From an uncultured Clostridia bacterium (GTDB lineage Bacteria; Bacillota; Clostridia; Lachnospirales; CAG-274), in contig CANRNM010000008.1 in the NCBI GenBank assembly GCA_947631975.1, positions 1-33,014 on the forward strand: 33,014 bases of DNA, in the 5' to 3' direction. Below are positions 1 through 33,014 of this stretch, one piece after another. Both the position numbers and the translations under genes were made by a program. The notes beneath the pieces were generated by a model. The model worked only from the letters and a program-made list of their open reading frames with translations. It ran no database searches and was not told the origin of the DNA. Positions within the stretch are counted from its first letter, which is position 1; every line of letters starts with the position of its first letter.

Positions 1-428
1 CCGTCAAAATTGCTGATATAGTTGTCGTACTCGCCGAAATAAGGCGCAATTACCATTACCTCGTCGCCCGGATTTATGATAGCCTTCAATGTAACATTGA
101 TACCGCCCGCAGCGCCGACCGTCATAATTATATTAGATGAGTCAAGATGCGTGCCGAAGCTCTTGTTTGTATAGTCGGCAACAGCCTGTCTTACATCCTC
201 GAAGCCCGCGTTGTTGGGATAGCCGTGAAGCTCCATTTCGGGCTCGTTCTCGGCAAGGTCAACTATTGCCTCTCTCACGCATGCGGGCGGAACAATAGAA
301 GGATTGCCAAGAGAAAAATCGTATATATTGTCTTTGCCGTACTTGGCAGCCATTATTTTGCCCTCCTCAAACATGGCTCTTATAGCGGAGCCGTTCTTGA
401 CGAGCACTTTCATTTTTTCGGAAATCAT
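1..428 (-). CDS. Pyridoxal-phosphate aminotransferase, class I/II (N-terminal part, runs off left edge)
   Basis: This is the 5' part of a minus-strand gene that continues beyond base 1; about 142 codons are visible. The translation starts MISEKMKVLVKNGSAIRAMF and contains DFSLGNPSIVPP, YPNNAGFEDVRQAV, TVGAAGGINVTLKAIINPGD and APYFGEYDNY. These match the N-terminal arm and the start of the large PLP-binding domain of fold-type I aspartate/aromatic aminotransferases. The Schiff-base lysine lies outside the window, so the substrate cannot be assigned. The ATG at 428 is supported by AGGAGG at 437-442, 8 nt upstream, and by a dedicated promoter at 459-487. Family assignment is firm; specificity (aspartate or another amino acid) is unknown. 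Confidence 0.9.
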   Translation of the reverse strand, partial: MISEKMKVLVKNGSAIRAMFEEGKIMAAKYGKDNIYDFSLGNPSIVPPACVREAIVDLAENEPEMELHGYPNNAGFEDVRQAVADYTNKSFGTHLDSSNIIMTVGAAGGINVTLKAIINPGDEVMVIAPYFGEYDNYISNFD

Positions 429-458
429 TGATATACCCTCCTGTCGTTTTTTATATAT

Positions 459-487
459 ATGATACACCCTAAAGGCAATTTTTTCAA
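459..487 (-). promoter_or_regulatory. Sigma-A-type promoter of the aminotransferase gene
   Basis: Reading the minus strand, TTGAAA (487-482) is followed after exactly 17 bp by TATCAT (464-459). Transcription would start near 452, giving a leader of about 24 nt that carries the AGGAGG site. The promoter lies downstream of the hairpin at 517-554, so the aminotransferase is expressed independently of any transcript ending there. Confidence 0.7.
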
Positions 488-509
488 TAGTTTTATTCAA
501 AATAAATAC

Positions 510-955
510 AAAGAAAAAGCTTGTTATCCGTTATTATAATCAGATAACAAGCTTATCTTATTGAATCATCAAAAATCATTTTTTTATTTCTCTTTTCTTT
601 TTAAATTATTTTTGTAATATTCTGTTTTAAATAGTGATTTGTAAATATCAAGTGTCAAAATCTATTGGCGGTTATGTTTTTTTACCGTTTATTTTACATC
701 TTCAAAACCTACAAATCTTTTGAATGTAACATCTATGTAAACAAGTCCTTGCCGTTATAATTGTTTGCTGTATCGGTTTTATGCTTATTTTTTTCTACAC
801 ATTTATTTTTCTTAAGGTTTTTATTTTATATGCTTTATTATTTTTTAAATACTTTTGTAAATGCTACAGCTTTTAAATTATAAGGCGAAATTTAAGTTTT
901 TGTTGGAATCGTCCCCTTTCATTTTTATTGAGTTATAACTTTTAAGTTATCTCTT
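510..955 (-). ncRNA. Candidate small RNA (about 445 nt) in an ORF-free intergenic region
   Basis: This gap of more than 300 bp has no convincing ORF on either strand. It does hold a strong minus-strand promoter (962-990), a predicted start near 955, a hairpin at the very 5' end of the transcript (GAG plus ATAACTT at 930-941, pairing with 944-953), and a terminator-like hairpin at 511-554. Only tiny ORFs without good ribosome binding sites occur (the longest ATG-started ones I found have 7-14 codons). I see none of the conserved motifs of RNase P RNA, tmRNA, SRP RNA or 6S RNA. It could also be a decayed gene or simply the 3' end of an unrecognised leader. Confidence 0.35.
511..554 (-). terminator. 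Rho-independent-like terminator (12-bp perfect stem)
   Basis: Arms 517-528 and 543-554 are perfect 12-bp inverted repeats (AAGCTTGTTATC type) with a 14-nt loop. On the minus strand the stem is followed by a T-rich run (TTTCTTT), so it would stop leftward transcription. The stem is AT-rich, hence weaker than a typical terminator. It ends the transcript expected from the promoter at 962-990. Confidence 0.6.
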
Positions 956-961
956 GTATAT

Positions 962-990
962 ATAATAACCTATATCACAATTTTTGTCAA
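962..990 (-). promoter_or_regulatory. Strong sigma-A-type promoter in the pnp/aminotransferase gap
   Basis: On the minus strand, a perfect TTGACA (990-985), a 17-bp spacer and TATTAT (967-962) make one of the best promoters in the window. It starts just downstream of the pnp terminator and points into about 450 nt without a gene. Confidence 0.7.
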
Positions 991-1020
991 GGGGTTTTTA
1001 TAAAAAAATTTATTTTTTTA

Positions 1021-1055
1021 TAAAAAATTTCTCCCCTCATATCAGAGAGGAGAAA
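1021..1055 (-). terminator. Intrinsic terminator of the rpsO-pnp unit
   Basis: Arms 1028-1038 and 1045-1055 pair (CTCCTCTC with GAGGGGAG, one G-U) around a 6-nt loop and are followed on the minus strand by a T-run (1027-1022). It lies about 10 nt after the pnp stop codon. Confidence 0.85.
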
Positions 1056-1064
1056 AATTAAGTA

Positions 1065-3209
1065 TTATTCGTCCTTCTTAGGCGCTTCTTTTCTTTCGGG
1101 TCTTGGCAGACAAGCCTTTCTTGAAAGATTTATCCTGCCCTGCTGGTCTATCTCGGTAACCTTTACATCTATTACGTCGCCTACCTTTACAACATCCTCG
1201 ACCTTATTCACTCTCTCGTGAGCAAGCTTTGAAATGTGTACAAGACCTTCCTTTTCGGGAGCTATCTCGACAAAGGCGCCGAATGTCATTATTCTTGTAA
1301 CCGTACCGGTGTAAACCTGACCTACCTCGGGATCCATAGCTATTATCTTTATCATGTCTATGGCTTTCTTTATAGCCTCGGCATCCGGAGAGGCAACAAA
1401 TATTCTGCCGTCCTCCTCGATATCTATGGTCTCAACGCCCGATTCTTCCTTTATCTTGTTTACTACCTTGCCCTTTGAGCCGATGACCTCGCCTATCTTC
1501 TCGGGGTCGATCTGTATGAAGTCGATCTTAGGAGCATACTTTGAAAGCTCTTTTCTGGGCTCGGGTATAGCCTTGAGCATTACCTCGTCAAGTATATAAT
1601 TTCTTGCCTTATGAGTCCTCTCTATGGCGCCCTTTATTATGGCGGGAGTAAGACCCTGTATCTTCATATCCATCTGTATGGCTGTGATACCCTCGTGAGT
1701 ACCCGCAACCTTGAAGTCCATATCGCCGAAGAAATCTTCAATACCCTGTATATCGGTGAGAAGAATGAAGTCGTCGTCAGTCTCGCCCGTAACAAGACCG
1801 CAGGAGATACCTGCAACGGGTCTCTTTATGGGCACGCCCGCAGCCATAAGCGAAAGAGTGGAACCGCAAACACTGCCCTGTGATGTGGAGCCGTTTGAAC
1901 TGAGTACTTCCGACACAAGTCTTATGGCGTAGGGGAATTCCTCCTCGCTTGGTATGACGGGAAGAAGCGCTCTTTCAGCCAAAGCGCCGTGGCCTATCTC
2001 TCTCCTGCCGGGGCTTCTGGAGGGCTTTGCCTCGCCAACGGAAAATCCGGGGAAGTTATAGTGATGTATATATCTCTTGCTGGTCTCTGAATCGTCAAGT
2101 CCGTCAAGCTTCTGCACATCGGACATAGCGCCGAGAGTGGTAACCGTGAGCACCTGCGTCTGACCTCTCTTGAAAAGTCCGGAGCCGTGTGTTCTGGGGA
2201 GAACGTCCACCTCTGCGGAAAGAGGTCTTATTTCCTCAAGGGCTCTGCCGTCGGGTCTCTTGTGCTCTCTTAATATCATTCTTCTTACGGTTTCTTTCTC
2301 GTACTTATATATAGCCTCGCCCACGGCAGCGGCAAATTCTTCCTCGTCGCCTTCTCCGAAGCGCTCAAAGAGCTTTTCGCATACCTCCGCCTCTATCTCG
2401 GCTATTTTTTCGTCTCTCACCTGCTTCATATCGGTGAAAACGGCGTCCTCCATTCTGGAGTCGCCAATGAGCTCCTTTATAGCCTCGTAAAAATCATGGT
2501 CTACGATATGCTCCTCATAGCTGTGCTTGGGTCTGCCGCACTCTGCTACTATGCCGTCTATGAACTTGCATATCTCTATATTCTGCTCATGACCGAACAT
2601 GATGGCGTTGAACATTTCATCATCGGTCACTTCCTCTGCGCCCGCTTCTATCATCATTACCTTTTCCTTTGTGGAAGCAACGGTGAGGTTCATTCTGCTC
2701 TTGGCTCTCTGCTCCGCAGTGGGGTTTATGACATACTCGCCGTCTACCATACCTACCGATACGGAGCCCGTGGGACCGTAGAAGGGTATGTCCGAAATCG
2801 AAAGCGCTATGGACGAGCCTATCATGGCGCATATCTCGGGAGCGCAGTCCTGGTCAACTGACATAACAAGAGCGTTTATTGACACATCGTTTCTGTAGTC
2901 CTTGGGGAACAGAGGTCTTATAGGTCTGTCTATAACTCTTGCGGTAAGTATGGCATGCTCCGAGGGTCTGCCCTCGCGCCTTGTAAAGCCTCCGGGTATC
3001 TTGCCTACCGAATACATCTTCTCCTCATAGTCGATCGAAAGAGGGAAGAAGTCAATGCCTGCTCTGGGCTTCTCGGAAGCCGTGGCTGTAACAAGCACGA
3101 CAGTGTCGCCGTATCTTACGATACATTCGCCGTTGGCAAGCTCGGCAACTTTGCCTATCTCAACGGAAAGCTCTCTGCCTGCCAGATCCATTTTGTAAAT
3201 CTTGCTCAT
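1065..3209 (-). CDS. pnp: Polyribonucleotide nucleotidyltransferase (PNPase)
   Basis: PNPase degrades RNA 3'-to-5' by phosphorolysis and works as a cytoplasmic trimer in mRNA turnover. The 714-aa length is normal. The order is first RNase PH core (about 10-145, with the FTRREGRPSE RNA-contact segment at 75-84), helical linker, second RNase PH core containing the LTDIQG and GDMDFK catalytic segments, KH domain (about 555-620, GSKG loop at 577-580), and S1 domain (about 630-697). A short charged tail follows. The start at 3209 has AGGAGG about 9 nt upstream. It follows rpsO with its own leader, which folds into a long hairpin (3241-3320), suggesting post-transcriptional autocontrol as known for pnp in Escherichia coli; that link is inferred here. 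An intrinsic terminator follows the gene. Confidence 0.98.
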   Translation of the reverse strand: MSKIYKMDLAGRELSVEIGKVAELANGECIVRYGDTVVLVTATASEKPRAGIDFFPLSIDYEEKMYSVGKIPGGFTRREGRPSEHAILTARVIDRPIRPLFPKDYRNDVSINALVMSVDQDCAPEICAMIGSSIALSISDIPFYGPTGSVSVGMVDGEYVINPTAEQRAKSRMNLTVASTKEKVMMIEAGAEEVTDDEMFNAIMFGHEQNIEICKFIDGIVAECGRPKHSYEEHIVDHDFYEAIKELIGDSRMEDAVFTDMKQVRDEKIAEIEAEVCEKLFERFGEGDEEEFAAAVGEAIYKYEKETVRRMILREHKRPDGRALEEIRPLSAEVDVLPRTHGSGLFKRGQTQVLTVTTLGAMSDVQKLDGLDDSETSKRYIHHYNFPGFSVGEAKPSRSPGRREIGHGALAERALLPVIPSEEEFPYAIRLVSEVLSSNGSTSQGSVCGSTLSLMAAGVPIKRPVAGISCGLVTGETDDDFILLTDIQGIEDFFGDMDFKVAGTHEGITAIQMDMKIQGLTPAIIKGAIERTHKARNYILDEVMLKAIPEPRKELSKYAPKIDFIQIDPEKIGEVIGSKGKVVNKIKEESGVETIDIEEDGRIFVASPDAEAIKKAIDMIKIIAMDPEVGQVYTGTVTRIMTFGAFVEIAPEKEGLVHISKLAHERVNKVEDVVKVGDVIDVKVTEIDQQGRINLSRKACLPRPERKEAPKKDE

Positions 3210-3240
3210 AAATTTTTTCCTCCTTAATATATTTTATCAA

Positions 3241-3320
3241 GGTGAATGCAGGCAATTTTTAGCTTAAAAACATATTCATGGCTAAATACATTTTTAAACT
3301 AAAAATATTACCCGTTCACC
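3241..3320 (-). promoter_or_regulatory. Long hairpin in the pnp leader
   Basis: Nearly the whole 80-nt segment folds on itself. GGTGAA/TTCACC closes the base, followed by CGGGTAA with TTGCCTG (two wobbles), TTTTTAG with CTAAAAA, TTAAAAA with TTTTTAA and TGTATT with AATATG, leaving a small loop around TAGCCATG. No T-run follows on the minus strand, so it is not a terminator. It ends about 14 nt before the pnp Shine-Dalgarno sequence. A long duplex here is the kind of structure RNase III cleaves in enterobacterial pnp leaders. Confidence 0.7.
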
Positions 3321-3340
3321 CGAATAAACTCAAACAATGA

Positions 3341-3373
3341 TACAACAAAAAGCGCGGCTAAACGCCACGCTTT
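3341..3373 (-). terminator. Intrinsic terminator between rpsO and pnp
   Basis: Arms 3349-3358 and 3364-3373 (AAAGCGTGGC / GCCGCGCTTT on the minus strand, one G-U) enclose a 5-nt loop and are followed by TTG TTG-type T-rich sequence. It starts 9 nt after the rpsO stop. The T-tract is short, so partial read-through into pnp is likely; I found no clear separate pnp promoter. Confidence 0.7.
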
Positions 3374-3381
3374 GTCATAAA

Positions 3382-3636
3382 TTACTTTCTTAAGCCTAAT
3401 GAAGCAATAAGTTCACGATAAGCAACAACGTCCTTAGACTTGATATAGTTTAAAAGACCCTTTCTCTTACCAACCATCTTGAGAAGACCTCTCCTTGAAT
3501 GGTGATCCTTCTTGTGTTCCTTTAAGTGCTCTGTGAGGTGGTTGATCCTCTCTGTGAGCAGAGCGACCTGAACCTCGGGTGAACCCGTGTCGGCTTCATT
3601 TCTGCCGTACTTAGCAATGATAGCTTTCTTATCCAT
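3382..3636 (-). CDS. rpsO: 30S ribosomal protein S15
   Basis: S15 is a primary 16S rRNA-binding protein of the 30S platform. The 84-aa product carries the family hallmarks [32 protein letters not shown] and [12 protein letters not shown], and ends GLRK. It is four to five residues shorter than the usual 88-89 at the extreme N-terminus, before the conserved core. The ATG at 3636 has AGGAGG about 8 nt upstream. It sits upstream of pnp, the classical rpsO-pnp pairing, and has its own promoter (3727-3755) and a structured leader. Confidence 0.98.
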
Positions 3637-3672
3637 TTTGTTTTCCTCCTTTTATAATAGCTCCTTATGCTA

Positions 3673-3698
3673 AGAGACGGTCGGAGTGTCCGTTCTCT
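3673..3698 (-). promoter_or_regulatory. Stem-loop in the rpsO leader, possible S15 autoregulatory element
   Basis: On the minus strand AGAGA-ACGG pairs with CCGT-CTCT around a GC-rich loop, about 37 nt before the rpsO start. There is no T-run, so it is not a terminator. S15 represses its own translation by binding structured leaders in several bacteria; whether this structure matches a known S15 leader class cannot be decided by eye. Confidence 0.4.
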
Positions 3699-3726
3699 GA
3701 ACATAGGATAAATACATACAAATGAT

Positions 3727-3755
3727 ATGATAACACAAAGCGGTATAAAATGCAA
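3727..3755 (-). promoter_or_regulatory. Promoter of rpsO
   Basis: TTGCAT (3755-3750), 17-bp spacer, TATCAT (3732-3727) on the minus strand; predicted start near 3720 and a leader of about 84 nt. The same TTGCATTTTAT block occurs in the rimP promoter. Confidence 0.7.
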
Positions 3756-3773
3756 GTATTTTTTGGTATAATT

Positions 3774-4844
3774 TTAATTTTTTTTGCTTTTTTTTATGCC
3801 CGCAAATATATATGAAATATATTTTATACGGCTCATAACGCCTATTATGACGACCGAAGAAACGGATGTTATGACAAAGCAAAGAGCTATCTGCATGAGG
3901 CTGTGATTTTTAAGCCCCCATCTGTTGAGCACATCTATTATGCAGTTGTGCGAAAGATAAACTCCGTATGAAACAGCCGAGAGCGCCGAAACAAGCCTTG
4001 AAAGTCCGTTATTTTTAATATGCGCTTCTTTAAGGAGCATAAATGCGCAGAATGAAAGTATCACTATGAATATGCTCCTGTAGGACTTGAAGGTCTCTGT
4101 GTAGAAATCGTTGAAACGGCTTATATATTCCGTGCCCGCGCATATGAATACCGCCGTAGAAGCAATTATTATGACAAGCAGTACGGGGCTTAGCTTTATT
4201 TTGCTTTTCATGATATAGCTTCCCAGCATAAAATAGCCGAGATAGCCGCTTATAAAGCCTATGTTGTTTATAAAGCTCACGCCTGCGAGCGCCTTATGGC
4301 TTTCCTCTCTCAAAACGCCGCCGAGAGTTAAAGAAAGCATCTGCAAAAGCCAGAGAAGGAGTATGTAGAGTATGGTTTTTTCCTCCGCATTGTCCATAAA
4401 AAGCTTGAGCGCGGGCGAAATGAGATACATGGGTATAAGATAATACATAAACCACATATGCACGGCAGAGGGCTTATTCAAAAAATGTATGAGTCTGCCG
4501 CAGATATTCCCCAAGGACACGCCCGTTTCGCTGTCGGTGTATAGGTTTACGGCAATGGCTATGGCAGACCACGCAAAAAGCGGAACAATGAGCCTTAAAA
4601 CACGTTTCTTGAGCGTATAGGATACGCTTAATGTGTTTTTGCTGCCAAGTATGAGTGCGCCCGATATCATAAAGAACAGCGGAACACCGCTGCCCGCAAG
4701 CGCAGTAAGCGCGTTGACGATATGCCAGCCGGGAGTGTACATATTGACCCTGAGCCTGTTTGAAGCGCAGTGCAGGAATATGACGCAGAACATTGAAATA
4801 ACCCTTATTATGTCTATACTCTGTATTTTTTCATCTGTTTTCAC
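3774..4844 (-). CDS. Membrane acyltransferase, acyltransferase family 3 (O-acetyltransferase-like)
   Basis: A polytopic inner-membrane protein with about ten hydrophobic segments. The first carries SIDIIRVISMFCVIFLHC, where the conserved basic residue and His of acyltransferase-3 (PF01757) enzymes are found; the next contains GVPLFFMISGALIL. Such proteins transfer acetyl or other acyl groups to surface glycans or lipids; the substrate is unknown. I chose the GTG at 4844, 11 nt after the ribF stop, with GAGGGA 7 nt upstream, giving 356 aa and a family-like N-terminus. An ATG at 4904 would extend it by 20 residues and overlap ribF by 49 nt; it has only a weak AAGGA site. It is an odd member of a ribF-rpsO-pnp neighbourhood and has no obvious terminator before the rpsO promoter. 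Confidence 0.85.
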   Translation of the reverse strand: MKTDEKIQSIDIIRVISMFCVIFLHCASNRLRVNMYTPGWHIVNALTALAGSGVPLFFMISGALILGSKNTLSVSYTLKKRVLRLIVPLFAWSAIAIAVNLYTDSETGVSLGNICGRLIHFLNKPSAVHMWFMYYLIPMYLISPALKLFMDNAEEKTILYILLLWLLQMLSLTLGGVLREESHKALAGVSFINNIGFISGYLGYFMLGSYIMKSKIKLSPVLLVIIIASTAVFICAGTEYISRFNDFYTETFKSYRSIFIVILSFCAFMLLKEAHIKNNGLSRLVSALSAVSYGVYLSHNCIIDVLNRWGLKNHSLMQIALCFVITSVSSVVIIGVMSRIKYISYIFAGIKKSKKN

Positions 4845-4855
4845 GCTTGAGTCCC

Positions 4856-5800
4856 TCACAGTCTGTATTTGCTCAGATAGCCTTGCGCCGCATAGCTCAG
4901 ACATTCGTTCTTGTCCTTTTCAAGCTGAGCCGCAAGCTCCCGAGGGCTGCCGAACTTCTTTTCATTCCTTATCCTCTTATAAAAGCCGACAACGGCGGTT
5001 TCGCCGTATATCTCGCTGTCGAAGTTGAAAATATTGGTCTCTATCTTTTTTGCCTCGCCGTTGAATGTGGGATTAACGCCTATGTTTGACATACTGTCGT
5101 AAAGCCTGCCGTCTATGAGCGTTCTTGAAAAATAAACGCCGTCGGGCGGGAGAAGCTTTTTGACGGGCGGGGTCATATTGATAGTGGGAAAATGCAGTAC
5201 ATTCTTTCCCCTGCTCTCTCCGTGCTGTACCTCGCCTATGACAAAATACGGCTTATTCAGAAGCCTTGCCGCATACTCCATATCTCCCTCGGCAATGAGC
5301 CCTCTTATCCCGGTGCTGCTCACCCGCACATCGTCTATCTTTACGCGGGGTATGCCTATCACCTTTACACCTCTTTCGGCTCCAAGCTCCTTGAGAGTGT
5401 CTATGTTGCCCTTTCTGTCCTTGCCGAAGCAATAATTCTCGCCCACAACAAGCACAAGGCAGTTGGTCTTGGCGACAAGAAGGTCCATAAATTTATAGGG
5501 CTCCATAGCTGCAAAAGCCGCATCAAAGGGATAGCGCACAAGTATGTCCACACCCAAGCTTTCGAGTATATGTTTCTTTTCGTCCGCAGAAAACATGGTC
5601 TTAAATTCTCCCTGCCTGCCGAAGAATGCGACGGGATGGGGAGAAAAAGAAAACACAATGCTCCTGAGCCTGAATCTGTCGGAATAATCCAAGACCGTGC
5701 GTATGAGCTCCTGATGTCCCAGATGGATGCCGTCAAAATTGCCCAGCGTTACCGCCGAAGGCTCTGTAATTTTAAATTCAGCTGTATCTATGACCTTCAT
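4856..5800 (-). CDS. ribF: Bifunctional riboflavin kinase / FAD synthetase
   Basis: Makes FMN from riboflavin and ATP, then FAD from FMN and ATP, in the cytoplasm. The 314-aa length is typical. The N-terminal FAD synthetase domain has the nucleotidyltransferase motif GNFDGIHLGHQ (20-30) and VSSTGIRGLIAEGD. The C-terminal flavokinase domain has GKNVLHFPTINM, PPDGVYFSRT, SNIGVNPTF and ETNIFNFDSEIYGE. AAGGTGA precedes the ATG at 5800. It starts 9 nt after the truB stop and is clearly co-transcribed with truB, as in many Bacillota. Confidence 0.97.
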   Translation of the reverse strand: MKVIDTAEFKITEPSAVTLGNFDGIHLGHQELIRTVLDYSDRFRLRSIVFSFSPHPVAFFGRQGEFKTMFSADEKKHILESLGVDILVRYPFDAAFAAMEPYKFMDLLVAKTNCLVLVVGENYCFGKDRKGNIDTLKELGAERGVKVIGIPRVKIDDVRVSSTGIRGLIAEGDMEYAARLLNKPYFVIGEVQHGESRGKNVLHFPTINMTPPVKKLLPPDGVYFSRTLIDGRLYDSMSNIGVNPTFNGEAKKIETNIFNFDSEIYGETAVVGFYKRIRNEKKFGSPRELAAQLEKDKNECLSYAAQGYLSKYRL

Positions 5801-5809
5801 AAAATCACC

Positions 5810-6700
5810 TTAAATCAACATTGTAACGGGCTTTATAAAGCCCTCCGTTACTTCGTATATGCCTATTATGCCTCCGGCATAATACGCCGTAACCTTATCC
5901 CCTATTTTCAAACCTTTTTCCTCTATATAGGACAGACTTATTTTGTTGCCGTTTTCGGCATATTTTGATGCCATAGGGCTTATATGGACGCATTTGTAGT
6001 CCTTAAGCACCCTTTCGGGCGGGATGAGTATTTCATCGAGCCTGTTTTCCGACAACAGCTTCTTGAAGTCGTCAAGCCTTACGCTGTCCTCTATTATAAA
6101 GCTGCCGCTTCTTGTCCTTGTAAGAGCCGACATACAGCCGCCGCAGCCCAGCTTTTCGCCTATATCCCTGCAAAGCGACCTTATATATGTACCCTTTGAG
6201 CAGAGCACATAAAATTCAAATCTGTTATTTCCAAGAGGTTTTATATCTCTTATATTGTATATGGTTATATCTCTCGCCCTGCGCTCCGCCTGTTTGCCCT
6301 CGCGGGCAAGCTCATACAATTTTTTGCCGTTTATCTTTATGGCGGAATACATGGGCGGTATCTGACTGTATTCGCCCATGAACGAGAGTATGGCTGAAAT
6401 TATTTCTTCATCTGCGAAATTTACGCTTTTTTCATAAAGCACGCTGCCCGTTATATCCTCCGTATCGGTGGATATGCCGAGCGTGAGCTCCGCCTTATAT
6501 TCCTTTATATCAGCCGATATATAGTCCGCAAGCTTAGTGGCTTTTCCCACGCAAATGGGGAGAACGCCCTCGGCATATGGGTCGAGTGTTCCGGTATGCC
6601 CCGTCTTTATCCTGCCCAGAGCCTTGCGCACAATATTCACTACATCGTGAGAGGTATAGCCTCTTTCCTTGTATATATTTATTACGCCTATAATATCCAT
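5810..6700 (-). CDS. truB: tRNA pseudouridine-55 synthase
   Basis: Converts U55 of the tRNA T-loop to pseudouridine. The catalytic motif HTGTLDPYAEGVLP has its Asp at residue 40. KGTYIRSLCRDIGEKLG and GGCMSALTRTRSG further down belong to the RNA-binding core, and a PUA-like C-terminal segment ends the 296-aa protein. The ATG at 6700 follows the nrnA stop by a single nucleotide and has no good Shine-Dalgarno sequence, so translation is probably coupled to nrnA. Confidence 0.97.
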   Translation of the reverse strand: MDIIGVINIYKERGYTSHDVVNIVRKALGRIKTGHTGTLDPYAEGVLPICVGKATKLADYISADIKEYKAELTLGISTDTEDITGSVLYEKSVNFADEEIISAILSFMGEYSQIPPMYSAIKINGKKLYELAREGKQAERRARDITIYNIRDIKPLGNNRFEFYVLCSKGTYIRSLCRDIGEKLGCGGCMSALTRTRSGSFIIEDSVRLDDFKKLLSENRLDEILIPPERVLKDYKCVHISPMASKYAENGNKISLSYIEEKGLKIGDKVTAYYAGGIIGIYEVTEGFIKPVTMLI

Positions 6701-6701
6701 T

Positions 6702-7640
6702 TTACATCAATTTTTTAAGCTCGGACACCGCATTTTCAAGCACAATATTCAGGTCTCCCTCTACGCCTGCGCCTGCCGCAAGCTTATGTCCGCCGCCTCC
6801 CAGCGACTTGGCAAGCTCGCCCACATTTACGCTCTTTGAACGGAAACTAAGCTTTACAATATCTCCTCTTTCGCAGGCAAAGACGGCTGCCCTTGCTCCC
6901 TCTGTATTTATGAGATAGCTCACTATCGCGTCCAGCTCCTTGGCGCTTACGCCACATTCCTTCATATCCTCCGCGGATATCGCAGTGTACGCTATGCCGT
7001 CTTGCAGCTGCATTTTTTCAATGGCGCGGGCAAGTATTCTAGCCTCGCCAAGGCTGTGCTCATGCATAAGTCTGCTGTGAAGCTCGGGAGTGTCCGCTCC
7101 CAATGAGACCAGCTTTCCCGCTATCTCGTGAGTTCTCTCGGCTGTGGAATTGTGCATAAAACCGCCCGTATCGGTGAGTATTCCCGTGTAAAGCGCCTGC
7201 GCCATAGCCTTGTCGAGCTTTACAAAGGGACTTATAAGCTCGTATATTACCTCGCACGAGGACGAAGCGGAGGCATTCACTATATTGACATCGGCAAAGG
7301 CGGTATTGCTCATGTGGTGGTCTATATTGTAGGTATATTTCGCCCTGTCAAAGACCTGCTCCGCATCGCCCAGCCTGTCCTTGCTTCCGCAGTCGATAGA
7401 AAACATTATTTCGGGCTCGAGGGCGGAATAATCGCCCTTATACACATATTCCCTGCCCTTGAGCGTATTGAATCTTTCGGCATAGTCCCCAAGAAGTATG
7501 ACGGGAGTTTTGCCGAGGCTCGCCATGGCAAGAGCAAAGCCGAATGTGGAGCCTATGCAGTCGCCGTCGGGATTGACATGACCCGTGATATATATTGTCT
7601 TTATATTCTTTATATCCTCTGAAATCGTGTTTTCGTACAT
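6702..7640 (-). CDS. nrnA: DHH/DHHA1 phosphoesterase, NrnA-type oligoribonuclease / pAp phosphatase
   Basis: Degrades short RNA oligonucleotides (nanoRNA) and dephosphorylates 3'-phosphoadenosine 5'-phosphate in characterised Bacillus homologues. Metal-binding motifs are HVNPDGDCIGS (21-31), a lone Asp in SIDCGS (83), and NIDHHMSN with DHH at 107-109; YTGILTDTGGF follows. The DHHA1 substrate motif GGGGHKLAAGA is at about 281-291. The 312-aa length is normal. AGGAGG lies 7 nt before the ATG. Position between rbfA and truB is the standard Bacillota arrangement. Confidence 0.95.
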   Translation of the reverse strand: MYENTISEDIKNIKTIYITGHVNPDGDCIGSTFGFALAMASLGKTPVILLGDYAERFNTLKGREYVYKGDYSALEPEIMFSIDCGSKDRLGDAEQVFDRAKYTYNIDHHMSNTAFADVNIVNASASSSCEVIYELISPFVKLDKAMAQALYTGILTDTGGFMHNSTAERTHEIAGKLVSLGADTPELHSRLMHEHSLGEARILARAIEKMQLQDGIAYTAISAEDMKECGVSAKELDAIVSYLINTEGARAAVFACERGDIVKLSFRSKSVNVGELAKSLGGGGHKLAAGAGVEGDLNIVLENAVSELKKLM

Positions 7641-7652
7641 ACTGCCGCCTCC

Positions 7653-8006
7653 TTATTCTCCCTTGTTTATATCTTTGAGAATTTTGTCTATCTTAAAGCT
7701 GTAGTCAAGGGAGTCGTCGAGAATAAAATTGAGCTCGGGAGTTATCCTGAGATTTATGCGCTTTGCTATAAGGGAACGCATAAAGCCCGCTGCGCCCTTT
7801 AAAACAGACATTACCTCCCGCTTTTTTTCGTCGTCTCCCAATATGCTCACATAGACCTTGCAGTATTTGAGGTCTGTAGTGGTTTCCGTTTTTATGACCG
7901 AGGTTATTACGCCCACTCTGGGGTCTTTAAGGTCGGCTCTTATTATTTCGGAAAGCTCTTTTTTTATCTCGTCGTTTATGCGTATCATTCTGTTGTTTGT
8001 TTTCAT
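7653..8006 (-). CDS. rbfA: Ribosome-binding factor A
   Basis: RbfA is a KH-fold factor for late 30S maturation, binding near helix 1 and the 3' end of 16S rRNA. The 117-aa product contains RINDEIKKELSEIIRADLKDPRV, YCKVYVSILGD and RINLRITPELNFILDDSLDY, all family hallmarks. Its ATG overlaps the infB stop (TAATG), so the two genes are translationally coupled. A GGAGG lies 13 nt upstream. M7 is an alternative start. Confidence 0.96.
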   Translation of the reverse strand: MKTNNRMIRINDEIKKELSEIIRADLKDPRVGVITSVIKTETTTDLKYCKVYVSILGDDEKKREVMSVLKGAAGFMRSLIAKRINLRITPELNFILDDSLDYSFKIDKILKDINKGE

Positions 8007-10819
8007 TAACGCTTAATTTCCTCCATTACAAAGGCTTCTACAATGTCGCCCTCCTTGATGTCGTTGAACTTATTGAACAGGAGACCGCACTCATAGCCCG
8101 CGTTTACTTCCTTTACATCGTCCTTGAATCTTCTTAAGGTAGCAAGCTCGCCGTCATATACTACTATGCCGTCTCTTACTATCCTTACCTTGGCATTTCT
8201 TACGAACTTGCCGTCGGTAACATAGGCTCCGCCTATAGTGCCCACGCCGCTTGCCTTAAAGAGCTGTCTTATCTCGGCATGACCCACTATCTTCTCCTCA
8301 TATACGGGGTCAAGCATACCCTTCATGGCTGCGGTTATATCCTCTATGGCGTTGTAAATAACTCTGTAGAGCCTTATATCCACCTTCTGATCCTCGGCAA
8401 CGTTCTTTGCGGAGGTCTCGGGTCTTACATTAAAGCCTATTATTATGGCGTTCGAAGCGCTGGCAAGCATAACGTCGGACTCTGTAACGGCGCCTACGCC
8501 TCCGTGTATCGTCCTTATCCTTACCTCGTCGTTTGAAAGCTTTTCAAGGCTCTGCTTTACAGCCTCTACCGAGCCCTGAACATCCGCCTTGATAACTATA
8601 TTGAGCTCCTTGACATTTCCGCTCTGTATCTGGTTGAAGAGGTCGTCAAGGCTGACCTTCTGAGGAGTATCCTTTATAAGCTCCTCCCTGCCCTTTGCAA
8701 TGACGGACTCTGCGACCTGCCTTGCCTTCTTTTCGTTTTCGGCAACATAGAACATATCGCCTGCCATAGGCACCTCGTTAAGACCAAGTATCTCAACGGG
8801 CATTGAGGGACCTGCCTTTTTGACCTTCTGTCCCTTGTCGTTCATCATAGCCCTTATTCTGCCGTAGGACGAGCCCGCTACAACGGGGTCGCCCACATTG
8901 AGAGTACCGCTCTGCACAAGAACCGTGGCAACTGCGCCCCTGCCCTTGTCGAGCTGAGCCTCTATGATGTTTCCTCTGGCTCTCTTGTCGGGATTGGCTC
9001 TAAGCTCCTTCATCTCGGCAACAAGAATTATCATTTCAAGAAGCGAGTCAATACCCTCCTTGCTCACTGCCGATACGGGTACGCATATGGTTTCTCCGCC
9101 CCAGTCCTCGGCAACAAGACCGTATTCCACAAGCTCCTGCTTTACTCTCTCGGGATTTGCGCCGGGCTTATCTATCTTGTTTATGGCAACTATGATCTCA
9201 ACGCCCGCAGCCTTGGCGTGGTTTATAGCCTCTATGGTCTGAGGCATAACGCCGTCGTCCGCAGCGACCACAAGTATGGCTATATCCGTAACCTGCGCGC
9301 CTCTCATTCTCATAGCTGTAAAGGCTTCATGACCCGGAGTGTCAAGGAAGGTTATGGGCTTACCGTTTACAGATACAGTATAGGCGCCTATGTGCTGTGT
9401 TATACCTCCCGCTTCCTTAGCGGTAACATGAGAATGTCTTATGGAGTCGAGAAGCGATGTTTTGCCGTGGTCTACATGACCCATAACGACTACTACGGGA
9501 GGTCTTTCCTTAAGGTCTTCCTCTGCGTCGACCTCTTCTCTGAAGGCTTCTTCAAAGAGGTCTATTTCCTCCGCCTTTTCAACTATGACATCGAAGTTTT
9601 CGCATACCTTTTCGGCTGTTTCAAAGTCGATATCCTGATTGGCAGTTGCCATAACGCCCATTTTCATAAGCTCCATTATTATAGCCGATGAAGGCTTCTT
9701 TATTTTTTCGGCAAGCTCCTTTACGGTTACGGTGTCGGAGATCTGTATTTCAAGGATTTCCTCCTCTGCCTTTGGCTCCTCTTTTACGGGAGCGGGCATG
9801 GGAGTATTCTTTGTCTTTGATTTCTTGGACTTGTTTTTCTTCTTGCCGGTTGGCATGGTATCCTCATCCGAATACCTGTCAAGCTCGTCTGAATTATTCT
9901 TATCGCGTCTTTTTTCAAGCTTCTGCTCGTATTTTTTGTTGTCGTGCTTGTTTTCTATTCTTTCACCCGAAGGACTGTCAGACCTCTTTTTCCTGCTTTC
10001 AAAGCGTCTCTCGCTTCTCTCGTCGTCGTCCTTGTCCATGCGGATGTCAAATTTTCTTTCGGGGCGTTCGCCTCTGTCGGGACGCTCGCGTCTTTCCCTA
10101 TCGGGTCTCTCGCCTCTTTCGGGGCGCTCGCGTCTTTCCCTATCGGGTCTCTCGCCTCTTTCGGGGCGTTCCCTTCTCTCTCTGTCGGGGCGCTCGCCTC
10201 TCTCGTGGCGTTCGCGTCTTTCCCTTTCGGGGCGTTCGCCTCTCTCGGGACGCTCCCTTCTCTCTCTGTCGGGGCGTTCGCGCCTTTCCCTATCGGGTCT
10301 TTCGCCTCTCTCGGGGCGTTCGCGTCTTTCCCTTTCGGGTCTTTCCCCTCTCTCGGGACGCTCCCTTCTCTCTCTGTCGGGTCTCTCGCCTCTCTCGGGG
10401 CGCTCGCGTCTTTCTCTTTCGGGGCGCTCGCCTCTCTCGGGATGCTCCCTTCTTTTTCTTTCCGCTCTTTCGGCTCTGTCGGGACGCTCCCGTCTTTCTC
10501 TTTCGGGGCGTTCGCCTCTGTCGGGACGCTCTCTCCTCTCTCTGTCGGGGCGTTCCCTTCTCTCCGCTCTTTCGGCTCTCTCGGCGCTGCGCTCGGGCGC
10601 GGCTTCCTCGCTTGGAGCGGCTGCTGCGCCTTCGTTATCCGCCGTGTTTTTAGCGCGCGTGCCTGCGGACAAAGCGGCAAGCACCTTATCCGCCACATCG
10701 TCCTCAACGCTGCTTGAATGGCTTTTAACGGAAAAGCCCATAGAATTGAGCATTTCTATTATCTCTTTATTTTCTTTTCCTGTCTGTCTGGCTATTTCGT
10801 AAACTCTCTTTTTTGGCAA
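8006..10819 (-). CDS. infB: Translation initiation factor IF-2 with large Arg/Glu/Pro repeat
   Basis: IF-2 is the GTPase that brings initiator tRNA to the 30S subunit and promotes 50S joining. I place the start at a TTG (10819) 6 nt after AGGAGGTG; a GTG at 10828 lies inside that Shine-Dalgarno sequence and is less likely. The product has 937 aa. It has an N-terminal IF2_N helical module ([20 protein letters not shown]), then a repeat of about 175 residues at 80-255 built from 14-residue [14 protein letters not shown] units, a Lys-rich linker, and a second IF2_N segment. The GTPase domain has [11 protein letters not shown] (447-457), [17 protein letters not shown] and NKID; domains II-IV complete the protein. 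The catalytic half is conventional; the repeat is unusually regular. Confidence 0.97.
10055..10582 (-). repeat. Tandem 42-bp repeat inside infB
   Basis: About eleven to twelve copies of a 42-bp unit encode GER-P(D/E)-RERRERP(D/E)R. One copy carries an extra 8-codon duplication (RERRERPD). The units are near-identical at the DNA level with synonymous and Asp/Glu switches, as expected from repeated unequal exchange or slippage. The lack of stops in every frame creates long false ORFs on both strands. Confidence 0.95.
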
Positions 10820-10849
10820 AAGAAACACCTCCTGTAAAATATGGACAAA

Positions 10850-11167
10850 TTACATTTTCTCGCATTGGGCGCTTATAAGCTGTGAAAGGCGTGAAGCAAA
10901 ATTTTCATCTGTTATGCCGAATACCGTTCTGTTAAATTTGCCTATCATTCTGCTCAGCTCGTCCTTGCTTGAAAAAATATAATATGGAATATTGTAAAAT
11001 CTGCATTTGTTTATAAACCTTGCGCGGGTATTCTCCGATGCATCCGAAGCTATTATGACAATGCGGACGCTTCCGTTTTTTATACTTATCTCCACGCTGT
11101 CCTCGCCCGTGATAAGCATTCCCGCCCTTTGGCAAAGGGAAAGCATCGAGCCCGTCGCTCTATCCAT
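10850..11167 (-). CDS. ylxQ: L7Ae/L30e-family RNA-binding protein YlxQ
   Basis: A 105-aa member of the ribosomal L7Ae/L30e/Gadd45 family, small proteins that bind kink-turn-like RNA. Visible features are LCQRAGMLITGEDSV near the N-terminus, the VRIVIIASDASENTRARF strand-turn, CRFYNIPYYIFSSKDELSRMIG and FAVFG-like TVFGITDENFA. The role in this operon is unresolved in the family. Its ATG overlaps the end of rnpM by 8 nt (ATGGATAG) and has GGAGG 6 nt upstream inside rnpM, so expression is coupled. Confidence 0.92.
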   Translation of the reverse strand: MDRATGSMLSLCQRAGMLITGEDSVEISIKNGSVRIVIIASDASENTRARFINKCRFYNIPYYIFSSKDELSRMIGKFNRTVFGITDENFASRLSQLISAQCEKM

Positions 11168-11432
11168 TGTTTTCCTCCAGCTGTTTTTTCAATTCGTCGT
11201 ATACTTCCTTGGGCACAGCCGTTTTAAAAGACCTTTCAAGCCCTTTATTTTTGCATGCCTTTTCAAAACATTCCATACTTCTGCATATATATGCACCTCT
11301 GCCCGATTTTTTGCCTGTGAAATCAAGTGAAAATTCGCCCGCATCGCTTTTTACGACCCTTATAAGCTCCTTTTTGTTCTTCATTTCCTGGCAGCCCGTG
11401 CATTTTCTCATCGGGACCTTCTTTTTTATCAT
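11160..11432 (-). CDS. rnpM: YlxR / RnpM, DUF448 nucleic-acid-binding protein
   Basis: A 90-aa DUF448 protein with the family signatures MRKCTGCQEMKNKKELIRVV (residues 8-27) and GRGAYICRSMECFEKACK. The Bacillus homologue has been described as an RNase P modulator, hence RnpM; the older name is YlxR. Its position between nusA and ylxQ is the standard one. The ATG at 11432 follows GGGAGG by 8 nt. Assignment to the family is secure; function is taken from homologues. Confidence 0.94.
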   Translation of the reverse strand: MIKKKVPMRKCTGCQEMKNKKELIRVVKSDAGEFSLDFTGKKSGRGAYICRSMECFEKACKNKGLERSFKTAVPKEVYDELKKQLEENNG

Positions 11433-11450
11433 AGAATACCCTCCCGCAGA

Positions 11451-12839
11451 CTATTTTTCATCTCCGCCGTCCTCGTCGTAATCGTCGTCATAGTCGTCAT
11501 CGTCATAATCATCGTCGTAATCATCATCATAATCGTCATCGTAGTCGTCGTCATAGTCATCATCATAATCGTCGTCATAGTCGTCGTCATAATCATCATC
11601 ATAATCGTCGTCATAATCATCGTCATAGTCATCATCATAATCGTCGTCATAGTCGTCATAATCGTCGTCATAGTCGTCATAATCGTCGTCGTAGTCGTCG
11701 TCATAATCATCATCATAATCGTCGTAATCATCATAATCATCGTCGTAATTATCCTCGGGCTTTTCATCCTCGTCAAAGTTTATGAAGTCGGTAGCCCTTG
11801 CCTGCGTTTCGCTCTTTATGTCTATCTTCCAGCCCGTGAGCTTGGCGGCAAGTCTTACGTTCTGTCCCTCCTTGCCTATGGCAAGCGAAAGCTGATTATC
11901 GGGAACCACAACTCTTGCGCTCTTTTCATCGGTGTCCACATCTATTCTGACGGCTATGACCTTGGCGGGTCTTAAGGCGGCGTTTATAAATTCCGCAGGG
12001 TCTTCATCCCACGGTATTACGTCTATTTTTTCACCGCAAAGTTCATTTACAATGGCATCTACTCTTGTGCCGTTCTGACCCACACAGGCGCCCACGGCGT
12101 CAACGCCCTCAACCGTTGAATGAACTGCCATCTTTGTTCTGGAGCCCGCTTCTCTGGCTATGCCCTTTATTTCTACGCTGCCGTCAAATACCTCGGGCGA
12201 TTCCAGCTCGAAAAGCCTCTTTATAAGCTCGTAATGCGTTCTTGAAACCTTTATCTGCGGGTCCTTGTTTGTCTTTACGACCTTGAGTATATATACCTTT
12301 ATTCTTTTGCCCGTTTTGTATGTTTCTCCCGGTATCTGCTCCGAGACCTGGAGGAAGGCGTCCATCTTTCCGAGCTTTACTATAACATTCCCTCTGGAGT
12401 CCGTTCTTTCAACTATAGCCGTGTCGCACTCCCTCTCCTTTGCCACAAACTCGTTATATATCTTTTCTCTTTCAGCCTCTCTGAGCTTCTGCACAACTAT
12501 CTGCTTTGCGCTCTGCGCCGCGCTCCTGCCGAAGTCCTTGGGAGTTATGTCGTTGTCTATGAGGTCGCCGAGCTCATATGTCGGATTGAGCTTCCTGGCT
12601 TCCTCGAGGGAGATATCGGTAAATTCGTCTACTACCTCTTCAACAACCTCTCTCTGGGCGTAAGCCTTCATTTCGCCCGTCTGTCTGTCGATCTCCACCC
12701 GCATATTGGCATAGTTGCCGTAAATTTTTTTGCAGGCTGTAACAAGCGAGTTTTCTATAGCTTCAAATATTATCTCCTTGTCAATTCCTTTTTCCTTGCC
12801 TACAAGGTCCAAAGCTAAAATCAATTCTTTGCTGTCCAT
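11451..12839 (-). CDS. nusA: Transcription termination/antitermination factor NusA with Asp/Tyr-repeat tail
   Basis: NusA binds RNA polymerase and nascent RNA and controls pausing, termination and antitermination. The 462-aa product has the polymerase-binding N-terminal domain (1-130), S1 domain (about 135-200, GNVIVKLGKMDAFL), KH1 with GQNG (254-257), and KH2 with LAIGKEGQNVRLAAKLTGW (319-337). The conserved part ends near residue 355. The remaining 99 residues (about 364-462) are almost only Asp and Tyr in YDDD/YDD units, ending DEDGGDEK. The ATG at 12839 has AGGAGG 11 nt upstream. It follows rimP by 20 nt. The leader hairpin at 13351-13373 may be the site of NusA autoregulation, as known for the Bacillus subtilis operon. 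Confidence 0.97.
   Translation of the reverse strand: MDSKELILALDLVGKEKGIDKEIIFEAIENSLVTACKKIYGNYANMRVEIDRQTGEMKAYAQREVVEEVVDEFTDISLEEARKLNPTYELGDLIDNDITPKDFGRSAAQSAKQIVVQKLREAEREKIYNEFVAKERECDTAIVERTDSRGNVIVKLGKMDAFLQVSEQIPGETYKTGKRIKVYILKVVKTNKDPQIKVSRTHYELIKRLFELESPEVFDGSVEIKGIAREAGSRTKMAVHSTVEGVDAVGACVGQNGTRVDAIVNELCGEKIDVIPWDEDPAEFINAALRPAKVIAVRIDVDTDEKSARVVVPDNQLSLAIGKEGQNVRLAAKLTGWKIDIKSETQARATDFINFDEDEKPEDNYDDDYDDYDDYDDDYDDDYDDDYDDYDDDYDDYDDDYDDDYDDDYDDDYDDDYDDDYDDDYDDDYDDDYDDDYDDDYDDDYDDDDYDDDYDEDGGDEK
11460..11750 (-). repeat. Short tandem repeat encoding the NusA Asp/Tyr tail
   Basis: About 290 bp of 9- and 12-bp units (GAT/GAC and TAT/TAC codons) with frequent synonymous changes. 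The array is prone to slippage; an insertion or deletion not divisible by three would replace the acidic tail with a Met/Thr/Ile-rich frame. Confidence 0.95.
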
Positions 12840-12859
12840 TTTGAATATATCCTCCTATG

Positions 12860-13321
12860 TTAAATAATAACGGTCAGTCTGACCGATGCAATATTTTTTC
12901 TTTCAAACTCCAGCTTTTCGCCCGCTTCGTTCTCTATGGCAACATTATCGCCTTCAAGTCCTATGAGGCTGCCGCTGTATTCCTTTATGCCGTCAAGGGC
13001 TTTAAAAAGCTTTACATCCACAAGCCTGCCCTTGTACTTTGTGTATTCCGCATCTCTTTTGAGCACTCTGTCAAGCCCCGGAGAGCTGACCTCCATTATA
13101 TAGGGCTGTTCCGTGAGGTCATCGCCCAGCTTGGCGTCGAGCGCCCTGCTCACAAGCTCGCAGTCGTCTATGCCGACTCCGCCCTCCTTGTCGATATAAA
13201 CTCTCAGATACCACTGAGGGCCTTCCTTTACAAACTCACAGTCCACAAACTCCAGACCGTTTTCATCAAGTATTGGCATCACATTCTGCTCCGTAAGCTT
13301 AACTATTTCCTTAGCCTGCAA
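12860..13321 (-). CDS. rimP: Ribosome maturation factor RimP
   Basis: RimP assists early 30S assembly. The 153-aa product has EIVKLTEQNVMPILDENGLEFVD, YLRVYIDKEGGVGIDDCELVSRALD and PYIMEVSSPGLDRVL, then a C-terminal SH3-like domain ending with KNIASVRLTVII. I choose the TTG at 13321: GGAGGAG (13327-13333) lies 5 nt upstream. The longer ATG at 13369 sits in the loop of a leader hairpin and has no ribosome binding site. It is the first gene of the nusA-infB operon, with a promoter at 13402-13430. Confidence 0.95.
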   Translation of the reverse strand: MQAKEIVKLTEQNVMPILDENGLEFVDCEFVKEGPQWYLRVYIDKEGGVGIDDCELVSRALDAKLGDDLTEQPYIMEVSSPGLDRVLKRDAEYTKYKGRLVDVKLFKALDGIKEYSGSLIGLEGDNVAIENEAGEKLEFERKNIASVRLTVII

Positions 13322-13340
13322 ATTATCTCCTCCGATTTCG

Positions 13341-13373
13341 AATATAAAACGAGAGTGGGCATGACCCACTCTC
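13341..13373 (-). promoter_or_regulatory. Terminator-like hairpin in the rimP-nusA leader
   Basis: GAGAGTGGG (13373-13365 on the minus strand) pairs perfectly with CCCACTCTC (13359-13351) around TCATG, followed by GTTTTATATT. It lies between promoter and Shine-Dalgarno sequence. In Bacillus subtilis the same operon leader holds a NusA-dependent terminator through which NusA limits its own synthesis; this hairpin is well placed for that role. Confidence 0.75.
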
Positions 13374-13401
13374 TGATACTAACCATCATTTAACAGTGAA
13401 A

Positions 13402-13430
13402 ATTATAACATCAAATACAATAAAATGCAA
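13402..13430 (-). promoter_or_regulatory. Promoter of the rimP-nusA-infB operon
   Basis: TTGCAT (13430-13425), 17-bp spacer, perfect TATAAT (13407-13402) on the minus strand. Predicted start near 13395, about 20 nt before the leader hairpin. Confidence 0.85.
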
Positions 13431-13512
13431 GTGTTTTTTTAATAAAACAGAATATTTTTTTATTTTTTTATTAAAATATGTATTATCAAGATATATAAGG
13501 GGAGTAAAGCCT

Positions 13513-13677
13513 ATGTATTTATACAAGAAAAAAGCCTGCTCAAACTTTAAGCCCATGAGCGATATGCCTCACACATTTTCAAGCGAACCCAAATGCAGCC
13601 ATTGCGCCTATTTCTCCACAAAGGACTGCTGCAAAAACTATCTTGACGCCCTTGAATATCCCGACGAGGACTGCTGA
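13513..13677 (+). CDS. Small Cys-rich protein of unknown function (54 aa)
   Basis: I do not recognise this family. The ATG at 13513 follows AAGGGGAG by 8 nt. The product has six Cys: C9, then C28-SH-C31, C38-C39 and the C-terminal C54. It also has His20 and His30, and ends with the acidic segment LEYPDEDC. A CxxC plus CC pattern suggests a small metal-binding or redox protein, but this is inference. It is the only plus-strand gene between two leftward operons, is followed directly by an intrinsic terminator, and has only a weak promoter-like TATTAT near 13480. Codon use resembles its neighbours, which supports a real gene. Confidence 0.65.
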   Translation: MYLYKKKACSNFKPMSDMPHTFSSEPKCSHCAYFSTKDCCKNYLDALEYPDEDC

Positions 13678-13682
13678 AATAC

Positions 13683-13720
13683 AAAAGCCGTACTGCCAAA
13701 GAGCAATACGGCTTTTTATT
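13683..13720. terminator. Bidirectional intrinsic terminator
   Basis: AAAAGCCGTA (13683-13692) pairs with TACGGCTTTT (13707-13716); the inner TGC/GCA extends the stem. T-runs exist on both strands, so it ends both the small Cys-rich gene (plus) and the MATE gene (minus). Confidence 0.9.
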
Positions 13721-15075
13721 TACACGACCTGTCTGTTCTGCCATTTTCCGCTTCTGTAGTGATATATGAAGAAAATCATCCTCACAAACCAGTCTATTAT
13801 CATAGCCACCCATACGCCGAAAACGCCGAGACCCATATATTGACCTATTACATAGCTTAATATGACCCTGCATATCCACATTGAGATTATGGAAACTATC
13901 ATGCTGTACTTCACATCGCCCGCAGCCCTGAACACATTGGGGAGCACGAATGAAAGAGGCCATATGAGCATGGAGCAGGTGCCGTGGAGCATGAGTATAT
14001 GCGTTGCGGAGCTTGCAGCCATATCCGAAAGATTGTAGACCCTCATTATGAAAGGAAGCACTGCAAATGTAAAGCCTACGGAGACAATTATGCCGAGATA
14101 GGCGAATATATGCAGCTTTTTGGTATAATACCTCGCCTGTTCAAAATCTCCCGCGCCTACGCATCTGGCTATGACGGTTACTACCGCAAGACCCGCAGCC
14201 GTTCCCGCTATATTCTGGAAGCTCGCTATGATGTTGCTCACGGCGTTAGCCGCTATGGCGTAAGTGCCGAAGGTTGAAACAAGGCTGAGAACAAGTATCT
14301 TTCCAAGCTGGAACATACTGTTTTCCATGCCGTTGGGAATACCTATGTAGAGTATGCGCTTTACCATATCCCACCTGACCCTGTATTTAAGGCTCTTTTT
14401 GATATGGAGAGTGTTATTTTGGTTTGCTGCAAGGCATATTATGACTATGGCTGCCACAGCTCTTGACACAAGAGTGGGTATGGCAACGCCCTCCGCGCCC
14501 CTGTGAAAGCCGTAAATAAGTATTGCATTCCCTATAACGTTTATGCCGTTCATGAGTATGGACACCTTCATTGATACCTTTGAATTGCCCATGGAACGGA
14601 ATATCGCCGCTCCGCAGTTATAAAGCGCAATAAAGGGTATGGACGCGGAAACTATGAGGAGATATACATTCGCATAGCCCTCCACATCGGCATCTATATG
14701 TCCGAACACTCCGTGAAGTATGAAGTTCTTGAAAATATACACAAGTATCATTATAACGACAGCTATGCCCGTAACAAACCATACCAGCTGATTTGAGGCT
14801 TCGCAGGCGTCGTCCTTATCCTTCAGTCCCAGATATTGACCCGCTACAACGGCGCCGCCCGTAGCAAGAGCCGCAAAAACATTTATGAGCAGTACAAAGC
14901 AACTGTCCACGAGCGAAACGCCCGAAACGGCAGCCTCGCCCACCGACGCTATCATTATGGAGTCCGCAAGACCCACGAGTATGGCGAGCATCTGCTCTAT
15001 TATAAGCGGAATTATGAGGGACACAAGGTCTTTGTTTGTAAACAGCAGTTTGCTTTTGTCTATTTTTGCCGTCAT
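13720..15075 (-). CDS. MATE-family multidrug/cation antiporter (first copy)
   Basis: A 451-aa integral membrane protein with twelve predicted hydrophobic helices in two homologous halves, as in MatE (PF01554) transporters that expel drugs or metabolites using Na+ or H+ gradients. Helix 1 reads SLIIPLIIEQMLAILVGLAD and is followed by ASVGEAAVSGVSLVDS; the second half has the matching RILYIGIPNGMENSMFQLGK. The substrate cannot be told. GGGAG precedes the ATG at 15075. It has its own promoter (15098-15126) and terminator, so it is a single-gene unit. Confidence 0.93.
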   Translation of the reverse strand: MTAKIDKSKLLFTNKDLVSLIIPLIIEQMLAILVGLADSIMIASVGEAAVSGVSLVDSCFVLLINVFAALATGGAVVAGQYLGLKDKDDACEASNQLVWFVTGIAVVIMILVYIFKNFILHGVFGHIDADVEGYANVYLLIVSASIPFIALYNCGAAIFRSMGNSKVSMKVSILMNGINVIGNAILIYGFHRGAEGVAIPTLVSRAVAAIVIICLAANQNNTLHIKKSLKYRVRWDMVKRILYIGIPNGMENSMFQLGKILVLSLVSTFGTYAIAANAVSNIIASFQNIAGTAAGLAVVTVIARCVGAGDFEQARYYTKKLHIFAYLGIIVSVGFTFAVLPFIMRVYNLSDMAASSATHILMLHGTCSMLIWPLSFVLPNVFRAAGDVKYSMIVSIISMWICRVILSYVIGQYMGLGVFGVWVAMIIDWFVRMIFFIYHYRSGKWQNRQVV

Positions 15076-15097
15076 TCATATCAACTCCCAAATGAGT

Positions 15098-15126
15098 ATT
15101 ATACACCCATAAACGGCTCCATACAA
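15098..15126 (-). promoter_or_regulatory. Promoter of the first MATE gene
   Basis: TTGTAT (15126-15121), 17-bp spacer, TATAAT (15103-15098) on the minus strand; predicted start about 15091, just before GGGAG and the ATG at 15075. Confidence 0.75.
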
Positions 15127-15135
15127 GTTAATTTT

Positions 15136-15951
15136 TTATAAAGTCTTTACAAGCTCTCTTACAAGGCGCTTGAATATGGGCGCAGTCCTGTCGGCGCACT
15201 CCTGGACCTCCTCATGGCTTAGGGGTATTTTGGTTATATCGCATGCCATATTGGATATGCATGAAATACCGCACACCTCAAAGCCGCAGTGCTTTGCCGT
15301 AACAGCCTCGCAAGCCGTACTCATGCCCACAGCGTCTACGCCTGCCGTTCTTAACATTCTTATCTCCGCGGGACATTCGTAGCTCGGACCCGAAAACTGC
15401 GCGTAAACTCCCTCTTTAAGCTCAATGTTGTTTTTTTCTGCCGTCTGCTTTGCCTTTATTCTCATTCTTTCGCTGTAAATATCGGACATATCGGGAAATC
15501 TCACGCCGAATTCCTCTATATTCGCGCCTATAAGAGGATTGGGAACGAAGGAGGATATATGGTCCGATATGAGCATTAGATCTCCCGCGTTGAAGTCCTT
15601 GTTTATACCGCCCGAAGCATTTGTGAGTATAAGCTTTTCGGCGCCCATAAGCCTCATGAGCCTTATGGGGAGCACAACGCTCTCCATGGGATAGCCCTCG
15701 TAATAGTGCACCCTGCCCTGCATTATGACAACGGGCTTATCCTCAATATTGCCGAAGACAAACCTGCCCTTGTGTCCCTCCACTGTGGAAACGGGAAAAT
15801 CGGGTATTTCCTTATAGTCCACAACGGAATGGACATCTATCTCATCCGCAAGAGCTCCGAGCCCCGAACCGAGCACTATAGCCGTTTCGGGCACAAAGTC
15901 CGTTTTGCTCCTCACTATGTCCAGCATTTTTAAATAATCCTTGTATTGCAT
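15136..15951 (-). CDS. punA: Purine-nucleoside phosphorylase (trimeric, inosine/guanosine type)
   Basis: Cleaves purine (deoxy)nucleosides with phosphate to base and (deoxy)ribose-1-phosphate in purine salvage. The 271-aa protein shows VLGSGLGAL with phosphate-binding Ser29, His60 in EGHKGRFVFG, GRVHYYEGY (80-87), NASGGIN (111-117), GPSYECPAEIRM with the purine-contact Glu192, and MSTACEAV at 210-217; Asn234 completes the base pocket. Length and motifs fit the low-molecular-mass trimeric class. GGGAGG precedes the ATG at 15951. It has its own promoter, back to back with that of the C26 hydrolase. Confidence 0.95.
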   Translation of the reverse strand: MQYKDYLKMLDIVRSKTDFVPETAIVLGSGLGALADEIDVHSVVDYKEIPDFPVSTVEGHKGRFVFGNIEDKPVVIMQGRVHYYEGYPMESVVLPIRLMRLMGAEKLILTNASGGINKDFNAGDLMLISDHISSFVPNPLIGANIEEFGVRFPDMSDIYSERMRIKAKQTAEKNNIELKEGVYAQFSGPSYECPAEIRMLRTAGVDAVGMSTACEAVTAKHCGFEVCGISCISNMACDITKIPLSHEEVQECADRTAPIFKRLVRELVKTL

Positions 15952-15984
15952 GATATACCTCCCTTTTAAAATATTCTTGATTTA

Positions 15985-16013
15985 AGTATAAACCTTAAAG
16001 ACTTTAAATGCAA
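15985..16013 (-). promoter_or_regulatory. Promoter of the purine-nucleoside phosphorylase gene
   Basis: TTGCAT (16013-16008), 17-bp spacer, TATACT (15990-15985) on the minus strand. It lies 7 bp from the plus-strand promoter at 16021, forming a compact divergent control region. Confidence 0.75.
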
Positions 16014-16020
16014 CAGGGTA

Positions 16021-16049
16021 TTGACTTTTAAATTTATTTGGTCTATAAT
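16021..16049 (+). promoter_or_regulatory. Promoter of the C26 hydrolase gene
   Basis: TTGACT (16021-16026), 17-bp spacer, perfect TATAAT (16044-16049). Predicted start near 16056. Confidence 0.8.
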
Positions 16050-16064
16050 ATTTTCGGAAAGTAT

Positions 16065-16098
16065 GAGGGCGTACTTGAATGTACGCTCTCTTTTTATA
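16065..16098 (+). terminator. Terminator-like hairpin inside the leader of the C26 hydrolase gene
   Basis: GAGGGCGTAC (16065-16074) pairs with GTACGCTCTC (16081-16090, one G-U) around TTGAAT and is followed by TTTTTAT. It lies between the promoter and the Shine-Dalgarno AAGGAGTGA (16102-16110). It therefore looks like an attenuator that would stop most transcripts after about 40 nt unless read through. Confidence 0.7.
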
Positions 16099-16116
16099 TT
16101 TAAGGAGTGAGAGAAT

Positions 16117-16815
16117 ATGAAAAAACCTATAATAGGCGTTACGCCTCTTTTTGACACAAAAAAAGAAAGCATATGGATGCTTCCGGGCTATACGGAGGTA
16201 TTGAGCGAATGTGGAGCCTGCCCTATAATACTGCCCTTTGACAGATACAGCGTTGACGATATGCTGAACATATGCGACGGCTTCCTCTTTACGGGCGGGC
16301 ATGATGTGAATCCCTCGCTTTATTTTGAGGACAAGCTGGATGTGTGCGGCGAGATATACAGCGAGGAGGATGAGCTTGAAAAGGCGCTTTTTGAAAAAAT
16401 ATATAATAACGATATACCGCTTTTCGGCATATGCAGGGGGATACAGCTTATAAATGTGCTTCTGGGCGGAAGGCTTTATCAGGATATAGGTACGCAGATA
16501 AAAAGCGATATAGACCACACAATGAAGCCGCCTTATGACAGGCAGAGCCACAATGTGAAAATATACAAGGATACGCCTCTTTATAAGGTGATGAAAACGG
16601 ATAAAGCGGGAGTGAACAGCTATCATCATCAGGGGATAAAGGTGCTCTCGGATAAGCTTATGCCCATGGCAGAAGCCGAGGACGGCATAATAGAGGCGGT
16701 GTACTGCCCGGATAAGAAGTACATACAGGCGGTGCAGTGGCACCCGGAGCTATCGTGGAGGAAGGATAGAACGCAGTTTAACATAATGAGAGATTTTGTG
16801 GAGAGGTGCAAATAA
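16117..16815 (+). CDS. Gamma-glutamyl hydrolase-like class-I amidotransferase (peptidase C26, PuuD-like)
   Basis: A 232-aa cytoplasmic hydrolase of the class-I glutamine-amidotransferase fold. The nucleophile elbow FGICRGIQ holds Cys106, and QWHPE supplies His209 and Glu211, so the Cys-His-Glu triad is intact. FTGGHDVNPSLYF and HHQGIK are typical of the C26 family that removes gamma-linked glutamate from compounds such as gamma-glutamyl-GABA. The actual substrate is not visible, and no putrescine genes are nearby. The ATG at 16117 has AAGGAGTGA 6 nt upstream. It is a single-gene unit with a strong promoter, a leader hairpin and a downstream terminator. Confidence 0.92.
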   Translation: MKKPIIGVTPLFDTKKESIWMLPGYTEVLSECGACPIILPFDRYSVDDMLNICDGFLFTGGHDVNPSLYFEDKLDVCGEIYSEEDELEKALFEKIYNNDIPLFGICRGIQLINVLLGGRLYQDIGTQIKSDIDHTMKPPYDRQSHNVKIYKDTPLYKVMKTDKAGVNSYHHQGIKVLSDKLMPMAEAEDGIIEAVYCPDKKYIQAVQWHPELSWRKDRTQFNIMRDFVERCK

Positions 16816-16840
16816 AAAAATCCCGAAAAGGGATTTTTTT
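16814..16840. terminator. Bidirectional terminator between the C26 hydrolase and flavodoxin-fold genes
   Basis: AAAAAAATCCC (16814-16824) and GGGATTTTTTT (16830-16840) form an 11-bp perfect stem with a GAAAA loop; A and T runs on both sides allow function in both directions. It overlaps the plus-strand stop codon. Confidence 0.9.
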
Positions 16841-16841
16841 A

Positions 16842-17402
16842 TTATAACATGTCTATTTTATTTTCGGCTTCGGCAAGTATTTTTTCGACATCGGCGCCGT
16901 ATATATCCAGACCCTCTGCCGATATAAAGCGTATATCCTTTATACCGTAGAAATTTTCAGCCAGAGCGCGAATATAGTCAAAGCCCATATTGTGAACTAT
17001 TGGACCTCCCGCCGTGGTGATATAATAAAGCGTTTTTGCCCTGCACAGGCTTATAGGTACGCCGTTTTCATCATAGCGGAAGGTAATGCCGCAGACATTT
17101 ATATTCTCTGCGTATATTTTGAGAAGCGCGGGAAAAGACAGATCCCAATAAGGCGCGGCGATAACGATTATATCCGCAGCCGCAAAATCACGGGCATATG
17201 CAAATCCCTCCGCATCAAAGCTTTCCGAAGCTATGAGCTTGTCGCGGTGATAAAGAGAGCCTTCGCAAAGAGGCGCAATGTTATCTTTATCGGGGCGCAC
17301 CTCTGTTATATCGCCCTTTAATTTTTCAAGCAAGCGCTTTGCAAGCCTTAATGTGCGCGAATCCTGTCTGACGCAGGTGTTGACAAACAATATTTTTTCC
17401 AT
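16842..17402 (-). CDS. NAD(P)H-dependent FMN oxidoreductase, flavodoxin-like fold (azoreductase-like)
   Basis: A 186-aa Flavodoxin_2-type protein. ILFVNTCVRQDSRTLRLAKRLLE forms the first strand and FMN-phosphate loop, APYWDLSFPALLKIYAENI (around 103-121) the flavin-contact segment, and YYITTAGGP the third conserved loop. Such enzymes reduce quinones, azo dyes or other electrophiles with NAD(P)H. The physiological substrate is unknown. AAGGGG precedes the ATG at 17402. It starts 14 nt after the stop of the acetylglutamate-kinase homologue and is the last gene of that operon. Confidence 0.88.
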   Translation of the reverse strand: MEKILFVNTCVRQDSRTLRLAKRLLEKLKGDITEVRPDKDNIAPLCEGSLYHRDKLIASESFDAEGFAYARDFAAADIIVIAAPYWDLSFPALLKIYAENINVCGITFRYDENGVPISLCRAKTLYYITTAGGPIVHNMGFDYIRALAENFYGIKDIRFISAEGLDIYGADVEKILAEAENKIDML

Positions 17403-17416
17403 TTGATTTGCCCCTT

Positions 17417-18322
17417 TTATTTTCTGAAATCCTTTTCGTGATTATAAAGCTCCTTGTCGTTTGCAACTATGGCTGTGCCTATGCCGAAAACGGTGAAGAA
17501 CTCCAGCAATACGCTGTGCTCTATGGAGCCGTCCACTATATGTACTCTGTGAACGCCGTTGTTTATGGCGTCTACGGCGCATATAAGCTTATTGAGGGTG
17601 GCAACGTCAAGCGTTGCTTCCTCTATTATTTTTTTAGCCTCGTCTACTGTTATCATGGCTTTGGGGACTTCATTTACGCTTAGGTCGTATATGCCCTCCT
17701 CCCTTGCAAGGAAGAGGAGCTTTTCAGCCTTTAACGCCTTTGCCACGGCTCCCGCAACATCGTCCGCCTTGAGGTTATAGCTCTCGTAATCGTCACTTAT
17801 GCCTATAGATGAAATAACCGGTATGAAGTCCTTTTCAAGGAGCTCGTCTATAAGCTCCGTGTTTATGCTTTCGACCTCGCCGAAGTAGCCCATATCCACG
17901 CCCTTTACCTGCTTTTTGGTAACCCTTATGGTGGCGCTGTCCTTTCCGCATATGCCCACAGCCTTTGCGCCGTGCTTTTCTATGAGCTGAACAAGGTCCT
18001 TATTTATCTTACCCAGCACCATTTCAACGACCTCTATGGTCTCCTTGTCGGTAACTCGGCTGTTGTCGTAGTATTCTATGTCCTTGCCTATGGCTTTGAG
18101 CCAGCGGTTTATTTCGTTGCTGCCGCTGTGCACGATTATGGGCTGCATACCTATAAGCTTAAGAAGGACAATATCCTCCATTACGCTCTCTGCGACCTTC
18201 TTATCCTTAAGCACCTGACTGCCGTATTTTATGACGACCTTCTTATTATAGAAATCCCTTATATAAGGCAGAGCCTCCGTAAGTATTTCCGCCTTGTCCA
18301 CAATTTTTTCCAAATCGCTCAT
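17417..18322 (-). CDS. Divergent acetylglutamate kinase homologue (amino acid kinase family)
   Basis: The 301-aa product aligns end to end with ArgB: EALPYIRDFYNKKVVIKYG, EDIVLLKLIGMQPIIVH, SRVTDKETIEVVEMVLGKINKDLV, AVGICGKDS, VDMGYFGEVESIN, VHIVDGSIEHSVLLEFFTVFGIGT. ArgB phosphorylates N-acetylglutamate in arginine synthesis. Several catalytic loops are altered: IKYGG to IKYGS (31-35), HGGGP to HSGSN (65-69), NG(H/L)RVTD to DNSRVTD, LLTDVDGV to FLAREEGI (204-211), and GGMIPK to VATLNK (240-245). Lys32, Arg89, Asn183, Asp187 and Lys245 are kept. It has no arginine genes as neighbours; it lies between an HD-domain gene and a flavin reductase. It may be an active divergent ArgB, a regulatory paralogue or an enzyme with another substrate. 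GAGGTGA precedes the ATG. Confidence 0.8.
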   Translation of the reverse strand: MSDLEKIVDKAEILTEALPYIRDFYNKKVVIKYGSQVLKDKKVAESVMEDIVLLKLIGMQPIIVHSGSNEINRWLKAIGKDIEYYDNSRVTDKETIEVVEMVLGKINKDLVQLIEKHGAKAVGICGKDSATIRVTKKQVKGVDMGYFGEVESINTELIDELLEKDFIPVISSIGISDDYESYNLKADDVAGAVAKALKAEKLLFLAREEGIYDLSVNEVPKAMITVDEAKKIIEEATLDVATLNKLICAVDAINNGVHRVHIVDGSIEHSVLLEFFTVFGIGTAIVANDKELYNHEKDFRK

Positions 18323-18344
18323 TTATTTTCACCTCGTTATTATT

Positions 18345-18935
18345 TTATGGGAGGAGATAGCCCTTTTTGACGCTGTCCTCCAGAATATCCGATACAAGCT
18401 TTTTTATTCTGTCGTCTACTTTTCTTGTCTGCCACTTGCCCTTTTCGAGCACCTGCGATATATGCACATTGTTTTCGCGCCATTTTCCGCCCTGCGTGAG
18501 ATAGTTAAGAAGCAAGGGCTGGAGCCTGTCCATGGCGTTTGCAAACTGCGCCTCATCCGTGGAATTTTCCTCAAATTCAAGCCAGAGCTTTTTTAATTCA
18601 TCTCCCTGCTCTCCGAGCATTGAATAGAGCTTGTCGGCTGCCTCCGCCTCGCGCCTTGCTTTGTCGGCGTTGCCCTTTTCGTCATAAAGGTAGGTGTCGC
18701 CCGCATATATCTCCACAAGGTCGTGCATAAGAAGCATTTTTATGCACCTTGAAATATCCGTACCCTCCGGAGCATACTCCGAGAGCACAAGGGCGTACAT
18801 ACATATGTGCCAGCTGTGTTCGGCATCGTTTTCGCGCTTTATAGTGCCGTTTTCATAGTATATAGACTGCCTGTATATGCTTTTCATCTTTGAAATTTCA
18901 ACCAGAAATTCCATTTGCTTTTTGAGTTTATCCAT
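18345..18935 (-). CDS. HD-domain hydrolase (COG1896/YfbR-like)
   Basis: A 196-aa all-helical HD-superfamily protein. The metal ligands are visible: His40 in ENDAEHSWH, His71-Asp72 in LLMHDLVEIYAGDT and Asp136 in NAMDRLQP. Relatives include nucleotidases acting on deoxynucleoside monophosphates, but the substrate of this subgroup is not established from sequence. GGTGAGAG precedes the ATG at 18935. It begins 14 nt after the transketolase terminator, leaving no room for a separate promoter between them, so it is probably expressed by read-through or from a promoter inside tkt. Its stop is 22 nt before the acetylglutamate-kinase homologue. Confidence 0.85.
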   Translation of the reverse strand: MDKLKKQMEFLVEISKMKSIYRQSIYYENGTIKRENDAEHSWHICMYALVLSEYAPEGTDISRCIKMLLMHDLVEIYAGDTYLYDEKGNADKARREAEAADKLYSMLGEQGDELKKLWLEFEENSTDEAQFANAMDRLQPLLLNYLTQGGKWRENNVHISQVLEKGKWQTRKVDDRIKKLVSDILEDSVKKGYLLP

Positions 18936-18948
18936 ACTCTCACCTATG

Positions 18949-18974
18949 CAAAAAGCGGGAGCTTTCTCCCGCTT
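18949..18974 (-). terminator. Intrinsic terminator after tkt
   Basis: AAGCGGGAG and CTCCCGCTT (18953-18961 and 18966-18974) form a 9-bp perfect GC-rich stem with a 4-nt loop, followed on the minus strand by a T-run (18954-18950). It lies 7 nt after the transketolase stop. Confidence 0.88.
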
Positions 18975-18981
18975 ATATTAT

Positions 18982-20970
18982 TTATTTGTACAAAAGCTTC
19001 AAAGCCCTGTCGACCACATTGTCAACAGTGAAGCCATAGTGCTTGAATAACACGGAATAGGGACCAGAGCGTCCAAATTCCTTCATGCCTATTATTTCGC
19101 CGTCAAGACCTATATATCTGTACCACGACATATCAAAGGACGCCTCGACAACTATTCTCTTTGTAACATTCTTGGGCAGAACGGAGTTCTTGTATTCCTC
19201 GGTCTGCTTTTCAAACACCTCTACGCAGGGCATACTTACGACTTGGGCAGAAACGCCCTTTTCCTTGAGCACATCGTAAGCGTCGTACACAAGACCCACC
19301 TCGGAGCCCGTGGCGATAAGTATTATATCGGGAGTTTCCTTGAAGGAATCTCTTATGACATAACCGCCCTTTAATGCCTTTCTGCCGTCAATGCCTATGT
19401 TCTTGGTGGTCTGCCTTGTAAACACAAGGGATGACGGTGTGTTCTTCTCCGTAACTGCGCTGTACCATGCGGCTGCGCTCTCGTTTATGTCGCAGGGACG
19501 CCATACATTGTAGTTGGGCAGACTTCTGTAAGCCGAAAGCTGTTCTATGGGCTGATGCGTGGGTCCGTCCTCGCCTACGCCTATGCTGTCGTGAGTGAGT
19601 ATGCTTATTATGGGCAGGTGTGAAATGGCAGAAACTCTCAAAGCAGGCTTCATATAGTCGCAGAATACGAAGAAGCTTGCTATGTAGGGTCTTATGCCTC
19701 CATGATAATACATACCGTTTGCAATAGCCGTCATTGCCAGCTCTCTTATGCCATAGTGTATGTTTGAACCGTCTCTGTTTTCTTTGCTGAAATACTCTCT
19801 GTCGGGCATAACAGACTTATTGGATGGCGCAAGGTCTGCGGAGCCTCCGAAGAGATTGGGCATTTTCTTTGAAAGCATGGCAAGTATTTTGCCGGAGCAG
19901 TCTCTTGTTGCCATATCTCCCTCGTTATACCAATAGCTCTCGTCGTTTTCGAGGTCGCCCACAAAGTCGTCCTTGAGCCATGCCTCGTATTCGGCGGCAA
20001 GCTCGGGATATTTTGCCTTATATTCGGAATAGAGCTTGTTCCAGTCCTCCTCCGCCTTTTCAAGCGCAGGAATAAAGGACGCAGTGTTTTCTCTTACCTC
20101 GGAAGGCACATAGAAGTCCTCCTCGTAGTCCCAGCCGAGGCTGTGCTTTGTTGCCTTCACCTCGTCTACGCCCAGAGGCGCGCCGTGAGAGGTCTCGCTT
20201 CCCTCCTTGTTGGGCGAGCCGTAGCCTATGACCGTCTTTATCTCTATGAGCGAGGGCTTGTCCTTGACAGCCTTTGCTTCCTCAATGGCTCTGCCTATGG
20301 CGTCTATGTCCGTGCCGTCCTCAACATAGAGAGTGTGCCATTCGAGGGCTTCAAATCTGGCTCTGACATTCTCCGTGAATGTGAGCTCCGTTCTTCCCTC
20401 TATGGTGATGTTGTTGGAATCGTAAAGCACAATGAGCTTTCCGAGACCGTAAGCGCCCGCTATAGAAGCCGCCTCGTAGGATATGCCCTCCATCATGCAG
20501 CCGTCGCCGCAGAGAGCATATGAATAATGGTCTACTATATTGCAGTCGGGCGTATTGAATTTGGCTGCAAGATGAGCCTCGGCAATAGCCATGCCCACTG
20601 CGTTTGCAAGTCCCTGACCCAAAGGTCCCGTGCTGGCGTCAACGCCCGGAGTGGTACCGTACTCGGGATGTCCCGGAGTCTTGGAACCGAACTGACGAAA
20701 ATCCTTCATATCCTCAAGGCTCACATCGTAGCCGAAAAGATGCAGAAGAGAATACAAAAGCGCCGAACCGTGTCCCGCAGAAAGCACGAACCTGTCTCTG
20801 TTGAGCCAAGCAGGATTCTTGGGACTGTGCTTAAGATGCCTTGCAAAAAGCTCATATGCCATGGGAGCGGCGCCCATGGTGATGCCGGGATGTCCCGACT
20901 TGGCTTTTTCTATTGCCTCTATGCTCAGTACGCGCAGACAATTTATTGTCAGTAAATCTGAAGAATTCAT
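18982..20970 (-). CDS. tkt: Transketolase
   Basis: Transfers two-carbon ketol units in the non-oxidative pentose phosphate pathway, using thiamine diphosphate. The 662-aa length is standard. The ThDP domain shows [11 protein letters not shown] (His27), [10 protein letters not shown] (His67), [12 protein letters not shown] (115-126), and the GDGCMMEG...NN metal/diphosphate motif (155-187). The pyrimidine domain has [25 protein letters not shown] with the catalytic Glu, and [12 protein letters not shown]; a normal C-terminal domain follows. TGGAGG lies 10 nt before the ATG at 20970. It has its own promoter and a leader hairpin and ends at a strong terminator. Confidence 0.98.
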
Positions 20971-21003
20971 ATCTACATAACCTCCAAAAGTAATGCATGT
21001 TAT

Positions 21004-21027
21004 GTGGAAGGCTCAAAAGCTTTCCAC
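21004..21027 (-). promoter_or_regulatory. Stem-loop in the tkt leader
   Basis: GTGGAAAGCT and AGCCTTCCAC on the minus strand pair over 10 bp (one G-U) around a 4-nt loop, about 34 nt before the tkt start. No T-run follows, so it is probably an mRNA-stabilising or translation-control stem. Confidence 0.5.
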
Positions 21028-21049
21028 ACTTATTCACAATAATATAATT

Positions 21050-21078
21050 AGTATACAACAATTTTTTTGTCATTACAA
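21050..21078 (-). promoter_or_regulatory. Probable promoter of tkt
   Basis: TTGTAA (21078-21073), 17-bp spacer, TATACT (21055-21050) on the minus strand; predicted start near 21043 and a leader of about 73 nt containing the stem-loop. Confidence 0.6.
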
Positions 21079-21123
21079 GCATAAATATATTTTTTTACAT
21101 TTATTTTAAATTTGTCTTTATTT

Positions 21124-21142
21124 TTACCAAAAAATATGGTAA
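21124..21142. promoter_or_regulatory. Inverted repeat upstream of the CBS-ACT gene, possible operator
   Basis: TTACCA and TGGTAA with a 7-bp AT spacer form a 19-bp dyad about 43 bp before the CBS-ACT start, next to a poor promoter-like TTGTCT-N17-TATGGT (starting near 21114). The dyad overlaps the putative -10. A repressor site is possible; the region is AT-rich, so chance is also plausible. Confidence 0.3.
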
Positions 21143-21184
21143 TATATTTTATAAGAAAAAAATTTTTACGGGGGTGTATTATGT

Positions 21185-21826
21185 ATGTATGTACATGAAA
21201 GAATGACAAGAAGACCGACCGTTGCAATGCCCGACCAATCGGTGGCTAAGGCATACCAGCTCATGCAGGAGAACAGGTTTTCGCAGCTTCCTGTTGTGGA
21301 CGACGACAACAAGCTTATAGGTCTTGTTACGGAAAAACTTCTCGCGGAGGTAAATCCGTCAAGCGCCACATCACTCAGCGTATATGAGATAAATTATCTT
21401 TTGAGCAAGACAAAGGTAAAGGATATAATGAAGACGGGTATATTCAGAATAAGCAGGGACGCCCTGCTTGAGGACGCCGCACTTGTTATGAAGGAAAACA
21501 GGATTAGCTCCCTGCCTGTTACCGACGGCGAATATCTTGTGGGCATAATCACAAGAACGGATATATTCAGAGCCTTTATAGACATAATGGGCGTTAAATC
21601 GGAGGGAACTAGGATCGCCATATCCACAAAGGACAGGATAGGCGTTTTTGCCGAGGTAACGCAGATATTTGCTTCTCATAACATAGATATAAGGAATATA
21701 AGCAACATAGTTGAAAACGGCACAATAGAGATGACGGTAAAGGTGCGTTCGCACAATGTTGCGGAAGTGGTGGAGGAAATAAAGGCAAAGGGATACAGCA
21801 TTGATTCAATAAAAGATGTGAGATAA
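21185..21826 (+). CDS. CBS-CBS-ACT domain protein (AcuB-like)
   Basis: A 213-aa cytoplasmic ligand-sensing protein. The first CBS motif covers about 5-55 (MTRRPTVAMPDQSVAKAYQLM, FSQLPVVDDDNKLIGLVTE), the second about 75-130 (VKDIMKTGIFRISRDALLEDAA, ISSLPVTDGEYLVGIITRTD), and a C-terminal ACT domain about 143-213 (DRIGVFAEVTQIFASHNIDIRN). CBS pairs usually bind adenine nucleotides and ACT domains amino acids, so it probably senses both; its target is unknown. Of the tandem ATGs, 21181 runs into a stop after five codons; 21185 is the start, with GGGGGTG upstream. It is divergent from tkt and ends at a bidirectional terminator. Confidence 0.88.
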   Translation: MYVHERMTRRPTVAMPDQSVAKAYQLMQENRFSQLPVVDDDNKLIGLVTEKLLAEVNPSSATSLSVYEINYLLSKTKVKDIMKTGIFRISRDALLEDAALVMKENRISSLPVTDGEYLVGIITRTDIFRAFIDIMGVKSEGTRIAISTKDRIGVFAEVTQIFASHNIDIRNISNIVENGTIEMTVKVRSHNVAEVVEEIKAKGYSIDSIKDVR

Positions 21827-21830
21827 AATG

Positions 21831-21860
21831 AAAAGGAGACTTGATAGGAGTCTCCTTTTT
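21831..21860. terminator. Bidirectional terminator between CBS-ACT and dapB
   Basis: AAAAGGAGACT (21831-21841) pairs with AGTCTCCTTTT (21849-21859) around a 7-nt loop, with T-rich sequence on both sides. It serves the plus-strand CBS-ACT gene and probably dapB, whose stop lies 58 nt away on the minus strand. Confidence 0.88.
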
Positions 21861-21917
21861 ATTTTTTATAAAACATTAGCATAAAAATAACGATCAGCAA
21901 GAGTTTTGGTTTTTTTA

Positions 21918-22676
21918 TTATATCTCCGACATTACATCCTGCATATCGTACTTGCCGGGTTTTTTATCCTTTATGAACTTGGCGGCTTTGAGGGCGCCGA
22001 CTGCAAAGACCTCCTTGCTGTAAGCGGAGTGGGTAAACTCCACCACCTCGTCCTTGCCTGCGAATATCACCTCGTGGTCGCCCACAATGGTCCCGCCCCT
22101 GACAGCCGAAAAGCCAAGCTCCTTCCTGTCTCTTTTCTGCCTTACGCTGCTTCTGTCATACACATATTCAAGAGCTCCGCCCACGCTTTCGTTCACGGCA
22201 TCGCCAAGAAGAATTGCCGTTCCACTGGGAGCGTCTATTTTTTGATTGTGATGTCTTTCGACTATCTCCACATCGAAGCCCGCTTCATAGAGCACACTGC
22301 TGTATTTTTTGAGTATGGATGCAATGAGATTGATGCCGAGGCTCATATTTGCGCTTCTGAACATAGGCACGCTCTGCGAAGCCTTATCTATGAGCGCAAG
22401 TGTTTCCTCACTCAAGCCCGTTGTGCATATAACGGCGGGTATGCCCTTTTCAACGGCATATTCCACGACCTGCGGAACAGCCGAAGCCGTAGAGAAGTCT
22501 ATAATGACGTCAGCGTCTATATTGCAGTCCTTTATATTGCCGAAAACGGGGAAATCCGTATTTGCGGGCACCATATCCACGCCCGCGGCAATCACGGCGT
22601 CCGCGTCGTTTTTGCAAAGTCCGCATATGACCCTGCCCATTTTGCCGTTACATCCGTTCATTATAATTTTTGTCAT
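21918..22676 (-). CDS. dapB: 4-hydroxy-tetrahydrodipicolinate reductase
   Basis: Reduces hydroxy-tetrahydrodipicolinate with NAD(P)H in the lysine/diaminopimelate pathway. The 252-aa protein has the nucleotide loop GCNGKMGR (8-15), IDFSTASAVP, the catalytic ERHHNQKIDAPSGTA (140-154, with His142/His143 and Lys146), and RGGTIVGDHEVIF. AGGAG is 8 nt before the ATG at 22676. It is the last gene of asd-dapA-dapB, 28 nt after dapA, and so under lysine riboswitch control. Confidence 0.97.
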   Translation of the reverse strand: MTKIIMNGCNGKMGRVICGLCKNDADAVIAAGVDMVPANTDFPVFGNIKDCNIDADVIIDFSTASAVPQVVEYAVEKGIPAVICTTGLSEETLALIDKASQSVPMFRSANMSLGINLIASILKKYSSVLYEAGFDVEIVERHHNQKIDAPSGTAILLGDAVNESVGGALEYVYDRSSVRQKRDRKELGFSAVRGGTIVGDHEVIFAGKDEVVEFTHSAYSKEVFAVGALKAAKFIKDKKPGKYDMQDVMSEI

Positions 22677-22704
22677 AGGTCATTCTCCTTTTTTAGAAAA
22701 ACTA

Positions 22705-23595
22705 TTATATAAGCCCGAAGTTTTTCATAGCCTTTTCAAGTACAAGCCTGTTGCTTTCCTCCATTTCGATAAGAGGTGCTCTGTAGCCTCCCGCGTTCAT
22801 GCCCATCATATTAAGGGCAGCCTTTACGGGAATGGGATTGACCTCCAAAAACAGAGCTTTAACAAGCCCGAGGCAGTCAAGCTGGAGCCTTGTGGCCTCG
22901 GCACAGTTGCCCGAAAGATAAGCCGAAACCATATCGTGAGTATACTTAGGCGCTACATTTGAAAGCACGGATATAACGCCCTTGCCTCCGAGTGAAAGCA
23001 GAGGCACGATCTGGTCGTCGTTGCCGCTGTATATGTCGAGGTCGCCCTGCGTCCTGTGGGCTATCTCCGCAACCTGCGATATGTTACCGCTGGCTTCCTT
23101 TATGGCAACTATGTTTTCTATCTTCGCAAGCTCCTCAACGGTCACAGGCGTGATGTTTACGCCCGTTCTGCCCGCTATGGAATACATTATGACGGGAAGA
23201 TCGGTCGCCGCCGCCATGTCGGTATAATACCTTATAAGACCCTTCTGAGTGGTCTTATTGTAATAGGGCGTTACTATGAGAAGTCCGTCTGCGCCCACCT
23301 TTGCGCATCTCTTGCAGAGCTCTATGCCGTGAGCGGTGTCGTTGCTGCCCGCTCCCGCAATGACGGGAACCCTCTTTTTTGCCCTTTCTGCCGCGAAGCG
23401 TATGGTTTCTATCTGTTCATCGTCCGTAAGAGTTGAAGCCTCGCCCGTTGTGCCGCACACTATGAGCGCGTCGGTGTGGTTCTCTATCTGGAAATCTATC
23501 ATTTTGCCCAGAGCGTCGAAATTAATGCTGCCGTCGGACGAAAACGGAGTTACAATGGCAACTCCCGCTCCCTCAAAAATTGTGTTTTTTGACAT
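22705..23595 (-). CDS. dapA: 4-hydroxy-tetrahydrodipicolinate synthase
   Basis: Condenses aspartate semialdehyde with pyruvate, the first committed step to lysine and diaminopimelate. The start at 23595 (MSKNTIFEGAGVAIVTPF) has a GGGGG site 8 nt upstream and gives the typical 296 aa; an upstream in-frame start at 23637 would overlap asd. Residues seen are CGTTGEASTL with Thr49/Thr50, TPYYNK with Tyr111, Tyr138 and Arg143 in MYSIAGRTG, and the Schiff-base Lys166 in VAIKEASGN. The usual YNVPxRT turn is replaced by YSIAGRT, a mild departure. It begins 13 nt after asd. Confidence 0.97.
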   Translation of the reverse strand: MSKNTIFEGAGVAIVTPFSSDGSINFDALGKMIDFQIENHTDALIVCGTTGEASTLTDDEQIETIRFAAERAKKRVPVIAGAGSNDTAHGIELCKRCAKVGADGLLIVTPYYNKTTQKGLIRYYTDMAAATDLPVIMYSIAGRTGVNITPVTVEELAKIENIVAIKEASGNISQVAEIAHRTQGDLDIYSGNDDQIVPLLSLGGKGVISVLSNVAPKYTHDMVSAYLSGNCAEATRLQLDCLGLVKALFLEVNPIPVKAALNMMGMNAGGYRAPLIEMEESNRLVLEKAMKNFGLI

Positions 23596-23608
23596 AATAT
23601 GTACCCCC

Positions 23609-24691
23609 TTATCTGTCAAAATATCCCTTTGCGGCAAGAAGCTCTGCCATGAGCACCGCTCCGCCTGCCGCGCCTCTTAATGTGTTGTGCGAAAGACACA
23701 CAAATTTATAGTCATACTGGCTGTCCTCCCTAAGTCTGCCTATTGAAACAGCCATGCCGTTTTCAAGCATTCTGTCGAGCCTTGCCTGCGGTCTGTCGTC
23801 CTCCTCAAAGTAGTTCAAAAACTGCTTGGGTGCAGAGGGAAGCTCAAGCTCCTGCGGAACTCCGCTGAATTCCTTCCAAGCCTTGAGTATATCCTCCTTA
23901 GAGGGCTTGTTGTCAAAGCTTACGAATACGGCTGCCGTATGTCCGTCGGAAACGGCAACTCTAAGACACTGTGTAGTGATGTTGGGAGTAACGGCGTTTA
24001 CTATTTTATCACCCTCAATGTGTCCCCATATCTTGAGAGGCTCAAGCTCCGACTTTTCCTCCTCGCCGCCTATGAAGGGTATTACATTGTCCACCATCTC
24101 GGGCCAGCTTTCAAATGTCTTGCCCGCTCCGGATATAGCCTGATATGTGCAGGCAAGCACATTTTTTATGCCGTATTTTCTGAGAGGATGAAGCGCGGGC
24201 ACATAGCTCTGCAGTGAGCAGTTGGACTTAACGGCTATAAAGCCTCTCTTTGTGCCGAGCCTCTTCTTCTGTGCTTCTATTATTTCAATGTGCTCGGGAT
24301 TTATCTCGGGCACTACCATGGGCACATCGGGAGTTGAGCGGTGAGCGGAATTGTTGCTCACAACGGGACATTCAGCCTTTGCGTATCTTTCCTCAAGCGC
24401 CCTTATATCGTCCTTTTTCATATCCACGGCGCAGAACACAAAGTCCACCATGGACGCGATCTTATCCACATCGGCAGCGGCGTCCATAACGACCATATCG
24501 CCTATTTTTTCGGGAATAGGCTCCGTCATAGCCCACCTTGAGCCTATAGCGTCCTTAAGCTTCTTGCCTGCGGAACGCGGACTTGCGGCGACCGCAGCCA
24601 CATTGAACCAAGGATGCTTATCGAGAAGGAGCGTAAAGCGCTGACCTACCATTCCCGTAGCGCCTATAATTCCCACATTAAATGTTTTCAT
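23609..24691 (-). CDS. asd: Aspartate-semialdehyde dehydrogenase
   Basis: Reduces beta-aspartyl phosphate with NADPH to aspartate semialdehyde, the branch point to lysine, threonine and methionine. The 360-aa product has the NADP loop GIIGATGMVGQRF (8-20), the catalytic Cys158 in KSNCSLQ and His251 in SDGHTAAV. Its length and loops resemble the archaeal/fungal-type Asd rather than the enterobacterial type. GGAGG lies 8 nt before the ATG at 24691. A long upstream in-frame extension to 24901 runs through the riboswitch and is false. It is the first gene of the lysine-regulated operon. Confidence 0.97.
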   Translation of the reverse strand: MKTFNVGIIGATGMVGQRFTLLLDKHPWFNVAAVAASPRSAGKKLKDAIGSRWAMTEPIPEKIGDMVVMDAAADVDKIASMVDFVFCAVDMKKDDIRALEERYAKAECPVVSNNSAHRSTPDVPMVVPEINPEHIEIIEAQKKRLGTKRGFIAVKSNCSLQSYVPALHPLRKYGIKNVLACTYQAISGAGKTFESWPEMVDNVIPFIGGEEEKSELEPLKIWGHIEGDKIVNAVTPNITTQCLRVAVSDGHTAAVFVSFDNKPSKEDILKAWKEFSGVPQELELPSAPKQFLNYFEEDDRPQARLDRMLENGMAVSIGRLREDSQYDYKFVCLSHNTLRGAAGGAVLMAELLAAKGYFDR

Positions 24692-24716
24692 TGTTATTAC
24701 CTCCATATCATTAGTC

Positions 24717-24742
24717 AAAAAAAGATTGACAAAAGCCAATCT
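24717..24742 (-). terminator. Riboswitch-controlled terminator before asd
   Basis: AGATTGGC (24742-24735) pairs with GTCAATCT (24730-24723) around TTTT and is followed by a T-run (24722-24717) on the minus strand. The 5' arm overlaps the antiterminator hairpin 24739-24767, so only one can form. Confidence 0.85.
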
Positions 24743-24767
24743 GTGATATAAGCATATATTCACAGAT
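24739..24767 (-). promoter_or_regulatory. Antiterminator hairpin of the lysine riboswitch
   Basis: ATCTGTGA (24767-24760) pairs perfectly with TCACAGAT (24746-24739). Its 5' arm uses the 3' strand of aptamer stem P1 and its 3' arm takes the start of the terminator stem, the classical mutually exclusive arrangement. Confidence 0.8.
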
Positions 24768-24934
24768 AGCTCTCCATAAGCCCTGCGGCTTATGACAGTT
24801 ATCGGGCTGTTAACTCCGACAACCAGAAAGCGCTCCGCAGCAGAGAGCTTCCTTCGGCATTTTCCCCTTTTGATATTTCTCATTTGTCGCTGCGGCATCA
24901 AAATATCTACTCATGTCAAATGCAACCTCTATCT
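24764..24934 (-). promoter_or_regulatory. Lysine riboswitch (L-box) aptamer
   Basis: On the minus strand the aptamer opens with AGATAGAGGTTGC (P1 5' strand, 24934-24922), followed by AGTAGA, AAAAGGGGAAAATGCCGAAGG, CTGGTTGTCGG, ACTGTCATAAGCC and GGCTTATGGAGAGCTATCT, where CTATCT (24769-24764) closes P1. These blocks match the order of the L-box class known from the lysC leader of Bacillus subtilis. Lysine binding should stabilise P1, free the terminator and shut off asd-dapA-dapB. It accounts for most of the gene-free stretch 24692-25043; the rest is the promoter. Confidence 0.93.
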
Positions 24935-24948
24935 TCTTATTTATATTA

Positions 24949-24977
24949 ACTATAACATCAATTACCTTAAATGTCAA
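24949..24977 (-). promoter_or_regulatory. Promoter of the asd-dapA-dapB operon
   Basis: Perfect TTGACA (24977-24972), 17-bp spacer, TATAGT (24954-24949) on the minus strand. Predicted start near 24942, a few nucleotides before the riboswitch P1 stem. Confidence 0.85.
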
Positions 24978-24994
24978 CACAAAGCGGTATATAT

Positions 24995-25024
24995 TGAATA
25001 AAATTTTTAAGCGGGGCAATCCTA
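24995..25024 (+). promoter_or_regulatory. Possible sporulation-type promoter of the spore-protein gene
   Basis: TGAATA (24995-25000), 17-bp spacer, AATCCTA (25018-25024) resembles the forespore sigma-G pattern TGAATA / CATACTA with two mismatches in the -10. The predicted start lies almost at the Shine-Dalgarno sequence, which weakens the case. Confidence 0.3.
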
Positions 25025-25043
25025 TAAGTTGAGGTGATATGTT

Positions 25044-25259
25044 ATGAAGCAAAAAAAGCCCCTCACTCCCGACGACATAATGAAATATGAAATAGCCGAG
25101 GAGCTTGGGCTTATGGATAAGGTGAAAACAAACGGCTGGAAATCGCTCACAGCAAGAGAAAGCGGAAAAATAGGCGGTATGCTCGCCTCCAGAAAACGCC
25201 GTAAAAACTGCGAAAATCAGCCTTCGGAGCGCAAAAGCTCTATACAGCGCCTTTCATAG
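25044..25259 (+). CDS. Divergent alpha/beta-type small acid-soluble spore protein
   Basis: A 71-aa basic protein. MKYEIAEELGLMDKV followed by GWKSLTARESGKIGGMLASRK resembles the Ssp4-like branch of alpha/beta SASPs of clostridia (KYEIAEDLG, GWG, then a GG or GN motif and basic helix). These proteins coat and protect DNA in the dormant spore. The N-terminus is rich in Lys; the C-terminal 20 residues (after RKRRKN) are not conserved as far as I can tell. GAGGTGAT lies about 5 nt before the ATG. The last 43 bp overlap the 3' end of the convergent EcsC-family gene. This is the only direct sporulation marker in the window. Confidence 0.78.
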   Translation: MKQKKPLTPDDIMKYEIAEELGLMDKVKTNGWKSLTARESGKIGGMLASRKRRKNCENQPSERKSSIQRLS

Positions 25260-25999
25260 TTGAGATGGGCAAAGCTGACTATCCTGTTGAGCGTCTTTAC
25301 ATTGGTGTAGCCTCCCAGCACGCCCACAACGGGCAAGCCCTGTACAAATTTATATGTTATAAGCTCGTTTGCCATGAGGCTCGAAGCCTTTTTCATTTCT
25401 CTGTCCAGATTTGTTTCGTATATATCGTTGTTTATGAGATATTCCATTCTCCTTATCTGCTTTTTTATCCTCTCTCTGCCCTCACCCGCGCTTAAGGCTC
25501 CGGTTATGAGCTTTAATATGTAGCATTTCTCGCTGTCTTGGTCATAGTCGAAGCCGTATGCCGAGGCTATCTTATATATGCTCCTCAATATGACGGCTAT
25601 GAAAATGGGTATATCGGGAAGCCCTATCCCCAGTATGCCGAGCCCCGTGCCCTCCAAAGCCGTAAGAGTGAGGTCTTTTTTTAATCCCGCGTCAAGCTTT
25701 TTTCTGAAATGCACAAGCGCCTCCTCGTCATTGAGCATAATATTCTTATATGCTCTGAAATCCATATCCATACCGCTTTTGTTATATGTTTTTTCAATGA
25801 CATCCACGCCCTTGTTGAAAACAAAACCGAAGCCCTTGTAAAAGGCAAGCTCCAGCTTTTCGGCAAGCCCCTCGGGTATTTTATCCTCTACCTTGTTCAT
25901 TATATCGTTGAGCTTGGCTTCGGCAAAGCTTTCCTTGCCGTCAAGCATTTTTTCCTTTGCCCTTATCCTGAGAAGCTCCTTATCCGCAGTCTTGTTCAT
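25217..25999 (-). CDS. EcsC-family protein
   Basis: A 260-aa protein with the EcsC (PF12787) pattern: a charged N-terminal half, then TLTALEGTGLGILGIGLPDIPIFIAVILRSIYKIASAYGFDYD, a hydrophobic segment around 118-140 that may associate with the membrane, and a helical C-terminal region with QGLPVVGVLGGYTN. The family is named after a gene of the Bacillus Ecs locus; its biochemical role is not known. AAGGAGAG precedes the ATG at 25999. It overlaps the end of the AI-2E permease gene by 20 nt, so the two are coupled, and its 3' end overlaps the convergent spore-protein gene. Confidence 0.85.
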   Translation of the reverse strand: MNKTADKELLRIRAKEKMLDGKESFAEAKLNDIMNKVEDKIPEGLAEKLELAFYKGFGFVFNKGVDVIEKTYNKSGMDMDFRAYKNIMLNDEEALVHFRKKLDAGLKKDLTLTALEGTGLGILGIGLPDIPIFIAVILRSIYKIASAYGFDYDQDSEKCYILKLITGALSAGEGRERIKKQIRRMEYLINNDIYETNLDREMKKASSLMANELITYKFVQGLPVVGVLGGYTNVKTLNRIVSFAHLNYERRCIELLRSEG

Positions 26000-27116
26000 T
26001 TCTTTCTCTCCTTTTGCAAAATCTGTCCAGCCTAAGCTTTATAAAAGCCGTGAGCGGGACTGCAAACACCATGCCCCATATGCCGAACAGCTTGCCGAAA
26101 ACGGCAAGGGATATTATTATTACGGCGGGGCTTAGGCTTACGCTCTCTCCTACCACCTTCGGCACTATGAATACCGAATCTATCTGCTGTAATACAAGAA
26201 TAACTATAGCCGCATAGACCGCCCTTATAGGCTCTCCGCTCACAAGCGCCATGCCTACCGAAAGCACAAAGCCCAGTATGGAGCCGAAATAGGGGATAAT
26301 ATTTGAAAAACCGCTCACAAGTCCTATTATGACGGAAAACGGCACTCTTATGACGGCAAGCGAAAGGCTTATGAGCCCTGCCATAATTGCGCCGTCGGTG
26401 AGCTGTCCTCTTAAGTAACGGCTGAATATGCTGTTGAGGTCCGCAAGCAGAAAGCAAGCTCTTTCTTTCAGCCCTTCTCCCGCAAGCCTTTGCGCATAGC
26501 GGCTTAGAGCCGAAGTTATCCTTTCCTCGTCGCGGAGCATATAATAGCCTGCCGCAAGGCTCACAAACACCGTTATGATACGGCTTAAAAGCTTGCCGGA
26601 AATATTTATGACATCGGCGCAGAGTCTTGCCGTAAAGCCCGACAGCGAAGTGTTTATGCTGTTCAATATATTTTCGGCATAAAAAAGCCTGTGAGTGTCA
26701 AAAAATCGCTTTATATCAGAGTATATGGAATTTACATTCCTGCCGTATTCGACTATTCTCGTTCCGAGGCTTTCATAGTCTATGCTGTATACCGTTACGG
26801 CAGTAACGGAAATGATGAATATTATGAAGGCTAAAAAAACGACCGCAGAGGACGCGCCCCTTTTTAAGCCTGTTTTTCTTTCCACGGCGCAGACTGCGGG
26901 CTTAAGTATATAAGCAAAAACAAAACCCAGCACAAGTATTGAAAAAACGGAGCAAAGTCGAGCCAGAAAATATTTCACGGCAGAAAAAAACTCGTCTATA
27001 TTTGCAAGGGAATAAAGCAGGGCATCAATGAGCCTTGCCGAAACATATATGCAGACAAATGTAAATATGATGTAAAAACATATTCTGATATAGCTTCTGT
27101 CCCGAAATATATTCAT
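25980..27116 (-). CDS. AI-2E family transporter (YtvI/PerM-like permease)
   Basis: A 378-aa polytopic membrane protein of PF01594. Paired hydrophobic helices occupy the N-terminus (about 10-30, 55-75, 90-115), a soluble amphipathic region lies between 115 and 160, and the C-terminal half has the family block RGQLTDGAIMAG...GLVSGFSNIIPYFGSILGF and IDSVFIVPKVVGESVSLSPAVIII. Characterised relatives include autoinducer-2 exporters, Na+/H+ antiporters and the sporulation protein YtvI; the closest function cannot be chosen from sequence. AAGGAG precedes the ATG. It starts 9 nt after pepD. Confidence 0.9.
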   Translation of the reverse strand: MNIFRDRSYIRICFYIIFTFVCIYVSARLIDALLYSLANIDEFFSAVKYFLARLCSVFSILVLGFVFAYILKPAVCAVERKTGLKRGASSAVVFLAFIIFIISVTAVTVYSIDYESLGTRIVEYGRNVNSIYSDIKRFFDTHRLFYAENILNSINTSLSGFTARLCADVINISGKLLSRIITVFVSLAAGYYMLRDEERITSALSRYAQRLAGEGLKERACFLLADLNSIFSRYLRGQLTDGAIMAGLISLSLAVIRVPFSVIIGLVSGFSNIIPYFGSILGFVLSVGMALVSGEPIRAVYAAIVILVLQQIDSVFIVPKVVGESVSLSPAVIIISLAVFGKLFGIWGMVFAVPLTAFIKLRLDRFCKRRERNEQDCG

Positions 27117-27125
27117 ACCTTCTCC

Positions 27126-28544
27126 TTACAGTCTTTTAAGTATAACGCAGAGCATATTCCACACTCTCTCTATCGAGGAAAGGCTCGCTCTTTCTCTGGG
27201 CGTGTGTATATCGAATATATCGGGACCTATGGATATCATATCCATGCCGGGCGCCTTTTCGGATATTATGCCGCACTCCAATCCCGCATGTACTGTCTCC
27301 ACAACGGCATCCCTGCCGTACATTTCATTATATACGCTCACGAAAACATCCCTGAGAGGCGAATCATGTCTGTATTCCCAAGAGGGGTAGTCGCCTATAA
27401 ATTCCGTTGTGCCTCCGCAGAGAGCGACAAGCCCTTCTATCTGTTCTTTTATATAGGTCTTTTTGGTTATTACGGCGCTTCTTACAGCGCAGACTATGCT
27501 TAAATTGTCGTCCTCCGTCCTGACTATGCCCACATTGTTGGAGCTTTCGGGCATACCAAGGGCGGTATTCATGGACTGTATGCCGTTGGGCATGAGCATG
27601 AGCGCGGTTATTGTTTTTTCAAGGCTTTCCTTTGAGAAAACGGTGCTCCTGCCCTCTATCTCCTCTACCCTTATATCTATGCCCTTGTCGGTATCGGCGT
27701 ATTCGGCTCTGAGCTGTTCGGACAATATATTCACGCTCGCCTTGAGGCGCTTTATATCCCCGCAGGCAACTATCGCCTCGGCATATACGGGTATGGCGTT
27801 GTTCTTTGAGCCGCCTTGAAGCTCGGAGAGCTCTATTTTATCCGTAACGGAAAGGGAATGAAGTATCCTTGCCATGAGCTTATTGGCATTTGCCCTCTCC
27901 TTGTCTATATCTATGCCCGAATGTCCGCCTATGAGACCCGAAAGTATTATTGCCGCAAACTCCGTATATTCGGGCGCTTTGAGTTCAAGGGGTATTAAAG
28001 ACTTGGTTTTTACGCCTCCCGCGCAGCCGACCGTGAAAACGCCCTCCTGCTCGGAGTCTATGTTTATGAGCCTTCTGCCCTCTATGAGCGTCATATCGAG
28101 GCTTGACGCGCCGAACATGCCCACCTCCTCGTCGGTGGTGAATACCGCCTCTATGGGAGGATGCTCGGCAGAGCCGTCATCCAAAAGCGCAAGCGCCATA
28201 GCCACGGCTATGCCGTCGTCCGCGCCAAGCGTGGTGCCGTCGGCGTGTATAAAATCTCCGTCGTATATCACCTTTATGGGGTCCTTTTCAAAATCGTGCA
28301 CGACCCCCGCGTTTTTTTCGCACACCATGTCCATATGTCCCTGTATGACAACGGGCTTTGAATTTTCATATCCCCTTGAAGCGGGCTTTTTTATAATGAC
28401 GTTGTTCGCCTTGTCCCGGTGAGTCCAAAGACCTCTTTCCCTGCCGAAGGACACAAGATAGTCGCTCACAGCCTTTTCGTTACCCGAGCCTCTGGGTATT
28501 TCATTTATCTTTTCAAAAAAGTACAATACCTTATCGCAGTTCAT
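27126..28544 (-). CDS. pepD: Aminoacyl-histidine dipeptidase / beta-Ala-His dipeptidase (M20 family)
   Basis: Zinc-dependent cytoplasmic dipeptidase of broad specificity, including Xaa-His dipeptides such as carnosine. The 472-aa length is typical of PepD. Metal-site motifs are GHMDMVCEKN (His70, Asp72), TTLGADDGIAVAMA (Asp109) and the catalytic TTDEEVGMFGA (Glu139/Glu140); NIDSEQEG and a C-terminal HAGLECGI supply further ligands. The central dimerisation lobe is present (GGHSGIDI). GAGGTG precedes the ATG at 28544. It heads a pepD / AI-2E permease / EcsC operon. Confidence 0.95.
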   Translation of the reverse strand: MNCDKVLYFFEKINEIPRGSGNEKAVSDYLVSFGRERGLWTHRDKANNVIIKKPASRGYENSKPVVIQGHMDMVCEKNAGVVHDFEKDPIKVIYDGDFIHADGTTLGADDGIAVAMALALLDDGSAEHPPIEAVFTTDEEVGMFGASSLDMTLIEGRRLINIDSEQEGVFTVGCAGGVKTKSLIPLELKAPEYTEFAAIILSGLIGGHSGIDIDKERANANKLMARILHSLSVTDKIELSELQGGSKNNAIPVYAEAIVACGDIKRLKASVNILSEQLRAEYADTDKGIDIRVEEIEGRSTVFSKESLEKTITALMLMPNGIQSMNTALGMPESSNNVGIVRTEDDNLSIVCAVRSAVITKKTYIKEQIEGLVALCGGTTEFIGDYPSWEYRHDSPLRDVFVSVYNEMYGRDAVVETVHAGLECGIISEKAPGMDMISIGPDIFDIHTPRERASLSSIERVWNMLCVILKRL

Positions 28545-28565
28545 AAAAACACCTCGCTATAAATT

Positions 28566-28596
28566 TTACCCCCATATAACGAAAATATGAGGGTAA
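28566..28596 (-). terminator. Possible terminator or stem between UPF0210 and pepD
   Basis: TTACCCTCATAT and ATATGGGGGTAA on the minus strand pair over 12 bp (one G-U) with a 7-nt loop. The following AATTTATAG is a weak T-tract, so termination may be partial and some read-through into pepD is possible. No clear pepD promoter was found. Confidence 0.45.
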
Positions 28597-28618
28597 TTAA
28601 AAACATTTTTTATACGCC

Positions 28619-29977
28619 CTAATTTTTGAAGCTATGTATGGGCGCGGGTATTCTGCCGCCTCTCTTTATAAAGGCTTCGCAGCCGAATTTATTGACGCTC
28701 ATTATGGGAGCGTAGCCCAGAAGTCCGCCGAACTCGACCGTTTCGCCGACATTGGCGCCTATAACGGGTATTATCCTGACAGCCGTTGTTTTGCTGTTTA
28801 TCATGCCTATAGCCATTTCGTCCGCTATTATGCCCGAGATGGTCTCCGCGGAGGTATCTCCCGGGATTGCGAGCATATCAAGACCGACGGAGCAAACGCA
28901 GGTCATAGCCTCCAGCTTTTCAAGGCTCAATGCGCCCGCTCTTACGGCGTCTATCATGCCGTGGTCCTCGCTCACGGGTATAAACGCGCCCGAAAGTCCG
29001 CCGACATAGGAGCTTGCCATAACTCCGCCCTTCTTTACATTGTCATTGAGTATGGCAAGGGCTGCAGTAGTGCCCGGAGCTCCCGCGTGTTCAAGACCCA
29101 TTTCGTGGAATATCTCGGCTATGGAATCGCCTATAGCGGGTGTGGGAGCAAGCGAAAGGTCAATTATGCCGAAGGGTACGCCGAGCCTCTTGCTCGCCTC
29201 CTGCGCCACAAGCTGACCCACTCTTGTTATCTTGAATGCCGTCTTTTTGACCGTCTCGCAGAGGGTCTCAAAGTCTGCGCCCCTTACCTCGGCAAGAGCG
29301 CGCTTCACAACGCCCGGTCCGCTTACGCCTACATTTATTACTCTTTCCTTTTCGCCCACGCCGTGGAAGGCTCCCGCCATGAAGGGATTGTCCTCAACGG
29401 CATTGCAGAACACAACGAACTTTGCGCAGGCAATGGAGCCTCTGTCCTTTGTGAGGAAAGCCATTTCCTTTATTATCTCGCCCATCTGTCTTACGGCGTC
29501 CATATTTATACCGTTTCGTGTGGAGCCTACATTTACGCTGGAGCACACTCTTTCCGTAACGCTCAATGCCTCGGGTATGCTCTCTATAAGGCGCTTGTCG
29601 CCGGTAGCGGAGCCCTTCTGCACAAGGGCGGAATAACCGCCTATGAAGTTTACGCCCACCTCCGACGCAGCCCTGTCAAGCGTCTTGGCTATCTTTATAT
29701 AATCCGACGCGCTGCAGCCCGAGCCAATGAGGGCTATGGGCGTAACCGATATTCTCTTGTTGACTATGGGCACGCCGAACTCGTTGCCTATCTCGTCTCC
29801 CGTTTTGACAAGGTTTTCGGCGCTTTTGGTTATCTTGTCGTATATCTTGTCATTAAGCTTATCTATATCCGAATCGGCGCAGTCCAGAAGGCTTATGCCC
29901 ATTGTGATGGTCCTCACATCGAGATTTGCCTCCCGTATCATTTTGTTTGTTTCCTGAACCTCAACTCTTGAAATCAT
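28619..29977 (-). CDS. UPF0210 / DUF711 family protein (PFL family)
   Basis: A 452-aa cytoplasmic protein of the conserved UPF0210 family, recognised by [73 protein letters not shown] and [23 protein letters not shown]. Structures in this family show a glycyl-radical-enzyme-like barrel without a known reaction; the function is unassigned. GGAGG precedes the ATG at 29977. It follows the ACT-domain gene by 18 nt; this two-gene pairing is widespread in bacteria and implies a shared role. Confidence 0.93.
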
Positions 29978-29995
29978 AAATTAACCTCCGACATA

Positions 29996-30265
29996 TCAGA
30001 TGCGGTGCATCGAATTGAATATATCCTCTCTCTGGAGCCTTATATCGACTCCCTTTTCCTCGCCTATTTTATTGAGCTCTGCCACTATCTCTTCAAAGCG
30101 ATGACAGCTTGTTGAAAGGTCTATGACCATCATCATATTGAACCAGCCCGAAACTATGGTCTGGGATATATCGAGTATATTTATTTTTTCTTCCGCAAGG
30201 TAGGTGCACACCTTCGCTATTATGCCCACGCTGTCCTTGCCCACAACGGTTATTATTCCCTTCAT
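29996..30265 (-). CDS. ACT-domain protein, UPF0237 family
   Basis: An 89-aa single ACT domain (MKGIITVVGKDSVGIIAKVC, KINILDISQTIVSGWFNMMMVIDL) similar to the GcvR-like UPF0237 proteins. ACT domains bind amino acids or related ligands, so it probably acts as ligand sensor for its UPF0210 partner encoded 18 nt downstream; this is inference from the pairing. I choose the ATG at 30265, 9 nt after AGGAGG; an in-frame start at 30289 lies upstream of that site and is unlikely. A promoter is at 30298-30326. Confidence 0.93.
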   Translation of the reverse strand: MKGIITVVGKDSVGIIAKVCTYLAEEKINILDISQTIVSGWFNMMMVIDLSTSCHRFEEIVAELNKIGEEKGVDIRLQREDIFNSMHRI

Positions 30266-30297
30266 TGCATTATTCCTCCTAAACTGCATTTGAATTT

Positions 30298-30326
30298 ATG
30301 ATAACATAAAAAAATATATATTTCAA
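30298..30326 (-). promoter_or_regulatory. Promoter of the ACT / UPF0210 operon
   Basis: TTGAAA (30326-30321), 17-bp spacer, TATCAT (30303-30298) on the minus strand; start predicted near 30291, giving a short leader of about 26 nt. Confidence 0.75.
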
Positions 30327-30351
30327 CACTTTGTTATACAAAAAACAAAAT

Positions 30352-30382
30352 AAAAAAAAGAGCCGATATAATATCAGCCCCT
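30352..30382 (-). terminator. Intrinsic terminator of the MATE-S41 operon
   Basis: AGGGGCTGATA (30382-30372) pairs with TATCGGCTCT (30368-30359) around TTA, followed by a run of eight T on the minus strand. It overlaps the stop codon of the S41 peptidase gene. Confidence 0.88.
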
Positions 30383-31555
30383 TAAAATTTCTACAGCCTT
30401 TTTAAGCTGAGCGTCGTTTTCAATATCATATTCGGCAGTGCTGCTTGTGAGCGTCCTGTGGACATAGCCGTCGTTATCCACCTCGACATCGGGCTTTACG
30501 CCCTCGCCGTCTATGCATACGCCGCCGGGCGTGTAGTATTTTGATGTGGTGAGCTTTACGGCGCTGCCGTCGGTGAGCGGAAAGGTGGTCTGCACAACTC
30601 CCTTGCCGTAGGTAGTCTTGCCCACCACGGTGCCCTTGTGAGAGTCCTTTATGGCTGCCGTGAGAAGCTCCGCCGCAGAGGCGCTGTTTTCATTGACTAT
30701 TACGGCTATGGGTATATCCGCCTCGCCCTCCTTGGAATATACATATTCCCTGTTGCCTTCCTTATCCTCGGTGTAGGTTATGACGCCCTCGGGAATTATG
30801 GCGTCCGCTATCTTGGATACGGAGTCCAGAAGTCCGCCGGGGTTATTTCGCAAATCTATTACAAGAGACTTCATGCCCTGAGACTTAAGCTTGCTGTAGG
30901 CTTCCGTATACTGGTCGTACGTAACGCCCTCGAAGCCGTCTATCTCTATGTAGCCTATATCGCTGTCTATCATGGCTCCGCCGACAGTAGGCACATTCAC
31001 ATCCTTGCGCAGAACGGTCTTGTCGTACACATTGTCCCCTCGCTTTATGCTGAGCTTGACGCTGCTGCCCGCCTCGCCTCTTATCATATCTATGGCTTCG
31101 TCATAGTTTTCATAGCTCACGGGCACATCGTTCACCTTTATCACCTTGTCGCCCGTCATAAGCCCCGAATCGGCGGCAGGTGAATTTTCATAGACCGAAT
31201 ATATGTATATGGAATAGTCCTCGGGGTCTATGGTTGTCTTTACGCCTATGCCCACATAGTTGCCCTCGGTATTTATCTTATAGGACTTGTAGTCCTCCGC
31301 GGAGATATAGCGCGAATATCTGTCCGTGGAAAGCGCCACCATGCCCGTGTAAATGCCCTCGAACATTTCGTCCTTATCTATATCGCCCACATATTCATTG
31401 TCCATTATTTCCATAATGGTCTTTGCCTTCGTCTCGTGGTTTATTTCTTTTTTTATGTATGTCCTGTAGCATATAAGGGCTGAATTTGCAATAAGAACGG
31501 CTGCAACAGTCAGAAATATGCCCAGTAAAATTCCCTTTTGTGTATCCTTATTCAT
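30374..31555 (-). CDS. S41 family C-terminal processing peptidase (CtpA/CtpB-like)
   Basis: A membrane-anchored serine protease acting outside the cytoplasmic membrane. Residues 8-30 form a signal anchor (GILLGIFLTVAAVLIANSAL). A tail-protease N-terminal helix region and a PDZ domain follow (about 97-180, VGIGVKTT, SPAADSGLMTGDKVIKVNDV). The protease domain has LVIDLRNNPGGLL, NENSASAAELL (catalytic Ser within 291-293) and GKTTYGKGVVQ with catalytic Lys318. The Ser-Lys dyad is intact. Length 393 aa fits CtpB-like proteases, some of which signal in sporulation; that role is not shown here. GGGAG precedes the ATG. It starts 14 nt after the second MATE gene. Confidence 0.95.
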   Translation of the reverse strand: MNKDTQKGILLGIFLTVAAVLIANSALICYRTYIKKEINHETKAKTIMEIMDNEYVGDIDKDEMFEGIYTGMVALSTDRYSRYISAEDYKSYKINTEGNYVGIGVKTTIDPEDYSIYIYSVYENSPAADSGLMTGDKVIKVNDVPVSYENYDEAIDMIRGEAGSSVKLSIKRGDNVYDKTVLRKDVNVPTVGGAMIDSDIGYIEIDGFEGVTYDQYTEAYSKLKSQGMKSLVIDLRNNPGGLLDSVSKIADAIIPEGVITYTEDKEGNREYVYSKEGEADIPIAVIVNENSASAAELLTAAIKDSHKGTVVGKTTYGKGVVQTTFPLTDGSAVKLTTSKYYTPGGVCIDGEGVKPDVEVDNDGYVHRTLTSSTAEYDIENDAQLKKAVEILRG

Positions 31556-31569
31556 ATATCACACTCCCT

Positions 31570-32907
31570 TTATATTATTGTATTAGCCCATTTCAATTTA
31601 AGAACTCTTGCTTCGCTGAAAATAAGCTTTACTGCCTCCTCCATGTATACCATTGTAAATGTTATGTAAATGGGAAGTCCCAAAAGGGCGGAGCCCAAAA
31701 ACGCCATGGGTATGCCTATGAGCCAGACGCTCGACATATCCATTACAAGCCCTGCGAGCGTATCTCCTCCGCTTCGCAGTATGCCCACGATATTTATAAA
31801 GTTTATATTCTTTATCGTTATTCCCGCCGCAACCACATAGAGCATATAGAGAGCATAGCGCCTGCCCTGCTCGTCGATATCGAAAAAGCTCACTATGAGC
31901 TTGGCAAAGAGTATGAGCACAACGCCCGAAAATATGGACGTGAGCACAACGAGCTTCTTTCCCTTCTTGGAATAGTCTATTGCCTTTTCTCTGTCGCCTG
32001 CGCCCAAGCTGTTGCTCAAAATTATGCCTACCGCAGTGCCGAAGCCCATGCCCGCCACTATGAAGAGGTTCTGAACGGAGCTTGACACCTGTATCGCCGC
32101 CTGCGCTATCGTACCGCTGTATTTATAAGCCACATTGTATATGGTGGTGCCGAGAGCCCATATAAATTCGTTTAAAAAAACGGGCATTGCGATCACAAAA
32201 TAATGCTTTATAAAGGCAAGGTCGGCGCTCATATAATCCCTTGGGCGTCCGAGAACGGGCAGCCGTCTTATAAATATAAGGCTTAGCTGAAGCGCAAATT
32301 CTATGCTTCTGGCGCACACCGTGCCGTATGCCGCGCCCTTTACACCAAGATGCATCACAAAAATAAATATATAGTTAAGCACCACATTTGATATGAGCGA
32401 AACGAGTGTGGTGAACATGGGCTGCGCCGCTCGCCCTATCGCCTTAAGCGCAATGTTGAACACATTTACAAAAGCCGTGAAGAAATAGCTTATTGAAACC
32501 ACCACAAGGTAGCTTTCGCCAAGAGCTATGACATCCGCGTCCTTTGAGTATATGCCGAGAAGACTGCCGGGTATATATCTTGCCAACACAAAAAACAAAA
32601 GGGCAAAAAATTCGGCTGATATTACGGCTAAGCCCAGCACGCGCCTTACGCCCTTTACGTCCCTATTTCCCCAATACTGCGCCATAAATACGGATGCACC
32701 GCTGGATATGCCGAAACAGCAGAGATTGAAAAGAAAGAATATCTGATTGCTCAAGCCGACCGCCGTAACGCTCTGTGCGCCGAGCTTACCCGTCATGAAG
32801 GTATCCATAATATTTATGAGTGAATTTATAAGCTCATTCAGCATTATGGGGAGAGCAAGTATCGTTATATTATGCAGAAAAACCTTATCCTTGAATAAAT
32901 TTTTCAT
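31570..32907 (-). CDS. MATE-family antiporter (second copy)
   Basis: A 445-aa twelve-helix MatE transporter. The N-terminus reads MKNLFKDKVFLHNITILALP, followed by DTFMTGKLGAQSVTAVGLSNQ, a typical MATE signature; the second half contains VIAMPVFLNEFIWALGTTIY. Its sequence differs clearly from the copy at 13720-15075, so they are not recent duplicates. The start at 32907 has AAGGAG 11-12 nt upstream and lies downstream of the promoter at 32948-32976. A longer reading to 32976 would begin at the -35 element and is rejected. Substrate unknown. Co-transcribed with the S41 peptidase. Confidence 0.92.
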   Translation of the reverse strand: MKNLFKDKVFLHNITILALPIMLNELINSLINIMDTFMTGKLGAQSVTAVGLSNQIFFLFNLCCFGISSGASVFMAQYWGNRDVKGVRRVLGLAVISAEFFALLFFVLARYIPGSLLGIYSKDADVIALGESYLVVVSISYFFTAFVNVFNIALKAIGRAAQPMFTTLVSLISNVVLNYIFIFVMHLGVKGAAYGTVCARSIEFALQLSLIFIRRLPVLGRPRDYMSADLAFIKHYFVIAMPVFLNEFIWALGTTIYNVAYKYSGTIAQAAIQVSSSVQNLFIVAGMGFGTAVGIILSNSLGAGDREKAIDYSKKGKKLVVLTSIFSGVVLILFAKLIVSFFDIDEQGRRYALYMLYVVAAGITIKNINFINIVGILRSGGDTLAGLVMDMSSVWLIGIPMAFLGSALLGLPIYITFTMVYMEEAVKLIFSEARVLKLKWANTII

Positions 32908-32947
32908 AGCTTGAATTTTCTCCTTGCATTTTGAGTCGCTATAAGCT

Positions 32948-32976
32948 ATGATAACACTATAAGGATAAATTTGCAA
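32948..32976 (-). promoter_or_regulatory. Promoter of the second MATE / S41 peptidase operon
   Basis: TTGCAA (32976-32971), 17-bp spacer, TATCAT (32953-32948) on the minus strand; start predicted near 32941, 34 nt before the MATE ATG. Confidence 0.75.
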
Positions 32977-33003
32977 ATGAATTTTTAATGAAGGGAGAAT
33001 AAA

Positions 33004-33014
33004 ATGCTAGGAAA
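33004..33014 (+). CDS. Possible start of a plus-strand gene cut by the right edge
   Basis: AAGGGAG at 32991-32997 is followed after about 6 nt by ATG CTA GGA at 33004. Only three codons are visible, so nothing can be said about the product. It would be divergent from the MATE operon. Confidence 0.4.

Follow-up and report, generated by a model that had tools for sequence, protein, structure and literature searches.

An acetylglutamate kinase paralogue with rebuilt phosphate loops, encoded beside an HD-domain phosphohydrolase gene in three genera of Clostridia

In the hexameric arginine-sensitive N-acetylglutamate kinases (NAGKs; ArgB), an N-terminal helix interlaces subunits (PMC4490483), and arginine sensitivity is associated with a signature made up of a tyrosine in that helix, a sheet lysine and the motif E-(L/I)-(F/M)-(T/S)-x-x-G-x-G-T (PMC3236213; PMC4490483). 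The ligand roles of NAGK residues used below are taken from earlier work (PMC3329491; PMC3236213). The AAK domain of NAGS is a known version of the same fold that binds arginine and does not carry out the NAGK job (PMC4490483). A search of the open-access literature returned no description of an ArgB paralogue of the kind presented here.

The window, which is the whole 33,014-nucleotide stretch of DNA from an uncultured Clostridia bacterium that was analysed, encodes a full-length ArgB homologue whose gene is here named argB2 (protein ArgB2; Table 1). Residues 29–262 match the curated NCBI model for argB (TIGR00761) with 200.8 bits against a cut-off of 151.3, which is the only curated NCBI cut-off that ArgB2 passes; its best score with the LysZ models (119 bits, cut-off 223) and that with the glutamate 5-kinase model TIGR01027 (19.2 bits, cut-off 186) do not reach the family cut-offs. 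Arginine-sensitive NAGKs with solved structures align with ArgB2 over nearly its full length, the best being those of Thermotoga maritima (PDB code 2bty; E 7e-72) and Synechococcus (PDB codes 2jj4 and 2v5h). An AlphaFold2 monomer model built with 34 related sequences as input has a mean pLDDT of 87, and the solved folds nearest to it are arginine-sensitive NAGKs (VIA Z 36–40), with ArgA at about 33 and E. coli NAGK at about 30. There is no fused GNAT acetyltransferase domain, the chain stopping 18 residues past the arginine motif.

Table 1. Features of the argB2 locus (positions in the window) and of its product
Feature	Position	Strand	Basis or remark
argB2: ArgB/NAGK-like AAK-fold protein, 301 aa, with KYGS/HSGS/DNSR/LAREEGI/VATLNK loops	17417..18322	-	ATG start, homology, model
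argB2 N-terminal helix, residues 4–24, EALPYI	18251..18313	-	Sequence and model; PMC4490483
argB2 arginine-site motif E-F-F-T-x-x-G-x-G-T, residues 274–283	17474..17503	-	Sequence comparison
argB2 C-terminal tail with LYxHE, residues 292–301	17420..17449	-	Common to Lachnospiraceae-type canonical ArgB only
HD_3 (PF13023, YfbR/HDDC2-like) metal-dependent phosphohydrolase, 22 bp upstream of argB2	18345..18935	-	Paired with argB2 in 13/13 genomes
Transketolase tkt (TIGR00232), 46 bp upstream of the HD_3 gene	18982..20970	-	Its pairing with HD_3 appears to predate argB2
Flavodoxin-fold NAD(P)H/FMN reductase, 14 bp downstream of argB2	16842..17402	-	Beside argB2 only in the three closest genomes

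Thirteen ArgB2 sequences were compared with 111 canonical ArgBs in E. coli NAGK numbering, which was verified on the E. coli ArgB sequence at K8, G11, G44, G45, R66, N158, D162, D181, G184, G213 and K217. The equivalents of the catalytic residues K8, D162 and K217 and of the N-acetylglutamate-binding residues R66 and N158 are invariant in all 13 ArgB2 proteins, as are the loop residues G10 and G45 (G67 of the window protein). A reading of this DNA from the sequence alone had described a full-length ArgB homologue with most of its glycine-rich loops altered and with K32, R89, N183, D187 and K245 retained; all of the motif changes that it listed, and all five of these residues, are indeed present. 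Every ArgB2, and none of the 111 canonical proteins, is altered at G11 (S or R), G44 (S), position 46 (S; G46 in canonical ArgB) and D181 (R, T or Q). N160 has become K in 12 of the 13 and M214 is altered in 12, the position of G212 is altered in all, that of G213 in eight (one ArgB2 genus retains this glycine) and that of G64 in seven. The position of P216, which is occupied by Val-Lys in E. coli ArgB and by proline in the canonical set of 111, differs in 13/13. All of the columns altered in ArgB2 are invariant among the canonical sequences. The acceptor-side loop HSGS is fixed across the clade and the nucleotide-side loops vary by genus (LAREEG, LARNDD, LSTEEG or LTQGNG; DVATLNK, SIGNYNK, QMSLK or PNSTLKK). 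The arginine-sensitive signature is present, its landmarks Y20 (in the N-terminal helix), sheet K201, E274, T277, G280, G282 and T283 being invariant and the N-terminal helix motif conserved in 13/13; the second position of the arginine motif is F rather than L/I in most ArgB2 proteins, as it is in Lachnospiraceae-type ArgB.

ProB is an active kinase, and in the E. coli enzyme T stands at the position of G11 and S at that of G44; the window genome's own ProB reads KVGT and SSGA. PyrH, an active kinase of the same superfamily, has K at the position of D181. Since the same kinds of substitution occur in these active enzymes, no single loop substitution in ArgB2 would appear to be fatal by itself. 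The loops that hold the ATP phosphates and the acyl phosphate are changed, as the sequence-only reading held, but to call them disabled would be too strong.

Elsewhere in the same assembly, on another contig, a search of the genome for canonical ArgB found an argB (286 aa; KYGG, HGGG, GGMLPK) between argJ and argD, and argC and argF were also found. With a canonical argB in the genome, argB2 is not needed for arginine; ArgB2 as the genome's only ArgB, one of the outcomes envisaged at the outset, is ruled out, and a role for ArgB2 as a slow ArgB serving arginine synthesis finds no support. A canonical ArgB co-occurs with argB2 in each of 12 genomes inspected, and a second match occurs in the remaining genome (G266). 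On contig 11 of a relative (G127), two equal-scoring canonical argB matches lie in inverted orientation at 229–1080 (+) and 21067–21918 (-), possibly as a result of assembly duplication. In a sister genus (g7; G012, G027, G033, G232, G252 and G259), a full ArgB match is absent in most genomes, which suggests that arginine synthesis by the ArgB route may have been lost in most of them.

A profile search found argB2 in 13 of 48 genomes of the family and in three of its 11 genera, namely in six of seven genomes of the window's genus, five of five of a second genus and two of three of a third. Across 392 genomes of the order, ArgB2-like scores were confined to the 13 family members, the next-best matches inspected being HGGG-type canonical ArgBs, and the sole match outside the family in a sampled search of the class was likewise canonical (G151, locus L062). 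Scanning of 84,980 species for HSGS[DN]EIN and EALPYIRD returned HSGS-type genes solely in records matching the argB2 group, and in a sample of the phylum the window gene alone matched an exact pattern; these scans demand exact motifs, so more diverged relatives of ArgB2 could escape them. Among these gut Clostridia, most of them uncultured, one carrier has a name, Candidatus Gallispira edinburgensis, the others being uncultured Clostridia and other metagenome-assembled genomes. The 13 genomes have in common the HSGS loop, the loss of the G11, G44 and D181 equivalents and a place directly after the HD_3 gene, usually behind transketolase. The suggestion that the loop variants might form a conserved clade with the same neighbour is thereby borne out, the clade being recovered with support of 100/100.

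ArgB2 of the window's genome (G000) and that of G002 differ by one amino acid at a dS of about 0.32–0.38, and within genera dN/dS is about 0.005–0.06, as low as for the canonical ArgB of the same genomes. The gene is under strong purifying selection. The occurrence in 13 genomes together with the low dN/dS excludes sequencing errors, which had been entertained as a source of the loop changes, as well as a one-genome oddity; argB2 encodes a genuine paralogue of ArgB, maintained by selection and restricted to this lineage. Across genera ArgB2 changes faster than ArgB, the identities between G000 and G015 being 60% and 83%, respectively.

Arginine-pathway genes are absent from the immediate neighbourhood of argB2, as had been noted. 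Short gaps, purine-rich ribosome-binding-like sites within them (AACGAGGTGAAAATAAATG; AAAGGGGCAAATCAAATG) and the failure to find a minus-strand terminator-like site between tkt, HD_3, argB2 and the flavin reductase gene in the window make it likely that these four genes are co-transcribed. Of the two partners proposed from the sequence, an HD hydrolase and a flavin reductase, both adjoin argB2 here, but only the former does so throughout the clade, the latter being found in 3/13 genomes; like the neighbouring C26 peptidase and PNP genes, the flavin reductase gene was rejected as a core partner, since all of these stand beside argB2 only in close relatives. At the loci examined, an HD_3 gene immediately precedes each HSGS-type gene, which, wherever there is enough sequence, also lies behind transketolase with one exception, whereas HGGG-type genes adjoin argJ and/or argD in nearly all cases (at the exception, L072, no arg neighbour was detected). 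The tkt–HD_3 pair, which is also present in several further genera of the family where argB2 is lacking, appears to be older than argB2. Two comparisons single out HD_3–argB2 as a unit: in G006 these genes are adjacent and tkt is no longer beside them, while G003, the sole member of the window's genus without argB2, also lacks HD_3 and has kept its canonical argB (L044).

The product of the HD_3 gene has YfbR/HDDC2-type proteins as its sequence relatives with structures. Relatives of YfbR and HDDC2 are 5'-nucleotidases, and we know of no reaction that joins an ArgB2-type protein to an HD_3 protein. HD_3 alone is a weak basis for inferring function because it follows tkt in many family genomes that have no ArgB2. 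Neither an ArgC-like reductase nor any other acyl-phosphate-using pathway gene is conserved beside argB2 at the loci compared.

Several other features of these loci may be recorded. A gene for a peptidase C26/class I glutamine amidotransferase (16117–16815, +) is convergent to the operon in the window, and in G019 (L040) a copy with 62% identity to it precedes argB2 by about 4 kb. In the window's genus, argB2 is followed by the flavin reductase gene or by a small cupin-like gene; in the third genus (L039 and L043) the following gene starts like a flavodiiron/FprA-type protein, which may be coincidence. Further away in the window, a NusA-like ORF (11451–12839, -) ends in a long, repetitive and acidic tail of DYDD type at the C terminus, encoded by about 21 copies of a 12 bp repeat at 11473–11725, and a complex GC-rich tandem-repeat array with periods of 42, 84 and 192 bp lies nearby (10055–10564).

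The residue pattern and the genomic setting lead us to propose that the job of ArgB2 is probably new and differs from that of ArgB. The reading that we favour, tentatively and at somewhat less than an even chance, is that a horizontally acquired Lachnospiraceae-type NAGK gene has been remodelled into a retuned small-molecule kinase. Such a gene would have become fixed behind the resident tkt–HD_3 pair in the ancestor of the three related genera. Its product would still fold, and probably assemble, like an arginine-sensitive NAGK, with R89 and N183 holding an N-acylated glutamate-like carboxylate and K32, D187 and K245 serving phosphoryl transfer; the phosphate and nucleotide loops (KYGS/KLGR, HSGS, AREEG and VATLNK) may have been retuned for another donor, another acceptor or the other reaction direction. 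The retained C-terminal site may allow arginine, or a ligand like it, to switch the protein, and gene order hints that it may act together with the HD_3 phosphohydrolase. Were this so, a free-standing AAK-fold protein would serve as a new enzyme or as a regulator responsive to arginine or N-acyl-glutamate and would form, with HD_3, an undescribed kinase–phosphohydrolase pair, a proposal that we regard as possible and rather unlikely.

A catalytically dead sensor is a serious competitor, although on balance a doubtful one. In this case ArgB2 would make no use of ATP, would bind arginine and/or N-acetylglutamate and would either regulate HD_3 or join putative mixed hexamers with canonical ArgB through its N-terminal helix. 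The conservation of the arginine-site landmarks and of the helix motif throughout the clade, the company of a canonical ArgB in the genomes inspected and the precedent of the arginine-binding NAGS domain (PMC4490483) all fit such a role. Moreover, D181 and G44 are lost in every member, and the equivalents of D181, G212/G213, M214 and P216 have been lost with replacements that vary from genus to genus in the clade; such loss and drift on the nucleotide side, the pattern expected from lost ATP binding, lean towards ATP use that is absent or non-canonical. Against this, the equivalents of K8, D162 and K217, all three of which are lost in E. coli ArgA, whose AAK domain senses arginine, are kept in 13/13 ArgB2 proteins, for which a pure sensor would have no obvious need; this retention leans towards kinase chemistry and weakly favours a repurposed kinase over a dead sensor, although catalytic residues can persist for structural or anion-binding reasons.

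It is improbable that ArgB2 is a redundant, slow NAGK whose product is still N-acetylglutamyl phosphate and whose regulation may have been altered. Its score lies well above the NCBI argB cut-off, and the R66 and N158 equivalents and the catalytic residues are in place; however, the genome has its canonical argB, the changes at G11, G44, G46 and D181 separate all ArgB2 proteins from all canonical ones, and argB2 is linked to HD_3 with no arg genes beside it.

With regard to origin, a tree of 65 sequences places ArgB2 in a single clade on a stem of 1.63 changes per site, outside the clade formed by the family's own ArgB (100/99) and attached among Lachnospiraceae-type ArgBs, the exact attachment being weakly supported (85/96, not starred). 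The tail GxGTAI-xNxxxLYxHE is found in 13/13 ArgB2 proteins and in many Lachnospiraceae-type canonical ArgBs, and is missing from every canonical ArgB of the family itself that was examined. The simplest reading, and a probable one, is that a Lachnospiraceae-type argB was acquired once by horizontal transfer and came to lie behind tkt–HD_3, after which it diverged for a long time and was remodelled. An origin by vertical duplication of the ArgB that belongs to the family itself is very improbable: the weak attachment and the long stem mean that long-branch effects are possible, and a tree without the C-terminal tail, which again gives two separate clades, carries a long-branch warning, but an AU test rejects the union of ArgB2 with the family's own ArgB (p-AU 0.008). 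The tree, this test and the LYxHE tail together argue for horizontal acquisition and against duplication of the resident gene. That argB2 is merely a transferred copy decaying towards a functionless pseudogene, as its long stem might suggest, is scarcely credible in view of a frame open in 13 genomes, the low dN/dS, the conserved tight spacing to HD_3 and purifying selection sustained over three genera.

Its score above the curated cut-off will lead annotation pipelines to label ArgB2 an acetylglutamate kinase; this label is not to be trusted, as a true ArgB is encoded elsewhere in the genome and ArgB2 has rebuilt phosphate loops. With apparently one transfer, three genera and one constant neighbour, ArgB2 provides a well-bounded case of the repurposing of an allosteric amino-acid kinase. 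It also offers a direct test, within the superfamily, of which is the better predictor of activity, the retention of catalytic lysines or that of glycine loops.

Among known systems, ArgB2 most resembles the arginine-sensitive hexameric ArgBs (TIGR00761; PDB codes 2bty, 2v5h and 2buf), with which it shares homology over its whole length at 40–55% identity, the AAK fold, the N-terminal helix, the substrate-binding Arg and Asn, the catalytic Lys, Asp and Lys and the arginine-site motif. It differs from them in lacking the equivalents of G11, G44, G46 and D181 in 13/13 cases, in the replacement of the GGMxPK loop, in being encoded beside HD_3 and tkt rather than argJ and argD and in coexisting with a canonical ArgB. 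The AAK domain of ArgA (PDB codes 2r8v and 3d2p; Z of about 33) likewise combines the arginine-site motif and N-terminal helix with altered kinase loops, but in ArgA an acetyltransferase domain is fused to it, and ArgB2 has none; furthermore, E. coli ArgA has no Lys at the positions of K8 and K217 and has Glu at that of D162, whereas ArgB2 keeps all three residues. Like ArgB2, ProB departs from glycine in its first loop (KxGT) and carries Ser where canonical ArgB has G44 (SSGA, TSGA), but it retains the D181-type Asp and a GGMxTK loop, and neither ProB nor PyrH carries all of the ArgB2 changes together. LysZ, the [LysW]-aminoadipate kinase, shares the AAK fold with ArgB2 at about 30% identity (Z 29) and acts on an N-blocked dicarboxylic amino acid.
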